Shown in pieces: positions 1 through 64,000 of a stretch of DNA of 64,000 nucleotides (positions are counted from its first letter, which is position 1; each line of letters begins with the position of its first letter). Source of the DNA: Aurantiacibacter rhizosphaerae (GTDB lineage: Bacteria; Pseudomonadota; Alphaproteobacteria; Sphingomonadales; Sphingomonadaceae). The notes under the pieces were generated by a model. It made no database searches, was not told where the DNA came from, and saw only the letters and a program-made list of their open reading frames with translations. Where the stretch lies: positions 992,001 through 1,056,000 of the forward strand of contig NZ_WUBR01000001.1 of the NCBI RefSeq assembly GCF_009807005.1. Reading direction: 5' to 3'. A program made the translations under genes and the position numbers.

Positions 1-168
1 CGCGTCCGCGTGGTGGAGCGCATCGCGGCGGACATGCACCCGCCCATCATCTATTACGCAGCGCAGGTTGCCGGATCGCGGCATCCCGGCGCGCGGGGAT
101 TCCTGGCTTTCCTGACCTCGGAAGAGGGGCGGCAGGTCATCGCGGGCCAGGGGTTCGATCTGCCGTGA
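1..168 (+). CDS. modA: Molybdate ABC transporter substrate-binding protein, C-terminal end (partial)
   Basis: Only the last 55 codons are in the window; the gene starts upstream of base 1. The visible tail contains an IIYYAAQVAGSRHPGA stretch and ends FLTSEEGRQVIAGQGFDLP, the usual end of periplasmic molybdate-binding proteins (FL..P.a..il...GF). The family captures molybdate in the periplasm and delivers it to ModB. The TGA stop at 166-168 overlaps the GTG start of modB, so the genes are translationally coupled. The assignment rests on this short tail plus the modBC context. Confidence 0.8.
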   Translation, partial: RVRVVERIAADMHPPIIYYAAQVAGSRHPGARGFLAFLTSEEGRQVIAGQGFDLP

Positions 169-854
169 CAGAGGTGGAATGGACCATCGTCGCGCTGTCG
201 CTGAAGGTCAGCATCGTGGCCGTTCTGGTGACCATGCCGATTGCCTATGGGCTGGCGTGGGTGATCGCCCGCCGCCGCTTTCCGGGGCGCATGCTGCTGG
301 ATGCGCTAGTGCATCTGCCGCTGGTGTTGCCGCCGGTTGTCACGGGGTGGCTCCTGCTGGTGTTGCTAGGCCGCAATGGCGCGATTGGCGGCTGGCTGTA
401 TGACGCGTTGGGCATCACGCTGGTGTTCCATTGGACGGGCGCGGCGGTGGCGGCGGGCGTGATGGCACTGCCGCTGATGGTGCGGGCCATGCGCCTTTCG
501 ATAGAAGCAGTGGACAGGCGGCTGGTAGGCGCGGCGCGCACGCTGGGCGCTTCGCCGTTTCGCGCCTTCCTTAGCATCACCCTGCCGCTCAGCCTGCCCG
601 GCATTGCCGCCGGGGCCATGCTGGGCTTTGCCCGGTCGCTGGGAGAATTTGGCGCCACGATCACATTTGCCGCCAATATCGCGGGCGAGACGCGGACACT
701 GCCGCTGGCCATCTACACCGGCCTTCAGGTTCCCGGATCGGAAAGCGCGGTGGCACGGCTGGCGGTGATTTCCATCGTCCTGTCGCTGGGCGCGCTGCTG
801 GCGTCCGAGTGGCTGGTGCGCCGATCACAGGGGGCGCGCGCTCATGTCCTTTGA
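165..854 (+). CDS. modB: Molybdate ABC transporter permease ModB
   Basis: This 229-residue inner-membrane permease forms the molybdate channel with ModC. Several hydrophobic segments are visible (about 6-34, 47-68, 85-105, 145-157, 195-215). The ABC-permease EAA loop, which docks on the ATPase, lies at about 122-141 (GAARTLGASPFRAFLSITLP). The GEFGATITFAANIAGETRTL stretch near 160 is characteristic of ModB. The start is GTG, overlapping the modA stop by four bases. The 3' end overlaps modC by 11 bases. Molybdate fits the neighbouring molybdenum hydroxylase; tungstate or sulfate permeases are related, but the GEFGA motif and context favour ModB. Confidence 0.93.
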   Translation: MTEVEWTIVALSLKVSIVAVLVTMPIAYGLAWVIARRRFPGRMLLDALVHLPLVLPPVVTGWLLLVLLGRNGAIGGWLYDALGITLVFHWTGAAVAAGVMALPLMVRAMRLSIEAVDRRLVGAARTLGASPFRAFLSITLPLSLPGIAAGAMLGFARSLGEFGATITFAANIAGETRTLPLAIYTGLQVPGSESAVARLAVISIVLSLGALLASEWLVRRSQGARAHVL

Positions 855-1482
855 TGTCGATATCGATATGGCGGTGGACGACCATGCCTTCGCGCTGAAA
901 TTCGTGTCCGATGCGAAGCTGACGGCACTGGTCGGCCCGTCAGGCGTGGGCAAGACGAGCACGCTCAACGCCATCGCCGGTCTTCTGCGCCCCCGCAAGG
1001 GGCGCATCACGGTGGCGGGCCGGGTGCTGTTCGATCATGCGGCGGGCGTGAACCTGCCGCCAGAACAGCGCCGCGCTGGCTACGTGTTTCAGGATGCACG
1101 GCTGTTCCCGCACAAGCGGGTGGCCGCCAATCTCGATTACGGAGAGAAGCTTGCGCCACCAGATGCGCGCTTCGTCACGAAGGCCGAGGTTGTGAACCTG
1201 CTGGAGATCGAGCACCTGCTGGATCGCCTGCCCGCCACGCTTTCCGGCGGCGAAGCGCGGCGCGTTGCCATCGGGCGCGCCCTTTTATCAGCGCCGCGTT
1301 TCCTGCTGCTGGACGAGCCGCTTGCCTCGTTGGATGAAAGCCGCGCCGAGACCCTACTCACCCTGATAGAGCGATTGCGGGACGAGCTGGACCTGCCAAT
1401 GCTGCTGGTGAGCCATTCCACTGCAGAGGTGGAGCGGCTGGCGGGCCGGGTCGTTACCATGACCCAGCCCGGCCAGGCCTGA
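844..1482 (+). CDS. modC: Molybdate ABC transporter ATP-binding protein ModC, short form
   Basis: A cytoplasmic ATPase energising molybdate import. Walker A is GPSGVGKT (31-38), the Q-loop is VFQDARLFPH (81-90), the signature is LSGGEARR (133-140), Walker B is FLLLDEP (153-159), and the switch His is H191. At 212 residues it stops right after the nucleotide-binding domain. Typical ModC proteins are about 350 residues because of a C-terminal MOP domain that binds molybdate, so substrate-feedback inhibition through that domain is presumably absent. The start overlaps modB. It converges on the molybdenum hydroxylase genes, four bases separating the two stops. Confidence 0.92.
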   Translation: MSFDVDIDMAVDDHAFALKFVSDAKLTALVGPSGVGKTSTLNAIAGLLRPRKGRITVAGRVLFDHAAGVNLPPEQRRAGYVFQDARLFPHKRVAANLDYGEKLAPPDARFVTKAEVVNLLEIEHLLDRLPATLSGGEARRVAIGRALLSAPRFLLLDEPLASLDESRAETLLTLIERLRDELDLPMLLVSHSTAEVERLAGRVVTMTQPGQA

Positions 1483-1486
1483 AATC

Positions 1487-3688
1487 CTAGGCAAATACCT
1501 GCGGATCGATAGGCAGCGAACGCACGCGCTTGCCAGTGAGGGCAAACAGGGCGTTCGTCAGCGCGGGGATTACCGGGGGCAAAGCAGGTTCGCCAAGGCC
1601 GGTGGGCGCATTGTCGGACAATACCCATTCCACGTGGATCTTCGGCGTCATCGGCATGCGCGGCAGCGGGTAGTTGTGGAAGTTGGATTGCTTTGCTGCA
1701 CCCCCTTCGATCTCCACCGCCAGCTGGATAGCCTGGCCGATGCCATCGATGATGGAGCCTTCCACCTGGTTCAGCGCGCCGAAGGGATTGATGATCTGGC
1801 TGCCCACGTCGCCCGCGGTCCACACATTGTGCACCACCGGATTGCCCCGCGCATCAAGGCTGGCTTCCACGACCTCCGCAAAATAGCCCATGTGGCTGTA
1901 ATAGAAGCCAAAGCCCAGCGCATGGCCATCGGCCACCGGCTGGCCCCATTTGGCCATCTGCATCACCTTGCGCGTTACGGCCTGCAGGCGCGGCGCGGAA
2001 AAGCCCGGCTGCGGCCCTACGAAGCCTTGCGTTTCCGGTTCGGCCTCAACCCCGTCTGTCAGCTCCAGCATCAGCGTGGGCAAGTCCTTGCCCGTGGCAT
2101 GGGCCACCTCGTCCAGGAAGCTCTGCATCACGAAGGACAGCGCGTTGGACCGCGGCGCACGAAGCGCGCCCATCGGCACGGCTGTGGCCATCTTCGTCTG
2201 CTCGAACTTCAGATTGTCGACGTATTTGGCGGGAAATTCCGTCGCGTCCATTGCCGCGGGATTGAACGCGCCATCGCCCAGATCGAAGGTGACGAAGTGA
2301 TCGGCCCAGCCGGTCAGCTTTCCATCGGCGTTCACTGCGGCGCGCATCTTGTGCCAGCCTGCGGGGCGATAGAAATCGCTGCGCAGATCGTCCTCCCGGC
2401 TCCAGATCAGCTGCACCGGCGTGCCGGGCATCTCCTTGGCGATGGCGGCAACCTGCACCATGTAATCATTGTTCAACCGCCGGCCAAAGCCGCCGCCCAT
2501 GCGGGTGATATGCACTTTCACCTGGGACGGCTCGACCCCCAGATAGCCTGCCACGGCCTGCTGTCCCCCCTGCGGCGTTTGCGACGGCGCCCACATCTCC
2601 ATGGTGCCATCTTCGTGCATCAGCGCCGTGCAATTCATCGGTTCCATCGCGACATGCGCGAGGAAGGGATAGCTGTATTCAGCCTCCAGCACCCGGTCAG
2701 CCTCGGCAAAGGTGGCGTCGATATCGCCCTTCTCGGCAAATACCTCGTCACTTTTTCCCGATGCCCAGGCGTCCTTGGCTGCCTGCGCGTAAGCTTTCGT
2801 GGAGTGCGTCTCCCACTCGCCATTGTCCCACTGGGGCGACAGCGATGCGCGGGCCTTGTTGGCCAGCCACCAGTTGCTGGCGATCACCGCCACGCCCTCC
2901 ACCAGCGATGCCTGCGGATTGGCCGCCACCTTGAATGCATCGATCACACCTGCCTGCGCCTTTGCCGCGGCAAGATCGGCAGATTTCAACGTGGCCCCGA
3001 ACACGGGCGAGCGTTCGAACGCGGCATAGACCATGCCATCCAATTGCGTGTCGACGCCGAAGATCGGCTCTCCGCGAACGATTTTGGGGCTGTCCACTCC
3101 GCCAATGGCGCGGCCGATGATGCGGAAATCGGCCTGATCTTTCAGTTTCAGGCTGGCGGGATCGGGCACGTCCATCATGGCTGCATCGCTGGCCAGTTCG
3201 CCGAAGGTGGCAGAGCGGCTGCTGCCCGGCTGCACCACGCGGCCCGGCTCTGTCGCAAGGCTGGCGGCGTCCACGCCCCAACGCTGCGCTGCGGCGGCGA
3301 TCAGCATGGCGCGCGCGGCGGCACCGGCCTGCCGCATCGGCATCCAGTTCATCGGCGTGGCGAAAGATCCACCGGCCAGCTGCGGCCCGTATTTGGCCGC
3401 ATCCGTCATGCCCTGCTTCACGCTCACGCTGTCCCAATCGGCATCCAGCTCCTCTGCGATCAGCATGGGCAGCATGGTCTTGATGCCCTGGCCAATCTCC
3501 GGGTTCTTGCCGACGATGGTGATGGTGTTGTCAGGACGGATCGTGATGAAGGCGTTGAGATCCGCCGGGCCGGAAACGGCCGTGGCGCGGCCCGCCATCG
3601 GGAAGGTCGCGGCAAGGGCAAAGCCGCCACCGGCAACGGCGCTGGCTTTCAGCAGGGTGCGACGTGAAAGCTGGACACCATCAGGCAT
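1487..3688 (-). CDS. iorB: Molybdopterin-binding oxidoreductase large subunit, isoquinoline 1-oxidoreductase beta type
   Basis: The catalytic subunit of a xanthine-dehydrogenase-family molybdenum hydroxylase (733 aa), which hydroxylates an aldehyde or N-heterocycle with water. The N-terminus carries a twin-arginine signal (SRRTLLKAS at 8-16, then a hydrophobic stretch), so the enzyme is exported folded with its cofactor. The cofactor-binding motif GGGFGRRLNNDY is present, and the GLGEPALPP segment near the C-terminus contains the expected catalytic Glu. I chose the ATG at 3688, which overlaps the 3' end of the small-subunit gene by 8 bases, over an upstream in-frame start at 3832 inside that gene. 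The substrate cannot be read from sequence; isoquinoline is only the family name. Confidence 0.88.
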   Translation of the reverse strand: MPDGVQLSRRTLLKASAVAGGGFALAATFPMAGRATAVSGPADLNAFITIRPDNTITIVGKNPEIGQGIKTMLPMLIAEELDADWDSVSVKQGMTDAAKYGPQLAGGSFATPMNWMPMRQAGAAARAMLIAAAAQRWGVDAASLATEPGRVVQPGSSRSATFGELASDAAMMDVPDPASLKLKDQADFRIIGRAIGGVDSPKIVRGEPIFGVDTQLDGMVYAAFERSPVFGATLKSADLAAAKAQAGVIDAFKVAANPQASLVEGVAVIASNWWLANKARASLSPQWDNGEWETHSTKAYAQAAKDAWASGKSDEVFAEKGDIDATFAEADRVLEAEYSYPFLAHVAMEPMNCTALMHEDGTMEMWAPSQTPQGGQQAVAGYLGVEPSQVKVHITRMGGGFGRRLNNDYMVQVAAIAKEMPGTPVQLIWSREDDLRSDFYRPAGWHKMRAAVNADGKLTGWADHFVTFDLGDGAFNPAAMDATEFPAKYVDNLKFEQTKMATAVPMGALRAPRSNALSFVMQSFLDEVAHATGKDLPTLMLELTDGVEAEPETQGFVGPQPGFSAPRLQAVTRKVMQMAKWGQPVADGHALGFGFYYSHMGYFAEVVEASLDARGNPVVHNVWTAGDVGSQIINPFGALNQVEGSIIDGIGQAIQLAVEIEGGAAKQSNFHNYPLPRMPMTPKIHVEWVLSDNAPTGLGEPALPPVIPALTNALFALTGKRVRSLPIDPQVFA

Positions 3689-4154
3689 TGGCCGTCTCCT
3701 CATCACGGGCAACCTTGGCGATTGCCGCATGGATACGTTTGTAACAGGCGCAGCGGCAGATATTGCCCTGCATGGCGGCATCGATTTCGCCGTCGCTTGG
3801 ATTGGGATTGTTGGTGAGCAGGGCGGTGGCATTCATCAGCTGCCCAGCCTGGCAATATCCGCATTGCATCACGTCACCGTCCAGCCACGCCCGTTGCAAG
3901 GCCTGGCCTACCGGGGTCTGCTCCAGTGCCTCCACCGTGGAAACCTGCTTATCCGCCACTGCTGAAAGCGGCATGGAGCAGGACCGCGTGGCCTGCCCGT
4001 CCACATGCACGGTGCAGGCACCGCACATGCCGATGCCACAGCCGAATTTCGTGCCAACCATGCCCAGCTCATTCCGCAAGGCCCACAGCAGTGGCATATC
4101 ACCCGGAGCATCGATTTCACGTGTTTCGCCATTGATGGTGACACGATGGGCCAT
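3681..4154 (-). CDS. iorA: (2Fe-2S)-binding small subunit of molybdenum hydroxylase (IorA-like)
   Basis: A 157-residue electron-transfer subunit that passes electrons from the molybdenum centre of the downstream-encoded large subunit. The N-terminal plant-type ferredoxin cluster uses C39, C44, C47 and C59 (CGIGMCGAC). The C-terminal helical domain binds the second cluster through C98, C101, C133 and C135 (CGYC and CRC). It has no signal peptide; family knowledge suggests co-export with the Tat-bearing partner. The ATG at 4154 has an AGGAG ribosome site 7 bases upstream and gives the normal family length, unlike the longer in-frame possibility at 4253. Confidence 0.9.
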   Translation of the reverse strand: MAHRVTINGETREIDAPGDMPLLWALRNELGMVGTKFGCGIGMCGACTVHVDGQATRSCSMPLSAVADKQVSTVEALEQTPVGQALQRAWLDGDVMQCGYCQAGQLMNATALLTNNPNPSDGEIDAAMQGNICRCACYKRIHAAIAKVARDEETANA

Positions 4155-4497
4155 AATGCCAACTCCTGCTTTTTTCGTTCGAGGTTTGCGCACACGAGGC
4201 GGTGCAGATTGATTATGTCTACATAAATTGGCGGGAACTGCCAACAGGGACAAAGGGGGCGGGTCGCGATGGTCCGCATACCCGTGCTTCTGTGATGAAT
4301 ACGGCGTTACAGGCTCGAAACATCCGGTTCAGTCGGCCAATGTAAAACAAAAGCTTAGGCAATCGCAGCAGCTTGATTTTTGCGTGGTTGCAGCTAGCGG
4401 AAGGATATCAATTTGGCTGTCACACACCCTGCGTATTTTCAGCCATTTACTTCGGTTGCTACTGGAACAACCCTTGGGTTAACAAATTACAGATAAT
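4155..4497. promoter_or_regulatory. Divergent intergenic region between iorA and a Crp/Fnr regulator
   Basis: These 343 bases hold no convincing gene and must contain both divergent promoters. It is noticeably richer in A and T than its surroundings, especially 4330-4500. An inverted repeat lies at 4228-4244. I see no clear TTGAT-N4-ATCAA Fnr site. Confidence 0.6.
4228..4244. promoter_or_regulatory. Inverted repeat upstream of iorA (candidate operator)
   Basis: TTGGCGGGAACTGCCAA reads as a 7-3-7 imperfect palindrome with one mismatched pair. It lies 74 bases upstream of the iorA start in a divergent promoter region. Operator function is inference; the binding protein is unknown. Confidence 0.35.
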
Positions 4498-5280
4498 ATG
4501 AACATCATTCGCGATAGGCCAGATTTGGAGCCCGGTCAGGACATTCTCGACTGGAATTCTCCCGGCTTCTCCCACCCGCTTGGCGCGCTGGAGAAGAGGC
4601 TGAAGAATTTCTCCGCGCGTTCCAGCGTGGAGGACATCGCGGAAGTGATCTGCGGCACGCGCAGCTTCCGGCGCGATCAACCCGCCTGGGCGGATCGTGG
4701 TGATCTGGCGAATCTCTTCGTCCTGGAATCGGGCTGGGCTTACAAGTTCGCGATTCTGGCTGGTGGGCGGCGTCATATTTCCGAATTTTTCGGACCCGGC
4801 GCCATTTGCAACTGGTCCCGCCTCTCCGATTTTGAGGAACAGGGCGATATATTGTTCAAGGCCGGTGCCAAGGTCACGATGCTGAACGCATCGGCGCTCA
4901 ACATCCTGCTGGAAGAACAGCCTGGCCTGGGCGCCGTTGTCAGGCAGCACGAGATTGCACGCACCTTGCGCACCACGCAGCGCGTGCGCACCGTCATTTC
5001 CTCCGCCGCGACGGAGAAGCTGTTGTTTCTCCTTCTCGATCTGCAAAGCGAAGCGACGGCAGTCGGGCTTGATCCTATTTGGCTGGCGTTGCCGTTTTCC
5101 CAGATCGAAATGGCCGATATCCTAGGACTGACGCCAGTGCATGTCAGCCGCACATTCGCAAAGCTGGAAGAGGATGGCCTCATCACAAAGGATGGCCGCT
5201 ACGTCCAGCTGCACGATGTAACGCAGATTCGCGAAACGCTCTCGTATCGCGCGTTCTTCGATCGCTCCCGATCCGGCTGA
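4498..5280 (+). CDS. Crp/Fnr-family transcriptional regulator
   Basis: A 260-residue regulator with an N-terminal cyclic-nucleotide-binding-like beta-roll (about 25-140), a dimerisation helix (about 150-185) and a winged helix-turn-helix (about 198-240; FSQIEMADILGLTPVHVSRT followed by an EEDGLI wing). There is no N-terminal cysteine cluster, so it is not a classical oxygen-sensing Fnr. The glycine-rich loop typical of cAMP binding is also weak (EFFGPGAICN), so the ligand is unknown. It is transcribed divergently from the molybdenum hydroxylase, which makes it a plausible local regulator. Binding to the inverted repeat at 4228-4244 is conjecture. Confidence 0.88.
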   Translation: MNIIRDRPDLEPGQDILDWNSPGFSHPLGALEKRLKNFSARSSVEDIAEVICGTRSFRRDQPAWADRGDLANLFVLESGWAYKFAILAGGRRHISEFFGPGAICNWSRLSDFEEQGDILFKAGAKVTMLNASALNILLEEQPGLGAVVRQHEIARTLRTTQRVRTVISSAATEKLLFLLLDLQSEATAVGLDPIWLALPFSQIEMADILGLTPVHVSRTFAKLEEDGLITKDGRYVQLHDVTQIRETLSYRAFFDRSRSG

Positions 5281-5362
5281 TCATCTAAATTGATAGCGCA
5301 GCGGCCGCCACGCGGCCGGGGCGTTGCAAGCTGCGCAAGACATTGCGATTTTCAGGAAAGCG

Positions 5363-5438
5363 TGGTGCCGCTTAGAGGATTCGAACCTCTGACCCCATCA
5401 TTACGAATGATGTGCTCTACCAACTGAGCTAAAGCGGC
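5363..5438 (-). tRNA. tRNA-Thr (CGT anticodon)
   Basis: On the minus strand the sequence folds as a complete cloverleaf: acceptor GCCGCTT pairing with AAGCGGC, D-loop AGCTCAGTTGGTAGAGC, anticodon arm CATCA-TTCGTAA-TGATG with anticodon CGT, and T-arm AGAGGTTCGAATCCTCT. CCA is encoded (5363-5365 on the plus strand). Confidence 0.97.
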
Positions 5439-5498
5439 ATTCCAGCGTCGTCCCATAGTTGCACCTTTGCCTGTCGGCAACGGTGAACTGAAGGATGA

Positions 5499-5572
5499 TG
5501 GAGGCCCGAGCCGGAATCGAACCGGCGTGCAAGGATTTGCAGTCCTCTGCGTAACCACTCCGCCATCGGGCC
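5499..5572 (-). tRNA. tRNA-Cys (GCA anticodon)
   Basis: Minus-strand cloverleaf with acceptor GGCCCGA pairing with TCGGGCC, anticodon arm AGGA-CTGCAAA-TCCT giving anticodon GCA, T-arm GCCGGTTCGAATCCGGC, discriminator T and encoded CCA. It lies 60 bases from tRNA-Thr on the same strand, so they are probably co-transcribed, Cys first. Confidence 0.97.
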
Positions 5573-5706
5573 GGAAGGGCGGCCAACTAGCCGCTTGTTT
5601 GCAGGTGTGCAATGGTTTCTTCGTCAAACTTTCTGGTGCCTATCACCGTGCTTGTGCATTTAGTCTGATATAAGAGCGTCTTGCGCGTGGGTTTTGGGGG
5701 AATGAA

Positions 5707-7440
5707 ATGGCAGGCAAGGCGTTGATTCCACGGTTCGGCTGGCTCAGTTCCTATGGCGGGGGCGGGCTGCTGAAGGATGGCATCGCCGGGCTTATCCTCT
5801 CCATACTTCTGGTGCCGCAGGCAATGGCCTATGCACAACTGGCCGGCTTGCCGCCGCAGATGGGCCTGTTCGCCGCGATGACGCCGCCCCTGCTGTACGC
5901 CATATTCGGCACCAGCAATTATGTATCGGTCGGCCCGGTTGCGCTGGTATCGCTTATCGTGGCGGAGGCGAGCAGCGGCGCGCCGGGTGGGGAGGCCATG
6001 TCCGTGGTCGCCATCATCGCGATACAGGCCGGGCTGATCCTGCTGCTGGTGGGCGCGCTGGGGCTGGGCAGGCTGGTGAACTTCGTCAGCGAGCCAGCGC
6101 TGCTGGGCTTTACCGCGGCTGCCGCCTTCCTGATCGCGGCCAGCCAGCTGCCCACCATGCTGGGCCTGGATACGGAGCGTGCCGGCAATCTGCCCGCCGC
6201 CCTTGGCGCATTATGGCAGGAGCTTCCCCAAACCAGCATTCCCACGGCGCTAATCGGTGGCGCGGCCCTGATCGCGCTGTTGGTGCTGAACCGTCTTGCC
6301 GCGCCATTGCTGTGGAAGATGGGCGTTTTCCCGCCATGGCGACAGGCCGTGGCAAAATCCCTGCCGCTGCTGGTGATCGTTGCCGCTGCCCTGGTGGCTG
6401 CGAGCTATGGCGATGCGGTGTCCACCGTGCAGGCTATCGAACCGGGCCTGCCATCGCTGCCTTCATTTGGCACGCCTGACCTCTGGCTGTCCCTTGCCCC
6501 TTCCAGCGTGGCCGTTGCCATCGTGGTGTTCGTAACCGCGACCGCTGTTGCAAAATCGCTGGCGGGTACGGATCGCAGCCACCTTGATACCAGCAGGGAG
6601 GCCGTGGCCCTTGGCGCTGGCAATATCGTCGCCGCGTTGACGGGCGGCTATGCGGTTGGTGCCAGCCTCAGCCGGTCTGCGCTGGTGGAAGAAAGCGGCG
6701 CGCGCTCGCCGATCTCCTCCGTTGTGGCGGCAGCGGTGGTGCTGGCAACGATGCTGTTCCTGGCGCCGCTGCTGGCTTTCCTCCCGCAAACCGCGCTGGC
6801 GGCGCTGGTGATCAGTGCCGTGTTCGGCCTGATCAAGCTGGGCGAGATGAAATCCATCTGGCGGCATGATCGGCTGGAGGGGATCATCGTCGCCATCGCA
6901 TTTCTGGCAACGCTGATGCTGGGTGTGCGGTTGGGCCTGGCCATCGGGGCAGGCGTCAGCGTGGCGCATTTCCTGTGGTTCTCCTCCGTTCCGCGCGTGA
7001 CCCGGATCGGCAGTGACGATGGCGGCAGATCCTTCCGCTCCGTCGACAGGGACGACGTGGAAATCATCACCCTGCCCGTGCTGGGAATACGCATTGATCG
7101 ATCGATCTATTTTGCCAATGCGGAATATGTCGAGGAACGTATTTTCAAACTTATCGGACGCCATGATGATGACGGGGTCAGTTGCATCGTTCTGGACATG
7201 CGATCCGTAAATGGCGTGGATGCCAGCGGGGTCGCCATGCTTCGCCGCCTGGCAGAGCGGCTGGAGCGGGCCGAGATGACCGTGCATTTTGCAGAAGTGC
7301 ATGCGCCCGTGCTGGAAAAGCTGAAAGTGCTCGACCCGGCTGTGTGCCAATATCACCGCACCGTGGCAGAGGCTGTCAATTCCTGCGGCGTTGATCTGAA
7401 TGACATGCGCGATGACACGGCAGGCGTCTGGCCTCGATAG
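5707..7440 (+). CDS. SulP-family inorganic anion transporter with STAS domain
   Basis: A 577-residue membrane transporter. The SulP core spans about residues 10-435 with many hydrophobic helices and the family segment LSILLVPQAMAYAQLAGLPP near the N-terminus. A cytoplasmic STAS domain (about 455-565) contains DMRSVNGVDASGVAMLRRL, resembling the anti-sigma-antagonist phosphorylation loop. Family members carry sulfate, bicarbonate or dicarboxylates, often as proton or sodium symporters, and the substrate cannot be fixed from sequence. A GGGGG stretch precedes the ATG at 5707. It stands alone between the tRNA genes and a PilZ gene. Confidence 0.92.
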   Translation: MAGKALIPRFGWLSSYGGGGLLKDGIAGLILSILLVPQAMAYAQLAGLPPQMGLFAAMTPPLLYAIFGTSNYVSVGPVALVSLIVAEASSGAPGGEAMSVVAIIAIQAGLILLLVGALGLGRLVNFVSEPALLGFTAAAAFLIAASQLPTMLGLDTERAGNLPAALGALWQELPQTSIPTALIGGAALIALLVLNRLAAPLLWKMGVFPPWRQAVAKSLPLLVIVAAALVAASYGDAVSTVQAIEPGLPSLPSFGTPDLWLSLAPSSVAVAIVVFVTATAVAKSLAGTDRSHLDTSREAVALGAGNIVAALTGGYAVGASLSRSALVEESGARSPISSVVAAAVVLATMLFLAPLLAFLPQTALAALVISAVFGLIKLGEMKSIWRHDRLEGIIVAIAFLATLMLGVRLGLAIGAGVSVAHFLWFSSVPRVTRIGSDDGGRSFRSVDRDDVEIITLPVLGIRIDRSIYFANAEYVEERIFKLIGRHDDDGVSCIVLDMRSVNGVDASGVAMLRRLAERLERAEMTVHFAEVHAPVLEKLKVLDPAVCQYHRTVAEAVNSCGVDLNDMRDDTAGVWPR

Positions 7441-7556
7441 CGATTACGCCGGGTGCGCGCTGCGGCCAGCAACAATCTTTTCGGCCCTGAGGGGTCTGGT
7501 AAGATTTCGGTAAACAGCTGCGCCTTATGTCGTAAAAATCAGGCAAAAGGATATCC

Positions 7557-7853
7557 ATGATGGCAACTGGGCTGGCCGATCGCAGCGATGCAGATGTGGT
7601 GCGTGTGAAAGTACGCGCGAAAACCGGCGGATCGATTGACCTGCAGGTGCTGGATATCTCGGCAGGGGGCTGCATGGTGGATTTCCACGGATCGGCCGCC
7701 CGTCCGGGTGAACGCGTTCTTGCAACCTTGCCGGGCCTTTCTGCATTGCCGGCCGAACTGGTGTGGATAGAGGATGGCCGCGCAGGCATCGCTTTTGAAG
7801 CGCCGCTGCATGAAACGGTGCTGAGCCGGTTTGAAGGGATGATGGGCCGCTAA
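7557..7853 (+). CDS. PilZ domain protein (putative c-di-GMP effector)
   Basis: A 98-residue stand-alone PilZ-like protein. It shows the beta-barrel pattern LDISAGGCMVDF (about 38-49), matching the D/NxSxxG half of the c-di-GMP motif. The upstream RxxxR half is weak (RSDADVVRVKVR). PilZ proteins bind c-di-GMP and tune motility, exopolysaccharide or cell-cycle proteins by direct contact. Two tandem ATGs (7557 and 7560) are possible starts. No neighbour suggests a partner. The fold is likely; ligand binding is less sure because of the degraded first motif. Confidence 0.75.
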   Translation: MMATGLADRSDADVVRVKVRAKTGGSIDLQVLDISAGGCMVDFHGSAARPGERVLATLPGLSALPAELVWIEDGRAGIAFEAPLHETVLSRFEGMMGR

Positions 7854-7875
7854 GGCAGCGCTGGCCAGCACCCGC

Positions 7876-9309
7876 CTATTCCGCAGGTTGAACGGCGGTT
7901 TTTCGCGCGCCGGTTTTCTCAACGCCTGAGGTTTGCACATTTTGCGGCAGGCGCTTTGCAAAATGCGCGAGCAGGGTGATGCACACCACGATCCCGGCAA
8001 GACAGCAGGCGGTGAAGACGTAGCCTTCGCGCGCGCCGCTTTCCCCCTGCAGAAACCCGGCAGCCGAACCGATGATCGGAGCGGCAACCGCGCCGAACTT
8101 TGCCATGAAGCTGGCCCAGCCGCCGCCAAAGCTGCGCACGGTGCTGGGGTAATAGATGCTGGTGATGGAAATCACCGCCGCATGGCCTGCGCCCACGAAT
8201 ATCGCCCCGATCAGCAGGGTGGTGGCAAGCTGCGTTCCGCCGCTGACATAGCCCAGGCCGACCAGCAGGACGATGGGAATGCCGATCAGCGGGGCCATGG
8301 CGATCCAGCCCGGACCGCGCTTCTCCGTCAGGGCCAGCAGCACCACCCCGCCAATCGCGCCCACCATGCCACTGGCAGCGGAAAGCCAGGCGGCATCTGT
8401 GCGTTCCAGCCCGAGGTTTTCCATGAAGATCACGCCATAGGCATTCTTCAGATAGATCGCGATGCTGGAGAAGAAATACGCGCCCCAGATCAGCGGCGTC
8501 ACGATCCACAGCGCGCCTACGAACAGCTCCTTGAATTTCAGGATCGGGTTCTCGCTGCGTGTCGTCTCGCGCTCGTCGGATAGTGTGTAGTCAGTATAGC
8601 TAGACAGATCCGCGGCGGGATCGAAGCGCGACAATGTGGATTCTATCCGCGCCGCCGGCTTGCCCTTCGCCGTCATCCAGCGCGCGCTTTCGGGAAGGGT
8701 GAACAGCAGCAGCAGGGCAAATGCGCCTGTCATCGCGCCGCATACCCAGAAAATGCCCTCCCAGCCCAAAACAGGCGCGGTCCAGTTGGCGATAGGGGCC
8801 GCGGACGATGCGCCAAAGCTGAAGCCCAGCATGATGACGGTAACCGATGTAGATCGCATGGCCTTTGGCATGCTTTCGATGCTGAGCGCCCAGACAGGGG
8901 CCAGCAATCCGCCAATGGCAAAGCCGGAGATAAAGCGCAGCGCGATCAGCATTTCAGGAGAGGTGGCAAAACCGACCAGCGTGGTGAGGATTGCGCTGCC
9001 GATGGTGCAGGTGATGATCACGGGCCGCCTCCCGAAGACATCCGCCAGATAGGCACCGAAAAGGGAGCCGATCATCTGGCCCAGAAATGCAGCCGAGGTA
9101 ATGATGCCGGTGGTGTAATCATCGATGCCCCATTCATCGCGAATGTAGGGCAGGGCATAGGGAAGGGCGGTAAAATCCTGACCGTCGAAGAAGGTCACGA
9201 AGCTGCACAGCATCAGCAAATAGGCGTGATAGCGGTTGAAGCCCCGCTCTTGCAGGAAATGTGCGACGTCCAGTGTGCGTGATCCGGCATTGCCGGGCGA
9301 TGTCGCCAT
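7876..9309 (-). CDS. MFS transporter, metabolite:H+ symporter (AAHS/SHS-like)
   Basis: A 477-residue major facilitator. The N-terminal half has DGQDFTALPYALPYIRDEWG in the first helix, then GSLFGAYLADVFGRRPVI (loop 2-3 signature) and RFISGFAIGGLLAPVWALSIE, the layout of aromatic-acid and other organic-acid symporters. An acidic residue in helix 1 fits proton coupling. About 12 hydrophobic segments are visible. I start at the ATG at 9309 rather than an in-frame start at 9360. The regulator gene at 9397-10122 on the same strand lies upstream, so they may form a sensing-uptake pair. Substrate unknown. Confidence 0.85.
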   Translation of the reverse strand: MATSPGNAGSRTLDVAHFLQERGFNRYHAYLLMLCSFVTFFDGQDFTALPYALPYIRDEWGIDDYTTGIITSAAFLGQMIGSLFGAYLADVFGRRPVIITCTIGSAILTTLVGFATSPEMLIALRFISGFAIGGLLAPVWALSIESMPKAMRSTSVTVIMLGFSFGASSAAPIANWTAPVLGWEGIFWVCGAMTGAFALLLLFTLPESARWMTAKGKPAARIESTLSRFDPAADLSSYTDYTLSDERETTRSENPILKFKELFVGALWIVTPLIWGAYFFSSIAIYLKNAYGVIFMENLGLERTDAAWLSAASGMVGAIGGVVLLALTEKRGPGWIAMAPLIGIPIVLLVGLGYVSGGTQLATTLLIGAIFVGAGHAAVISITSIYYPSTVRSFGGGWASFMAKFGAVAAPIIGSAAGFLQGESGAREGYVFTACCLAGIVVCITLLAHFAKRLPQNVQTSGVEKTGARKTAVQPAE

Positions 9310-9396
9310 GCTCGCAGCCCTCTCCCTTGTTGATTTTGTCTGGCGTAATCCAATTGGCATGGCGGGCGCAAGCCAGTGACAGGCAAGAGTTTTCAG

Positions 9397-10122
9397 TCAG
9401 GCATCTTGCGATACCCAGCCAAGCTGCCGCAGATACTCATCCAGCGCATCGGCCTGCGGCTGGGTGGAGCCGAGCATGAAGGGGCGAGGATCGGCAAGGC
9501 GATAGCCGCCCTCGGGCACGGTCTTTACCAACCCCTCACACCCCACGTCCGCCAGTTTGGAGCGCAGGCGCGACACATGCACCTCCACGCTGTTGGTTTC
9601 GGGTTCGTGGTTTAGGCGCCAGACATCGGTAATTAGCTGCCGCCGCGATACCGGCACGCCGGGCGAATCCGCCAGACGCCACAGCAGGCTGAATTCGCGC
9701 GGATGCAGGCCCAGCCACCGCGCACCCTTGCGGGCATCGCGGTGAAACAGGTCCAGCGTCAATGCGCCGATATCGCGCCAGCGTGGCAGCATTCCGAACA
9801 TCTCTGTCACTCGCAGGGCGCGCGCTTCCAGTTCATGCAGTCCGGTCGCGGCGGACAGTGCCTCTGCACAGCCGATGGACAGCAGGTGTGCGCGTTCTGC
9901 CGGGTCTTCAACACCCAGCAGGATCAGCCGCCATGCCGGGCGATCGGCCTCTGCCAGCGCCAGCCGCGCGGCGGCATCCAGATCACCTGTATCGCAGATC
10001 AGGACATGCCGACATTCCGCGCGGCACCCGCACTTGCCGCGGCACAAGGCCCAGCCATTCGCCCGCAAATCCCAGTGCGAAGGAGGTACATCCCCCTTCG
10101 CTATCCAGCCGAAACAGGCCAT
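9397..10122 (-). CDS. OmpR-class winged-helix regulator with degenerate receiver-like domain
   Basis: A 241-residue regulator. The C-terminal part (about 130-215) is an OmpR/PhoB winged helix with LGLHPREFSLLWRLADSPG, an NSVEVHVSRLRSKL recognition helix and VKTVPEGGYRL wing. The N-terminal 120 residues look receiver-sized, but I cannot find the phosphoacceptor Asp in a D-x-x-x-P-G context nor the Lys of the last strand. It may therefore respond to something other than phosphorylation. No histidine kinase gene is adjacent. The start has GGGGAG seven bases upstream. An MFS gene lies downstream on the same strand. Confidence 0.8.
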   Translation of the reverse strand: MACFGWIAKGDVPPSHWDLRANGWALCRGKCGCRAECRHVLICDTGDLDAAARLALAEADRPAWRLILLGVEDPAERAHLLSIGCAEALSAATGLHELEARALRVTEMFGMLPRWRDIGALTLDLFHRDARKGARWLGLHPREFSLLWRLADSPGVPVSRRQLITDVWRLNHEPETNSVEVHVSRLRSKLADVGCEGLVKTVPEGGYRLADPRPFMLGSTQPQADALDEYLRQLGWVSQDA

Positions 10123-10224
10123 TGATGCTCCCCACTACATTTGCCCAACGGCAAAGCAGCAGCATTTAGCCAGCTTGCATCTGCGTCGGCACGTCAATCG
10201 CTTATCGCCGACAAGGCTTGTGCC

Positions 10225-11424
10225 TTACTTGCCGGGAGTTTCCATCCCCATATCCTGGAAATAGCGCTTGATATTGCGCGCCGCCTGGCGAAGCCGCTGT
10301 TCGTTTTCCACCATGGCGATGCGGACATAGCCTTCGCCGTCCTCGCCATAGCCGACGCCCGGTGCCACGGCGACTTCGGCCTTGGTCAGCAGCTGCTTGG
10401 AAAATTCCAGGCTGCCCATTTCCTTCAGCGGTTCCGGCAAGGGTGCCCAGGCGAACATGCTGGCGGGCGGTGCGGGGATATCCCACCCGGCGCGGGCGAA
10501 GGATTCCACCATCACATCGCGGCGCTTGTGATAAAGCTTGCGGTTCTTCTCCACGATATCCTGCGGCCCGTTCAGCGCGGCGCAGGCAGCGGCCTGGATC
10601 GGGGTGAAGGCGCCATAATCAATGTAGCTTTTTACCCGCGAAAGCGCGGAAATCAGCGTGGGATTGCCCACGGCAAAGCCCATGCGCCAGCCAGCCATGG
10701 AATAGGTTTTGGAAAGGCTGGTGAATTCCACCGCCACATCCTTTGCACCCTTTGCCTGCAGGATGGATGGCGTCGGCTTGCCGTCATAATAAAGCTCTGA
10801 ATAGGCAAGGTCCGACAGCAGCCACACCTTGTGGAACTTGGCCCAGTCCACAAGCTGTTCGTAAAAGGCCAGATCCACCACTTCTGCCGTGGGGTTGCTG
10901 GGGTAATTCACCACCAGGATGGTGGGGCGCGGGACGGTGAAATTCATCGCCGCCTCCAGCTCCTCCCAATAGCGGGCATCGGGCGTTGTCGGCACGCTGC
11001 GGATGGAGGCGCCGGCCAGAATGAAGCCGAAGGTGTGGATCGGATAGGATGGGTTGGGCGCAAGGATCGTATCGCCCGGCGCGGTGATGGCCGTGGCAAG
11101 GCTCGCCAGGCCTTCCTTCGATCCCAGGGTGACCACAACCTCTGTTTCAGGGTCGATGTCCACGCCAAAGCGGTTCTGGTAATAATTGGCCTGGGCCTTG
11201 CGCAGGCCGGGAATGCCCTTGGACTGGGAATAGCCGTGCGCATCGGCCTTTTGCGCAACCTCGCACAGCTTGTCTATCACGTGCTGCGGCGGGGGCAGAT
11301 CGGGATTGCCCATGCCCAGATCGATGATGTCGCGCCCTTCCGCACGCGCGGCCGCCCGCATCGCGTTGACTTCGGCGATGACATAGGGCGGGAGACGCTT
11401 GATGCGGTAGAATTGCTGGTCCAT
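10225..11424 (-). CDS. alaC: PLP-dependent class I/II aminotransferase, AlaC / LL-diaminopimelate type
   Basis: A 399-residue fold-type I aminotransferase. Typical features are IIDLGMGNPDLPPP (33-46), VNYPSNPTAE (172-181) and the PLP-lysine motif SLSKTYSMAGWRMGF with K239. The pattern matches AlaC-type alanine/glutamate transaminases, often annotated as LL-diaminopimelate aminotransferase. Alanine-pyruvate-glutamate exchange is the best-supported role. The ATG at 11424 starts the conserved MDQQFYRIKRLPPYV; an in-frame extension to 12000 runs through the divergent PHA synthase gene and is not real. A GC hairpin (11445-11462) lies in its leader. Confidence 0.9.
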   Translation of the reverse strand: MDQQFYRIKRLPPYVIAEVNAMRAAARAEGRDIIDLGMGNPDLPPPQHVIDKLCEVAQKADAHGYSQSKGIPGLRKAQANYYQNRFGVDIDPETEVVVTLGSKEGLASLATAITAPGDTILAPNPSYPIHTFGFILAGASIRSVPTTPDARYWEELEAAMNFTVPRPTILVVNYPSNPTAEVVDLAFYEQLVDWAKFHKVWLLSDLAYSELYYDGKPTPSILQAKGAKDVAVEFTSLSKTYSMAGWRMGFAVGNPTLISALSRVKSYIDYGAFTPIQAAACAALNGPQDIVEKNRKLYHKRRDVMVESFARAGWDIPAPPASMFAWAPLPEPLKEMGSLEFSKQLLTKAEVAVAPGVGYGEDGEGYVRIAMVENEQRLRQAARNIKRYFQDMGMETPGK

Positions 11425-11602
11425 CGATTCCTTCTTCTGGATTGAGCCCCGGTTCGGGGGCTGTTGCAGGTTCGGCCTATCTGGCTGAAAGGGGCGGCAA
11501 GCGCAACGTGGCAGCCCTTTTCCCGTGCAAACGCGAAGTTTGGCGATTGTTCCCCAAGAATGGCTGCCAATCGCGGCGATCTTGCCTATAAGGGGCCTCG
11601 AC

Positions 11603-13465
11603 ATGGCGAATGATACGAATAGCGGCCAGGATGCCGCCGACATCTTTACCGAAATGCTGCGCATCCAGGGGGAAGCTGCGCGACAGATGATGCAGGCGTT
11701 CTCGCCGCAGGCTGCCCAATCCATGCCCGATGCAACGGCCGTGGATGCCATGGGGCAGGCGATGATGGAGTTCCAGAAAACCTGGCTGCAATTCTGCCTG
11801 CCTCGTGAAGAGCAGGCCGCCCCGCTGCTGACCGATCCGGCAAGCTGGATGGAGGCGATGCGTAACCTGTCTGTTGCAAACCCTTTGCTGGATACGGACG
11901 GGCAGCGCGAATTGTGGGCCGATGGGCTGAAACTGTGGCAGGATGTGCTGGCGCAATATTCCGAACAGGGTGATGGAGAGAATGCAAGCCTTCCGTTCAA
12001 GGATCGCCGCTTTGCCGATCCCGCATGGCGCCAGCAGCCGGTGTTCGCGCTGATCCACCAGACCTATCTGCTGTTTGCTCAGCGCCTGAGCGAGAGTGTG
12101 GATACGGCAGAGGGGCTTTCGGAGGATGATCGGGAGAACCTGCGCTTTGCATCCAAGGGCATTCTGGATGCCATGAGCCCGGCAAACTATCCGCTGATGA
12201 ACCCCGTCGTGCTGGAACGCACGATGGAAACCCGCGGAGAGAACCTGGTGCGCGGGCTGGAACGGCTGACGCATGATCTGGAAAAAGGGCAGCTGACCCA
12301 TACCGACACCAGCCAGTTCAAGCTGGGAGAGAACATCGCCAACACGCCGGGCAAGGTGATTTACGAAACCGATCTGTTCCAGATCCTGCAATACACTCCC
12401 ACCACCAGCAAGGTGATGAAAACGCCGCTGCTGATTTTCCCGCCGTGGATCAATCGCTTCTACATCCTCGACCTGAACGCCAAGAAAAGCCTAGTGCGCT
12501 GGGCGGTGGAGCAGGGCGTCTCTGTTCTGCTGGTAAGCTGGCGATCGGCGGATGAGAGCATGGCCGATGTGATCTGGGACGATTACATCCGCGCGCAGAT
12601 CGAGGCGATCGACGTGGTGCGTGATCGGCTGAAAGTGCCCAGCGTGCACACCGTCGGCTATTGCGTGGCGGGAACCACGCTGGCTGCCACGCTGGCCGTG
12701 CTGGCGCGGCGCGGGGAGGGGGACAAGGTTCGCAGCGCCACCTTCTTTACAGCGCAAGTGGACTTTGAAAACGCGGGCGAGCTGAAACTGTTCATCGATG
12801 AAGGAAAGCTGCAATTCATCCGTCAGGCCAGCAAGGGCGGCTATCTGGACGGGCGATATCTGGCCGCAACCTTCAACATGCTGCGCGGCAGTGATCTGAT
12901 CTGGAACTACGTGGTGAACCACTATCTTCTGGGCGAAGATTATCCGGCGTTCGACCTTTTGTACTGGAACGGCGATGTCACCAACCTGCCTGCAAAATGG
13001 CACGATGCCTATCTGCGCGATCTCTATCGCGATAATCTGCTGGTAGAACCGGATGCATTGTCTGCCGATGGCACCGCAATCGATCTGCGCAAGGTCGCCG
13101 TTCCCACTTATATCCAGGCCGGACGGGAGGATCACATCGCCCCGCCCGAAAGCGTGATCAAGGCGCTGGACCATTACTCTGGCGATAATCGCTTCGTACT
13201 TGCAGGCAGCGGCCACATCGCTGGCGTGGTAAACCCGCCTGACGCGCAGAAATACCAATACTGGACGAATGACGGCGAGTTTTCCTCACTGGAAGAGTTC
13301 GTGGACGGGGCGACCGAGCATCCGGGCAGCTGGTGGCCTGATTGGCTGCAATGGCTGGAATCGCAGGATGAGAAGCGCGTTGCTGCCACCGGTGCGCGGA
13401 AGCCCGGCAGCGCGTCAAACCCTGCAATCGAGGATGCACCGGGCCGCTATGTCATGATGCGCTAA
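11603..13465 (+). CDS. phaC: Class I poly(R)-hydroxyalkanoic acid synthase
   Basis: A 620-residue cytoplasmic synthase polymerising (R)-3-hydroxyacyl-CoA into storage polyester at the granule surface. The modified lipase box GYCVAG holds the catalytic Cys at C353. The Asp of the triad is expected in GREDHIAPPES and the His in GSGHIAG near the C-terminus. PWINRFYILDL (about 281-291) is a class I hallmark. The ATG at 11603 follows AAGGGG at a good spacing; an in-frame start at 11525 lacks support. The phasin gene follows 158 bases downstream with its own promoter. No depolymerase or phaR is in the window. Confidence 0.96.
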   Translation: MANDTNSGQDAADIFTEMLRIQGEAARQMMQAFSPQAAQSMPDATAVDAMGQAMMEFQKTWLQFCLPREEQAAPLLTDPASWMEAMRNLSVANPLLDTDGQRELWADGLKLWQDVLAQYSEQGDGENASLPFKDRRFADPAWRQQPVFALIHQTYLLFAQRLSESVDTAEGLSEDDRENLRFASKGILDAMSPANYPLMNPVVLERTMETRGENLVRGLERLTHDLEKGQLTHTDTSQFKLGENIANTPGKVIYETDLFQILQYTPTTSKVMKTPLLIFPPWINRFYILDLNAKKSLVRWAVEQGVSVLLVSWRSADESMADVIWDDYIRAQIEAIDVVRDRLKVPSVHTVGYCVAGTTLAATLAVLARRGEGDKVRSATFFTAQVDFENAGELKLFIDEGKLQFIRQASKGGYLDGRYLAATFNMLRGSDLIWNYVVNHYLLGEDYPAFDLLYWNGDVTNLPAKWHDAYLRDLYRDNLLVEPDALSADGTAIDLRKVAVPTYIQAGREDHIAPPESVIKALDHYSGDNRFVLAGSGHIAGVVNPPDAQKYQYWTNDGEFSSLEEFVDGATEHPGSWWPDWLQWLESQDEKRVAATGARKPGSASNPAIEDAPGRYVMMR

Positions 13466-13504
13466 GGGGCATCAAAACGGCTGAACTACGGGTGTTTGCG
13501 CATT

Positions 13505-13517
13505 TTTGTGCACTGCA
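13505..13517 (+). repeat. Direct repeat 1 (TTTGTGCACTGCA) upstream of the phasin
   Basis: First copy of an exact 13-base repeat. It sits 10 bases upstream of the putative -35 element of the phasin promoter. GC/TGCA-rich half-sites of this kind are reminiscent of targets of the PHA regulator PhaR in alphaproteobacteria (established family knowledge); occupancy here is inference. Confidence 0.6.
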
Positions 13518-13527
13518 CCATTTTTCC

Positions 13528-13556
13528 TTGACTTCGCGTATGCGATATCCTATTTG
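13528..13556 (+). promoter_or_regulatory. Putative sigma-70-type promoter of the phasin gene
   Basis: TTGACT (13528-13533) and TATTTG (13551-13556) are 17 bases apart. The -10 overlaps the second copy of the 13-base repeat, so a protein bound there would block RNA polymerase. Confidence 0.5.
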
Positions 13557-13565
13557 TGCACTGCA
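13553..13565 (+). repeat. Direct repeat 2 (TTTGTGCACTGCA) overlapping the phasin -10 region
   Basis: Second exact copy, 48 bases after the first and starting inside the putative -10 box. The pair brackets the core promoter, a common arrangement for a repressor that binds two operators. Confidence 0.6.
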
Positions 13566-13623
13566 ACAAGAGGTCGTGAATGTTTCACGGCGTCAGTAAC
13601 GCAAAGGATTGAAGCGAGGAAAG

Positions 13624-14454
13624 ATGGCCGAGACCACTTCCACATCAAAGGGCAGCGCCGACACGGCAAAAGCTGCACCGTCGCCAGCCAAGGCCGAACC
13701 AAAGGCTGAGGCCCAAGGTGCCAAGGCAAAGACTGCTGAAGCCCAAACCGCTGAAGCAAAGCCCGCACCGGCTGCCGAGAAGGCGCCCGTGAAAAAGGCT
13801 GCGGCGGCAAAGAAATCTTCTGCGGCGGCGAAAAAGCCCGCTGCGAAGAAAGCGCCCGCCAAGAAGGTTGCGGCGAAGAAGACCCCGGCCCGCAAGTCGG
13901 TCGCAAAAAAATCTCCAGCCAAGAAGCCGGCGAAGGCACCGATTGCCGCCAGCGTCGAAGCGGATGACAATCAACCTAGCGTGTCCCAGCTCAAGGAAAA
14001 AATTATGGCTACCAAGACTAACGATTACACCGCCCCGATCACCGATATGATGTCGGGCGCCGTCAACGAAATGCAGAACCGCACTCAGGCTGCTTACGAA
14101 AAGAGCACCGAAGCAATGTCGGAAATGACCGATTTCGCCAAGGGCAACGTCGAAGCCGTGGTCGAGAGTGGCAAGGTTCTCGCCGAAGGCATGCAGGGCA
14201 TGGGCCAGACTTTCGCTGACGAAGCGAAGACCGCCTATGAAACCACCACTGCCGACATCCAGGAAATGGCCAGCGTGAAGAGCCCCACCGAGTTGTTCCA
14301 GCTGCAGGGCAAGATCATGCGTCGCAATTTCGATGCGATGATCGCCGCCGCCACCAAGAATTCGGATGCCACCATGAAGCTGGCCAACGATTTCGTTGCT
14401 CCGATGTCGGCTCGCGTCAGCATCGCCAGCGAGAAGATGTCGAAGGTCGCCTAA
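13624..14454 (+). CDS. Phasin with Lys/Ala/Pro-rich histone-H1-like N-terminal extension
   Basis: A 276-residue granule-associated protein. Residues about 128-276 form an amphipathic helical phasin domain (MATKTNDYTAPITDMM onward, ending SEKMSKVA). Residues 1-110 are extremely Ala/Lys/Pro-rich, with repeated AAKK, PAKK and VAKK tetrads at about 57-104 as in histone-H1-like nucleoid proteins. The role is coating PHA granules; the basic tail could attach granules to DNA, as shown for PhaM of Ralstonia (inference). The ATG at 13624 follows GAGGA. An internal in-frame ATG (codon 128, 14005) preceded by AAGGAA could give a tail-less form. Confidence 0.88.
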   Translation: MAETTSTSKGSADTAKAAPSPAKAEPKAEAQGAKAKTAEAQTAEAKPAPAAEKAPVKKAAAAKKSSAAAKKPAAKKAPAKKVAAKKTPARKSVAKKSPAKKPAKAPIAASVEADDNQPSVSQLKEKIMATKTNDYTAPITDMMSGAVNEMQNRTQAAYEKSTEAMSEMTDFAKGNVEAVVESGKVLAEGMQGMGQTFADEAKTAYETTTADIQEMASVKSPTELFQLQGKIMRRNFDAMIAAATKNSDATMKLANDFVAPMSARVSIASEKMSKVA

Positions 14455-14472
14455 CGGCATCAACAAGTTACC

Positions 14473-14537
14473 GGTTGCCCACTCCTCCTCTCCCAGGGCA
14501 ACCAGTCAGCGGGCCGGGCAGTCTGACTGTCCGGCCC
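14473..14537 (+). ncRNA. Two tandem hairpins after the phasin gene (candidate 3' UTR RNA)
   Basis: GGTTGCCC (14473-14480) pairs perfectly with GGGCAACC (14496-14503) and displays a pyrimidine loop containing CTCCTCCTC, complementary to a Shine-Dalgarno. A second stem follows, GGGCCGGGCAG (14511-14521) with CTGTCCGGCCC (14527-14537), one G-T pair. No U-run follows. It could be a processed 3' UTR-derived small RNA or merely an mRNA-end stabiliser. There is no expression evidence. Confidence 0.35.
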
Positions 14538-14643
14538 AAATGCTGTCCGGCGTTCGCATTTTGCGATTAACCGTCGTTGCAATCCCGAAAACTGCAACAC
14601 CGGCCTTGCAGCCTGCACATTCGATACGATATTCGCGCTTCCA

Positions 14644-15030
14644 ATGAACAACGCTACTCCCTTCAAGACCGCCGCTGGCTGGTCCATCTTCGCCGCCGAT
14701 AAGGATGGCGATGATTCCACCGGTGGTGATGGCGAAGGCCAGATTGGCGTCGTAACGAAAACGCGCACCAAGCCCAAGAAGCCCAGCCAGTACAAGGTCC
14801 TGCTTCTGAACGATGACTACACGCCGATGGAATTCGTCGTGATGGTGCTGAAACGGTTTTTCCGCATGGATCTGGAACAGGCCACGCGCGTGATGCTGCA
14901 TGTGCACCAGCGCGGCGTGGGCGTATGCGGCATTTTCCCGTATGAAGTGGCCGAAACCAAGGTGAATCAGGTGATGGATTTCGCGCGGGAGCATCAGCAC
15001 CCGCTGCAATGCACGCTGGAAAAAGCCTGA
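14644..15030 (+). CDS. clpS: ATP-dependent Clp protease adaptor ClpS
   Basis: A 128-residue N-recognin adaptor that delivers N-degron substrates to ClpAP. The conserved core starts at [17 protein letters not shown], then [25 protein letters not shown] and a final [10 protein letters not shown]. The NDD/TPMEFVV residues form the N-end-residue pocket in the family. The first 45 residues are a polar, probably disordered tail longer than in many ClpS proteins. The start is the only ATG available and has no strong ribosome site. clpA is not in the window. Confidence 0.95.
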
Positions 15031-15140
15031 TCAGGCCCCAGCCATTGCCAATCAGGGCATGACCGCCATGCTTTTTGCCGCTAAGGCCCAGGGCAACTGA
15101 TTTTCCTCCGCAGTGTCCAGACGGCTTTTTCGAAACACCC

Positions 15141-16406
15141 GTGTCCCGCTTCATCACCGCAACAGACCGCTACATCTTCCGGCTCGTTCTCGTGCCGATG
15201 ATCGGCGTGTTCGTTCTGGCCGCCAGCCTTCTGCTGCTGGAAAAGATGCTGCGCCTGTTCGATTTCGTCAGCGTTGAAGGCGGGCCGATCAGCGTCGTTT
15301 TTGAAATGCTGGTGAACCTCGTGCCCGAATATGCGGGCCTGGCGATCCCGCTGGGCCTGATGCTGGGCATCCTCTTCGCCTTCCGCAAGCTGGCGATTTC
15401 CAGCGAGCTTGACGTGATGAAGGCGGTGGGCTGGTCCTACACCCGGCTGCTGCGGGTGCCCTTCCTCATCACTCTGGCTCTGGTGGCGCTGAACTTTGCC
15501 ATCGTCGGCTTCATCCAGCCACAGGCGCGCTTCGCCTATGAGGAGATGGAGTTCGAGCTGAGATCGGGCGCGCTGGGTGCCTCCATCAAGGTGGGCGAAT
15601 TCAACACCATCGAAGACAAGATGGCCCTGCGCATCGAAGGCAGCCAGGATGATGGCCGCCAGCTGATGGGCGTGTTCGCCCGCATCGCCGATAACGATGG
15701 GCAGGTTCTCTCCATTTCTGCGCGAGAGGGGCGCTTTCTCGCCAATAGGGAGGATCGCAACACCATCATCCTGCGGCTGGTGGACGGCGTGATCGTGCAC
15801 AATGTTGCCAAGGGCAGCCCTCGCGTTCTCAGCTTCAGCCAGCACGATCTGCCCATCGATCTGCCCGCGCTTGAACAATTCCGCGATCGCGGGGAGGATG
15901 AGCGGGAGTACAAGCTGCCCGAACTGCTGGAAGTTGGCTGGAGCCCTGAAAGCACCGCCGACGAACGCATCGGCAGCCAGGCCAATTTCAATTATCGCAT
16001 GGTCGAAGTGGTGATGATGCTGATGCTGCCGTTCCTCTCTGTGGCGCTGGGCGTGCCGCCCAAACGCAGCACATCGGCGCTGGGCGTCTTCCTCTCCATC
16101 GTGATCGTGGTGGCCTATCATAAGATCAACCAATACGGCTCCGAAGTGGCGGAGATTGGACGGATCGATCCCTTCCTTGCCCTTTGGGGGCCGTTCGCTG
16201 TCCTCTTCGTGTTGATCGCCTATATGTATTACCAGGTCGCCTTCGTGCCCGGCGGGCAGGCTATCGGTTTCCTGGAAAGCGCCTATGCAAAGGTCGCGCG
16301 CCGCCTGAAAAAGCTGGTGGGTCGTGACAAGCTGCGTGGGCTGGTGCCCGATCAGGATATCCACATGCAGGACGATGACGAGGGTACGCCGCCGCATGTT
16401 GCTTGA
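15141..16406 (+). CDS. lptF: LPS export ABC transporter permease LptF
   Basis: A YjgP/YjgQ-family permease of the LptB2FG transporter that extracts lipopolysaccharide from the inner membrane. Three N-terminal hydrophobic segments precede a periplasmic beta-jellyroll-like region (about 130-270), followed by three more near the C-terminus. The start is uncertain: I take the GTG at 15141 (VSRFITATDRYIFRLV), which gives 421 residues and the usual short N-terminus. An ATG at 15075 would add 22 residues unlike the family. The stop overlaps the lptG start by 11 bases. Confidence 0.88.
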   Translation: MSRFITATDRYIFRLVLVPMIGVFVLAASLLLLEKMLRLFDFVSVEGGPISVVFEMLVNLVPEYAGLAIPLGLMLGILFAFRKLAISSELDVMKAVGWSYTRLLRVPFLITLALVALNFAIVGFIQPQARFAYEEMEFELRSGALGASIKVGEFNTIEDKMALRIEGSQDDGRQLMGVFARIADNDGQVLSISAREGRFLANREDRNTIILRLVDGVIVHNVAKGSPRVLSFSQHDLPIDLPALEQFRDRGEDEREYKLPELLEVGWSPESTADERIGSQANFNYRMVEVVMMLMLPFLSVALGVPPKRSTSALGVFLSIVIVVAYHKINQYGSEVAEIGRIDPFLALWGPFAVLFVLIAYMYYQVAFVPGGQAIGFLESAYAKVARRLKKLVGRDKLRGLVPDQDIHMQDDDEGTPPHVA

Positions 16407-17493
16407 TTTCTTCCCCTCACGCACGCTGACGATCTACCTTGCAAAGATGTTCGCGGTGCGGATCGTGGCCGTGCTGGGCATGCTGGTGATGGTGCTGCTG
16501 ATGCTGGATCTGCTGGGCAAGACCGGCGATATCCTGGCAGTGGAAGGCAATACCAATGCCGAGGTCTGGCTCTACGCCTCGCTGCGCGCGCCGCAGCTGG
16601 TGTCACGCTTCCTCCCCTATTCCGTGCTGCTTGCCACGATCATCACGCTGGCGGGCATGAACCAGAATTCCGAAGTCATCTCGATGAAGGCGGCCGGCAT
16701 GTCGGCCCACCAGATCCTGGCGCCGCTATTGCTGATCGGGCTGGTGGTGGCGGCCATTTCCTTTGCTTTCAACGAACGCATCGTCACCCGCGCCACAGCC
16801 ACGCTGTCGGCGTGGGAGAACGTGGAATTCGCCGCTGTTCCCGAAGACAGGGGAGCGCGCACGAACGTCTATTTCAACGATGGCACCGATGTGCTGCTGG
16901 GCGGCACCCTGTCTGGCAGGGGCGATCAATCCGTGCTGACGGATGTCACCTTTTATGACCGTGACGATGGCGGCATGATCAAGCGTCAGATCACCGCGGA
17001 CAGGGCGACATTCGCATCGCCCGGCTGGCGCCTTGAAAACGCCGACAGCTTCGATGTGGCCACCGCCAATTCAGAGCGGCTGGACAGCATCGTGGTGGCA
17101 GAGGGCGTGGAAATCGCGCAGGTCGAATTGCGCCGTGTGGATGCCGATGCACAGCCGCTGGGCGAATTGTCGCAAAGCATAGACGCCCTGCGCGGCGCGG
17201 ATCGCCGTACCGGGGAGCTGGAGGCGAAATGGTGGCACAAGATATCTGGGCCGCTCTCCGCCGTCCTTATGCCCTTGCTAGGCGCTGTCGCCGGTTTCGG
17301 TCTGGCGCGATCGGGCAAGCTGTTCCAGCGCGCTATCATCGGCATGGCGCTGGGTTTCGCCTATTTCGTGGTGGACAATGCCGCGCTGGCGATGGGCAGT
17401 TTCGGCGGATATCCACCTTTGCTGGCGGCTTGGGCGCCGTTTTTCCTGTTCTTGCTGGTGGGTGAAACGGTGCTGGTCCGGACGGAGGAATGA
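16396..17493 (+). CDS. lptG: LPS export ABC transporter permease LptG
   Basis: A 365-residue partner permease of LptF, same YjgP/YjgQ fold: N-terminal helices (for example about 15-40, 60-80, 100-120), a periplasmic jellyroll and three C-terminal helices ending with FLFLLVGETVLVRTEE. The SEVISMKAAGMSAHQILAPL stretch (about 90-109) corresponds to the cytoplasmic coupling helix that contacts LptB. The ATG at 16396 lies inside the lptF end, implying coupled translation and stoichiometric subunits. An in-frame start at 16324 deep in lptF is less likely. Confidence 0.92.
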   Translation: MLLDFFPSRTLTIYLAKMFAVRIVAVLGMLVMVLLMLDLLGKTGDILAVEGNTNAEVWLYASLRAPQLVSRFLPYSVLLATIITLAGMNQNSEVISMKAAGMSAHQILAPLLLIGLVVAAISFAFNERIVTRATATLSAWENVEFAAVPEDRGARTNVYFNDGTDVLLGGTLSGRGDQSVLTDVTFYDRDDGGMIKRQITADRATFASPGWRLENADSFDVATANSERLDSIVVAEGVEIAQVELRRVDADAQPLGELSQSIDALRGADRRTGELEAKWWHKISGPLSAVLMPLLGAVAGFGLARSGKLFQRAIIGMALGFAYFVVDNAALAMGSFGGYPPLLAAWAPFFLFLLVGETVLVRTEE

Positions 17494-18017
17494 CTCCGTC
17501 GGACTGGTCCGTCAGGCTGGCACATCCTGAAGATGCAGAGGCTTTCGCGGAGGTGGAGGGCGATGCGCTGCGTAGCTTGCGCGATGCGCCCTCATTGGCG
17601 GAGCATACCCTGCCGCCACCGCGATCAGCCGATGAATACCGTGCGATAATCGCGCAGCGGCAAAGCCTTTCCGTCTTGTCGGAAGAGCGAATTTTAGGCT
17701 TTGCAGCCGCGCGCCCGGCGGGGCGTGCTCTGCACCTTCATCAAATCAGCGTAGCGCGCGCATTTCAGCGTAACGGTATTGGTGCAACGCTTCTTCGCGC
17801 GTTGCAGATCGATGCGCGCAATGCAGGGTTTGCCGCCATCACCCTGCACACATTTCGCGCCATTGCCTGGAACGCGCCGTTCTTTGCCGGACATGGCTTT
17901 GAGGAAGTTGCGGACCTTTCGGCCCATCCGCGATTGGCGGCAGGTCAAGATGCGGCGGTGAGGGAGGGCCTGCCCGAAGACATGCGCTGCGCGATGATCT
18001 GCCAAATCGACAGATAG
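17490..18017 (+). CDS. GNAT-family N-acetyltransferase
   Basis: A 175-residue GCN5-related acetyltransferase. The acetyl-CoA-binding motif A is visible as LHQISVARAFQRNGIGATLL (Q/RxxGxG/A), followed by the motif B region ITLHTFRAIAWNAPFFAGHGFEE. The natural acceptor is not predictable. The start codon overlaps the lptG stop (ATGA), so it is translated with lptFG, but no known role in LPS transport follows from that. Confidence 0.88.
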   Translation: MTPSDWSVRLAHPEDAEAFAEVEGDALRSLRDAPSLAEHTLPPPRSADEYRAIIAQRQSLSVLSEERILGFAAARPAGRALHLHQISVARAFQRNGIGATLLRALQIDARNAGFAAITLHTFRAIAWNAPFFAGHGFEEVADLSAHPRLAAGQDAAVREGLPEDMRCAMICQIDR

Positions 18018-18023
18018 GGAGGG

Positions 18024-19115
18024 TCAGCCTTCGCGCCGGCCCATGGTGCTGCGCGCGATACGGCCCACCAGCGGGAACATGCCGGGATGGCTGGCCTCAG
18101 CGAAAGTGGATGTCTCTCCCAGATGCGCGTGAATGCGCCGATGCGCCTCGTGCAGGGAGTGATAGGGCATGGAGGGGATCAGGTGGTGCAGCGCGTGATA
18201 GCGCAGGCCCACAGGTGCCCAGATGCCGGCGATGAAGCGCGGCACGTTCACGCTGTCCAGATATTGCGCCGTCACCGTCATCGCTTCCCCGTCATTCTCC
18301 CACAAATGCGCGACCAGCGTGCGCAACTGGTTGAACACGGCAGCCGCCGCGGTGATGGCGAATGCGATCAGCAGCGGACGCCAGCCCAGCCAGAACGGCG
18401 TGCTGATCAGGAACATCGCCCAAAGGCTGGCCCCCACCTGCTGGAACAGGAACCACTTGCGGTCCTTGCCCTCTGGCGGACGGCGGCGGAAGGACGGGTT
18501 GATCGACAGAGCAGAAAACCGTTCCCAAGTGAAACGGCGCACCGCCGGAATTATCAGGCCGGTAGGGGCAAGAATTCCCCAGCGGAACACCAGCGCGATA
18601 GGCGCAAGTGCCGCGATCAGCACGAATACCGGCAGGCTCCATGGTTTCATCAGCGCCAGCGGCATATATTCAGGATCGTCGATCGTCCCGTATTTCGTGC
18701 GGGCATGATGCAGGGTGTGAACGCCTTCGTACATCAGGCTGGGCGTCAGCATGGGAATGCCCACCAGCAGGTTCCACGCGGTGCGGAACCCCGGCAAGGC
18801 GGTGCGATGCAGGTGCGAAATTTCATGAATGAACAGCAGCGCCCGATAAAGCGCCAGGACTGACACCACGCCAAGGGCAACCGCCAGCCAGGTGCTGTCC
18901 ACCAGGATCGCACCCGCCATCGCGGCATAGCCCACCAGTGCCGATCCGATCATGTCGGGCCAATAGATTTCCGGCCGCGCGGTGTTGATATCGCGCGTCA
19001 GTTCGGCTGCGGCGCGCAGCATATCCTTGTCGTCAGGGATCTGGGCATGGACGCGCCGCTGCGCCGGCTGGGTTGCAGCCGTTCTTTGTGCGGAATTGCT
19101 GGTCGTCGCGTCCAT
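18024..19115 (-). CDS. Membrane fatty acid desaturase / hydroxylase family protein
   Basis: A 363-residue integral-membrane di-iron enzyme. All three His boxes are present: HEISH (97-101), HTLHH (133-137) and HALHH (307-311), with hydrophobic spans between. The family inserts double bonds or hydroxyls into acyl chains or carotenoid-like lipids; the substrate is unknown. The ATG at 19115 is preferred to an upstream TTG at 19136. It converges with the GNAT gene (6 bases between stops) and is divergent from the acyltransferase-like gene at 19297. Confidence 0.85.
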   Translation of the reverse strand: MDATTSNSAQRTAATQPAQRRVHAQIPDDKDMLRAAAELTRDINTARPEIYWPDMIGSALVGYAAMAGAILVDSTWLAVALGVVSVLALYRALLFIHEISHLHRTALPGFRTAWNLLVGIPMLTPSLMYEGVHTLHHARTKYGTIDDPEYMPLALMKPWSLPVFVLIAALAPIALVFRWGILAPTGLIIPAVRRFTWERFSALSINPSFRRRPPEGKDRKWFLFQQVGASLWAMFLISTPFWLGWRPLLIAFAITAAAAVFNQLRTLVAHLWENDGEAMTVTAQYLDSVNVPRFIAGIWAPVGLRYHALHHLIPSMPYHSLHEAHRRIHAHLGETSTFAEASHPGMFPLVGRIARSTMGRREG

Positions 19116-19296
19116 AAGGCGGGCTCTATAATCCAAACTGTTCTAAACTGCACTGTTCTCAAAACCGCGGGGCATTGCGGCACGATGTCTGCACATGCGA
19201 TCTGCATCCCAGACCCGGCGCTCTTGACCCCAGTGCTCTTGACAGCGGCTTCAACCATATCAAGAGCGAACCCGGTATGAACGAAAGGCCGATCCT

Positions 19297-20451
19297 GTGA
19301 ACGAACAGATAGATATTGCACCGGTTTCCGGCAAGGGTGACCTCGAAGCGTTCATAGATATCGCGTTCAAGCTGAATGAGAGCGATCCAAACTGGGTGCC
19401 GCCTCTACGCATGGAAGTGCGCGAACTGCTGACGCCCGGCAAGAACCCATTCTTCGAACACGCCAAGGTGCAATTGTTCCTCGCCCGCCAGGGCGGAAAA
19501 GTGGTGGGCCGGATTTCCGCCCATTATGACGAGCTGGCCCTGGCGCAGCCGCCGGAGCAGGGCATGGGACCGGGCACCGGCAACTGGGGCATGATGGAGG
19601 CGGCAGACGAAAACGTCATGGCCGCACTGATCGCCCGCGCGGAAGACTGGCTGCGAGAGCAGGGGATGACCCGCGTGCTCGCCCCGCTCAGCCTGTCTGT
19701 CTGGGATGAGCCCGGCTTGCAGGTGAAGGGCCACGATCACCCGCCGATGATCATGATGGGCCATCACAACGCCGCCTATGAAGCATGGGTGGAGGCGCAG
19801 GGTTATGACGTGGCAAAGCGCCTGCTGACCTATGACCTGAAGATCCACGGCGGCTTCCCCCCGCTGATCGACAGGATTGTCGCCTCCGGAGAGAAATCCA
19901 GCCGCATCAATGTGCGCATGGTGGACACCAAGAATTTCGAATCCGATGCAGCGATCTGCATGGATATCCTCAACGCGGCGTGGTCCACCAACTGGGGCTA
20001 TGTGCCGTTTACGGAGGCTGAAAAGGTTTATGCCTCCAACAAGCTGAAGCCGCTGACGAAGCAGGGCGCCAACATGATAGCCTTCGTCGATGGCGAACCT
20101 GCGGCCTTCATGCTGGCGTGGCCGGACATCAATCTGAAGCTGAAGAATTACGGCGGAAAGCTGTTTCCGTTCAATTGGCTGAAGCTGCTGTGGTGGCTGC
20201 GCAACCCGGATTCGATCAACTGGCGTGTGCCATTGATGGGTGTGATCCCCAAGTATCAGAACAGCCGCATGGCCAGCCAGCTGGCTTTCATGATGATCGA
20301 ATATATCCGCCGTTATTCGGTTGGCCGCTTCGATGCCGAAAGGGCGGAGGTCGGCTGGATCCTGGAGGATAACCAGGGAATGGTGGCGATTGCCGATGCC
20401 ATCGGGGCAAAGGTCAATCGCGAGTATCGCCTCTACGAAAAACAACTTTGA
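19297..20451 (+). CDS. Conserved GNAT-like protein of unknown function
   Basis: A 384-residue cytoplasmic protein with no signal peptide or membrane span. It resembles a conserved bacterial family with an acyl-CoA N-acyltransferase-like fold: an opening FIDIAFKLNESDPNWVPPLR, a mid-protein KNPFFEHAKVQLFLA, a later NAAWSTNWGYVPFTEAE and a final GWILEDNQGMVAIADAIGAK. I recognise the pattern but cannot give a reaction. Translation probably begins at the GTG at 19297, because an ATG at 19276 hits a stop after seven codons. It ends 84 bases before a stress-response receiver gene with its own promoter. Confidence 0.75.
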   Translation: MNEQIDIAPVSGKGDLEAFIDIAFKLNESDPNWVPPLRMEVRELLTPGKNPFFEHAKVQLFLARQGGKVVGRISAHYDELALAQPPEQGMGPGTGNWGMMEAADENVMAALIARAEDWLREQGMTRVLAPLSLSVWDEPGLQVKGHDHPPMIMMGHHNAAYEAWVEAQGYDVAKRLLTYDLKIHGGFPPLIDRIVASGEKSSRINVRMVDTKNFESDAAICMDILNAAWSTNWGYVPFTEAEKVYASNKLKPLTKQGANMIAFVDGEPAAFMLAWPDINLKLKNYGGKLFPFNWLKLLWWLRNPDSINWRVPLMGVIPKYQNSRMASQLAFMMIEYIRRYSVGRFDAERAEVGWILEDNQGMVAIADAIGAKVNREYRLYEKQL

Positions 20452-20470
20452 TCGCTATCGCCTGTTTGCG

Positions 20471-20496
20471 GGAACCCTCTGCAATCGATTCACGTT
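20471..20496 (+). promoter_or_regulatory. EcfG-type (general stress sigma) promoter of the receiver gene
   Basis: GGAAC (20471-20475), a 17-base spacer and CGTT (20493-20496) match the alphaproteobacterial EcfG consensus GGAAC-N16/17-CGTT. The -10 lies 39 bases before the ATG of the receiver protein. Confidence 0.75.
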
Positions 20497-20535
20497 TGGT
20501 TCCCAGGTGCATGCTTTGCGCCTGCACGGAGGCGA

Positions 20536-20979
20536 ATGACCGATAAATCGAAAACCAAGCCCCATAACGGCAAGAAGACCAAGCCCAAGAAGCTTGGCCG
20601 GGTATTGCTGGTGGAGGATGATGCAATTCTGGCGATGACGCTGGAAGATGCCTTGCGCGCTGGCGGCGCCGAAGAGGTGATCATCTGCCACACGATGAAG
20701 GCGACGGTCGAGGAGCTGGAAAAGGATGAGAAGCTGGATGCTCTTATCCTGGATGTACATCTTGCCGATCGGGACGACGGCTGGGCACTGGCAGAACTGG
20801 TTGCGATGCTGGGCCCGAAACGTCCGTGGATCGCCTTTGCCACAGGATCGCCCAAAGCCATCCCGCCGGAAATCGCCGAAATGGGTCCGGTTTTCGAAAA
20901 ACCCTATGACCCGGAACAACTGGTGAAGGTAATGTCGGACGGTCGCAAGCAAGGCCTGTTCTCACGCCTGCTGGGCTGA
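20536..20979 (+). CDS. Single-domain response regulator with a FATG motif (SdrG-like)
   Basis: A 147-residue stand-alone receiver after a basic 20-residue leader. It has the acidic pair VEDD (27-30), the phosphoacceptor D73 in LILDVHLAD, the switch strand WIAFATGSPK and Lys in VFEKPYD. The FATG strand recalls the FAT GUY subfamily, including SdrG of Sphingomonas melonis, which feeds phosphate signals into the PhyR stress cascade; the last letters of that motif are not matched. It has no DNA-binding domain. An EcfG-type promoter precedes it and PhyR is the next gene. Confidence 0.85.
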   Translation: MTDKSKTKPHNGKKTKPKKLGRVLLVEDDAILAMTLEDALRAGGAEEVIICHTMKATVEELEKDEKLDALILDVHLADRDDGWALAELVAMLGPKRPWIAFATGSPKAIPPEIAEMGPVFEKPYDPEQLVKVMSDGRKQGLFSRLLG

Positions 20980-21029
20980 AGTCGCCAATCTGCCTTTACT
21001 GCAGTCTATCAATCCCTATTGGACGAAAA

Positions 21030-21061
21030 AAAGGCCTCCAATCTTTTGATTGGAGGCCTTT
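21030..21061. terminator. Perfect 14-bp hairpin terminator
   Basis: AAAGGCCTCCAATC (21030-21043), a TTTT loop and the exact complement GATTGGAGGCCTTT (21048-21061). It begins in an A-run and ends in T, so it can work on both strands. It closes the receiver gene and insulates phyR. A run of eight G bases lies just downstream at 21093-21100. Confidence 0.85.
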
Positions 21062-21245
21062 CGGGATCGTATCACCAGCCGCTTGGACGGGAGGGGGGGG
21101 TCTCGGCGGTGATATAGTGTAAATGACCGTCTTCAATTGCAGTTCCCGCCCGCCCAAATTTTTTCGAATTTATTTTTCGCCAGCATTTGCATTGCGTCGC
21201 AACAGGGGCCATTCGAGGGGTGGATTCAGTCAGATGCGCCGGACA

Positions 21246-21270
21246 GGAACCCATTCCCGTCGCGCGCGTT
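21246..21270 (+). promoter_or_regulatory. EcfG-type promoter of phyR
   Basis: GGAAC (21246-21250), 16-base spacer, CGTT (21267-21270), 31 bases before the phyR ATG. It implies that the general stress sigma factor drives phyR, a positive loop known in other alphaproteobacteria. The remaining intergenic DNA (20980-21245) has only the terminator and a G8 tract. Confidence 0.8.
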
Positions 21271-21301
21271 CACCTGAAACGAATTACCGGGAAGGGTTTA
21301 T

Positions 21302-22096
21302 ATGAGTATTGGTGCAGAAGTCGCCGCACATCTACCGTTTCTTCGCCGCTATGGCCGCGCCCTCACAGGGTCACAGTCGACAGGCGATGCATTTGTTCAA
21401 GCTACACTGGAAGCCGCACTGGCCGACGATGATCTGGCAGACAGCCTGCGTGGTGGCCGTGTGCCGCTGTACAAGGCTTTCAACAAGGTCTGGTCCAGCG
21501 CGTATATGGAAGTTGAAGAGGCTCAATCCGAAGGCTCTTCTCACGAAGTTGCCGCACAGGATCAGCTGAAGCGTATCACGCCGGTCAACCGTCAGGCCCT
21601 GCTGCTGACCACGGTGGAAGACTTCACGACCGCTGAAGCTGCAGAAATCATGGATATGGACGAAGGCGATGTTGAATCGCTGGTTCGTGAAGCTGTGGCC
21701 GAGATCGAGCGTGAGAGCAGCACCAGCGTTCTCATCATCGAGGACGAGCCGCTGATCTCCATGCAGTTGGAAGACCTGGTGAAATCGCTGGGTCACGAAA
21801 TCTGCGGCACCGCAGCCACGCGTACGCAGGCGCAGGAAGTTGTTGCGGAAACAACGCCGGGCCTGGTGCTGGCCGATATCCAGCTGGCCGATGGTTCATC
21901 TGGTCTAGATGCGGTGGACGATATTCTGGCGATTGAATCGGTGCCGGTGATCTTCATCACCGCCTATCCCGAACGCCTGCTGACGGGTGACCGTCCGGAG
22001 CCGACCTATCTGATTACCAAGCCTTTCCAGGAAGACACGGTGCGTGCTGCGATCAGCCAGGCCCTGTTCTTCGGCTCCAGCCGTCCGCTGGACTAA
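21302..22096 (+). CDS. phyR: General stress response regulator PhyR (sigma-like plus receiver)
   Basis: A 264-residue anti-anti-sigma regulator. The N-terminal EcfG-like half has a sigma-2-like part (about 5-60) and a sigma-4-like part (about 90-137, with TTAEAAEIMDMDEGDVESLV). The C-terminal receiver (about 142-258) has IIEDEP, phosphoacceptor D192 in LVLADIQLADGSSG, FITAYPE and K240. When phosphorylated, PhyR binds the anti-sigma NepR and frees EcfG. nepR, ecfG and a cognate kinase, often adjacent to phyR, are not within this window. It is preceded by an EcfG-type promoter and GGAAGGG. Confidence 0.96.
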   Translation: MSIGAEVAAHLPFLRRYGRALTGSQSTGDAFVQATLEAALADDDLADSLRGGRVPLYKAFNKVWSSAYMEVEEAQSEGSSHEVAAQDQLKRITPVNRQALLLTTVEDFTTAEAAEIMDMDEGDVESLVREAVAEIERESSTSVLIIEDEPLISMQLEDLVKSLGHEICGTAATRTQAQEVVAETTPGLVLADIQLADGSSGLDAVDDILAIESVPVIFITAYPERLLTGDRPEPTYLITKPFQEDTVRAAISQALFFGSSRPLD

Positions 22097-22118
22097 AGAC
22101 GGCCACGGTTGAAGATGA

Positions 22119-23504
22119 TTAAGCGTCCCCGGCGGCCTGTTCGCCGGGGCGCTTCCACAATACCCACCAGGCAATCGCAGCGGCGGCCAATCCGCCCAGC
22201 AGGTTTGCCGCCAGTTCGCCATAATAGATCGCATCGGTGCCCAGCGCCCCGCGCAGCAGCCACGCGAATGGCACCATCACCAGCAGGACACGCGTGATCG
22301 AAAGGGCCAGCGCATTGCTGGCGCGATCGATGGCGTTCAGCGCGCCGTTCACCACGATCAGCACGCCATATCCGGCATAGCCCCACACGGAAATCGACAG
22401 ATAGGCCGTTGTCGCGTCCAGCGTCTGCGCCTCGTCACTGAAGAGGTTGGCAAACCAGCCGCGCAGGCTGAACAGCAGCACAGCTGAGGCAAGGCCATAG
22501 CCAAGGCAGAACAGCCCGGCCTGCACCAGTGCGCGCCGCGCCCGGTCATACTGCCGCGCGCCCCAGTTCTGCCCCACGATCGCGCCGATGGAGCCTGACA
22601 GCGCCAGCAATGGCACCACGGCAAAGCTCTGCAATCGTCCGCCAGCACCAAACCCAGCGACCGCTGCCGAACCCTCTATCGCCAATAGCGATGTCAGCAC
22701 GGCAAGGCCCGCGGGATTGATCGAGTTGGTAAAGGCCGCCGGCCCGGCAACACGGGTCAACGCCTTGAGCTGTCGACCGAAATTGCAATTGCGAACAGCC
22801 GATGGGCGGAAGGGCAGCGCGTGCCGTTCCAGCAGCAAGAAGGCGACGATCACCCCCACCAGCCAGCCGCCAATCGTGGCATAGGCTGCCCCTGCAACGC
22901 CAAAGCCTTCAAAACCGAATGCGCCGGTGATCAGCAGCGGGTCCAGAACCCAGTTCACCATGGAATAGATGATCAGCACCGCCGTATTGCTTTTGGCGGC
23001 ACCCTGTCCGCGCAGCACGCCGTTTGCGCCCATCATCGTCATCATCAGGATGAAGCCGAAGGCGTAGGGCTGCATGTAAAGATCGATCAGCGGCAGAACA
23101 TCGGCATCGGCCTGCATCAGTTGGAACAGCGGCCGGCGAAGCACATACAGCAGCAGGCCCAGCACGATCCCTGCGGCAAGGCCCAGCATCAGGCCCAGGT
23201 TCGCGCGGGCGAGGGCGCGTTCGTCATCCCCTTCGCCCAATGCGCGGCTGACTACCGAATTAATGCCCACCATCACGCCCACGCCAAGGCTTTGCAGCGC
23301 GGTGATAACGGGGAAGATGAAGCTGATCGCCGCCAGTTCATTCGCGCCAAGCTGGCCGATGAAATAGGCATCGATCACGCCGACAGACATGATCGCCGCA
23401 ACGCCGACGATTGCGGGCGTTGTCTGCGTAACAAGGTGCCCGGCTATCGATCCGCGCACCAGCTTGGCGCGCGGATTGTCGGGTGTTTCGGTGGATGTGG
23501 CCAT
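22119..23504 (-). CDS. MATE-family efflux transporter
   Basis: A 461-residue cation-coupled multidrug or metabolite exporter with 12 hydrophobic spans in two similar halves. Features include an opening GSIAGHLVTQTTPAIVGVAA, a GIN-SVVSRALG segment (MVGINSVVSRALGEGDDERA, about 80-100) and a mirrored PLLALSGSIGAIVGQNWGAR in the second half. Substrate unknown. It lies 53 bases downstream of the second alcohol dehydrogenase on the same strand, so it could be read as the last gene of the ketone locus. The spacing does not prove this. Confidence 0.9.
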   Translation of the reverse strand: MATSTETPDNPRAKLVRGSIAGHLVTQTTPAIVGVAAIMSVGVIDAYFIGQLGANELAAISFIFPVITALQSLGVGVMVGINSVVSRALGEGDDERALARANLGLMLGLAAGIVLGLLLYVLRRPLFQLMQADADVLPLIDLYMQPYAFGFILMMTMMGANGVLRGQGAAKSNTAVLIIYSMVNWVLDPLLITGAFGFEGFGVAGAAYATIGGWLVGVIVAFLLLERHALPFRPSAVRNCNFGRQLKALTRVAGPAAFTNSINPAGLAVLTSLLAIEGSAAVAGFGAGGRLQSFAVVPLLALSGSIGAIVGQNWGARQYDRARRALVQAGLFCLGYGLASAVLLFSLRGWFANLFSDEAQTLDATTAYLSISVWGYAGYGVLIVVNGALNAIDRASNALALSITRVLLVMVPFAWLLRGALGTDAIYYGELAANLLGGLAAAAIAWWVLWKRPGEQAAGDA

Positions 23505-23557
23505 GCGCCCCCAGATGGTAAGTGGCCGTCCAGCGGCAATACGGCCCTAAGCGGGTG

Positions 23558-24559
23558 TCAGGGCGCGATCAACACCTTGCATTGCTGAGTCCGGCGTTTG
23601 AGGCTTTCAAACACCTCCGGCGTATCCGAAAGGCTGATTGTATCGGTCACCAGCAGGCGCGGGGCGATGGCGCCTGCATCCAGCGCCGATAGCGCGGCCT
23701 GGTATTCGGGAACGGTGAAGAAAGCACTGGTTATCAGCCGCACCTGCTTTGACAGCATGGCAAAGGTGTTGAGTGTATCGGGCTTTGTGCAAAGGCCTAG
23801 CAATACGATAGTGCCATCGGGGCGCACCTGGCTTACCGCCTGATCGATCAGGCCGGGGATGCCGACGCATTCGAACACCACATCCGCCTCACGCCCAAGG
23901 CCCTGCTTTGCGCTCTCCACGGGATTTTCGGGATCGACTACGAAGATATCCGCGCCCATTTCCAGCGCGCGCGATTGCTGGAAACCGGCGATATCCTGCA
24001 CCGCCACCTTGCCCGCGCCAAATCGTTTTGCCCAGAACGCTACGGCGAGGCCAATAGGGCCAGCGCCCAGCACCAGCACGCTGTCACCTGTGCGCATGCC
24101 GGACAGGTTTATGCCATGAAGGGCCACGGCGAGGGGTTCGATGATTGCGCCATCGGCCAGGGTAAGATCACTGGGCAGGGGCACGCACTGGTTGGGGCGG
24201 GTGACGGCATATTGGGCATAGCCGCCGCCCTGAAGGCCAAACCCCTCACACCATTGCACGGCGCCCTTGCGGCAATGATCGCATTTGCCGCAGCTTTTGA
24301 GCGGGATGACGGAGACGAGATCGCCGACCTTGTGGCCCGCCGTGTCCTTGCCAAGGCCGACGACTTCACCGGCAAATTCATGGCCCAGAATGTCACCATG
24401 CTGGCAGCCGTAGGCAGCATCCTGCGTCATATGCAGGTCGCTGCCGCAGATACCGCAGCGGCCCACTTCCACCACCAGTTCACCTTCGCCGGGCGTGGGA
24501 TCGGGCACTTCCTCGAAAGCGAGAGGCTGGTGCAGGCCCTGAAAGGTGACGGCTTTCAT
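23558..24559 (-). CDS. Zinc-binding alcohol dehydrogenase, MDR superfamily
   Basis: A 333-residue medium-chain dehydrogenase. GRCGICGSDLHM carries the catalytic zinc Cys, ILGHEFAGEV follows, and CGKCDHCRKGAVQWC forms the structural-zinc loop. The nucleotide fold has VLGAGPIGLAV. It resembles 2,3-butanediol or sorbitol-type polyol dehydrogenases, so an alpha-hydroxyketone or diol is a plausible substrate. The ATG follows immediately after the TAG of the upstream dehydrogenase gene with no spacer, indicating coupled translation. Confidence 0.88.
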   Translation of the reverse strand: MKAVTFQGLHQPLAFEEVPDPTPGEGELVVEVGRCGICGSDLHMTQDAAYGCQHGDILGHEFAGEVVGLGKDTAGHKVGDLVSVIPLKSCGKCDHCRKGAVQWCEGFGLQGGGYAQYAVTRPNQCVPLPSDLTLADGAIIEPLAVALHGINLSGMRTGDSVLVLGAGPIGLAVAFWAKRFGAGKVAVQDIAGFQQSRALEMGADIFVVDPENPVESAKQGLGREADVVFECVGIPGLIDQAVSQVRPDGTIVLLGLCTKPDTLNTFAMLSKQVRLITSAFFTVPEYQAALSALDAGAIAPRLLVTDTISLSDTPEVFESLKRRTQQCKVLIAP

Positions 24560-25678
24560 CTACTCGGCAGAGATGCGCAGCACAGGCTTCACCACCTCGC
24601 CGCTTTCGCTGGCCTCGATCCCGGCGTTGATATCGTCGAAGTCGAAATACTGGATCAGGCGGTCGAACGGGAATTTGCCGTCCTGGTGATAGGCGATGAG
24701 TTCGCAGATGAAGCTGCCGACATCGCTGTCCCCGCCAAGAATACCGATCACCCGCTTGCCGCCGCCCATCAGGGCGCTTTCATTGAGGTTCAGCATGTCT
24801 TCGGGCGGGCTTGCGCCAACCAGGCCGAGGACGCCCATCGGCGCAATCAGCGGGAAGACCCCCTCGATAACCTTTTTCACTCCGGTCGTATCGAATGCAT
24901 AGGCAAGGCCCTGCGGCACCAGTTCCTCCAGCTTGTCCATCGCATCGTCACCCGCCTTGATGGTGTGCGTTGCGCCAAGTTCCTTGGCCAGTTCCAACCG
25001 GCTGTCATGCATGTCGACAGCGATGATCGGGTCTGCGCCAGCGATCTTGGCGGCCATGATGGCGGCAAGGCCCACAGTGCCCACGCCGAATACCGCAATC
25101 GGCAGGCCTTCGCGCACCTCCATGCTGCGCAGCACTGCGCCAGCGCCGGTCATCAGGCCACAGCCAAGGGGTGCGAGGCGTTCAAGTGGCAGGTCCGCGG
25201 CGCTGTCAGGCACTTTTACCACGTTGCGTTCATGCGCGATGGCGTGGGTGGCGAAGGAGGACTGACCGAAGAAATTGCCGCCGATGTCCTCTCCATCACA
25301 TGTGATGGTGGCCGATCCGTCAGGCCGGCGGCCGGAGAAGTTGTTCGGCCCGAAGTTGTAGCAATAGGTGGGCGCGTCCACATCGCAGCTGGGGCATTCC
25401 CCGCAGGAATTGAAGCTGATGATCACGCGATCACCGGCTTTGGCGGCGCTGACTGCACTGCCAACCTTTTCCACGATGCCGGCACCCTCATGCCCCAGAA
25501 CAGCGGGAAGCGGCGTTGGCAGCTGCTGATCGCGCACGGCCATGTCGGTATGGCAGATGCCGGTGGCAACGATGCGGATCAGCAGTTCGTCATCGCGCAG
25601 TTCGTCCAGCTCGACATCGGCGATGTGGAATTCCTTGCCCTCTCCGGGACAAATGGCGGCGCGTGTCTTGGTGGTCAT
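24560..25678 (-). CDS. NAD-dependent zinc alcohol dehydrogenase, aryl-alcohol type
   Basis: A 372-residue MDR enzyme. The catalytic zinc ligands are in TGICHTDMAVRD and VLGHEGAG plus the later GCGLMTGAGAV; structural zinc is in CGECPSCDVDAPTYC. The cofactor motif is VFGVGTVGLAAI. The pattern is that of aryl- or benzyl-alcohol dehydrogenases (XylB-like), which oxidise aromatic alcohols to aldehydes. It lies 49 bases after the SDR gene and directly before the second dehydrogenase gene. It probably handles an alcohol or aldehyde intermediate of the locus. Confidence 0.88.
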   Translation of the reverse strand: MTTKTRAAICPGEGKEFHIADVELDELRDDELLIRIVATGICHTDMAVRDQQLPTPLPAVLGHEGAGIVEKVGSAVSAAKAGDRVIISFNSCGECPSCDVDAPTYCYNFGPNNFSGRRPDGSATITCDGEDIGGNFFGQSSFATHAIAHERNVVKVPDSAADLPLERLAPLGCGLMTGAGAVLRSMEVREGLPIAVFGVGTVGLAAIMAAKIAGADPIIAVDMHDSRLELAKELGATHTIKAGDDAMDKLEELVPQGLAYAFDTTGVKKVIEGVFPLIAPMGVLGLVGASPPEDMLNLNESALMGGGKRVIGILGGDSDVGSFICELIAYHQDGKFPFDRLIQYFDFDDINAGIEASESGEVVKPVLRISAE

Positions 25679-25727
25679 TTCAGCTCCATTGGCATTCGGA
25701 TTTATGCAGGTTCAACGCGCAGGGCGC

Positions 25728-26591
25728 TCAATCGTTCAGCGGTTTGATCGGGCCCAGCTGCATGCCGCCATCGATCATCACGTGGCTGCCGGTCATGTAG
25801 CTGCCAGCATCGCTGGCCAGCAGCAGGGCGAGCGGCTTGATCTGGTAGGTTTCGGCCATCCGGCCCACGGGCACGAGCTTGTCCCACGCCTCCTTGGCCT
25901 TGGGATTCTTCTTCACCCAGCCATCGCCGATATTGGTGACGAAAGGGCCGGGCGCGATGGCGTTTACGCGGATGCCGTGGGCGGCCAGTTCATAGGCCGC
26001 GTGGCGCATGAAGTGCTTCACCCCGGCCTTGGCCGCCATATAGGGCACGCCCACGATAGCCTCGTTCACCTCTGCCGCATTGGAGGAGGTGATGACGATA
26101 CTGCCGCCGCGGCGCTGCCCGTTACCCTCGTTCGCCTTCATCACCCGCGCGGCCTCGCGCAAGGTGTGGAATACGCCGGTCAGGTTGATGCCGATGCTTT
26201 TGTCCCAGCTGTCCTTGGGAAAGACGTCGATCTGGCCTGCCGGGTTGCGCTCGTCTTCCGGGCTCCAGAATCCGTTGCCGACGTCCAGTCCGGCATTGGC
26301 AAAGGCGATATCGCAACCGCCATAGGCCGCCACGTGATTGTCGAAAGCCTGCGCCACCTGATCCAGATCGGAGACGTCGCAGCTTTCCCAGCGTGCCTCG
26401 TAACCCTGATCGGTGAACCGCGCCGCTTCTCTCGCCGCGCCTTCGGCGTCGATATCGGTGATGGTCACCTTCGCACCCGCTTCCGCCATGGCTTCTGCAT
26501 AGGCGAGGCCGATGCCGGAGGCAGCACCCGTTACAAGGGCGCTTCGTCCCGCAATATCGAACTGGTCGAGAGTGCGTGGCTCCTCGCTCAC
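25728..26591 (-). CDS. SDR-family oxidoreductase
   Basis: A 287-residue Rossmann-fold dehydrogenase. The cofactor motif is TGAASGIG (21-28), an aspartate follows in ITDID (NAD preference), NAG is at the fourth strand, the catalytic Ser is in VITSSNAAEV, and YMAAK supplies the Tyr-Lys pair. PGPFVTNIG follows. I start at the GTG at 26591, which overlaps the stop of the preceding cupin gene by three bases, rather than an in-frame ATG inside that gene. It probably interconverts a secondary alcohol and ketone in the pathway. Confidence 0.88.
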   Translation of the reverse strand: MSEEPRTLDQFDIAGRSALVTGAASGIGLAYAEAMAEAGAKVTITDIDAEGAAREAARFTDQGYEARWESCDVSDLDQVAQAFDNHVAAYGGCDIAFANAGLDVGNGFWSPEDERNPAGQIDVFPKDSWDKSIGINLTGVFHTLREAARVMKANEGNGQRRGGSIVITSSNAAEVNEAIVGVPYMAAKAGVKHFMRHAAYELAAHGIRVNAIAPGPFVTNIGDGWVKKNPKAKEAWDKLVPVGRMAETYQIKPLALLLASDAGSYMTGSHVMIDGGMQLGPIKPLND

Positions 26592-27145
26592 AGATACAGC
26601 TGCCGGTTGATCTCCAGCCCGTTCTCTTTGCAGTAGGTCTCGTAGTGGTTCATGAACCACCATACATCCAGCGTTTCCACGAAATTGCCATTCTCATCGT
26701 AGAACTCGTTGGCACCCTGCATCCAGAAGAATGCCTTCATGCCATTCGGCTCATCGGTGACGAGCGTATGTGCATGGCCGGGAAATTCCGTGATGAATTC
26801 GCCGGGGCCGCAGACCCAGTCGTATTCCAGGTAGCGGAACGTGCCTTCCATGCCGATCGCCCACACCATGCCGCGATGCTTGTGCGTGCCGATCACGCCG
26901 GGGGACTTGATCCACAAGATGTTGGCATAGACATTGTTCCGCACGTCGAATGCCAGGTGCCGGATGGCTGCGTTGTCGCCAAAGGGGACCCACGGGCTCT
27001 CTTCTTCCGAGCGGCCGACATAGGTGCCGGGGATGCAATACTGATCGATCATGTTCTTGTGCGCTTCGGGCACTTCCACGATCTTGAATGCGCCGGAAGG
27101 TGGGGCCTTTATGCCGCCAAGCTGCGATTTTTCCTGCGTTGCCAT
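26588..27145 (-). CDS. Cupin dioxygenase, 2,4'-dihydroxyacetophenone dioxygenase family (copy 1)
   Basis: A 185-residue single-domain cupin. Metal ligands expected for the family are H88 and H90 (GTHKHRG) and H126 (PGHAHTL). The usual cupin Glu after HxH is not in place. The characterised member cleaves the C-C bond of 2,4'-dihydroxyacetophenone with O2 at a non-haem iron. The downstream half (YLEYDWVCGPGEFI to LDVWWFMNHYE and RQLYL) is very like copy 2. GGGAG sits seven bases before the ATG. Substrate unproven. Confidence 0.85.
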   Translation of the reverse strand: MATQEKSQLGGIKAPPSGAFKIVEVPEAHKNMIDQYCIPGTYVGRSEEESPWVPFGDNAAIRHLAFDVRNNVYANILWIKSPGVIGTHKHRGMVWAIGMEGTFRYLEYDWVCGPGEFITEFPGHAHTLVTDEPNGMKAFFWMQGANEFYDENGNFVETLDVWWFMNHYETYCKENGLEINRQLYL

Positions 27146-27157
27146 GTCAGGCTCCCT

Positions 27158-27697
27158 TTAAAGATACAGCTTCTTGTTGATGGGAATGCCGTGTTCCTTG
27201 CAGTGGTTTTCATAGTGTTCGATGAACCACCACACGTCGACGGTATCCATATAGGTGCCCTCGGCATCGTAGAACTGGATCGGGCCGTTCATCACGCCGA
27301 ACAGCTTACAGCCCTCTGGGTGCTCCGTTACCAGCGTATGCGCTTCGCCCGGTGTTTCCAGGATCAGGCCGCCCGGCGTGCCGATCCAGTCATATTCCAG
27401 ATAGCGCACGCTGCCCTCCAACGTGATCATCGTCACCGTGCCGCGATGCAGGTGGGTGCCGATGGTGCCGGGGCCCTTCATCCAAAGGATGTTCATATAC
27501 GTATTGGTGCGAACGTCGAAGCTCAGATGCTTGATCGCGGCCCCGTCTCCGAAGGGCACCCATGGGGAATCCACATCGGTCAGCGCATCGATATACCGTC
27601 CGCCGGGGCTCAGCCGCTCCACCGTGTCACGATAGGCCCAAGGCACATCGACGATTTCCTTGGTGTCTGACGGCGGGGCTTTGAGTTTGGTGACCAT
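27158..27697 (-). CDS. Cupin dioxygenase, 2,4'-dihydroxyacetophenone dioxygenase family (copy 2)
   Basis: A 179-residue close paralogue of copy 1, from SPWVPFGDGAAIKHL through to KKLYL. Probable metal ligands are H82 and H84 (GTHLHRG) and H120 (PGEAHTL). The pocket-facing positions after HRG differ (TVTMITLEG against MVWAIGMEG), suggesting another substrate or a hetero-oligomer partner. Twelve bases separate it from copy 1, and AGGAG precedes its ATG. All predicted ligands are intact, so it is not an obvious pseudoenzyme. Confidence 0.85.
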   Translation of the reverse strand: MVTKLKAPPSDTKEIVDVPWAYRDTVERLSPGGRYIDALTDVDSPWVPFGDGAAIKHLSFDVRTNTYMNILWMKGPGTIGTHLHRGTVTMITLEGSVRYLEYDWIGTPGGLILETPGEAHTLVTEHPEGCKLFGVMNGPIQFYDAEGTYMDTVDVWWFIEHYENHCKEHGIPINKKLYL

Positions 27698-27711
27698 GAT
27701 GGCATCTCCTT

Positions 27712-28245
27712 TTATCGGATCAGGGTGTCGACATAATCGGCGCCGATGCCGACGGCGTCATAATGGGTGCGGGCCAGTTCCATGTAATCGAACACGTCAA
27801 AATGGCCGACGCTTTCGCCGTTCTCGTTCAGCCACATCAGCGGGCCGGATACGACGAAGAAGACCTTCATCGGGTCTTCGTGTTCATAGGCTACCAGCGT
27901 GTGGCTTTCGCCCGGCGCCTCGAAGATGAAGTCGCCTGCCGTGGCGGTCCATTCATGCTCGAGATAGGCCCATTTGCCGCTGATGGTGTAGGCCCAGATG
28001 GGCTTGGGATGGTAATGCCGGTTCACGATGCACGGCTTTGTCGCCATCAGCACATCGGCCCACATGTTCAGCGTAGGGCTGATCCACACCGGCTTTGACG
28101 AGACATTCTCGACAATCGGCACCCAGTATCGTTCATCACCCTCTGCGATCTTGGCCATATAGGCCTCTGGCATCGCGCCGGGACGTAGGGCGTGGGGTAC
28201 GGGCGGAGTCCCGGCCCAGGGTTCGGTCGTGGGTGCCTCTGGCAT
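27712..28245 (-). CDS. Cupin dioxygenase, 2,4'-dihydroxyacetophenone dioxygenase family (copy 3, divergent)
   Basis: A 177-residue third paralogue, clearly more distant. The metal ligands H77 and H79 (NRHYHPK) and H115 (PGESHTL) are retained, as are YLEHEW and the final VFDYMELARTHYD. It has an extended Pro-rich N-terminus and lacks the shared C-terminal LYL of copies 1 and 2. The ATG at 28245 with GGAGA upstream is preferred to a TTG at 28257. It is the first cupin transcribed, 14 bases before copy 2. Its different pocket hints at a different step. Confidence 0.82.
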   Translation of the reverse strand: MPEAPTTEPWAGTPPVPHALRPGAMPEAYMAKIAEGDERYWVPIVENVSSKPVWISPTLNMWADVLMATKPCIVNRHYHPKPIWAYTISGKWAYLEHEWTATAGDFIFEAPGESHTLVAYEHEDPMKVFFVVSGPLMWLNENGESVGHFDVFDYMELARTHYDAVGIGADYVDTLIR

Positions 28246-28359
28246 CTGTCTCTCCAACTCGGTCCGCGTTTGGCCGCGAATCTCGATCTCAGCGCAGTTT
28301 ATCCTAACGCACGTTATTATGCGACATGGTTGTTTGGCTGCATTCTTCCCGCTGCCCGA

Positions 28360-29700
28360 TCATGCCGGGTTTGCGGTTTCGCCCCGGCGGCGAAGTGCCG
28401 CAGGTGCGGTTTCCTTCAGGCCCATGGCCACGAAGCCGCTGATCACTGCCAGCACCATCAGCACGTAAAGGAAGGTTTCCGGCCCGTAGGCATCGTTCAG
28501 CAGTCCGGCGAGCGGCGGGCCAAGGACGCCGCCCAGCACCTCGCAGCTGCCCATGGCAAGGCCCAGCACGGTGGCGTGATGGATGGGGCGGAAGCTTTCC
28601 GAAGGGATCGTGGCCATGAAGATCGGGAACACGCCGTTCACCATCCATCCAATGAAAAAGATAGGGATCAGAACGGTGGCATAGCCGGAGAGGCCCAGCA
28701 GCCCGTCGCCCGTAAAGCTGGCGGGATCGAGGTAGATCACGCCCAGCGGCCCGATCAGGGAAAGGAAGGGCAGGAAGACCATCACCGGCTTGCGCCCGAT
28801 CTTGTCCGATATGCCCGCCACCACGAAGCTGTAGATCGCAGCGGCAATGCCCAGCGAACCGACCAGCCAGCTCATGGAAAAGGCATCCATCCCGCGCGTT
28901 TGCACCAGGAAGTTGGGCATGAAGGCCCAGGTGATCACGAAGTGTGCCACCAGCAACACACCCACCACCACGCTGACCCACATGTTGCGGACCTTCAGCG
29001 CTTCGAGAAAGCCGATGGCCGAATGGTGATCGCCAGCCGTGCCAACCTGCGCAGAGATTTCGGCGGCAGGCTCCGGCTCACGTAGCATGAGCCAGATAAG
29101 GCCTGCGCTCAGCAGGCCGGGCAGGGCCGCTAGGTAGAATGCCTCGCGCCAGCTGAATGCGGTGGCGAAGGCCACCAGCACCACGGGTGCGGCGAAGCTG
29201 CCCAGCAGATTGGAGCCAAGGTTCTGCGCCACGCCCTGAGCCAGCCCGCGCCGTTCGGGGTTCACCTCGCTTGCCACCATGGCATGGCTGATCGGCATCA
29301 CGCCGCCTTCGGCTGCGCCCATCAGCAGGCGGGCGGCGAACAGGAACAGGAAGCTGGTGGCAAGGCCGGACAGGAAGCTGCACAGCGAGAACGCGATGGT
29401 GGCGATCACCAGAAGGATCTTTCGCTTGCCGATACTGTCCGACAGGCGACCCACGAAGAAGGCGGCAATCGCCCAGCTGAAGGACAGGCCGCCTGCCAAG
29501 AGGCCGATCTGCGTCTGCGACAGTTGCAGATCCGGTTGCACGAAGGGCATCAGCGCGTTCAGCGCCTGCCGATCGAAGAACACGATGCCGAAGTTCAGGC
29601 TCAGCAGCAGCACCAGCAGCGTCTGATAAGCGGGTGAGTTGGTCACCCAGTTGCCTTGCGCTTCGCCGCCAGCGTGGATGTGGGCAGGATGTGTGGCCAT
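28360..29700 (-). CDS. MFS transporter, anion:cation symporter-like
   Basis: A 446-residue, 12-span major facilitator. It shows FGIVFFDRQALNALMPF in helix 1, the loop motif GRLSDSIGKRKILL and RLLMGAAEGGVMPISHAMVA, the signature of organic-anion symporters (tartrate, hexuronate and phthalate carriers, ACS family). It probably imports an organic acid used by the adjacent catabolic genes. It starts at the ATG at 29700, twelve bases after the small gene at 29713-29853, and ends 114 bases before the cupins. Confidence 0.85.
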   Translation of the reverse strand: MATHPAHIHAGGEAQGNWVTNSPAYQTLLVLLLSLNFGIVFFDRQALNALMPFVQPDLQLSQTQIGLLAGGLSFSWAIAAFFVGRLSDSIGKRKILLVIATIAFSLCSFLSGLATSFLFLFAARLLMGAAEGGVMPISHAMVASEVNPERRGLAQGVAQNLGSNLLGSFAAPVVLVAFATAFSWREAFYLAALPGLLSAGLIWLMLREPEPAAEISAQVGTAGDHHSAIGFLEALKVRNMWVSVVVGVLLVAHFVITWAFMPNFLVQTRGMDAFSMSWLVGSLGIAAAIYSFVVAGISDKIGRKPVMVFLPFLSLIGPLGVIYLDPASFTGDGLLGLSGYATVLIPIFFIGWMVNGVFPIFMATIPSESFRPIHHATVLGLAMGSCEVLGGVLGPPLAGLLNDAYGPETFLYVLMVLAVISGFVAMGLKETAPAALRRRGETANPA

Positions 29701-29712
29701 GTCGTGGAGTTC

Positions 29713-29853
29713 CTATGCCAGGGGGCGGATAACGTTCGGCTCGGCCTTGCGCACGGCAATCGGGTGGCTGGCGACAGCGTTCAGATAATGGGCGGTGAAA
29801 GCGGCCTGCGCGATCCCGCCGATGGGCTGGCCATAGCCAGACGTATCTGCCAT
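29713..29853 (-). CDS. 46-residue protein heading the ketone-locus operon
   Basis: A short gene with a strong GGGAGGA ribosome site five bases before its ATG. The product begins MADTSGYGQPIGGIAQ and ends NVIRPLA. It has no signal peptide, no membrane span and no motif that I recognise. It lies 12 bases before the MFS transporter gene on the same strand. The ribosome site and position argue that it is translated. It might be a small regulatory or accessory subunit; function unknown. A longer in-frame reading to 29928 lacks such a site. Confidence 0.55.
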   Translation of the reverse strand: MADTSGYGQPIGGIAQAAFTAHYLNAVASHPIAVRKAEPNVIRPLA

Positions 29854-29867
29854 CGAATCCTCCCGAA

Positions 29868-29889
29868 TTGCCGGTCTTGTTTGCCGGTC
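29868..29889. repeat. Tandem direct repeat TTGCCGGTC in the divergent promoter region
   Basis: TTGCCGGTC occurs at 29868-29876 and 29881-29889, a 13-base period, between the divergent 46-aa gene and the aldolase-like gene. It may be a regulator site for both operons; this is inference. Confidence 0.4.
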
Positions 29890-29970
29890 CTTATACGCAG
29901 TGCTTGCCAGCCCACGCGACAAAGTCAATCTCGCGCTGTAGACAAGAGGGAATCACGAGGGAGAGAATCA

Positions 29971-30729
29971 ATGGCTACCCAGATGAATGACAATGTCGAT
30001 TGCAGTACCCAGGAATGGCAGGCGCGGCTGGATCTGGCCGCGGCCTATCGCATCTTTGCGCATCTTGGCTGGTGCGAGAGCATTTATAATCACATCACGC
30101 TGCGTGTGCCCGGCACCGAAAACCAGTTCCTCATCAATCCATACGGTCTGTTGTGGGAGGAGGTAACCGCGTCCAGCCTGGTGAAGATTGACGAGAACGG
30201 GCAGAAGCTTGGCGACAATCCGCACCCTGTAAATCTGGCGGGCTTCACCCAGCACAGCGTATTTCACAAGAATCTGCCGCACGCCCATGCCATCGTCCAC
30301 ACGCATACGCCGGACACGATGGCGGTCTGCGCTACCGAAGGGGGCCTGCAGGCCAGCAATTTCTATTCCTGCTTCTTCGAAGGCGCCATCGGCTATCACG
30401 ATTTTGAAGGCATCACCGTGCGCAGCGAGGAGGGGGAGCGGCTGGTGAAGAACGCCGGCAATCACCAGATCATGATGCTGAAGAACCATGGCCCCGTGGT
30501 GATGGGCCGCACGATCTACGAGATGTTCCTGCTCTACTACATGCTGCAGCGCGCGTGCGAGGTGCAGGTGAAGACCGCCGCGATGGGCAAGCCGATCATC
30601 GTGCCGCCAGAAGTGATCGAAACGCACCAGCGCGACCGTGACAGACAGTTGACGGATGACTTCGGCAAGCTGGACTTTGCCGCCTGGACGCGCAAGATCG
30701 ACGCCATCGATCCCAGCTGGCGCGACTGA
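29971..30729 (+). CDS. Class II aldolase / adducin-family protein
   Basis: A 252-residue zinc-dependent aldolase-fold protein. HAIVHTHTPDTMAV supplies the HxH metal ligands, and the later MLKNHGPVVMGRT supplies the third His. The family includes fuculose-phosphate aldolase, decarboxylases and hydroxyketone-acting lyases, so C-C bond cleavage of a hydroxyketone is plausible. The family Glu near 70-90 is not obvious, so activity is not certain. The ATG at 29971 follows GAGGGAG. It is divergent from the MFS-cupin genes and directly upstream of a 2Fe-2S protein gene. Confidence 0.85.
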   Translation: MATQMNDNVDCSTQEWQARLDLAAAYRIFAHLGWCESIYNHITLRVPGTENQFLINPYGLLWEEVTASSLVKIDENGQKLGDNPHPVNLAGFTQHSVFHKNLPHAHAIVHTHTPDTMAVCATEGGLQASNFYSCFFEGAIGYHDFEGITVRSEEGERLVKNAGNHQIMMLKNHGPVVMGRTIYEMFLLYYMLQRACEVQVKTAAMGKPIIVPPEVIETHQRDRDRQLTDDFGKLDFAAWTRKIDAIDPSWRD

Positions 30730-30745
30730 GAGGCCTGCCTACACA

Positions 30746-31312
30746 ATGACGGCAATGACGGTAAACGAACGGCCTGTCGATTTCGACATGGACCCTGCCA
30801 CGCCATTGCTGCACGCGCTGCGCGATGCGGCGAATTTGACGGGCACGAAATACGGCTGCGGCGTGGGCGATTGCGGCGCGTGCATGGTGCTGGTGGATGG
30901 GGAGGCGCTGCGTTCCTGCCTCGTCACCATTGCGGAGGCCGAGGGCCGCTTCATCACCACCATCGAAGGGCTGAGCCGAGATCGCTCACACCCGGTGCAG
31001 CAGGCGTTGGTGGCAGAGCAGGCGATCCAGTGCGGTTTCTGCACGCCGGGCATCGCCATTGCCGCTGCCAGCCTGCTGCGCAGCAATCCCGATCCCACAG
31101 AGGCGCAGATCAGGGACGCGATACCCAATTTGTGCCGCTGCGGTGTCTATCCGCGCCTTGTGCGCGCCGTACAGCGCGCGGGCCGCGTGGCGCGTCGGCG
31201 TGAAACGATCAGCGCCGCGCCTGCACCGGGGATCGATCCGGAAGACGCGGCGCGTGCCGTTCCGGGTATGCGCATGAAGGGCGCAGGATCGGACGGCGAG
31301 GGACCGAACTAG
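30746..31312 (+). CDS. Orphan (2Fe-2S)-binding subunit of a molybdenum hydroxylase
   Basis: A 188-residue electron-transfer protein of the xanthine-dehydrogenase small-subunit type. The plant-ferredoxin cluster uses C38, C43, C46 and C58; the second uses C96, C99, C130 and C132 in CGFC and CRC. A 40-residue Arg/Ala/Pro tail follows. The catalytic molybdopterin subunit normally encoded next to it is missing: the next gene is a convergent TonB receptor. It could serve a large subunit encoded elsewhere, or the iorB product at 1487-3688. The start is the first of two ATGs (30746, 30755). Confidence 0.85.
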   Translation: MTAMTVNERPVDFDMDPATPLLHALRDAANLTGTKYGCGVGDCGACMVLVDGEALRSCLVTIAEAEGRFITTIEGLSRDRSHPVQQALVAEQAIQCGFCTPGIAIAAASLLRSNPDPTEAQIRDAIPNLCRCGVYPRLVRAVQRAGRVARRRETISAAPAPGIDPEDAARAVPGMRMKGAGSDGEGPN

Positions 31313-31316
31313 GCGA

Positions 31317-33380
31317 TCAGAACCGCAACCTTGCGCCAAAGCTGACATTCAGCGGGGCGCCCGGCTGGATGTTGTTGTCGCCATGCGCGCTGGGAAAATA
31401 GTCCTCGTCGAACAGGTTCTCCACATTGGCCTGCAGAGTCAGCATATCGGTCGCCTCGAAAAACACGGCGGCATCCACGCGGGTGTAGGATGGCAGCACG
31501 ACGTTGTTGCTGAGCGATGCGTATTGCTCTGACAAATGCGTCAGTCCGGCGCCAAAGCCGATCCGGTCCGTCACGTCATAGCGGGCCCATGCGGTGATCT
31601 GGTGTTCGGGCACCTGCTGCAACCGCGTGCCGGATGTGGCCGATGTGGTGGTGGAGGTGATTTCCCCGTCGAGATAGGAATAGCCAAGGGAGAGGGAGAG
31701 GCCGTCCACTGGCTCTCCGATCAGGCCCAGCTCAAAGCCTTCTACTTCGCTTTCACCTGCCAGAATCACCAGGCCGGTGTTGGCAGGATCGGGCGCAGTG
31801 GTGTTGGATCGGGTGAGGCGGAAAACCGCCGCCGTCAGCAATAGGTCGCGGTGCGGTGCCCATTTCACGCCGGCTTCGATATTCTCGAAAACCTCCGGCT
31901 CCAGCGATGCGGACTGCTGGTTCAGCACGGTAAACTGGTTGCCGGATTGCGGCAGGAAGCTTTCGGCATAGCTGGCGTAGATCGACAGATTATCCATCGG
32001 TTTCAGGATCGCACCAAAGCGCGGGCTGACCCGATCATCCACGCGGGCCCCATCGAAATTGGCGATGATATCGGTGCTTTCCAGATCAAAGCGATCATAG
32101 CGCACGCCGGCCACCAGTTGCAGAATGCCGATATCCAGCTGTTCCTGCGCATAGAAGGATAGCGTGGTCAGCTCGCTGGCGCTGGCGCGTTGCGGCACCA
32201 GGGTAAAGCTGGGCACGGAAATCGTATCGTCCAGCGGCACGGTGACGCCGGTGTCCGCGCCGTTGTTGAACAATGCGCGGTTGCGGAAGGCATCGGTGTC
32301 CTGCGTTCCTGCCTCTGCACCCACCAGCAGAGTGTGGCTGAGCGATCCTGTGTCGAACTGCCCCACCAGGTTCACCTGCCCGATCAGGTTCTGGCGATCC
32401 GTGCCGCTTTCATATCCGCCGAGGTTGACGGTGGTGGCCGTTGCTCCGCCGCCCGGAACGATATTAGCATAGAACTTGTCGTAATCGGCGAACATCACGC
32501 TGGCGTTCACGCTCCACGCGCCGCTGATATCATGTTCAAGCCGGGTGCGGGCCACATGCACTTCCACATCGCTGGAATTGTAATCGGGATCGCCGAAGAA
32601 CGTCTCGTCATAGCCGCGCAGCGGGCCGCCGTTCAGCGACGGCAGGCCGCGGTCGACCACGCGCTTGTCATTGTCATAGGTGTAATAGGCGTACAGCCGT
32701 GTGTCCGGGCCGAGGTTGGCCGTGACGGTGGGGGAGAAGCCGATGAAACGGCCTTCATACACGTCGCGGTGGTTGTCGAACTCTTCATACGTCCCGGTGA
32801 GGCGGACGGCCACGCTTTCGCTGGCGGGCAGGTTGGCATCGCCAGTAAAAGCGAACGCGCCGAAGCTATCCACCTGTGCGCCCAGCGAATATTCGGGCGC
32901 GCCGAATTCTGCCACCTTGGACACGCGATTGATCGCGCCGCCGCCTGCGCCGCGCCCGAAGATCAGGGCGTTGGCACCTTTCAGCACTTCAACACGTTCC
33001 ACATTATACAGCGGGCGGTAATATTCGGCATCGTCGCGCAGGCCATCGATATAGAAATCCGCCGTGGTTTCCTGCCCACGAATGAACACCTCGTCACGGT
33101 GGCCTTCACCCGTTTCCAGGCTGACACCGGGGACGAAGCGCAGCGCATCGTTCAGGCTGGTGACGCCCTGGTCTTCCAGCTGGTCTGCCGTGATGACGGT
33201 GATGGCCTGGGGCACATCGATGATGGGGGTGGGGGTCTTTGTGCCGGTGCTGCCGTCTTCGTTCACATAGGTTTCCCGATCACCCGTAACCACGATATTG
33301 CCAGGCAGGTAATCACGCTGTGCCTCTGCCGCGGAATTGGCCATGGCGGTGGTGGGAGCAAGTGTGGCGGCGCCTGCCAA
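31317..33380 (-). CDS. TonB-dependent siderophore receptor
   Basis: A 687-residue outer-membrane receptor. The plug domain contains IIDVPQAITVITADQLEDQG, VFIRGQETTADFYIDGLRDD and VERVEVLKGANALIFGRG, the pattern of ferric-siderophore (FhuE/Fiu-like) receptors. A 22-strand barrel ends with an aromatic F (GARLRF). A Fur box lies upstream. The start is awkward: a TTG at 33380 leaves a truncated signal peptide, while the full hydrophobic signal would begin at ATC codons at 33408-33413 behind GAGGG. The siderophore is not identifiable. Confidence 0.9.
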   Translation of the reverse strand: MAGAATLAPTTAMANSAAEAQRDYLPGNIVVTGDRETYVNEDGSTGTKTPTPIIDVPQAITVITADQLEDQGVTSLNDALRFVPGVSLETGEGHRDEVFIRGQETTADFYIDGLRDDAEYYRPLYNVERVEVLKGANALIFGRGAGGGAINRVSKVAEFGAPEYSLGAQVDSFGAFAFTGDANLPASESVAVRLTGTYEEFDNHRDVYEGRFIGFSPTVTANLGPDTRLYAYYTYDNDKRVVDRGLPSLNGGPLRGYDETFFGDPDYNSSDVEVHVARTRLEHDISGAWSVNASVMFADYDKFYANIVPGGGATATTVNLGGYESGTDRQNLIGQVNLVGQFDTGSLSHTLLVGAEAGTQDTDAFRNRALFNNGADTGVTVPLDDTISVPSFTLVPQRASASELTTLSFYAQEQLDIGILQLVAGVRYDRFDLESTDIIANFDGARVDDRVSPRFGAILKPMDNLSIYASYAESFLPQSGNQFTVLNQQSASLEPEVFENIEAGVKWAPHRDLLLTAAVFRLTRSNTTAPDPANTGLVILAGESEVEGFELGLIGEPVDGLSLSLGYSYLDGEITSTTTSATSGTRLQQVPEHQITAWARYDVTDRIGFGAGLTHLSEQYASLSNNVVLPSYTRVDAAVFFEATDMLTLQANVENLFDEDYFPSAHGDNNIQPGAPLNVSFGARLRF

Positions 33381-33462
33381 CAGGGCCAGGCGGATGGCTG
33401 CGGTACGGATGATGAATTCCCTCAGAACGTCTATTGCGATTGATTTGCAAAAGCGCCTCTAT

Positions 33463-33477
33463 TGAGAATGATTATCA
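33463..33477. promoter_or_regulatory. Fur box
   Basis: TGAGAATGATTATCA matches the 7-1-7 Fur consensus TGATAATNATTATCA at all but one defined position. It lies between the siderophore receptor gene (minus strand) and the ArsC-like gene (plus strand), so both could be iron-repressed. Confidence 0.8.
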
Positions 33478-33557
33478 CTGGCAACACCAAATCTGCCATT
33501 TGCGCGAAAATTTTCCCGCGCTAGGGCGGCGGGGCATTTTCAATCGAGGACGATCAT

Positions 33558-33902
33558 ATGAAAGCGACCATCTGGCACAATCCGAGATGCAGCAAATCCC
33601 GCAGCACGCTGGCGATTCTGGAGAACCGCGAAGGCGTGGAGGTGGACGTGGTGGAATATCTGAAAAACCCGCCAAGCCGCGACAAGCTGGCCCAGCTTTA
33701 CAAGGATGCGGGCATGTCACCTGCGCAAGGACTACGCCTGGGTGGAACTGACGCGAAGGAACGCGGCCTGCCCGAAGCCGATGCAGACACCGTGCTGGAT
33801 GCGATGGCCGCCGATCCCAAGCTTATCGAACGTCCGCTGGTGGAAACGCCCAAGGGCGTGCGCCTGTGCCGTCCACCCGAAAAGGTGGAAGAAATCCTCT
33901 GA
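33558..33902 (+). CDS. ArsC-family arsenate reductase-like protein
   Basis: A 114-residue thioredoxin-fold protein of the glutaredoxin-linked ArsC/YffB family. It has the active-site Cys in WHNPRCSKSR (residue 11) and the family arginine region in ERPLVETPKGVRLCRPPEKV. The family reduces arsenate using glutathione and glutaredoxin; relatives such as YffB lack arsenate activity. No arsB, acr3 or arsR is nearby, and its position beside a Fur box argues against a dedicated arsenic role. It starts at the ATG at 33558. Confidence 0.82.
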   Translation: MKATIWHNPRCSKSRSTLAILENREGVEVDVVEYLKNPPSRDKLAQLYKDAGMSPAQGLRLGGTDAKERGLPEADADTVLDAMAADPKLIERPLVETPKGVRLCRPPEKVEEIL

Positions 33903-33938
33903 CGGGCACGCCCGGCGCGCGCCCGTCACTTCGCCCTA

Positions 33939-34775
33939 TTATTCGAAGGTTTCGCGTGCGCGGGCGGTGCTTCCACCGCTCAGCTGGCGATGCACGGCGG
34001 CAAGAACGGCCAGCATGATGGTGGTGTAGACCATGCTGATCAGGCCGCCGCCGATTGCCGTCACCAACAGGCCGATGGTTTCCCCCAGCACGGCGAACAG
34101 CGCAAATATCAATCCGGCCACCAGGGACAGCACCACCACCGCCACGATCAACAGCACGTAAAGCGCGAACAGCCGCAGGGAATTGCCCTTCGTCAGCCGC
34201 CATGACCGGGTCAGCGCATTGATCGGGTTCATGATGCCTTCGATGGCAATCACGGGAGAAGTCAGCGACAGCTTCACCCAGATGTACACCATCAGCGCGA
34301 TGCCGACGAAAACCATGATCACGGCCAGCGCCGCGTTGATGGCCGCGCCCAGCGCGATCAGCAGGATGGATGGCACCACCATGGCAAGGCCAAGCAGGAT
34401 TTGCGCGATGATATAGGGGATCAGCGCCTTGCCGCCGAAGGTCAGCGCCTCCCCCACGGTGGGGCGCGACTTGTCTGTCAACAATGCCAGCAGGCCCAGC
34501 ATGCCGACGGCCTGCACCAGCGTGATGATCAGGTATATCCACCAGCTGCCGGCGAAATGATCCGCGAACAGGGCCATGACTTCCTGCGGATCGGGCTGAT
34601 CGCCCAGGGCCTGCATCTGCATCACGAACGCATCTTGCGACGGCAGCACCAGAGCCGAGATGACATTGGGCAGGAAGAAGAACACGGCAGCCACGATCAG
34701 CACGACATCGCGATTGGCGGAAAGCAGCGAAGTCGCCTCGTTCCACGCGCGCTCAAGATCCAGTTTTTCGCCCAT
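33939..34775 (-). CDS. Multi-span membrane protein, glycerophosphodiesterase-membrane-domain-like
   Basis: A 278-residue protein with about six hydrophobic spans (25-45, 75-98, 120-140, 145-168, 200-228, 235-265) and a short amphipathic N-terminus, MGEKLDLERAWNEA. The SWRLTKGNSLRLFALYVLL segment resembles the membrane domain found in glycerophosphoryl diester phosphodiesterases and related integral proteins. There is no catalytic domain. Function unknown; it lies alone between the ArsC-like gene (convergent) and lipB (divergent). Confidence 0.6.
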   Translation of the reverse strand: MGEKLDLERAWNEATSLLSANRDVVLIVAAVFFFLPNVISALVLPSQDAFVMQMQALGDQPDPQEVMALFADHFAGSWWIYLIITLVQAVGMLGLLALLTDKSRPTVGEALTFGGKALIPYIIAQILLGLAMVVPSILLIALGAAINAALAVIMVFVGIALMVYIWVKLSLTSPVIAIEGIMNPINALTRSWRLTKGNSLRLFALYVLLIVAVVVLSLVAGLIFALFAVLGETIGLLVTAIGGGLISMVYTTIMLAVLAAVHRQLSGGSTARARETFE

Positions 34776-34842
34776 ACCACCCTCGTTTCATGAATTGCCC
34801 ACTTGATAAGCGCCTTCACACCCGCCACGCAATCGCCAAACC

Positions 34843-35529
34843 ATGACCGACGCACACCTTTCTGATTTTGCCACGCCCGATGCGGGCATCGAATGGCGCC
34901 GATCCACGGGGCAGGTGCCCTATCGGGATGCATTGGCGCAGCAGCAGGCGCGCAGCGATGCCCTGATCGCCGGCGAAGGGCAGGAACTGGTGTGGATGCT
35001 GGAACATCCGCCCGTCTACACGGCCGGCACCAGCGCCGATGGCAGCGAGCTTGTGGATGCGCGTTTCGATGTTGTCGAGACAGGCAGAGGCGGGCGCTAC
35101 ACCTATCACGGCCCCGGCCAACGCGTGACCTACGTGTTGCTGGACCTGAAGAACCGTGCGCGCGATGTGCGCCAGTTCGTCCATGCGATGGAAGGCTGGG
35201 TAATTGCCACGCTGGCCGATTTCGATGTGCAGGCTTTCGCCGTGCCGGAACGAGTGGGCATCTGGACGCATGACCTGACCGGCGCAGAGGCGAAGATCGG
35301 CGCCATCGGCGTGCGCGTGCGGCGTTGGGTCACGATGCACGGATTTGCGGTGAACCTGTCGCCGGATCTATCCCATTTCGGCGGCATCGTGCCCTGCGGC
35401 ATCGCCGAATATGGCGTTACCAGCATGGCGGCCCTTGGAAAGACAGTTGCGCCCGATGAATGGGATGAGGCATTGCTGGCCCGCGCCGGGAATTTCCTCG
35501 AGGCTATTTCGATTCCGGAGAATTCATAG
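34843..35529 (+). CDS. lipB: Octanoyltransferase LipB
   Basis: A 228-residue enzyme that moves octanoate from acyl carrier protein to lipoyl domains, the first step of lipoate assembly. The family motif [13 protein letters not shown], the catalytic Lys in AKIGAIGV and the catalytic Cys in IVPCGI are all visible. The first 20 residues form a short extra N-terminus. The start is the ATG at 34843. lipA is not in the window. A small lipoprotein gene follows four bases after its stop. Confidence 0.96.
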
Positions 35530-35532
35530 ATC

Positions 35533-35793
35533 ATGTCACTGCGTTCAACTCTCGCCATCGCTGCCCCCCTGCTGCTGGCGCTGTCCGCTTGCGGGGATGA
35601 CACGGAAGTCGCCGTTGACGATGACGGGAGAGAGGCATCTGGCGAGGTGCTGGACGGCACGATCAGCGATGAAATGATCCCGCTGGACGAGATGCGATCG
35701 CAGGCCCCGCTGGCCGAAGCTGCAGACGGCGAAGAAAACGGCGAAGGTGGCGGCGAAGGCAGCGGCGAGACCGATAACGCCGAAGCCGATTAG
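35533..35793 (+). CDS. Small acidic lipoprotein
   Basis: An 86-residue predicted outer- or inner-membrane lipoprotein. A signal peptide (MSLRSTLAIAAPLLLALSAC) ends in the lipobox LSAC, with the lipidated Cys at 20. The mature part is strongly acidic and ends in a Gly/Glu-rich low-complexity tail (GEENGEGGGEGSGETD). It follows lipB by four bases and precedes the EamA gene by 19 bases. No family was recognised. The lipobox and operon position support a real gene. Confidence 0.7.
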   Translation: MSLRSTLAIAAPLLLALSACGDDTEVAVDDDGREASGEVLDGTISDEMIPLDEMRSQAPLAEAADGEENGEGGGEGSGETDNAEAD

Positions 35794-35812
35794 GCGCCGC
35801 GGCGCCGGGCAT

Positions 35813-36736
35813 ATGACAACGGCGGCAGAACCAGTTCTCTCCAGAGTGATGGGCACAAGGCTGATGGGCCTTGCGGCCCTGCTGCTGGGCAATATCGCGC
35901 TGGCCTGCGGCCCGTGGCTGGTGCGCCTGGCCGATACCGGGCCGGTTAGCGCGGGCTTCTGGCGCGTGGCGCTGGCGTTGCCTTTCCTCTTTTTACTGGC
36001 CGCACTTCGCAAGGAGCGGATCGGCGGCATCCCGCGCAGGGCCGTGCTGCTGGTGCTGGCAGGCGGGGTGTTCTTCGGCCTTGATGTTGCCGCATGGCAT
36101 GTCGGCATCGGCGATACCCGCCTCGCCAATGCGGTGCTGTTCGGCAATTCCGGCAGTGTGATCCTGATGGTGTGGGGCTTCATCCTGCTGCGCCGCCTGC
36201 CACGGGGTCGCGAATGGCCCGCCATCATCGCGGCATTGGCAGGGGCAAGCATCCTGCTGGGCCGTTCGATGGAGCTTTCTCCGGCCAATCTCATCGGCGA
36301 CCTGTTCTGTCTGCTGGCGGGCGTGCTTTACGCCGGATACCTGCTGTTATTACAGGATGCGCGGAAGGGTTTCGGCAGCTGGAGCGTGCTGGCCCTCTCC
36401 AGCAGCGCCAGCGCGGCGGTGCTGTTGTTGATGGCGATGGCACTCAAAGAACCGTTCTGGCCTACCGACTGGACCCCGGTGCTGGTGCTGGCCCTGTCCA
36501 GCCAGCTGATCGGGCAGGGTCTGCTGGTTTATTCGCTGCGCCTGTTTTCGCCGCTGGTGATCGGCATTGCCCTGCTGACGCAGCCTGCCGTGGGCGCATT
36601 GGTGGGGTGGATCGTGTTTGGGGAATGGCTGGTGATGCTGGATGTGGTGGGCATCGTGCTGGTGGGCAGCGCGCTGGTGCTGGCACGGGTGACCATGCCG
36701 AAGGAGCCGCCGCGCCCGCGCGTCAATCCTGTGTGA
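35813..36736 (+). CDS. EamA/DMT-family transporter
   Basis: A 307-residue drug/metabolite transporter with ten hydrophobic spans arranged as two EamA repeats (about 15-145 and 160-295). RLADTGPVSAGFWRVALALP is the typical first-repeat segment, and GWIVFGEWLVMLDVVGIVLV the end of the second. Members export amino acids, metabolites or drugs; the substrate cannot be read. I chose the ATG at 35813 since the upstream in-frame start lies inside the lipoprotein gene. The 3' end overlaps the convergent DUF2254 gene by 14 bases. Confidence 0.88.
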   Translation: MTTAAEPVLSRVMGTRLMGLAALLLGNIALACGPWLVRLADTGPVSAGFWRVALALPFLFLLAALRKERIGGIPRRAVLLVLAGGVFFGLDVAAWHVGIGDTRLANAVLFGNSGSVILMVWGFILLRRLPRGREWPAIIAALAGASILLGRSMELSPANLIGDLFCLLAGVLYAGYLLLLQDARKGFGSWSVLALSSSASAAVLLLMAMALKEPFWPTDWTPVLVLALSSQLIGQGLLVYSLRLFSPLVIGIALLTQPAVGALVGWIVFGEWLVMLDVVGIVLVGSALVLARVTMPKEPPRPRVNPV

Positions 36737-38063
36737 AGCGCACCTGCTTGAAATCGGTCATCAGCAGGTCGAACTTCTCTTCAACCTCGGCAAGGTCCGG
36801 CCCCGTCAGCGACAACCGCGCCTGTTCGCGCAGCAGGCTCGCCTCGCCCAGCAGCAGCTCGCGCCGTTCCGTCGAATCCAGCGTAACCGCGACGTCGCGC
36901 AAGGTGGAGAGCATGATTTTCGAGGCGATGGGACTGGTCGCCACCGCGCTGCGGATCGCGCCAAAGCCGCGGTGCACATAGTGGCGGAAATCGTCGGGCA
37001 GGGGATGGACGGGGCATTCCTCGCTATCATTGCCGCAAATATCCTTCACCAGCCGCCGCTGCCCCAGCTCCGTGGTGGCCGCGCCCAGCCAGTGCAGCGA
37101 GGTGACGGCGGTGAACGGGTCGTTGATGCCGGGCGACAATGCCCGCAGGCCGATCTCCACCAGCTCGTCTATCAGGAATTGCGGGTCCTGCTCCGGTGTA
37201 CGGGCAAAGCCGAGGGTGAAACAGGCGCGCAGGTCGTCACGGCAGCCATCGGTGCATTCGCCGCCGGAAACCTCCAGCAACGGTAGGCCGGAATGCACGA
37301 AATCGCCGGTGCGAACCGTGAGCGTGACATGGCAATCATGCTTGTTCGCAACCTCCTCCAGATCGGAAAAGTCGATAAGCTGCACGTAACCCGGTTTTTT
37401 CGCCAGCAGCGGCTTGCCGCGTCGCCGGTCATCGGGCCCGTCGTCATTGCCAAGTTCGGGATAGGTCTTCCTGATCGCGCCCATCAGGCGGCTGCCGATT
37501 CCCTCGATCACCTTGTTGATACGAATGCCGGAAGGCACGTGGTTGAGGAAATAGACCAGCACCGCGACCGAGATCACCATCAGCACAAAGGCGATCAGCA
37601 GTGAAAGCTGCGGCACGAAGCCGGGAAGGGCGGTGGCAGCAGCGTCTGCCGCATCGGCGGGCTGCTCATCCTCCGCCCGTACGCTGCGCAGCACGGTGAG
37701 GGAGAACACGAAGGTGCCGATGAAAGTGGCGAGGCTGAACTGGTTGCCCTTGTCTTCCATGAAATTGGTCAGCAACCGCGGGCCATAGGTGCCGCTGGCA
37801 TAGCTGACCGCCACGATCGTGATGGAAAACACGGTGGATGCCACCGCGATCATGCTGCCGGCGATCACCTGCAGCATGGTGGATGCACCATTGGGCCGCG
37901 CAGGCGCCAGCCAGGTGACATCGTTCAGCCACTCTGCCCAGCCCGTGCGGTCTGCATAGATGCAGGCCAGGGCGAGAACGAGCGCCAGAAATGCGAACAG
38001 CGCCGGATAGAACCAGTAGTTCGCGTTAAGCCGGCGCCACGCCCACAGGATTTCTGCTTTCAT
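36723..38063 (-). CDS. DUF2254 membrane protein
   Basis: A 446-residue inner-membrane protein. It starts with AWRRLNANYWFYPALFAFLA, has four hydrophobic spans (about 17-37, 63-90, 108-128, 150-175) and then a large soluble C-terminal part containing ALSPGINDPFTAVTSLHWLG, a recognisable DUF2254 segment. The function of the family is unknown. It has its own start at 38063 and ends within the convergent EamA gene. Nadjacent nadA (48 bases upstream, same strand) may be co-transcribed. Confidence 0.85.
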   Translation of the reverse strand: MKAEILWAWRRLNANYWFYPALFAFLALVLALACIYADRTGWAEWLNDVTWLAPARPNGASTMLQVIAGSMIAVASTVFSITIVAVSYASGTYGPRLLTNFMEDKGNQFSLATFIGTFVFSLTVLRSVRAEDEQPADAADAAATALPGFVPQLSLLIAFVLMVISVAVLVYFLNHVPSGIRINKVIEGIGSRLMGAIRKTYPELGNDDGPDDRRRGKPLLAKKPGYVQLIDFSDLEEVANKHDCHVTLTVRTGDFVHSGLPLLEVSGGECTDGCRDDLRACFTLGFARTPEQDPQFLIDELVEIGLRALSPGINDPFTAVTSLHWLGAATTELGQRRLVKDICGNDSEECPVHPLPDDFRHYVHRGFGAIRSAVATSPIASKIMLSTLRDVAVTLDSTERRELLLGEASLLREQARLSLTGPDLAEVEEKFDLLMTDFKQVRFTQD

Positions 38064-38111
38064 GATCGATCTAACGCGCGAAGGGCGCGGCGGTTGCCGC
38101 GCCGCATGACA

Positions 38112-39104
38112 TCACGCGTTCGGATCGCCCAGATCGCCCTTGCCGATCGTGCCGCTCGCCATCTCCAGCATCTTGTCGAGGCTGGCCTTGGCCTTCAGGC
38201 GCATGCTCTCCTCGATCTCGATACGCGGTTCCAGATCGCGCAGGCACAGATAGAGCTTCTCCATCGTGTTGAGCGCCATGTAGGGGCAGATGTTGCAGTT
38301 GCAGTTGCCGTCCGCACCCGGTGCGCCCAGGAAGGTTTTCTCCGGCAGTGCCTTTTCCATCTGGTGGATGATGTGCGGCTCTGTCGCAACGATCAGCGTG
38401 TCACCGGGGAAGGTCTTGGCATATTGCAGGATGGAACTGGTGGAGCCGACGTGATCGGCATGATCGATGATGGCGGGCGGGCATTCGGGATGCGCCACGA
38501 TGGGGGCGCCGGGATGCTCTGCCTTCAGTTTCAGCAGTTCCTTCTCGCTGAAAGCTTCGTGCACAATGCACACACCGGGCCACAGCAGCATATCGCGGTT
38601 AAACTTGCGGTTCAGATATCCGCCAAGGTGACGGTCCGGCCCGAAGATGATGGGCTGGTCTTCCGGGATCTGCTGCAGGATCGTTTCCGCGCTGGAACTG
38701 GTGACAATCACGTCCGACAGGGCTTTCACCTCGGTCGAGCAATTGATGTAGGTGAGCGCGATGTGATCGGGGTGCTTTTCCCGGAAGGCGCGGAATTTGT
38801 CCGGCGGGCAGCTGTCTTCCAGCGAACAGCCGGCTTCCATATCGGGCAGCACCACGATCTTTTCAGGCGAGAGGATCTTCGCCGTATCGGCCATGAACTT
38901 CACGCCGCAAAATGCGATGACATCGGCATCGGTTTCCGCTGCCTTCTTTGACAGTTCCAGCGAATCGCCCACGAAATCAGCCAGATCCTGCAATTCGGGC
39001 TTCTGGTAATAATGGGCAAGGATCACGGCGTTACGCTCCTTGCGCAAGCGGTCGATCTCTTCGCGCAGGTCAACGCCTGCCGGAATTGCTGTCTGGTCTG
39101 TCAT
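38112..39104 (-). CDS. nadA: Quinolinate synthase NadA
   Basis: A 330-residue 4Fe-4S enzyme that condenses iminoaspartate with dihydroxyacetone phosphate to quinolinate in de novo NAD synthesis. Recognisable segments are AVILAHYYQKPELQDLADFV, FCGVKFMADTAKILSP, PDMEAGCSLEDSCPPD and CNCNICPYMALNTMEKLYL; the cluster Cys ligands lie in these. It starts at the ATG at 39104. nadB and nadC, its usual partners, are not within the window. Confidence 0.96.
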   Translation of the reverse strand: MTDQTAIPAGVDLREEIDRLRKERNAVILAHYYQKPELQDLADFVGDSLELSKKAAETDADVIAFCGVKFMADTAKILSPEKIVVLPDMEAGCSLEDSCPPDKFRAFREKHPDHIALTYINCSTEVKALSDVIVTSSSAETILQQIPEDQPIIFGPDRHLGGYLNRKFNRDMLLWPGVCIVHEAFSEKELLKLKAEHPGAPIVAHPECPPAIIDHADHVGSTSSILQYAKTFPGDTLIVATEPHIIHQMEKALPEKTFLGAPGADGNCNCNICPYMALNTMEKLYLCLRDLEPRIEIEESMRLKAKASLDKMLEMASGTIGKGDLGDPNA

Positions 39105-39197
39105 GTTGTCTGGCCCGTCCTCGGTTGCGTCGGCTAGGTTTGGCGGCGCTTATATAAACAATGCGCGATTTTGCGAGAGTGTTCCGCCCCAAAACGG

Positions 39198-39210
39198 TTG
39201 CACGATGCAA
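39198..39210. promoter_or_regulatory. Perfect palindrome TTGCA-cga-TGCAA between nadA and the BCCT gene
   Basis: A 5-3-5 exact inverted repeat midway in the 224-base divergent region. It could be an operator for nadA, the BCCT gene or both; no regulator gene is adjacent. Confidence 0.35.
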
Positions 39211-39236
39211 TGTTTGCAATACCGGACCAAGAGGCT

Positions 39237-39329
39237 ATGTTCCGTGCCCTACCCAAAATCGGCAGAATGAAGGCGCGCATCATGCGTGCCGCTTGTAACG
39301 TTGCGGGTAAGGCAGGAGAGTATTCGTAG
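39237..39329 (+). CDS. Possible 30-codon leader ORF coupled to the BCCT gene
   Basis: ATG at 39237 opens a 30-codon frame rich in basic residues (MFRALPKIGRMKARIMRAAC at the start). It ends with TAG, whose last base is the first base of the BCCT GTG start (TAGTG). GAGG precedes the ATG closely. The arrangement would permit translational coupling, but chance is possible. No known leader peptide was recognised. Confidence 0.3.
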   Translation: MFRALPKIGRMKARIMRAACNVAGKAGEYS

Positions 39330-41032
39330 TGACTGAACAGGTGCCAGCGGGAAACTCGGACGACAATCGTATGGACCCGCCCTTGGTCGATTTGCCGATC
39401 AACACCCATGACAAGGGATTTTACGACGGCTTCAGCCGATCGGTCACCATTCCTGCCAAGGTCATCGTCTCGCTCATCATCATGTGGGCCATCTTCTTCC
39501 CGGTCAGCGCCAATGAAACGCTGGTTGCGGCCAACAACACCATCATCGCCACGTTCTCCGGCTGGTATGTCTATCTCGTCGCCGTGCTGATGGTGGTGAC
39601 GCTGGTGCTGGCGATCATCCCGCAATCGGGATCGCTGCGCATCGGCAATCCGGGGGAGGAGCCGGAGTTCGGTTTCTTCAGCTGGTTCGCCATGCTGTTT
39701 GGCGCAGGTATCGGCATCGGCATGCTCACCTATTCCACCGGAGAGCCGCTGGCCCATTGGCAGAACAACCCCGATATCATCCGCGGCACGGTAGAACCGC
39801 TGAGCCAGGAGGCCATCGGGCCTGCCTATCTGTATACCTTCCTGCACTGGGGGCTGGCGGCCTGGGGCGCCTATGGCCTGGTGGGCCTAGCCATTGGCTA
39901 TGTCGCCTATCGCCGGAATCTGCCGCTTACCATCCGTTCCTCCCTCGCGCCGCTGTTTGGCAAGGTGATGTCTGGCGGAGCCGGGCATGTCGTCGATGTC
40001 GTGGCCGTGGTGGCCACCATTCTTGGTGTTGCCGTTACCATGGGGCTGGGCGTCGAACAGTTCGTGGCCGGGCTTTACCGGCTGGGTATGGGCGATTGGC
40101 TGATGAATGCAGAGGGCACTTCCAGCCCCGCTGCCATCATCATCTCGCTGGTGCTGCTGGTGGGTGCATCCACCATCAGCGCCCTTTCCGGCGTGGGCAA
40201 GGGGATCAAGTGGCTGTCCAACATCAACATGGGCCTTTCCATCGCCATGCTGGCGCTGTTCGCGGTGGTGGGTGCCGGCTTCTATGGGCTGGAGCTGCTG
40301 GGTGTGGCGGTGTTCGAATATTTGCGTAACCTGCCGCAGCTTGCGCTGACATTGTTCAGCAGTGATGGCAGCTCGGTGGGCGATGCGCTGGTGCGCTGGC
40401 AGCTGGACTGGTCCGTTTTCTATTGGGCATGGTGGATCGCCTTTGCGCCTTTCGTTGGCATGTTCATCGCCCGCATTTCCCGCGGGCGTACGGTGCGCGA
40501 ATATGTGTTCGGCGTGCTGCTGGTGCCATCGCTGATGTGCTTTGTATGGATGACGCTGGTGGGCGGCACGGCCATCGATCTGGAGCTTAGCGGCGTGGCC
40601 AATGGCGCCATCGTGGGTGCGCCCATGTCCGATCAGCTGTATGCCACGCTGGCCGTGTTGCTGAGCCCCGGCGTTGCCTGGGTGGTTTCCGGCCTCGTGG
40701 TGATCCTGCTGATGACCTATCTCATCACCAGCGCGGACAGCGCGATCCTGATCGTGAACACGATCAACGGTGCGGGTGAAACGGATGGACAGCGCCGCCG
40801 GCATATCCTGTTCTGGGGTGCTGCGCTGGCCTTCATGGTGGGATCGATGCTGATCATCGGCGGGATCGATGCGATCAGAATCACCATGATCATCGGGGCG
40901 CTGCCGTTCTCTGTCGTGGTGGCCCTGATGGCGATTTCCATCGTTAAGGCCGTGATTTTCGACATTATTCGCACCCGGCAGGGCGTGCCCTGTACTGCTG
41001 AGGCTTGCGAGGATTGGGATCCTGCGCAGTAA
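39329..41032 (+). CDS. BCCT-family transporter (betaine/choline/carnitine type)
   Basis: A 567-residue secondary transporter with 12 spans. It has GAGIGIGMLTYSTGEPLAHW (unwound helix with the GxGxG-type stretch) and the aromatic substrate segment DWSVFYWAWWIAFAPFVG, both hallmarks of BCCT carriers. Substrates in the family are quaternary or sulfonium osmolytes (glycine betaine, choline, DMSP), usually with Na+ or H+. The start is GTG with GGAGAG upstream. A terminator follows. An osmolyte role would suit a saline habitat (inference). Confidence 0.92.
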   Translation: MTEQVPAGNSDDNRMDPPLVDLPINTHDKGFYDGFSRSVTIPAKVIVSLIIMWAIFFPVSANETLVAANNTIIATFSGWYVYLVAVLMVVTLVLAIIPQSGSLRIGNPGEEPEFGFFSWFAMLFGAGIGIGMLTYSTGEPLAHWQNNPDIIRGTVEPLSQEAIGPAYLYTFLHWGLAAWGAYGLVGLAIGYVAYRRNLPLTIRSSLAPLFGKVMSGGAGHVVDVVAVVATILGVAVTMGLGVEQFVAGLYRLGMGDWLMNAEGTSSPAAIIISLVLLVGASTISALSGVGKGIKWLSNINMGLSIAMLALFAVVGAGFYGLELLGVAVFEYLRNLPQLALTLFSSDGSSVGDALVRWQLDWSVFYWAWWIAFAPFVGMFIARISRGRTVREYVFGVLLVPSLMCFVWMTLVGGTAIDLELSGVANGAIVGAPMSDQLYATLAVLLSPGVAWVVSGLVVILLMTYLITSADSAILIVNTINGAGETDGQRRRHILFWGAALAFMVGSMLIIGGIDAIRITMIIGALPFSVVVALMAISIVKAVIFDIIRTRQGVPCTAEACEDWDPAQ

Positions 41033-41057
41033 GTAAGCACCAACAGGATAAGAAAAG

Positions 41058-41082
41058 AAATCGTCTCCAAGAGAAGATTTTT
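41058..41082 (+). terminator. Rho-independent terminator of the BCCT gene
   Basis: AAATCGTCTC (41058-41067), loop CAA and GAGAAGATTT (41071-41080), one mismatch, followed by TT. It sits 25 bases after the BCCT stop. Confidence 0.6.
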
Positions 41083-41190
41083 CCCTGTTCAGCGTTTTAT
41101 TAGAGTAGATTGGGTCTGCGGAATAAATAGAATTTAGATTCCTCTTGAGAAACGATGAATATATCTTTCAATATTTGACCGTTACATGAG

Positions 41191-41209
41191 AACCACTTTC
41201 ATTGTGGTT
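41191..41209. promoter_or_regulatory. Inverted repeat AACCAC-N7-GTGGTT
   Basis: Perfect 6-base arms around TTTCATT, 183 bases before the TonB receptor ATG. It may be an operator or a small leader hairpin. Confidence 0.35.
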
Positions 41210-41392
41210 ATTCTGCAACATCTTTTTTCGCAGTCCGGTAAATCCTTCGAAACACTGTGGAACCTTGGCGACGGTGCCGTTATTCGGACGCGGCACGCGC
41301 GCTCTATTTATAGCGCGGCACCTATCTCAGATCATGTTGCAGCCGACCCTTCGCTGCATGATCGCGAACAGTGATCCTCAGAGGAATCAAAC

Positions 41393-44041
41393 ATGTCGAA
41401 ATACATCAGCGGCGCGTCGATCGGCGCGCTGGCCATCGCAATCGCTACGCCTGCCGTGGCGCAGGATCAGGCCGCCCCCGCACCAGAAGCGCGCAAGGGC
41501 GGCGTTGGCACCATCATTGTCACCGCCACGAAACGCCAGGAAGATCTGCAGGACGTTGCCGTGTCCGTGCAGGCGCTGGGTTCAGAAGGGCTGGAAGAGC
41601 TCAATATCGATACGTTCGAGGATTATCTCGACCAGTTGCCCACCGTTACCGCAGGCGGCAGCGGCCCCGGCCAGAACACCATCTATATCCGCGGCCTTGC
41701 ATCCACCACGCCCAACCTCACCACCGCCGGTGTTGCAGGCCTGGCGCCCAACGTGGCAATGTATCTGGACGAGCAGCCGCTGGCACAGCCGGGCCGTAAC
41801 CTGGACGTTTATGCCGCCGACCTTGCCCGGATCGAGGTTCTCTCCGGTCCGCAGGGCACGCTGTTCGGTGCCAGTTCGCAGGCCGGTGTGGTGCGCCTGA
41901 TCACCAACAAGCCAAGCCTTGCAGGCTTTGATGCCAGCGCCGATGCCGGCGTCAGCTTCACGCAGGGCGGCGCAACGTCCTACAAGACCGAGTTCATGCT
42001 GAACGTGCCGGTGACGGATACGATCGCGGTTCGCGGTGTCGCCTATCTCGACAAGCAGGGCGGCTATATCGACAACATCGCAGGCAAGCGCGATGCCAGC
42101 GAAAGCGCGCGTTTCCGCCCGGCGGGCACCGTGCGTTCCAACGGCACCGTGGTCAACTCGCTGCGCGGCGGTTTCCAGGCAGGGGCAGACCTTTCCAACG
42201 TCGACTTCATCCCTGCCGAAAACAATGCCTTCGTAGAGGACAAGTTCAACGGCACGACCTATGCCGGTTTCCGCGCCACGGCCCTGTGGGAAGTCACCCC
42301 GGACTGGACGCTGACCCTGGCCCATTCGCGCCAGAGCCTGGAAAGCGACGGCGTGTTCTTCGCCGATCCGGAACTCGGCGGCCTGGATGACCTGGAGATC
42401 CAGCGTTATTCGGATGACCGTCTGGAAGACGATTTCAGCAACACCAGCTGGACCGTGGAAGGCCGCCTGGCGATGCTGGATGTGGTCTACACCGGTGCCT
42501 ATACCGATCGTGAGACGCAGCAGCAGGTCGATTATTCCGACTATCTCTTCGTCGGTCAGTACCTGCCCTATTACATCTGCGACGGTTCGGTTTCCTATCC
42601 CGGCGCGGCTGATCCTTCGGGCACCTGCCAGGCACCCAATCTCTATGTCACGTCCGACAGTGAGACGACCGTGTTCACGCAGGAACTGCGCTTCAGCACG
42701 CCCAGCGACTGGCGCATCCGCGCCACGGCTGGCGCCTTCTATTCCGATCTTGAGTTGAAGGAGCGCAACGACTTCAACTATCCGGGCAACATCCTGGCAG
42801 ATCCGTTCGGCCCATTCGCCCCCAACTTCCCGCAGCCCGGTTTCAACACCGATCCCGGCCCGTTCCCGGAAGCCACCATCTTCCGCAACGACATCCGGCG
42901 GACGGATGAACAGATCGGCATCTTCGGTGAAGCCAGCTTCGATATCGTGCCCGATTTGCTCACCATCACGCTGGGTGCGCGGTATTACGATATCGAGGTG
43001 GATTTCGAAGGCAGTGCCAATGGCTCCTTCTGTAATTCCGGCGCGGCACAGGATGCCAATGCCTTCGGCACCGATCTGAACGATCTGTACGATGGCGATG
43101 GCAGCTACACCTTCATCAACAGCTGTAACGCTGCCCTGCGGCAGACGTTCACGCTGGATGATACCTTGCAGGACATTCAGAACGCGGGCCTCAACGCGTC
43201 GCAGGCGCAGCAGGTGTTCAACGCGGTTCGTGCACCGGACACTGCGCAGACGGACGGGTTCATCTACAAGGGTTCGCTGCAGGTAACGCCCACGCAGGAT
43301 ACGCTGATCTACGCAACCTATTCGGAAGGCTTCCGTCCCGGTTTGCTGAACCGTCCCGGCGGTGCCACCAATGGCGCGGGCTTCACCGTGCCGTTCGAAC
43401 TGGCCACCGACGAGGTGAAGAATTACGAACTCGGCTGGAAGCTTGACCTGATCGACGGCCAGCTGCGCTTCAACGGCAGTGCCTTCTATGTCGACATCAC
43501 CAACCTGCAGACGACGATCTTCGATCCCAGCATCGCCAACCTGTTCTTCTCGGACAATGCGGCCAATGCAGAGATCAAGGGCGTGGAGGCTGACTTCACC
43601 GTGGCCCCTTACGCACTGCCGGGCTTCACCTTTGCCGGTGCGTTCTCGCTGCTGGACACAGAGATCACGGAAGTGCTGACGCCGACGGATGATGTGCAGG
43701 TCGGCGAACCGCTTGCCTTTGCTCCGAAATTCCAGGGCAATATGCGCATTCGTTACGAATTTGACCTGTCGAGCACGCTGGAAGCCTATGTCCAGCCGCA
43801 GGTTACCTATTCGTCGAAGAAGTTCACCGACATTATCGAGATCAACAAGCTTGAGCTCGACAGCTACACCGTGGTGGACCTGTCCGCCGGTATCGTAGCC
43901 GATCAGTGGCGCTTCGAGATCTATGGTGAGAACCTGACGGACAAGCGCGCGCAGATTTCCGGCAACTACGTGAACGATCGGGAGCGTATCTCGGTAAACC
44001 GTCCGCGTACGGTGGGTCTCCGCGTATCCTACGATTATTGA
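41393..44041 (+). CDS. Large TonB-dependent receptor (sphingomonad type)
   Basis: An 882-residue outer-membrane receptor with a clear signal peptide (ending ATPAVAQ), then IIVTATKRQEDLQDVAVSVQ, the TonB-box/plug opening common in sphingomonads. GQNTIYIRGLAST, VAMYLDEQPLAQPGRNLDVY and IEVLSGPQGTLFGASSQAG complete the plug; the C-terminus ends in aromatic Y (GLRVSYDY). No Fur box is visible. Ligands of this group are often complex carbon compounds rather than siderophores. A TPR-sulfotransferase gene follows after a terminator. Confidence 0.93.
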   Translation: MSKYISGASIGALAIAIATPAVAQDQAAPAPEARKGGVGTIIVTATKRQEDLQDVAVSVQALGSEGLEELNIDTFEDYLDQLPTVTAGGSGPGQNTIYIRGLASTTPNLTTAGVAGLAPNVAMYLDEQPLAQPGRNLDVYAADLARIEVLSGPQGTLFGASSQAGVVRLITNKPSLAGFDASADAGVSFTQGGATSYKTEFMLNVPVTDTIAVRGVAYLDKQGGYIDNIAGKRDASESARFRPAGTVRSNGTVVNSLRGGFQAGADLSNVDFIPAENNAFVEDKFNGTTYAGFRATALWEVTPDWTLTLAHSRQSLESDGVFFADPELGGLDDLEIQRYSDDRLEDDFSNTSWTVEGRLAMLDVVYTGAYTDRETQQQVDYSDYLFVGQYLPYYICDGSVSYPGAADPSGTCQAPNLYVTSDSETTVFTQELRFSTPSDWRIRATAGAFYSDLELKERNDFNYPGNILADPFGPFAPNFPQPGFNTDPGPFPEATIFRNDIRRTDEQIGIFGEASFDIVPDLLTITLGARYYDIEVDFEGSANGSFCNSGAAQDANAFGTDLNDLYDGDGSYTFINSCNAALRQTFTLDDTLQDIQNAGLNASQAQQVFNAVRAPDTAQTDGFIYKGSLQVTPTQDTLIYATYSEGFRPGLLNRPGGATNGAGFTVPFELATDEVKNYELGWKLDLIDGQLRFNGSAFYVDITNLQTTIFDPSIANLFFSDNAANAEIKGVEADFTVAPYALPGFTFAGAFSLLDTEITEVLTPTDDVQVGEPLAFAPKFQGNMRIRYEFDLSSTLEAYVQPQVTYSSKKFTDIIEINKLELDSYTVVDLSAGIVADQWRFEIYGENLTDKRAQISGNYVNDRERISVNRPRTVGLRVSYDY

Positions 44042-44069
44042 TCCAACCTTCCGCAATGGAAAAACGGCA

Positions 44070-44104
44070 CGGGGGCGGACTGCGGTTCGCCCCCGTTTCT
44101 TTTG
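44070..44104 (+). terminator. Rho-independent terminator after the TonB receptor
   Basis: CGGGGGCG (44070-44077), a 10-base loop and CGCCCCCG (44088-44095), followed by TTTCTTTTG. It separates the receptor from the sulfotransferase gene. Confidence 0.85.
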
Positions 44105-44136
44105 AAGCTGCGGCCATGCTTTGTTAGGGCGCGCCC

Positions 44137-46089
44137 ATGAGTGAACGCGACGAACAACTCGCGCTGGCGCAAAAGGCGCTTCAGGCAGGCGATTTCGCAA
44201 AGGGGCTGGCGCTGGTGGAGCGGGTTCTGGCGACGGACCCGGCCGATGGGGAGGCGCTGTATATGGCCGCCGTGTCGCTGCGCTATCTGAACCGCGCGCC
44301 AGAGGCGGAGGCGATGCTGGCGCGGCTACATGCCGCCATGCCCGAATATGGCCGCGCCTGGCAGGAAGCAGGGCACTTGGCCCGCGCGCAAGGACAGGCT
44401 GCGCAGGCGATTGCAGCCTATCAGCGCGCGACCCGTTTCAACCCGGCGCTGGATGCCAGCTGGCGGGCCCTGGCGGAATTGCAGGACGGCGCAGCAGCCA
44501 AAGGCGCGCAGGCGCAGGCGGATCGCATCGCCAGCCTCCCGCGAGAGCTGGTTGCCGTCACCCATCACCTGCACGAAGGGCGCATCCTTCGGGCCGAGGA
44601 GATCTGCCGCCACTTCCTGCGTACCAATCCCAAGAGCGTGGAGGGCATGCGCCTGCTGGCGCAGATCGGCATCAAGCTGGGCATTCTGGACGATGCGGAA
44701 TTCCTGCTGGAAAGCGCCCGCGTGTTCGAGCCTGCCAATGTGCAGGTGCATCTCGACTATATCGATGCGCTGCGCCGCCGCCAGAAGTTCAAGAGTGCGC
44801 GGGCCGAGGCGCAGAGCCTTTACGAAAGCGATCCTGCCAACCCGCTGTTCCAGTCGCACCTTGCCATCGAAAGCATGCAGACCGGTGATTACGACCGCGC
44901 GTTTGCGCTGTTTGCGCAGGTGCTGGAAAAAGTGCCGAACGATCCCGCAACGCTGACCAGCCGTGGCCACGCGCTGAAAACCATGGGCAAGAGCGATGAG
45001 GCGGTGGAAAGCTACCGCGCTGCCTGCGCCGCAAAACCCGATCATGGCGATGCGTGGTATGCGCTGGCGAACCTGAAGACCTACAAGTTTACAGATGACG
45101 AACTGGCCAGGATGGAAGAGCAGGCAGCGCGGCCCGATCTTGCTTTCATGGACCGCGTGCACCTCTCCTTCGCGCTGGGCAAGGCGCATGAGGACGGCAA
45201 GAATTACGAGGCGAGCTTTTGCCATTACGAGCGCGGGAATGCGCTGAAACGCGCGCAAACCCGCTATGATGCGGACATTATGAGCGCCGAACTGGCAAAG
45301 CAGCGCGAAGTTTGCACGGCGGAACTGTTCGCAAAACATGAAGGCGCCGGGCACGATGCGCCGGACCCCATCTTCATCCTTGGCTTGCCGCGCGCCGGGT
45401 CCACCCTGTTGGAGCAGATCCTTGCCAGCCACAGCCAGGTTGATGGCACGCTGGAATTGCCGGATATCCTTGCGCTGGCCCACCGCCTGCGCGGGCGCAA
45501 GGCGGGGCAGTCGCGCTATCCTGAAATCTTGCACGATCTATCGGCGGATCAGCTCAAGACCTTTGGCGAGCAATATATCGCAAACACCGCCATCCACCGG
45601 CAGGGCGCGCCGTTTTTCATCGACAAGATGCCCAACAATTTCCGGCACATCGGGCTGATCCACCTGATCCTGCCCAATGCAAAGATCATCGATGCGCGCC
45701 GCGCGCCGATGGATTGCTGCTTCTCCGGCTTCAAGCAGCTGTTCGCCGAAGGCCAAGAATTCACCTATGGCCTCAACGAGATAGGCCGTTATTTCGCCGA
45801 TTACGTGGACCTGATGCAGCATTGGGACGAAGTGCTGCCGGGCCGCGTGCTGCGCGTGCAGCACGAGGATGTGCTGGATGATCCCGAGGGGCAGATCCGG
45901 CGGATGCTGGACTATTGCGGGCTGGATTTCGAGGAAGCCTGTTTGAACTTCCACCAGACGAACCGCGCCGTGCGCACCGCCAGCAGCGAACAGGTGCGCC
46001 AGCCGATCAACCGCGCGGGGCAGGGGGCATGGGTGCCCTTCGATCCATGGCTGGGAGAGCTGCGAAACGCTCTTGGTTTTCCGGCCTAG
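44137..46089 (+). CDS. Tetratricopeptide-repeat sulfotransferase family protein
   Basis: A 650-residue fusion. The first 390 residues are TPR-like helices (for example [20 protein letters not shown] and [19 protein letters not shown]). From about 405 a PAPS-dependent sulfotransferase domain opens with the 5'-phosphosulfate loop [20 protein letters not shown] and continues with [20 protein letters not shown]. TonB receptor plus TPR-sulfotransferase is a recurrent pair in sphingomonads, function unclear. The stop shares CTAG with the convergent csaA-like gene. Confidence 0.9.
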
Positions 46090-46430
46090 GCCAGCCGCGC
46101 ACCGTCGGGCAGTTTGCCGCTTTCATCCGGCCCGGCCAGCACGATAGCGCCGTCTGCGTCGGGAAAGCCCAGCACCAGCACTTCGGACATGAAGGGCCCG
46201 ATCTGGCGCGGCGGGAAGTTGACGACGGCCATCACCTTGCGGCCCTGCAGGCTTTCCGGCGAGTAGTGGTCGGTAATCTGCGCGGATGACTTCTTCACCC
46301 CGATTTCCGGCCCGAAATCCACCCATAGCTTGATCGCGGGCTTGCGCGCTTCCGGGAAGGGCTGTGCGTCGATTACGGTGCCGCAGCGAATGTCTACCGC
46401 CATGAATTGTTCGAAAGTTATCGTGTTCAT
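46086..46430 (-). CDS. tRNA-binding domain protein, CsaA/YgjH-like
   Basis: A 114-residue OB-fold protein of the EMAP/CsaA family. Motifs are [39 protein letters not shown] and [20 protein letters not shown]. The family binds tRNA in trans and has been linked to chaperone-like or export activity. I start at the ATG at 46430 because the conserved domain begins a few residues later; the frame stays open upstream into the neighbour's leader but without homology. An alternative Met at 46403 would cut the first strand. Confidence 0.9.
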
Positions 46431-46523
46431 CGGCAGGGACTTATGGGGCCAATTGGCGCATGTCCACCAGCGGCGAAAACACTGCTCTGGCGTAACAGCT
46501 TCGCCGCGCCTAGGGGGCGAATC

Positions 46524-47750
46524 ATGGTGGCATCGCTCAACCTCGTCCGCCCGCTTCTGATGGCGATTTTCATGCTGATGGCAGGCAGCGGCTTCCTGAG
46601 CACGCTGATCGCGATCCGGCTGGAGGCAGCAGGGCAGGGCGACCTGCTGATCGGCCTGGTCGCCACGAGCTATTTCGGCGGGCTGACCATCGGCGCGCTG
46701 AAAGTCGCGCCACTGATTGGGCGCGTCGGCCATATCCGTGCCTTTGCGGCGTTTGTTTCCATCTACTCCGCCAGTTCGCTGACCTATGCGATCTTCGATT
46801 TTCCGGCGCTCTGGGTCGGCTTGCGCTTTGTGGACGGCTTCGTGATGAGCGGCGTTTTCGTGTGTTTGGAAAGCTGGCTGAACCGCGTTGCCCGGCCCGA
46901 CAATCGCAGCGCCATCCTGGCGACCTACATGATCGCGCTTTATGCGGGCCAGGCAATCGGCCAGTTCCTGCTGAACCTTGGCGATAACGCGCCCGCGCTG
47001 CCGTTCATGGCCTCTGCCGTCCTGCTGTCGCTGGCCGTGCTCCCCGTGGCGCTGACCAAGATCGAACAGCCGATCCTGGACGAAGTCGCGCCGTTTTCGC
47101 TGAAGCGGATGTATGAAGTATCGCCGCTGGGCATCGTGGGTTCGGTGGCGACGGGCGTGATGCTGGGTGCCTTTTATGCGCTTGGCGCGGTGTTTGTGCA
47201 GCGACAGGGCCTGCCGCTGTCACAGGTGGCGCTGTTCACCTCCTGCGTGATCGGCGGCGGCGTGGCGTTGCAATATCCGCTGGGGCGGCTGTCGGACAGG
47301 TTTGACAGGCGCCGCGTCATCGTGGCCTGCATGCTGGCGGCCGCGCTGCTGTGCGCAGGGCTGGCGATGGTGCGCCAGCCGGATGCTTTGTTCATTGTGG
47401 GCGCTCTTTTCGGCGGGTTCTCCTTCGCGCTCTACCCGCTGTGCGTGGCCCATCTGAACGATCACCTGGAAGAAAGCGAAAGGGTGGGGGCGAGCAGCGG
47501 TCTGGTGCTGGTGTATTCTGTGGGTGCGGCAGCAGGGCCGATCGCGGGCTCGACGGCGATGGCGATATTCGGGCCAATGGGCTTGTTCGCCGCAATCGGC
47601 GCGGTGTCGCTTGCCGCGGCCCTGTTCGGCCTCTGGCGAATGGCGGTCAGCAAGCCGGTGCCCGATGCAAGGCAACAGGATTTCCAGGCCCTGCCGCGCA
47701 CCACGCCGATGGCCTCGGTGCTGGAGGACGACGCGGAAAACTGGGACTAG
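46524..47750 (+). CDS. MFS transporter, YcaD/UMF-like
   Basis: A 408-residue 12-span transporter. It opens [20 protein letters not shown], then has [20 protein letters not shown] and [20 protein letters not shown], a pattern of the YcaD-type branch of the superfamily. The second half begins [20 protein letters not shown] and contains [16 protein letters not shown]. Substrate unknown. I prefer the ATG at 46524 with AGGGGG upstream over an in-frame start at 46407 overlapping the csaA-like gene. Confidence 0.86.
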
Positions 47751-47756
47751 CGCGGC

Positions 47757-48473
47757 CTATTCGTCTTCGAAGCGCACATTCACCTGCACATCGCCATAAC
47801 CTGCAACCTGCAGGGGAATGGCAAGGTTCTGCGTCACGGCGGTTCGCGCCGCATCGCGGGCCAGTGACATCACCTCTGCATTTCGCGCGAAATCGCGCGC
47901 GCGCTGGGCTGCCTGCTGCGAATTGTTCCGGCTGAGAGAGACGGAGGCATCGCGGCTAACATACAGCCCATCGGTGAAATAGCGGGCTTCCGCCTCATTC
48001 AGATTGGGCGTGGAAACGGTGACGGCGGGCAGAGTTACCTGCAAGGTTTCGCTCGCCTCGTCCCAGGCGAAATCGCTGCGATCCATGTCCGACAGGTCAA
48101 GCCGGTATTCCACCGTGGCGGGCACGATCATCGCTTGGCGCGATTGCAGCGCGTCCACATTGAACGGGCCGACGCTGGGCGTGCTGACGCTTTCGGCCAC
48201 CACGTCAAACCGGCTGGAGAACACAGTCAGCGCGTTCTGCTTTTCAAAGGCCAGCATGGACGTGGCGACGATATCGCCCTGTTCCTGAGGGCCCCATATC
48301 TCCCACGCCAGCCAAGCCAAGGCGACGACCAGCAGCAGCACCACCAGCCACGGTGCGCCGCGTGGCACGGCGCCGCGCGCATTACCGGCGGAGGTGTGCG
48401 CCGGTGGAGAGCCGACCGCAGGGTCCGCCGGGCGCACGCGTGTGCTCTCATCATCTTTTATAGTGTTGACCAT
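47757..48473 (-). CDS. DUF4230 single-span membrane protein
   Basis: A 238-residue protein. After a polar 45-residue N-terminus there is one transmembrane helix (about 44-62, WLVVLLLVVALAWLAWEI), then a large outside domain with VVAESVSTPSVG and VPATVEYRLDLSDMD typical of DUF4230. The C-terminal helix may form a coiled assembly. The function of the family is unknown. The ATG at 48473 follows AGGAG and lies inside the 3' end of the metallo-hydrolase gene, so the two are coupled. Confidence 0.8.
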   Translation of the reverse strand: MVNTIKDDESTRVRPADPAVGSPPAHTSAGNARGAVPRGAPWLVVLLLVVALAWLAWEIWGPQEQGDIVATSMLAFEKQNALTVFSSRFDVVAESVSTPSVGPFNVDALQSRQAMIVPATVEYRLDLSDMDRSDFAWDEASETLQVTLPAVTVSTPNLNEAEARYFTDGLYVSRDASVSLSRNNSQQAAQRARDFARNAEVMSLARDAARTAVTQNLAIPLQVAGYGDVQVNVRFEDE

Positions 48474-49354
48474 ATATCTCCTGAACGGATCACGGTGCCA
48501 CGCCGTTCCATATCCAGCAGATGAGCGTGCACGCTTTGTGCAGCGGCAGGCCACAGCTTCTCGTTGATGCCCTTGTACATCACCGGCACCAGCGCCTCTA
48601 TACTGCGGGCTTCTTCCGCCAGCAGGCGGGTGATCTGCCCTTCGCGCTGGCGGCGGTGGCCGATCATGCCGCGCACCAGCTGGCGCGGATTTTCCACTGC
48701 GGGGCCATGGGCGGGGTAATAGATGCGATCCTGTTCCCGATCATACAGGCGGGCAAGGCTGGCGAGGTAATCGGCCATGTCGCCATCGGGCGGCACCACC
48801 ACGGTGGTGGACCAGCCCATTACGTGATCGCCGGTGAACATCGCGCCGCTTTCCTCCAGCGCGAAACACAGGTGATTTGACGTATGGCCGGGCGTGGCCA
48901 CGGCGCGCAGCGTCCAGCCGGGGCCGGTCATCGCCTCCCCATCCTCCATCACCCGGTCCGGCGCGTAGGTCTGATCGAAGGGCGCATCGCTGCGCGGGCC
49001 ATCGCTGCTGATATGCAGCGGCGCACAGCCCACGATGGGCGCGCCCGTCAACTGCGCCAGCGGGGCGGCTGCAGGCGAGTGATCGCGGTGGGTGTGGGTA
49101 CACATGATGGCCAGCACCGGCCGATCGGCGATGGCGGATTGCAGCGCGGCCAGGTGATCATCGTCAGCCGGGCCGGGATCGATCACGGCAATCCCCTGAT
49201 CCGCGCCGACAAGGTAGGTTTGCGTACCTGTGTAGGTGAAGGGGGAGGGATTTGGCGCCAGAACGCGGGCGACCAGATCTTCAAGCTGATCGACTTTGCC
49301 GGTGGGCCAGGTGGATGGATCGTGGGGTTGCGGGGGAGGGGCCATGCTGGGCAT
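48458..49354 (-). CDS. MBL-fold metallo-hydrolase, glyoxalase-II-like
   Basis: A 298-residue metallo-beta-lactamase-fold enzyme. The HTHRDH motif gives the di-metal site, with further His in TPGHTSNHLC, Asp in FTGDHVMG and His in YYPAHGPA. The family hydrolyses thioesters or similar substrates. A C-terminal winged-helix-like segment (GMIGHRRQREGQITRLL onward) resembles that of LACTB2-type endoribonucleases, so RNA is an alternative substrate. The start (49354) lies 25 bases from the divergent glpK start. Confidence 0.87.
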   Translation of the reverse strand: MPSMAPPPQPHDPSTWPTGKVDQLEDLVARVLAPNPSPFTYTGTQTYLVGADQGIAVIDPGPADDDHLAALQSAIADRPVLAIMCTHTHRDHSPAAAPLAQLTGAPIVGCAPLHISSDGPRSDAPFDQTYAPDRVMEDGEAMTGPGWTLRAVATPGHTSNHLCFALEESGAMFTGDHVMGWSTTVVVPPDGDMADYLASLARLYDREQDRIYYPAHGPAVENPRQLVRGMIGHRRQREGQITRLLAEEARSIEALVPVMYKGINEKLWPAAAQSVHAHLLDMERRGTVIRSGDIWSTL

Positions 49355-49379
49355 ATGGCCTGCGAAGAGAGGAATGCCA

Positions 49380-50855
49380 ATGATCGACCAGTCCATCCTT
49401 GTTCTGGATGAAGGAACCACCAGCACGCGCGCCATGCTGTTTGCGCAGGACGGGCGCTTTCGCGGGGTGGAGCAGGCGGAGCTGACGCAGCACTATCCGC
49501 GATCCGGCTGGGTGGAACATGATGCAGGCGAAATCTGGGACAAGACACTGTCCTGCGCCCGCGCCATGGTGGATCACGCGGGCGGCGCGGCGCGCATTGC
49601 CGCCATCGGCATCACCAACCAGCGCGAAACCGTGGTGGCGTGGGATCGTGAGACAGGAAAGCCGCTGTCCCGCGCAATCGTGTGGCAGGACCGGCGCACC
49701 GCGGATTTCTGCGCAAAGTTGAAGGATGCAGGTCACGAGGCGGAGGTGCGCGCACGCACGGGCCTGCTGCTGGACCCCTATTTCTCCGGCACCAAGATGC
49801 GCTGGCTGCTGGATCACGATGACGCGGTGAGGGCCGCGGCAAAGGCGGGCACGCTGGCCTTCGGCACGGTGGAAAGCTGGCTGGTGTACAAGCTGTCTGG
49901 CGGGTCACACCACATCACCGATGCCAGCAACGCCAGCCGCACGCTGCTGTTGCCGCTGGATGCCTCCAGCTGGGATCAGGAATTGTGCCAGTTGCTGGGC
50001 GTGCCGATGGAAACCCTGCCGCGCGTAACGGATTGCGCAGGCGAACTTGCCAGCACCGCGCCGGACCTGTTCGATGGCGCGATCCCCATCTGCGGCATGG
50101 CGGGGGACCAGCAGGCCGCGACTATCGGGCAGGGTTGCCTCAATCCGGGTGAGACGAAGGCGACCTATGGCACCGGCGCCTTCGTGCTGTCCAACATCGG
50201 CACCCGCGTTCCGTGGTCTGACAATCGCCTGCTGGGCACCGTGCTGTATCAGGTGGCAGGAGAGCGGCACTACGCCATCGAGGGCGCGGTGTTCGTGGCG
50301 GGCAGCCTGATCAAATATCTGCGCGACAGCCTGGGCATGATTTCCAGCGCGGCAGAGACGGAGGAGCTGGCCCGCTCCATTCCAGACAGCGGCGGCGTGG
50401 TGGTGGTTCCTGCCCTGTCCGGCCTTGGCGCGCCGCATTGGCGGCCAGAGGCGCGCGGCATCATCTCTGGCCTCGGCTTCGACACCGGGCGCGCCCACAT
50501 CGCTCGCGCATCTTTGGAAGCGATGGCGCATCAGACACGCGATCTGGCAAGCGGTTTTGCTGCCGATGGCTGCCAATGGACGGGCCTGCGCATCGATGGC
50601 GGCATGGCCGTGAACGACTGGATGGCGCAGGATATCGCGGATCTGCTGGGCCAGAGCGTGACACGCCCCGATTTCGTGGAGACCACGGCCCTTGGCGCAG
50701 CGATGCTGGCGGCGGTGGGCTGCGGTATGAAGTCGAACTTGCAGGAAGCGGTCGATACGATGATCGGCACCGCGCAGACATTCACACCGAATATGAACGA
50801 GGAAGCGCGCCAGCGTCGGCTGGCCCGGTGGGAAGCGGCGCTAAGGAAAGTCTAG
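49380..50855 (+). CDS. glpK: Glycerol kinase
   Basis: A 491-residue FGGY kinase that phosphorylates glycerol to sn-glycerol 3-phosphate. Key segments are LVLDEGTTSTRAMLF (ATP loop), ITNQRETVVAWDRETGKPL, AIVWQDRRT, the glycerol-binding DPYFSGTKMRWLLD, LSGLGAPHW and TTALGAAMLAAVG. The ATG at 49380 has AGAGGA at ideal spacing; the ATG at 49374 lies too close. No glpF or glpD is in the window. The stop shares CTAG with the convergent DUF1465 gene. Confidence 0.95.
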   Translation: MIDQSILVLDEGTTSTRAMLFAQDGRFRGVEQAELTQHYPRSGWVEHDAGEIWDKTLSCARAMVDHAGGAARIAAIGITNQRETVVAWDRETGKPLSRAIVWQDRRTADFCAKLKDAGHEAEVRARTGLLLDPYFSGTKMRWLLDHDDAVRAAAKAGTLAFGTVESWLVYKLSGGSHHITDASNASRTLLLPLDASSWDQELCQLLGVPMETLPRVTDCAGELASTAPDLFDGAIPICGMAGDQQAATIGQGCLNPGETKATYGTGAFVLSNIGTRVPWSDNRLLGTVLYQVAGERHYAIEGAVFVAGSLIKYLRDSLGMISSAAETEELARSIPDSGGVVVVPALSGLGAPHWRPEARGIISGLGFDTGRAHIARASLEAMAHQTRDLASGFAADGCQWTGLRIDGGMAVNDWMAQDIADLLGQSVTRPDFVETTALGAAMLAAVGCGMKSNLQEAVDTMIGTAQTFTPNMNEEARQRRLARWEAALRKV

Positions 50856-51316
50856 CTGGCGAAAGCGTAGCCAAGCCGCTGCCGCAGCCGGTGAACCGCC
50901 GCGGGCTGCAATTCAAAACGCGTCCTCCACGCCCTGTCCAGCCGTTCTATCCGGGCGTAGAAAGACACGGAACGATCGACCAGATCGGCAATATAGGGCG
51001 GCAGCATAGCCAGTTCCAAGGGGTCTGGCGCGGGCTGGGCAGGGGGCAGGCGGCCATGATGGCGCAGCTGAAATTCGCTCATGTCACCGGCAAGAAAGGC
51101 CCGCTGATTCAGCAGCCAGGCGATGGCGTGCATCATGCGGGTGGTGGTGCGCAAGGCCTCGCAACTCAGCGCCACGCGCGCGGCGGATGCGCCTGCTGCG
51201 GAGCTTGTAAAACCATCGTCAAAGTCGAAAGTGGCGCGCGCCTCGTCGGCCAGCAGCAGCGCATCTTCGTACAAGGTCTCGATGATGGAGGGTGATATGG
51301 TTGCGGGTTTTGTCAT
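50852..51316 (-). CDS. DUF1465 family protein
   Basis: A 154-residue cytoplasmic helical protein. The family segments SIIETLYEDALLLADEAR, ALRTTTRMMHAIAWLLNQRA and a closing RLDRAWRTRFELQP identify DUF1465, which is almost confined to alphaproteobacteria. Function unknown. It starts at the ATG at 51316 and ends within the glpK stop. The small DUF465 gene lies upstream on the same strand, so a small operon is possible. Confidence 0.85.
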   Translation of the reverse strand: MTKPATISPSIIETLYEDALLLADEARATFDFDDGFTSSAAGASAARVALSCEALRTTTRMMHAIAWLLNQRAFLAGDMSEFQLRHHGRLPPAQPAPDPLELAMLPPYIADLVDRSVSFYARIERLDRAWRTRFELQPAAVHRLRQRLGYAFAS

Positions 51317-51446
51317 GCGGGCCGATCTTTAACGCCTTGCCGGGCGGCTTGCCACTCGCAGTGTGGTTAATTCCGACAGTGAATTCAGCCTGTCCCGATC
51401 ATAAACGGAAATTGCGGCGTCGGCGGCACTGATTACGTAAGGCTGC

Positions 51447-51665
51447 CTAGGCGATGATATCGGGCGTCAGGTAATTTTCGATCTGGTTGATCTGATCGCG
51501 CAGCCGCAGCTTGCGCTTTTTCAGGCGGGCGACCTGCAACTGGTCCGGCCCGCCGGTGTTCACCAGCGCCTCTATCGCGATGTCCAGATCGCGGTGCTCC
51601 ACCCGCAGGGAAGCCAGCCGTTTGCGCATTTCATCTTCGGTCATTCCGGCCGTGGTCCCCGCCAT
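51447..51665 (-). CDS. DUF465 (YdcH-like) small coiled-coil protein
   Basis: A 72-residue, highly charged helical protein. RVEHRDLDIAIEALV and ARLKKRKLRLRDQINQIENY are the hallmark of the YdcH/DUF465 family, whose C-terminal KKxKLxLKDxI pattern is conserved. Function unknown. It starts at the ATG at 51665. A second family member lies divergently at 51849-52004. Confidence 0.88.
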   Translation of the reverse strand: MAGTTAGMTEDEMRKRLASLRVEHRDLDIAIEALVNTGGPDQLQVARLKKRKLRLRDQINQIENYLTPDIIA

Positions 51666-51805
51666 CGCGTGTTTTGCGGGACGACGCCCGCGCGGGGCGG
51701 TTCATCGCCAACGCGTTTGGAGATTTAGGGGTATTATGGTTTGATGACAATCACGCGGCGGCTGCCGTCTGCGAGTCGAATGGCAGTTGTCGTGGAACAC
51801 CACGC

Positions 51806-51826
51806 GGGCCGGGCTTTATCCGGCCC
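51806..51826. other. GC hairpin upstream of the second DUF465 gene
   Basis: GGGCCGG (51806-51812) and CCGGCCC (51820-51826) with a 7-base loop, 22 bases before the ATG. There is no U-run on the plus strand. It may be a leader structure influencing translation. Confidence 0.35.
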
Positions 51827-51848
51827 CCTCTGTCTAGGAGACTGCCTC

Positions 51849-52004
51849 ATGGAAACTTCGCACGCCCAAGCCCTGCAGCAAAAGCATGAAGGGCTCGATC
51901 GCCGGTTGCGTGAGGAAATGAACCGACCTGCGCCGGACAGTGCGAAAATCCAGGCAATCAAGAAGGAAAAGCTGCGCGTAAAACAACAGATTGCGCTGCA
52001 CTGA
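51849..52004 (+). CDS. DUF465 (YdcH-like) small protein, second copy
   Basis: A 51-residue protein beginning METSHAQALQQKHEGLDRRL and ending with the conserved IKKEKLRVKQQIALH. It shares with the first copy the helix-hairpin layout with a basic second helix. TAGGAG lies eight bases before the ATG; the longer frame from 51741 lacks support. The two copies are divergent, with 183 bases between their starts, and may share a control region. Function unknown. Confidence 0.85.
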   Translation: METSHAQALQQKHEGLDRRLREEMNRPAPDSAKIQAIKKEKLRVKQQIALH

Positions 52005-52015
52005 TACCATGATGG

Positions 52016-52043
52016 CCCGCCCCCGCAATCTGCGCGGGGCGGG
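52016..52043 (+). terminator. GC-rich hairpin between DUF465 and ptsP
   Basis: CCCGCCCC (52016-52023) and GGGGCGGG (52036-52043) with an inner CGC/GCG pair. It is stable but lacks a U-run, so termination is possible rather than certain. Confidence 0.4.
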
Positions 52044-52048
52044 ACCGG

Positions 52049-52062
52049 GAATTTGCAAATTC
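52049..52062. promoter_or_regulatory. Perfect 14-bp palindrome upstream of ptsP
   Basis: GAATTTGCAAATTC is an exact palindrome 26 bases before the ptsP ATG. In a GC-rich genome an AT-rich palindrome at this position is a good candidate operator; the regulator is unknown. Confidence 0.5.
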
Positions 52063-52088
52063 GCCAATCTGCTATAGGCGGTTAATTG

Positions 52089-54359
52089 ATGACAGCCGCC
52101 GCTTCAGCACGCCAGATCCTCACCAGCCTTCACGAAGTGATGGCATCGCGCACCCACGCGCAGGCAAAGCTGAACCAGGTCGTCGAAATCATCGCCGGGG
52201 AATTGTCGAGCGAAGTGTGTTCGATCTATCTCCTGCGTCAGGGCATGCTGGAGCTTTTCGCGACCCGCGGCCTGAACCAGGCGGCCGTTCACGTCACCCG
52301 GCTGGGCGTAGGCGAAGGGCTGACCGGCACCATCGCCCAGAATATAGAGACATTGAACCTGGATGAAGCCGCCGCTCATCCAGAATTCCAGTATCGCAGC
52401 GAAACCGGGGAGGAGAAATTCCACTCCTTCGCCGGCGTTCCCATCGTGCGCCGCGCGCGTGCCATCGGCGTGCTGACGGTGCAGCATGTCGATCCGCGCA
52501 AATATGAAGAGGTGGAGATCGAGGCGCTGCAGACCACCGCGATGGTGCTGGCCGAACTGATTCACAATGCCGGCCTGGTGGATGGGGAAGCGCTGGACGA
52601 TGGCGGCAAGGCGCAAACCGGGCAGGAAGTGATCACCGGCCTGAAGCTGGTGAAGGGCCTCGCCATCGGGAAGGCCGTGTTCCACCAGCCGCGCGTGACC
52701 ATCGAACAGACGGTGGCCGAAGATACAGAGGCCGAGCGCCAGCGCGTGTATCTGGCGTTTGACCGGATGCGCGAGCAGATCGACAACATGGCGAAGCAGG
52801 CCGATTTCGGCGTGGGCGGAGAGCAGGAGCAGGTTCTCGAAACCTACAAGATGTTCGCCTATGACGAAGGCTGGGGCCGCCGCATCAACGAGGCGATCGA
52901 TTCCGGCCTCACCGCGGAGGCCGCGATAGAGCGCGTGCAGCAACGCACCCGCATGCGCATGCGTGAAATTCAGGACCCGCTGTTGCAGGATCGCATGCAC
53001 GATCTGGAAGATCTGGCCAATCGCCTGATCCGCATCGTGTCAGGCCAGCTGGGTACAGCCGCGCAAAAGGGGCTGGCGCAGGATTCGATCCTGGTGGCCA
53101 AGAACCTCGGCCCGGCTGAATTGCTGGAATATGACAAGCGCCGGTTGAAAGGCGTGGTGCTGGAACAGGGATCGCTCACCGCGCATGTGGTGATAGTGGC
53201 GCGGGCGCTGGGCATTCCGGTGATCGGCCGTGTCTCAAACGTGCGCGGGCTGGTGCGCGACGGGGACGAGATGCTGGTGGACGGCGATGCCGGCACGGTG
53301 ACCCTGCGCCCCTCCACAGCTGTGCTGGAAGCCTTCGAAACGCGCTTTGCCCGCAGCAAGGAAAAGAAGGCGTCCTACGCCCGGCTGCGCGATGTGGAGC
53401 CATTCACCCGCGATGGTGAGCGGATCGAGGTGATGATGAACGCCGGCCTGCGTGACGATGTCAGCATGCTGGCAATGACAGGTGCCGACGGTATCGGCCT
53501 GTACCGCACGGAGTTCCAGTTCCTGGTGTCCGCCGCCCTGCCACAGCGGGAGAGGCAGGCACGGCTTTACCGTGAGGTTCTGGAAGCGGCGAATGGCAAG
53601 AAGGTGATCTTCCGCACGGTGGATATCGGCGGTGACAAGTCGCTGCCCTATATCTCCAGCGAAATCGCCAAGGAGGATGAGAATCCGGCCATGGGCTGGC
53701 GCGCATTGCGCCTTGCGCTGGAGCGGGAAGGCCTGATGAAATCGCAGGCGCGCGCGTTGCTGGAAGGGGCTGCGGGGCGGGAATTGAACGTGATGTTCCC
53801 GATGGTTTCCGAACCTTGGGAATTCGATGCGGCAAAGGCCGTGTTCGATGGCCAGCTATCCTATCTGAAAGATCGCAAGCACAAGCTGCCCACCGCCATC
53901 AATTATGGCGTGATGCTGGAAGTGCCCTCGCTGGCCGAAGTGCTGGATCTGCTGCTGCCGCGCCTTTCCTTCGTGTCCATCGGCACAAATGATCTCACGC
54001 AGTTCCTGTTTGCCGCGGATCGCGCCAATCCCATGCTGGCGGAACGTTACGACTGGCTAAGCCCGGCAATCCTGCGGTTCCTGCACCGGGTGGTGCAGAA
54101 CAGTATGGGCCACAAGATCGATCTGGGCGTGTGCGGCGAAATGGGCGGACGCCGGCTGGAAGCGCTGGCCCTGCTGGGCCTGGGCATCCGCCGCCTGTCC
54201 ATCACGCCTGCGGCCATCGGCCCGATCAAGGAATTGATTCGGCGCGTGGATACGCGAGAGATTACCGATGCGATGAAGGGCTGGCTGGCAAATCCGCCGC
54301 AAAACATGCGCGCCGAACTACAGGCCTGGGCAGAAGAACGCGAAATCGAGGTCGAATAG
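52089..54359 (+). CDS. ptsP: Phosphoenolpyruvate-protein phosphotransferase EI-Ntr
   Basis: A 756-residue enzyme I of the nitrogen-related phosphotransferase system. A GAF domain (about 20-160) precedes the EI core. The phosphorylated His lies in LTAHVVIVARALGIP, and the C-terminal PEP-binding barrel has GLYRTEFQFLV, FRTVDIGGDKSLPY and FVSIGTNDLTQFLFA, ending with VCGEMGG. It passes phosphate from PEP to NPr and then EIIA-Ntr, with regulatory rather than transport roles in metabolism. The start is the ATG at 52089, after the 14-bp palindrome. Confidence 0.96.
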   Translation: MTAAASARQILTSLHEVMASRTHAQAKLNQVVEIIAGELSSEVCSIYLLRQGMLELFATRGLNQAAVHVTRLGVGEGLTGTIAQNIETLNLDEAAAHPEFQYRSETGEEKFHSFAGVPIVRRARAIGVLTVQHVDPRKYEEVEIEALQTTAMVLAELIHNAGLVDGEALDDGGKAQTGQEVITGLKLVKGLAIGKAVFHQPRVTIEQTVAEDTEAERQRVYLAFDRMREQIDNMAKQADFGVGGEQEQVLETYKMFAYDEGWGRRINEAIDSGLTAEAAIERVQQRTRMRMREIQDPLLQDRMHDLEDLANRLIRIVSGQLGTAAQKGLAQDSILVAKNLGPAELLEYDKRRLKGVVLEQGSLTAHVVIVARALGIPVIGRVSNVRGLVRDGDEMLVDGDAGTVTLRPSTAVLEAFETRFARSKEKKASYARLRDVEPFTRDGERIEVMMNAGLRDDVSMLAMTGADGIGLYRTEFQFLVSAALPQRERQARLYREVLEAANGKKVIFRTVDIGGDKSLPYISSEIAKEDENPAMGWRALRLALEREGLMKSQARALLEGAAGRELNVMFPMVSEPWEFDAAKAVFDGQLSYLKDRKHKLPTAINYGVMLEVPSLAEVLDLLLPRLSFVSIGTNDLTQFLFAADRANPMLAERYDWLSPAILRFLHRVVQNSMGHKIDLGVCGEMGGRRLEALALLGLGIRRLSITPAAIGPIKELIRRVDTREITDAMKGWLANPPQNMRAELQAWAEEREIEVE

Positions 54360-54456
54360 CGCTTCGCACTGCACAATAGCTTGACTTGAGGCCCGCGGGT
54401 CGATTGGTGTGGCTACGGGTTTGCAGTTAACCCAGCACCTTTATGCTGGAGCGGTC

Positions 54457-55575
54457 ATGACCGGATCTGAAGACGATATGGCATTTGAAGAAACCGGCGC
54501 GGAAGAATTCGCGCCTACAAGCGTGGGCTCTCGCCTGCGCGCCGCGCGTGAACGCAAGGGGCTGACCATCGATCAGGTCGCCTCTCAGACGCGGATCGCG
54601 GGGCGGCACCTGGAAAACATCGAGGGCGGCAATTTCGATAATCTGCCGGGCCGCACCTATGCCGTGGGCTTTGCCCGCACCTATGCCAAGACGGTGGGTC
54701 TGGACGAGGAAGAAACCGTATCCTCCGTGCGCGAGGAGATGGATCTTGCCACGATAGAGGAACGCTATGTCGCCGGATCGCGCGGCACGTTCGAGCCGGG
54801 CGATCCCGCCCGCGCGCCGGGTGGCAGACTGCTGTATTTTTCTATTTTCGCCGTCATCATCCTGCTGGTGGGCATTTTCTTCGCGGCCCGCGCCTTGTTT
54901 GCGCCTGCCGCCGAAATGCCATCGCTGGTAGAACAGGAACGGCAGGAACAGCGCGAACTGGCGCAGCAGCAGGCGGCTCAGCAACAGGCCGGGCCGCAGG
55001 CAGCGGGCGTTGCCGCCGATCCCAGCGGAGAGGTGGTGTTCACCGCCGAAGGGGAAACCTGGGTACGCTTTTACGATGGCGATAACAGGGTGCTGCGCGA
55101 AGGCACCTTGACCGAGGGGGAAAGCTTCACCCTGCCAGCGGGCGTGCAGAACCCGAAGCTTATCACCGGCCGTCCGGACAGGCTGGCGATTACCATTGGC
55201 GGTCGCCCCGTGCGCAAGCTTTCCACAGAGGTGGAAACGCTGTCCGATGTGCCGATTTCGGCAGAGGCGCTGCTGGCGCGCACCGGCGGCGTGCAAACCA
55301 TCGGCTTCGGCCTCGGAACAGCTGCGCCCGAAACAGCCGCACCGGCGCAAACGTCGCAGCTGACGGCAGCGCCCGCGCCCCCGCGCGCGGCGGCGCCTGC
55401 ACCGGCCCGGACGCAGGCACCGGCGCCTGCCCCATCGCCAACTCCGACGCCCACTCCCACACAGGCAACGGCGCCCGTGCAGCCGACGCCAGAGCCCGAA
55501 GCTGCGGCCACCGCGCCGCCGCGTGCGGTTCCGGCCGATGCTGCGGCGGACGATACTGCGACCGCAACGCAGTGA
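54457..55575 (+). CDS. RodZ-like helix-turn-helix membrane protein (DUF4115)
   Basis: A 372-residue bitopic protein. The cytoplasmic HTH (about 25-90) has LRAARERKGLTIDQVASQT and GGNFDNLPGRTYAVGFARTY, the RodZ family signature. One transmembrane helix follows at about 124-146 and a periplasmic DUF4115 domain at about 195-270. The last 100 residues are an Ala/Pro/Thr-rich tail with TPTPTP repeats. RodZ links MreB to cell-wall growth. Start at 54457 with GGAG upstream. It may be co-transcribed with the next two genes. Confidence 0.88.
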   Translation: MTGSEDDMAFEETGAEEFAPTSVGSRLRAARERKGLTIDQVASQTRIAGRHLENIEGGNFDNLPGRTYAVGFARTYAKTVGLDEEETVSSVREEMDLATIEERYVAGSRGTFEPGDPARAPGGRLLYFSIFAVIILLVGIFFAARALFAPAAEMPSLVEQERQEQRELAQQQAAQQQAGPQAAGVAADPSGEVVFTAEGETWVRFYDGDNRVLREGTLTEGESFTLPAGVQNPKLITGRPDRLAITIGGRPVRKLSTEVETLSDVPISAEALLARTGGVQTIGFGLGTAAPETAAPAQTSQLTAAPAPPRAAAPAPARTQAPAPAPSPTPTPTPTQATAPVQPTPEPEAAATAPPRAVPADAAADDTATATQ

Positions 55576-55736
55576 TCGGCGGCTGACCCTTTACCGACCG
55601 GCGCATTTTTCACGGGGGAAACGCGGCCTTCCGCAGCTATCGCGCCCGCGTTAATCGTATATCTTGCCTGTGGCGTGCATGGTCAAAAACGGTCAATATG
55701 CATGAAACAATTATCGAATTGAGGAGATCGCTGGCA

Positions 55737-56726
55737 ATGCTTGCAAGGTCGAAGACATCGTTTGCCATGACGCGCGCCGTCGTTTGCGCTGGCCTGGTCG
55801 CCATTGCCGTGCCCGCACCGGTCGCGGCCCAGTCCAATGATCGGCTGCAACGACTGGAGCAGCAGGTAAACGCCCTGCAACGCGCGGTTTTTCCGGGCGG
55901 GGATGATCGCTTTTTCGAGCCTGAGATCACGCCGGAGCGGGCGCTCCCGCAAGACACCTCTCCGCAGGTGACGACATCCGCGCTCACCGATGTGCTGGCC
56001 CGGCTGGAGGCAATCGAAGGCCAGCTTGCCCGCCTGACCGCCGCGACAGAGGTGAATGAAAACGCCCTGTCGTCCGTGGAAACGCGGCTGACCGCGATGG
56101 AAGGGTCTGACATCGCCGCCGTCACCACCTCTTCAACGGGGCCTGCATCGCAGTCTTCCACCACCAGCGCTGGCCCTTCTGGCGTGATCGCCGTGCCCAG
56201 CGACAATCGCACTTCGCAAACCGCGCCTGCCAGTAGCAACGTCGCTGCTGCCAGTTCCAGCACCAGCGAACCGGCTGCCGGCCCTTCGCCAGAGCGTTTG
56301 CAGGCAGTGCAGGGCATCGCCAAACCCGCCACCGGCGATGCTGGCGATGATGAATATACCTACGGCTTCCGCCTGTGGGATGCCGGTTTTTATCCGGAGG
56401 CGCAGCAGCAACTGGCCATGTTCGTGGAGCAATATCCCAATCACTGGCGCACCACCTATGGCCGCAACCTGCTGGGCCGCGCCTTCTTGGACGCAGGCGA
56501 GCCGCGCGCGGCAGCCACCCATTTCTTCGATAATTATCAGTCCGACGGCAACGGTGCCCGCGCGCCGGACAGCCTGCTGTATCTTGTCGAAAGCATGATC
56601 GCGCTGGGCGATACGCGCCGCGCCTGTATCGCGCTCGCCGAATTTGGCGAGAGCTACGCGGCACTGGCCGCGGGCCGCCTTGCCGATATGTATGGCGATC
56701 TTGGTGGCCGGGTCGACTGCAATTGA
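55737..56726 (+). CDS. Tol-Pal system TPR protein, CpoB/YbgF-like
   Basis: A periplasmic protein of 329 residues from the chosen start. A signal peptide ends in PAPVAAQ. An N-terminal coiled coil (RLQRLEQQVNALQRAV and ALTDVLARLEAIEGQLARLT) is followed by a Ser/Thr/Ala linker and three TPR-like repeats (DDEYTYGFRLWDAGFYPEAQ onward). CpoB coordinates outer-membrane constriction with peptidoglycan synthesis. I favour the ATG at 55737 with GAGGAG ten bases upstream; an ATG at 55698 gives an overlong signal n-region. It overlaps tilS. Confidence 0.87.
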   Translation: MLARSKTSFAMTRAVVCAGLVAIAVPAPVAAQSNDRLQRLEQQVNALQRAVFPGGDDRFFEPEITPERALPQDTSPQVTTSALTDVLARLEAIEGQLARLTAATEVNENALSSVETRLTAMEGSDIAAVTTSSTGPASQSSTTSAGPSGVIAVPSDNRTSQTAPASSNVAAASSSTSEPAAGPSPERLQAVQGIAKPATGDAGDDEYTYGFRLWDAGFYPEAQQQLAMFVEQYPNHWRTTYGRNLLGRAFLDAGEPRAAATHFFDNYQSDGNGARAPDSLLYLVESMIALGDTRRACIALAEFGESYAALAAGRLADMYGDLGGRVDCN

Positions 56727-57663
56727 TAATGGGCTGGTCACGCGCTTCAGGCAGGCGCTTGACCGGCTGAATCCCGATGGCGAAAGGATCGGGCTCGCCG
56801 TGAGTGGCGGGCCGGATTCCATGGCCATGCTGCTGCTGGCGCACGAAGCCATTCCCGGCGGTTTCGAAGTCGCCACGGTAAATCACGGCCTGCGCCCCGA
56901 AGCGGTGGACGAATGCGCATTGGTGCAATCGGCGTGCGAGGAGCGCGGCGTGCCCTGCGCGGTGCTGAACATCACGGTGGCGGCGGGCAATCTGCAGGCG
57001 CAGGCAAGAGCCGCGCGGTATCTCGCGCTGAATGAATGGGCGGCCCGGCGCGCTATCGGGCGCATCGCCACGGCGCATCACGCGGATGATCAGGCAGAGA
57101 CTTTGCTGATGCGGCTTAACCGGGGCAGCGGCGTTGCAGGCCTTGCCGGGGTGCGCGAATTGCAGCAGCGCGAACCTGACGGTGCGGCCATTATCCGCCC
57201 GCTGCTGACATTCCGCAGGGCAGAGCTGCAAAGCGTGATCAACGTGCTAGGCCAGAATGTCGCGCATGATCCCAGCAATGCGGACCCGCGTTATGATAGG
57301 GTGCGGATGCGCAATGCCCTGGCCGATTGCGATTGGCTGGATATCGCATCACTGGCGCAATCGGCCAGCCATCTTGCCGATGCCTATGAAGCGCTGGAAA
57401 GCTACGCCAGCATCCTGTGGCCACAGATGGTGACGCAGGCGGGAGAGGGCTTCACCCTTGCACCCGGATCATCGCGGGAGATGAACAGGCGGCTGCTGGC
57501 CCGCATCATGGAGCAGATGGGCGGCAGGCCGCGCGGCGGCGACGTGGCGCGCCTGTTGCTGAAGCTGGAGCAGGGAGAGGGCGGCAATGTTGCCGGTGTG
57601 CTGGCGAAGGTGGAGGCAGGGCGGTGGGTGCTGACGCCGGAACCGCCGCGGAAAACGGGCTAG
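56692..57663 (+). CDS. tilS: tRNA(Ile)-lysidine synthase TilS
   Basis: A 323-residue PP-loop ATPase that adds lysine to C34 of the CAU-anticodon tRNA-Ile so that it reads AUA. The SGGPDSMAMLLLAH loop, ATVNHGLRPEAVDEC and ATAHHADDQAETLLMRLNRG are diagnostic. The C-terminal domain seen in longer homologues is short here. The start is uncertain between the ATG at 56692 and a GTG at 56704, both inside the end of the upstream gene. It converges with the L,D-transpeptidase, sharing CTAG. Confidence 0.92.
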   Translation: MAILVAGSTAIDNGLVTRFRQALDRLNPDGERIGLAVSGGPDSMAMLLLAHEAIPGGFEVATVNHGLRPEAVDECALVQSACEERGVPCAVLNITVAAGNLQAQARAARYLALNEWAARRAIGRIATAHHADDQAETLLMRLNRGSGVAGLAGVRELQQREPDGAAIIRPLLTFRRAELQSVINVLGQNVAHDPSNADPRYDRVRMRNALADCDWLDIASLAQSASHLADAYEALESYASILWPQMVTQAGEGFTLAPGSSREMNRRLLARIMEQMGGRPRGGDVARLLLKLEQGEGGNVAGVLAKVEAGRWVLTPEPPRKTG

Positions 57664-58373
57664 CCCTCGCTGGCCAGCGATCCGCCGACCCCCGTCATCA
57701 CGCCATCGGTGATGATCACCACGTCACCCACGTCCGCAATATCGAACAGCTTCGATGCAAATTCGTCCGGCACTCCGATGCAGCCATGGCTGGCATAGCC
57801 GCGCTCTACCGTGGAGCCGCCGTGCACGGCCACGCCATCCCACGTCAGCCGCAGGGTCCAGGGCATGGGCGCATTGCCGTATTTCTCGGAGATATTGTGG
57901 CGTTCCTTGGTCAGGATCGGGAACGTACCGACGGGCGTGGGATGATCGGGCGTGCCCAGCAGCGCGGCAGCAGCGCCGATTTCATAGCCATTGCGAAACA
58001 CGCTGATCACGCGCGCCTGCAGATCCACCGTCACCACCAGTGGCCCATCGGCGATGCCTTCATCGTCCCAATGCCACTCGCCATAGCGGATCGGGCCATC
58101 GATAGGCAGCACGCGCTTGATGACGAAGGGATCGTCGGGATCGTGGGCCGGGGCCGGCTGCACCACTTCATTGGCAACGAAGGTGATGGCGCTATCCACC
58201 GTATCGCTGGCGACGGAGGTGCTGTCTGCCAGCACATCTTCGGTAGAGAGCCAGTCCTGCATGGCCGCCTGCGCATCGTCAGTGCCACCCAGAACAGCAA
58301 AGCTGCCCACCAGCGCCACGATTGCCAGGCAAAGGCCTGCCATCCATTTCATTGCCACGTTCATAGCCAGCAT
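57660..58373 (-). CDS. L,D-transpeptidase (YkuD domain)
   Basis: A 237-residue cell-envelope enzyme. An N-terminal signal or anchor helix (about 9-30) is followed by a spacer and the YkuD domain with VAVHGGSTVERGYASHGCIG; the catalytic Cys is in SHGCIG and the His in HGG. The family makes 3-3 cross-links in peptidoglycan or attaches lipoproteins to it. Start choice is between ATGs at 58373 and 58364, and neither has a strong ribosome site. It lies downstream of the PEP carboxylase-like gene on the same strand. Confidence 0.9.
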   Translation of the reverse strand: MLAMNVAMKWMAGLCLAIVALVGSFAVLGGTDDAQAAMQDWLSTEDVLADSTSVASDTVDSAITFVANEVVQPAPAHDPDDPFVIKRVLPIDGPIRYGEWHWDDEGIADGPLVVTVDLQARVISVFRNGYEIGAAAALLGTPDHPTPVGTFPILTKERHNISEKYGNAPMPWTLRLTWDGVAVHGGSTVERGYASHGCIGVPDEFASKLFDIADVGDVVIITDGVMTGVGGSLASEG

Positions 58374-58458
58374 AATGCGCCAATCGCGGCGCAAAATCCA
58401 GCGGATCGCGCGCCAGCGTCCCTGTTTGGAACGCCGCCGCCGCTCTGGTCAGCCGCGC

Positions 58459-61233
58459 TTAACCATGCGCGCCAAAGATATTGGCGATGGCGGTGGAGAT
58501 GCGCAGGCACAGGCCATAGGCGCGCTCTATCGGGTCGATAAAGTCACGGTGGATGGCTTCGTAGCCCTCGTCTGCACCATCAGGCCAATCGGTCGGTTGG
58601 GTCAGATCGAAACGGCTGATACGTGGGAAGTGGCGTGGATATGCGCGGCGTAGCTGGGCCAGCGCCTCCTCCACGCGCAGGGTGAAAATCATTTCCAGCA
58701 CATCGTCACGGCTCACGTCGTTGGCCCGGCTGAACACCGGCACGCTGACGGCGCGGATGAACATGGCTTGCAGCAGGGCGATGCGCAGGGATTGCAGCAC
58801 GCCGATCATGCGCCGCTTCTCTTCCCGGTTTTCGGTGGGCGAATCGTCCGGCACATGATCCAGCAGGCGATGGAACTTCATCGCATCCACGCGCAGGCGG
58901 CTGGCAAGGCGGCGGAACACGCCGACCCGGTCATCCTTCACCAGATACTCGCTCAGGCTTTCGCAGGCGGCGGTGAGGTTGCCTTCCGTGCCGCGATAGG
59001 GGCGGCTGGCCCAATAGGCGGAATTGAACAGCTCGCCATAGGCCGCCACGGTCTTCACGCTGGCCAGCGCATTGGCGGCACGCACCAGCCTCACCAATTC
59101 CAGACCGCGCGCCGAGTTGGCCAGCAGGCTGCCGATTTCCTCGTAATTGCCCTCCGCCGCTTCGCCGATCCCGGCGATGACGTTCACCGGATAGCCAAGC
59201 TGTTGCAGGATGGAATTGTGCGGAATGGCGCGGATCTGGCGCAGGCTCATCTCGCGGTCTGCATTAAGGTCGCTCTGACGGCGGGACACGCGGCTGCCGG
59301 TGGAATTCAGCAGGCCAAGGCCGAAGGCGGTGATGGCGCGCGAATAGGTGCGGCTTTCCAGATGCTCTCGCTGATGCTCTTTCACCGCGCGATAGAAATC
59401 CAGGCTCAGATCCGTGCGCTGGTAGAACACGTCCTTGGGCACATCGGTTTCTGTATGCGCAGGCTTGAGCACGGCGATGCGGGTAAGCGTGGCCTGTGCC
59501 AGTTCCGGCGTGGAGAACCACAGATAGCCGTCGCCGCCCTGAAAACTGACCTCCGGTTCCAAGGGAATGCCGGCGCGGGCAAAGCGCCGCTTGGCCCAGG
59601 GTGACAGGGCCCAGTCCAGCCTGTCCGCCATTTTTGCCGGATGTGCGCCGCGGCCCATGCTTTCGCCGTGGGTGTTGAAGATCAGCGCGGCCACATGGGT
59701 GAGGCCGTTCTTCTCCATCGCCCCGGCAAGGCGCCCTTGCAGACGTTCAATCGCCAGGCTGGCGGGGATCTGCCCGACGAAGCGGCCTGCATCGGAAAAA
59801 CCGGCCTGAATGGCCACGCGTCCGCGCGTCTTGGCGTATTCCTGATACACCGGCTCTGCCAGCAGTTCATCCAGGAAGCGGCCGCCGTGTTCCAGCGCGC
59901 TTTCCGTTTCGAACAGCGGGGAGACATCGACCTTGTCCTCAATCCCGAACAGCTTTGCAAAATACAGCGCGGCCAGAACCGTGGCAGGCTCCTCGCACTC
60001 TGCAATCAGCATGCGAATGGGCGCGTCGGCATCGATATGGGCAAGGATCTGCGCCATGGCGATGAACTGGCGGATCGCGGTGCTGGCCTCTATCGCCAGC
60101 GCGCCGAAATTGCTGCGGCGCGGTTCTATGTTCTTGATCGCGCGGTTGAGGTGCACCACCGCGCCCTTGCTGGCGAGGTCCAGATTGCCATCGGGGTCAA
60201 TCCGGCGGCGGATCGCATTGTGCAATTGCTTGGCATTTACGCGGAAATGGATCCAGCCCATGCCCAGCCCATCGGCGCGCATCGCGGCGGCCAGCGTCTT
60301 CAGCGCGACGGCGCGCGTTGCATCGTCGCAATCGGCCGCCTCGTCCTGCAAGGCGGTGATATAGCGTTTGAGGGACAGCAGCTTGCGCGGATCATTGGCC
60401 GTCAGCCGATTGGCGGCAACCGATAGCGCGGAAGGATCGGAAAGGTCCGCGGCAAAATCCTGCGCGCGTTCTTTGGCGTACATGGCTGCCGGGCGCAGTT
60501 CGCCCAGCAATGCGTGTTCGGCATCAATCTGTTCCAGCGCATCGACATAACGGCTGAGCCGTTCCGCCTTTTCGGAAAGGCGGAAACCGATGGAGTTGGA
60601 CCACGTGATGTCGGTCCGCCCATCCATGTCATACCCCACCCAAGTGGCAAAGCGGAAGGGCAGGGGGGCAAGCTGGTGCCACTGATCCGGCCAGGTTTTC
60701 TCCGCATGGGCCAGCAGTTGCGACACGATGGTATCGCGCGCGTCCTGTGCATGGGCGATGGCCCGCATGGCGCGCTCATGTTCATAGGGCAGGGTGACCT
60801 GCGGCCGTTCCCCGCCGATGCATTCATCGGTGATCTCTTCCCCGTGGCTGGCGGCGTTTGCCACCGCATCCGATTGTGCAGGCGTCAGCAGGAACGTGGG
60901 GTGCGCGGTGAACACGGCGTGCAGCTGCGGGCGTTCCCACTGCGCGCGAAATGCAGCGAAATCGCCCTTTTCCAGCGTATCGGCCAAGGCCGTATCGTTA
61001 GCTGCATCTCCGATAGGGGCAACCATGCGTTCCAGCCGCGCGGCGCGATCTCCCAGTGATGCGATTTCCAGTTCGGCAATCAGCGCCTCGAAATCGTCGA
61101 GCGTCATGTCGCCTGCTTCCAGATCCCGCGACAGGTCATGGCCAAGCTGGAAAACCGGGTTGAACAGCGGCGTTTCCACCGTGCGCTTGTGCAGTTCCTG
61201 AAGCCGCTCGCTAAGGTCTGAGACGCCTGTCAT
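58459..61233 (-). CDS. Divergent phosphoenolpyruvate carboxylase homologue
   Basis: A 924-residue PEPC-fold protein. TAHPTF (109-114) replaces TAHPTE; VGYDMDGRTD (199-208) replaces the VGGDRDGNP loop; GFSDAGRFVG (478-487) replaces GYSDSxKDxG and lacks its Lys; FNTHGESMGRGAHP (519-532) replaces FHGRGGxxGRGG; GSRVSRR (646-652) partly keeps the GSRPxxR segment. The C-terminal QNTG is absent. The fold is clear, but carboxylation of PEP may be changed or lost. Its ATG overlaps the eda stop (ATGA), so it is a fourth gene of the Entner-Doudoroff operon. Confidence 0.82.
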   Translation of the reverse strand: MTGVSDLSERLQELHKRTVETPLFNPVFQLGHDLSRDLEAGDMTLDDFEALIAELEIASLGDRAARLERMVAPIGDAANDTALADTLEKGDFAAFRAQWERPQLHAVFTAHPTFLLTPAQSDAVANAASHGEEITDECIGGERPQVTLPYEHERAMRAIAHAQDARDTIVSQLLAHAEKTWPDQWHQLAPLPFRFATWVGYDMDGRTDITWSNSIGFRLSEKAERLSRYVDALEQIDAEHALLGELRPAAMYAKERAQDFAADLSDPSALSVAANRLTANDPRKLLSLKRYITALQDEAADCDDATRAVALKTLAAAMRADGLGMGWIHFRVNAKQLHNAIRRRIDPDGNLDLASKGAVVHLNRAIKNIEPRRSNFGALAIEASTAIRQFIAMAQILAHIDADAPIRMLIAECEEPATVLAALYFAKLFGIEDKVDVSPLFETESALEHGGRFLDELLAEPVYQEYAKTRGRVAIQAGFSDAGRFVGQIPASLAIERLQGRLAGAMEKNGLTHVAALIFNTHGESMGRGAHPAKMADRLDWALSPWAKRRFARAGIPLEPEVSFQGGDGYLWFSTPELAQATLTRIAVLKPAHTETDVPKDVFYQRTDLSLDFYRAVKEHQREHLESRTYSRAITAFGLGLLNSTGSRVSRRQSDLNADREMSLRQIRAIPHNSILQQLGYPVNVIAGIGEAAEGNYEEIGSLLANSARGLELVRLVRAANALASVKTVAAYGELFNSAYWASRPYRGTEGNLTAACESLSEYLVKDDRVGVFRRLASRLRVDAMKFHRLLDHVPDDSPTENREEKRRMIGVLQSLRIALLQAMFIRAVSVPVFSRANDVSRDDVLEMIFTLRVEEALAQLRRAYPRHFPRISRFDLTQPTDWPDGADEGYEAIHRDFIDPIERAYGLCLRISTAIANIFGAHG

Positions 61234-61853
61234 CGTTGGCCCATCCTCGCAGCTTCGCGCGCCAGTGCTTCGATATTCTCAGTAGATGCGCCCTTGGGCG
61301 CAACCCAGCTGCCGCCCACGCACAGAACCTGCTTCATCGCCAGCCAATCGGGCGCGGTTTCAGCGGAGATGCCGCCCGTTGGGCAGAACTTGCACTTGCC
61401 GAATACCGAAGTCAGCGCCTTCAGCGCAGGGATGCCGCCATTGGCCATGGCAGGGAAGAACTTGAAATGGGAAAGCCCCATGTCGAGACCGCGCATCAAT
61501 TCCCCGGCGGTGGAGATGCCGGGCAGGAACGGAATGCCAGATTTGATGGCGGCGCGGCCCAATGGCTCTGTCAGGCCGGGGGAGACGATGAATTCGGCTC
61601 CAGCTGCAAGGGCCGCATCCAGATCGCTCTCGTTCGTCACCGTGCCCGCGCCCACGATTGCGCCGGGCACCAGGTTCATGCGCTTGATCACCTCTATCGC
61701 GGCATCGGTGCGCAGGGTCACTTCCAGCACTTTCAGCCCGCCAGCCACCAGCGCCTCTGCCATCGGGCGCGCGTCGGCGGGATCGTCTACCACCAGCACC
61801 GGGATGACCGGGGCCGTCAGCATGATTTCCTCGATATTGTCGGGCGCGCTCAT
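61230..61853 (-). CDS. eda: KHG/KDPG aldolase
   Basis: A 207-residue class I aldolase splitting 2-keto-3-deoxy-6-phosphogluconate into pyruvate and glyceraldehyde 3-phosphate. VIPVLVVDDPADARPMAEAL, EVTLRTDAAIEVI (catalytic Glu), GAGTVTNESDLDAALAAGAE and the Schiff-base Lys in HFKFFPAMANGG are present; the phosphate loop is FCPTGGIS. It follows glk by five bases and overlaps the next gene, the PEPC homologue, by four bases. Confidence 0.95.
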   Translation of the reverse strand: MSAPDNIEEIMLTAPVIPVLVVDDPADARPMAEALVAGGLKVLEVTLRTDAAIEVIKRMNLVPGAIVGAGTVTNESDLDAALAAGAEFIVSPGLTEPLGRAAIKSGIPFLPGISTAGELMRGLDMGLSHFKFFPAMANGGIPALKALTSVFGKCKFCPTGGISAETAPDWLAMKQVLCVGGSWVAPKGASTENIEALAREAARMGQR

Positions 61854-61858
61854 GGGTG

Positions 61859-62836
61859 TCAGTCTCCGTGACTTTGGAAAAATGCCGCTGCCGCACCGAA
61901 CAGGCCGGGTTGCGGATGGGTGATGAGTTTGACGGGAATGCCCGCCATCAGTGTTTCGAACCGGCCTTTTGCGCGAAAGCGCTCGGCAAAGCCTGAATTG
62001 GGCAAATGGTCACGCAGGCGATAGCCAACGCCGCCTGCGATCACGACGCCCGAAAAACCGCCCTGCGCCAGCGCGATATCGCCCGCGACAGAGCCTAGCG
62101 AGAGGCAGAAGCGATCTATCGCTGCGGCGGCCAGCGAATCGGAGCCGTCCATCCCGGCGGTCCAGATCGTAACGTCATCCTGTTCCTTCACCGCGCGGCC
62201 TTCCAGCGCGGCGAGGGTGGCGTAGATATCGACAATCGCCGGCCCCGCCACAACGCGTTCGGTCGACACCCGGTTATGGCGCTTGCGCAGCCGCGCGAGG
62301 ATCGCGTCCTCTATGGGGTCCAGCGGTGCGAAATCGATGTGGCCGCCTTCCGTGGCGGAAACGCGGTAGGTGCCATCGGCCTCCCGATAGAGATGCGCCA
62401 CGCCAAGGCCGGTGCCGGGGCCCAGCACCGATAGGCGCCCGGTGGCACCCAGCGGCCCCTCCGGCCCGGTGAGATGCAGGAATTCATCATCGCCCGCCCG
62501 CGCCACGGCATGGGCCACGGCCTCAAAATCGTTGACGATTGTAAAGCGGGAGACGCCCAGCTTCGGTTCCACCAGCGCGGGACGGATGATCCACGGATTG
62601 TTGGTGAACCTGATGACTTCCCCGCCCACCGGCCCGGCAATCGCCATTGCCACGGCATCGGGCAGGCTGCCGCCCTTGCGCGCGCGGTAATCTTCCCACG
62701 CGGTCTGGAAACTGGCGTGATCTTCTGTCTGCAGGGTAACCGGCTCATCCATGGTGATGGTGCCATCCTCCGCCTGGGAGGCGATGGCGAAGCGGGCGTT
62801 CGTGCCGCCGATGTCTACGGTTACAAGTTCGCTCAT
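61859..62836 (-). CDS. glk: Glucokinase
   Basis: A 325-residue ATP-dependent glucokinase of the proteobacterial Glk type. [14 protein letters not shown] forms the phosphate loop, IAGPVGG and NNPWII line the glucose site, and [12 protein letters not shown] the second ATP segment; [10 protein letters not shown] lies near the C-terminus. It makes glucose 6-phosphate for the Entner-Doudoroff route. The start overlaps the edd stop by four bases, so edd-glk-eda are tightly coupled. Confidence 0.95.
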
Positions 62837-64000
62837 AGTCCAGCCACCGCCAGCATTGCGCTGCCGCCTTTCTCTGCTTCGTCAGCCTGCGCGCGCATCA
62901 TGGCGAACAGTTCGCGGCCCGTGCCCATTTCGGGCACCGGATCGGGGGCGGGGGTGCGGGTGGAAAGATCTGCCGTGGTGGAAAGCGTGCCCGTCTCCGC
63001 GCACACCCGCACTACGTCGCCATCGCGCAGCAGGCTGAGCGGGCCACCGCCCAGCGCCTCTGGCGAGCAGTGGATGGCAGACGGCACCTTGCCGCTCGCG
63101 CCGCTCATGCGGCCATCCGTCACCAGTGCCACGCGGTAACCGCGATCCTGCAACACGCCCAAGGGCGGGGTCAGCTTGTGAAGTTCCGGCATGCCGTTGG
63201 CGCGGGGCCCCTGGAAGCGCACGACGACCACCACGTCCTTTTCCAGCTCGCCTGCGGTAAAGGCGTCGGCCACCTGTTTCTGGGTGGAGAACACGCGGCA
63301 GGGCGCCTCGATGGTCCAGCGCTCCTTCTCCACGGCGGAGGATTTGAAGCAGGCGCGGCCCAGATTGCCTTCCACAAGGCGCATCCCGCCATCGGGCTGG
63401 AAAGGCTTGTCCGCCGTGCGCAGCATCTCGTCATCTCCGCTTTCACCGACGTCGCGCCAGTTCAGCGTATCGCCGTCCAGCCACGGTTCCTGGCCATATT
63501 GCGCCATGCCGCGTTCCTCGCCAACGCCGATCACGTCTGCATGGGCAAGGCCAGCGCCCAGCAGTTCCTGGATCACGAAGCCCATGCCGCCAGCGTCGTG
63601 GAAATGGTTCACATCGCCGGAGCCATTGGGATAGACGCGCGCCAGCAGCGGCACCGCGCTGGAAAGTTCGGAAAGGTCGGTCCAGTCGATCTGCACGCCC
63701 GCCGCCCGCGCAAAGGCGGGAATGTGGATGGCGTGGTTGGTGGAGCCGCCCGTGGCCAGCAGGCCGACAGCGGCGTTCACCACCGCTTTTTCGTCCACGC
63801 AGTGCCCCAGCGGGCGGTAATCATTGCCGCCCTTGCCCATGGCCGCCACGCGGTGCACCGCGGCACGATCCAGCGCCTGGCGCACCTTGGTGCCCGGCTG
63901 GAAGAAAGCCGCGCCCGGAATATGCAGGCCCATCAGTTCCATCATCATCTGATTGGAATTGGCCGTGCCGTAGAACGTGCAGGTGCCCGGCGAGTGATAG
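62833..64000 (-). CDS. edd: Phosphogluconate dehydratase, 3' part (5' end outside the window)
   Basis: The C-terminal 388 codons of an IlvD/Edd-family dehydratase that converts 6-phosphogluconate to KDPG. The first residues visible read [20 protein letters not shown]; the Cys is an iron-sulfur ligand. [35 protein letters not shown] and [19 protein letters not shown] follow, and the GxSGASG loop is typical. The choice of Edd over IlvD rests on length, the ED neighbours and the C-terminal details. The gene continues past base 64000. Confidence 0.94.

Follow-up and report, generated by a model that had tools for sequence, protein, structure and literature searches.

Known systems for aryl ketone cleavage

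2,4'-Dihydroxyacetophenone dioxygenase (DAD, EC 1.13.11.41) converts 2,4'-dihydroxyacetophenone to 4-hydroxybenzoate and formate. The enzyme from Alcaligenes sp. 4HAP is represented by PDB structures 4p9g and 5bpx, and Trp61 and Asp63 are the modelled contacts of the phenolic hydroxyl (PMC4219425). Two other described routes act on related ketones. The AcpAB acetophenone pathway, composed of a Baeyer-Villiger monooxygenase (BVMO) and an esterase, cleaves its ketone in a Baeyer-Villiger reaction and not with a dioxygenase, and the hydroxyphenylethanone pathway (Hpe in Rhodococcus GD02, Acv in Sphingobium SYK-6) is ATP- and biotin-dependent, with no cupin among the hpe genes described (PMC9618137). 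A DAD-like gene also stands first in the four-gene operon of cluster G-II of Novosphingobium sp. MBES04, for which a lignin preparation and GGGE are strong inducers and whose promoter is responsive to GHP, a phenylpropanone, as well as to 2,4'-dihydroxyacetophenone; its three remaining genes are reported with no more than a hypothetical annotation (PMC10866074). This DAD-like gene is a putative counterpart of the cupins studied here.

In the window (the whole stretch of 64,000 nucleotides that was analysed), three DAD-related cupin paralogues lie in one operon with short-chain (SDR) and zinc alcohol dehydrogenases (ADH) and an MFS transporter, an arrangement that differs from that of DAD. Judged by sequence, the locus is probably a catabolic module for aromatics with an oxygenated side chain, namely aryl carbinols, vicinal diols and aryl ketones of the lignin or hydroxyphenylalkanone type, a substrate class like that of Hpe/Acv.

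Gene layout of the locus

Most of the locus is read from the minus strand. ADH1 (23558-24559) is a medium-chain zinc dehydrogenase of the polyol/(R,R)-butanediol/threonine dehydrogenase type, and the adjoining ADH2 (24560-25678) is of the aryl (benzyl) alcohol dehydrogenase type (PDB 1f8f, E=1e-94). The SDR extends from 25728 to about 26597 (longest ORF to 26663), a GTG near 26591-26597 that overlaps the end of CUP1 being the likely start. The cupins CUP1 (26588-27145), CUP2 (27158-27697) and CUP3 (27712-28245) follow, and then the MFS transporter (28360-29700), whose best NCBIfam models, D-galactonate and MhpT-type organic/aromatic acid carriers, all score under cut-off. Divergent on the plus strand are a class II aldolase/adducin-type protein of the PRK07044 subfamily (29971-30729; 324.6 bits against a cut-off of 207) and an orphan [2Fe-2S] small subunit assigned to the xanthine dehydrogenase family, of the xanthine dehydrogenase/IorA kind (ORF 30656-31312, probable start near 30746), with no molybdenum subunit adjoining it. 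A TonB-dependent receptor at the edge (31317-33380, minus strand; present in 9/60 of the loci surveyed below) is possibly linked to the locus.

The genes and strands named in the first-pass annotation were all present in the ORF and profile check. The 46-residue ORF that it listed as a small protein is, however, the N-terminal remnant (29713-29853, minus strand) of a VOC-fold Glyoxalase_4 gene, corresponding to the first ~46 codons of a version that is intact and ~185-190 residues long in relatives. The Glyoxalase_4 protein resembles methylmalonyl-CoA epimerase and lactoylglutathione lyase about equally.

Cupin families and pockets

All three cupins are related to DAD, as originally assigned, but they are not equivalent. 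CUP3 matches DAD (4p9g) with E=4e-73, whereas CUP1 and CUP2 reach E=2.6e-19 and ~3e-19; CUP2 (30.5 bits) and CUP3 (34.4 bits) pass the Pfam Cupin_7 cut-off of 27 bits and CUP1 (21.3 bits) falls under it. CUP1 and CUP2 are 55% identical to each other, either being ~28-32% identical to CUP3, and in the tree the CUP3 clade includes DAD_4p9g (support 100/100), with CUP1 and CUP2 in a separate clade. The AF2 models have pLDDT values of 91.1 (CUP1) and 94.5 (CUP2), and the nearest solved fold to the CUP2 model is DAD (5bpx/4p9g). Acetylacetone dioxygenase (3bal), another cupin dioxygenase acting on a ketone, was rejected as the closest fold to that model, since it ranks ninth (E=1.5e-9, 16% identity), behind DAD, 3ebr and 3cjx; its substrate is a beta-diketone.

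Active-site residues were scored in DAD numbering (PMC4219425) in 194 sequences (53 CUP1, 81 CUP2 and 60 CUP3). The Fe-binding His76, His78 and His114 together with Tyr93 and Glu108, which along with the fold are what the window cupins all have in common with DAD, are identical in 194/194 (CUP3 60/60; CUP1 and CUP2 134/134). In the CUP3 group Trp61, Asp63 and the stacking residue Phe129 are kept in 60/60, while the second stacking residue, Phe43, is replaced by Ile, Met or Val. The window CUP3 retains the greater part of the DAD pocket, with Ser49, Trp137, Phe148 and Tyr153 also in common, and differs in having Ile at the positions of Phe43 and Val82 and Leu at that of Met156. The Trp61-Asp63 pair occurs in CUP3 only among the three groups, the CUP1 and CUP2 sequences having Tyr or Phe, and Asn, in its place (134/134). 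Across the CUP1, CUP2 and CUP3 groups position 129 is Phe, Gly and Phe and position 135 is Asn, Ile and Leu, giving a signature of Tyr61, Asn63, Phe129 and Asn135 for CUP1 and of Tyr61 (a position that is either Phe or Tyr across the group), Asn63, Gly129 and Ile135 for CUP2.

This combination of common iron and catalytic residues with group-specific pockets favours different substrates over redundancy. CUP3 would probably take a DAD-like substrate, a 4-hydroxyaryl hydroxymethyl ketone; for CUP1 and CUP2 the absence of Trp61 and Asp63 means that a 4-hydroxyaryl substrate is not assured, and their different pockets make compounds with another ring pattern or a longer side chain the likely substrates. 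The completeness of ligand and catalytic residues in every sequence also makes it hard to credit that one or two of the cupins are non-catalytic, either ChrR-like sensors or inactive paralogues. Pfam does describe Cupin_7 as a ChrR cupin-like domain and anti-sigma ChrR is among the weak PDB matches, but the domain here is free-standing and DAD is a far better match.

Conservation across relatives

Sixty loci, selected by CUP2 similarity and with close kin over-represented, were surveyed over 18 kb. The SDR is present in 58/60, ADH1 in 56/60 (always together with the SDR) and the MFS transporter in 54/60, and because the same gene order recurs in many genomes the gene set is not a chance assembly. 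The co-occurrence of cupins, SDR and ADHs anticipated for Sphingomonadales thus holds for the SDR with ADH1 and, in 35/60 loci, for the complete cupin trio, but not for ADH2, found in 13/60. With the aldolase in 20/60 and the [2Fe-2S] gene in 21/60, these three genes are accessory and not core parts.

Where all three cupins occur they are contiguous and in the fixed order CUP3-CUP2-CUP1 in 33/35 loci. This constancy, together with the oligomeric state of DAD, which is dimeric when crystallised and tetrameric in solution (PMC4219425), would accord with the first-pass proposal that the three cupins work in succession on one substrate or build one hetero-oligomer. That proposal is not borne out and now appears highly unlikely. 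Cupin number varies from one to three, 25/60 loci lacking one or two (11 with CUP2 and CUP3, 8 with CUP2 only, 6 with CUP1 and CUP2), and a core of single cupin, SDR and ADH1 was found on one examined plasmid each from Halomonas and Pseudosulfitobacter, the latter with an ADH 53% identical to ADH1 and, beside the cupin, an SDR 52% identical to that of the window. The variable number and the group-specific pockets fit separate substrate ranges better.

Plasmid contexts of CUP3-like genes were inspected for 4/51 records. A 2,3-butanediol dehydrogenase gene adjoins the DAD-like gene on the Agrobacterium plasmid, a ThDP enzyme, an SDR and an ALDH accompany it on the Sulfitobacter and Ensifer plasmids, and an MFS transporter and an SDR on the Paraburkholderia plasmid.

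Accessory genes at related loci

Accessory genes in or beside the related loci are of types that act on aryl ketones or aryl side chains. They include a phenylacetone monooxygenase (PAMO)-like BVMO (E=3e-163), a p-cresol methylhydroxylase (PCMH)-like flavoprotein with cytochrome c (1dii, E=1e-165), a Rieske protein whose nearest match is dicamba O-demethylase (33/60 loci; absent from the window locus) and, at or near the loci, benzoylformate decarboxylase and the syringate O-demethylase DesA. Some of these accessories occur in few loci, and neighbouring genes may belong to several different pathways. An AcpAB-like pairing of the BVMO with an HSL esterase lies inside the locus in a few relatives (L040, L045 and L047; BVMO alone in L053) and is absent from the window locus. 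In Novosphingobium loci an Hpe/Acv-like biotin carboxylase set (HpeC/A/B/D-like carboxylase-phosphatase) lies beside the cupin cluster. The same set (L226) occurs in the organism's own genome ~60 kb away, with PCMH (78% identical), a metallo-beta-lactamase-fold (MBL) hydrolase, an SDR and a TonB receptor; no HpeHI-kinase-like ORF was recognised among those listed beside the carboxylase set, a UPF0261 protein taking its place. Inside the window no HpeCBA/HpeD-like carboxylase/HAD set matched at E<=1e-8.

The frequency of the Glyoxalase_4 gene (50/60 loci) and of an MBL hydrolase gene (22/60) would suit another chemistry, in which CUP1 and CUP2 are beta-dicarbonyl dioxygenases resembling acetylacetone dioxygenase: a beta-hydroxypropiophenone, for instance beta-hydroxypropiovanillone (HPV), would be oxidised by SDR and ADH1 to an aroyl acetaldehyde, and the cupins would split this beta-ketoaldehyde into aryl acid and glyoxal, bypassing the known CoA route. 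Conversion of HPV to vanilloyl acetaldehyde is known in Novosphingobium aromaticivorans (PMC11837543), GHP induces the DAD-like gene of MBES04, and 3bal is among the matches of the CUP2 model. We nevertheless regard this chemistry as quite improbable, as DAD is much closer to that model, the Glyoxalase_4 protein is as epimerase-like as it is lyase-like and its gene is broken in the window, and MBES04, as reported, gets no energy from the phenylpropanone (PMC10866074).

Link to aromatic catabolism

At E<1e-70, a cut-off set post hoc after the first LigB results had been seen, and with kinship ignored, LigB is present in 26/26 CUP2-positive against 6/73 CUP2-negative relatives, in 23/23 against 3/17 within the genus, and in 31/31 against 53/365 in an order-wide sample; any match (E<=0.001) gives 26/26 against 31/73 for the relatives and 23/23 against 7/17 within the genus. 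The control family GH43, a non-aromatic trait, is mildly associated across genera at E<1e-70 (12/26 against 16/73, p=0.02) but not within the genus (11/23 against 6/17, p=0.5), indicating that lifestyle explains part of the between-genus LigB signal.

This lifestyle component, the polyol, butanediol, borneol and carbonyl substrates of the families that ADH1 and the SDR match, the butanediol dehydrogenase coupled to the Agrobacterium gene and the missing phenol contacts of CUP1 and CUP2 are all compatible with a non-aromatic substrate, a terpenoid or aliphatic acyloin or vicinal diol that SDR and ADH1 oxidise and the cupins cleave, the aromatic neighbours reflecting generalist lifestyles. Against this unlikely alternative, the LigB association persists within the genus where that of GH43 does not, the accessory genes are of aryl type and the closest characterised enzyme acts on an aryl substrate. 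The import, alcohol oxidation and cupin C-C cleavage module of the first-pass annotation, probably directed at aromatic ketones, is supported by the co-conservation of SDR and ADH1, the LigB association and the aryl-type accessories.

Proposed pathway

The three distinct cupins most likely cleave side chains from plant- or lignin-type aromatic ketones, as far as their sequences allow a prediction. The MFS transporter, joined in many relatives by a TonB receptor, would import the compound. By family, the SDR may oxidise a benzylic alcohol to the ketone, and ADH1 and ADH2 may act on side-chain diols, aryl alcohols or aldehydes; an obvious enzyme for the alpha-hydroxylation of a simple aryl methyl ketone is absent from the window locus. 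By homology with DAD, the cupins would be Fe(II) 3-His dioxygenases that use O2 to split the bond between the carbonyl and hydroxyl carbons, yielding an aryl carboxylic acid and a short acid. An acid of the 4-hydroxybenzoate, vanillate or syringate type could then enter the genome-encoded protocatechuate 4,5-cleavage and gallate pathways. A LigB-type dioxygenase, LigK and OMA tautomerase of the organism's genome (L214 proteins over NCBIfam cut-offs) provide the protocatechuate 4,5-cleavage sink, and genes for gallate dioxygenase and hydroxycinnamoyl-CoA hydratase/lyase are also present.

More tentatively, the locus may represent an undescribed CoA- and ATP-free oxidative route by which aryl ketones and ketoaldehydes of the lignin type (C6-C2/C6-C3) are degraded. 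The pockets of the three cupins would complement one another, accommodating rings that differ in methoxylation or side chains that differ in length, and the route would be carried on one exchangeable gene island, either with the AcpAB-like BVMO and Hpe/Acv-like carboxylase routes or replacing them. A widespread dioxygenase route, if true, would take fewer steps and could be put to use in lignin valorisation, and the paralogue-specific pockets offer natural material for studying how a 3-His cupin chooses its ketone substrate. The cluster is common to many sphingomonad bacteria, and the substrates of the route are now open to testing.

Organization of the cupin locus

The window spans G000:C1:992001-1056000 of the 3.42-Mb host genome. 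The minus strand of the locus carries, in transcription order, the genes for an MFS transporter, three cupins (CUP3, CUP2 and CUP1), an SDR and two Zn alcohol dehydrogenases (ADH2 and ADH1), which are spaced by gaps of 0 to ~115 bases, the SDR start probably overlapping the CUP1 end. A class II aldolase and a [2Fe-2S] small subunit are encoded on the divergent strand. The 46-aa ORF between MFS and the aldolase, taken for a protein in the first-pass annotation, aligns solely with the N-terminal end of a Glyoxalase_4 protein of about 185-190 aa in relatives and, judged by this alignment, is instead a remnant of that gene. A promoter and terminator scan gave no excess over shuffled sequences, and a repeat scan returned nothing beyond short two-copy matches.

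The [2Fe-2S] small subunit (window 30656-31312) has no adjoining molybdenum subunit. The host genome holds three MoCoBD and three Fer2_2 matches, and because the MoCoBD match on contig C3 (G000:C3:221499-221888) is the only one without a nearby Fer2_2 match, the two orphans may pair as partners. A further Cupin_7 protein of the host (L061, G000:C1:889575-889862, 38.8 bits) lies ~126 kb from the locus; in the 19-kb stretch around it the sole match to locus genes is a 28% TonB-receptor hit.

Three cupins with distinct pocket residues

CUP3 aligns with the solved 2,4'-dihydroxyacetophenone dioxygenase (DAD, 4p9g) at E=4e-73, and CUP1 and CUP2, 55% identical to each other, do so at E=2.6e-19 and E=3.1e-19. 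In a 78-row tree, DAD and CUP3 sequences form one group (100/100) and CUP1/CUP2 sequences the other, with CUP2 a clade at 100/99 and CUP1 drawn as a stem group. Residues (DAD numbering, roles as given in the available text of PMC4219425) were scored in the window and in the named loci, relatives' loci picked by CUP2 similarity, excluding matches that cover 150 residues or fewer or contain stops. Every scored cupin sequence (194/194) keeps all three iron ligands as well as Tyr93 and Glu108, while several pocket residues are fixed inside each cupin group and differ between groups. Positions 61/63 are Trp-Asp in 60/60 CUP3, Tyr-Asn in 53/53 CUP1 and Phe or Tyr-Asn in 81/81 CUP2; position 129 is Phe in CUP3 and CUP1 and Gly in CUP2, and position 135 is Leu, Asn and Ile in CUP3, CUP1 and CUP2, respectively. 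Further pocket positions are variable inside a group (148 and 153 in CUP2; 148 and 156 in CUP3). From these patterns we infer that CUP1, CUP2 and CUP3 are all functional enzymes and that their substrate pockets differ. CUP3 passes the sequence tests run against DAD with one exception, a substitution of the stacking residue Phe43. Two of these tests are failed by CUP1 and CUP2, which are likened to DAD by mode of action only. The AF2 model of CUP2 (pLDDT 94.5) matches DAD best among solved structures, followed by the uncharacterised 3ebr and 3cjx and then by acetylacetone dioxygenase.

Conservation and plasmid contexts

A collection scan yielded 223 relatives. The 80 top-ranking ones were retained as named loci, and the nearest of these 80 belongs to Alteraurantiacibacter aquimixticola (CUP2 93% identical). 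CUP2 is present in 26/99 relatives (E<=1e-20), and similar gene orders recur in stretches from these genomes. Among the 60 named loci longer than 18 kb (the 20 of 18 kb or less being excluded), SDR is found in 58, ADH1 in 56, MFS in 54 and Glyoxalase_4 in 50, alongside CUP3 (46), CUP1 (41) and, by construction, CUP2 (60). An AraC regulator and a second TonB receptor type are present in 37 loci each, and Rieske genes in 33; the counts for the remaining genes are 22 (MBL), 21 (2Fe-2S), 20 (aldolase) and 13 (ADH2). All three cupins occur in 35/60 loci, on the same strand in 35/35, and in 33 of these 35 they follow one another directly as CUP3-CUP2-CUP1. Type strains with the complete cluster include Novosphingobium subterraneum DSM 12447 (locus L140) and N. 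capsulatum NBRC 12533 (L152). CUP3 is found in 47/195 Novosphingobium genomes (E<=1e-40).

Island content varies by species (MBL, Rieske, BVMO+esterase, AraC, TBDT). In part of the loci, mostly in the window's genus, a PhyR-type regulator/MATE pair flanks the island on one side and arsC-lipB on the other; the flanks in the window are at 21302-23504 and 33558-35529.

Plasmid matches were opened for 4/128 CUP2 records and 4/51 CUP3 records. A Halomonas plasmid carries a minimal cupin-SDR-ADH1 module, and a Pseudosulfitobacter plasmid the same module with ABC importers. On the four plasmids opened for CUP3, its close relatives are coupled to a butanediol dehydrogenase 35% identical to ADH1 (one, Agrobacterium), to a ThDP enzyme, SDR and ALDH (two) or to MFS and SDR (one), neighbours that fit diol/acyloin chemistry. 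On a plasmid of Sphingobium sp. TomTYG72 (L086:9399-19283) a CUP1/2-type cupin, found with a TonB receptor and a SnoaL-like gene, adjoins one-carbon genes annotated gcvT, metF, purU and folD, a set as in tetrahydrofolate-dependent O-demethylation.

Evidence for aryl side-chain substrates

Four lines of evidence, namely association with LigB (protocatechuate 4,5-cleavage type), host aromatic genes, accessory genes and a carboxylase set, point to aryl side chains as substrates. Firstly, strong LigB matches (E<1e-70, a cut-off chosen after the data were seen) occur in 26/26 CUP2+ vs 6/73 CUP2- relatives and, in the window's genus alone, in 23/23 vs 3/17, counts that ignore kinship. Any LigB match is found in 26/26 vs 31/73 relatives (genus: 23/23 vs 7/17). 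Order-wide the strong-match counts, likewise ignoring kinship, are 31/31 vs 53/365 genomes, and 25/25 vs 52/357 when the window's genus is left out; here 9/40 genomes, in which the cupin matches were weak (E 5e-16 to 2e-22), were scored CUP1/2-negative, although strong LigB is present in 3 of the 9. As a control for generalist-lifestyle bias, the non-aromatic trait GH43 was counted at E<=0.001 (15/26 CUP2+ vs 20/73 CUP2-, p=0.008; within genus 14/23 vs 10/17, p=1) and at the LigB cut-off (12/26 vs 16/73, p=0.02; within genus 11/23 vs 6/17, p=0.5). Given these results, the between-genus LigB signal could be due in part to lifestyle, whereas lifestyle is no explanation for the within-genus signal.

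Secondly, the host genome encodes, over NCBIfam cut-offs, a LigB-type dioxygenase, LigK, OMA tautomerase, gallate dioxygenase and hydroxycinnamoyl-CoA hydratase/lyase.

Thirdly, the accessory and flanking genes of related loci, some present in few loci, include a PAMO-like BVMO with an HSL esterase, a pair resembling acpAB for acetophenone in the accessible part of PMC9618137, a PCMH-like flavoprotein with cytochrome c, a Rieske protein closest to dicamba O-demethylase, benzoylformate decarboxylase and DesA. In the window, ADH2 has benzyl alcohol dehydrogenase 1f8f among its best PDB matches (E=1e-94).

Finally, in Novosphingobium G228 a UPF0261/biotin carboxylase/carboxyltransferase/HAD phosphatase set (Pfam; L224, 218-5546) adjoins the cupin cluster, and G258 (L225) has the same ORF order. 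The make-up of the set resembles HpeCBA-D, as far as PMC9618137 is accessible. A UPF0261 profile search, which matched 6/99 genomes including 3 that are CUP2+, too few to test for association, led to a second cluster in the host genome, where the same carboxylase set (L226, C1 944-956 kb) lies ~60 kb from the cupin locus, accompanied by PCMH (78% identical), MBL, SDR and a TonB receptor. Three kinds of aryl-ketone enzymes, as assigned by similarity, thus meet at or near the cupin locus.

The UPF0261 gene heads the HpeCBA-D-like set at L226:5757-18494 (G000:C1:943757-956494), L224:218-5546 and L227:9833-15230. It stands where the Hpe/Acv pathway has a phenol kinase, and by analogy its product may be an alternative activating enzyme in place of that kinase.

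Proposed pathway and relation to known systems

What the sequence data establish is gene content and order, their conservation and the identity of key residues. In the homologue DAD, O2-dependent cleavage of an aryl alpha-hydroxyketone yields two acids. In the pathway we propose, MFS would import the substrate, SDR and the ADHs would produce the ketone or hydroxyketone, CUP3 would handle a DAD-like substrate and CUP1/CUP2 other ones, and the aryl acid would enter protocatechuate/gallate pathways. The window locus shows no enzyme for the alpha-hydroxylation of plain aryl methyl ketones; either this step precedes the arrival of the substrate or its enzyme is encoded elsewhere.

According to the accessible text of PMC10866074, Novosphingobium MBES04 has a four-gene operon (MBENS4_1158-1161) headed by DAD that is induced by lignin and GGGE, its promoter answers to the phenylpropanone GHP and to 2,4'-dihydroxyacetophenone, and the phenylpropanone is not used as an energy source. 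Such induction would fit an inducible aryl-ketone role. A search of the literature on DAD-like or cupin genes involved in lignin breakdown or in the catabolism of sphingomonads, most subscription papers lying outside it, found no described three-cupin cluster, and neither 'cupin' nor 'dihydroxyacetophenone dioxygenase' occurs in the available portion of the review PMC12997858. The proposed cleavage chemistry is already known; new, as far as this search reaches, are the set of paralogues and the architecture of the locus.
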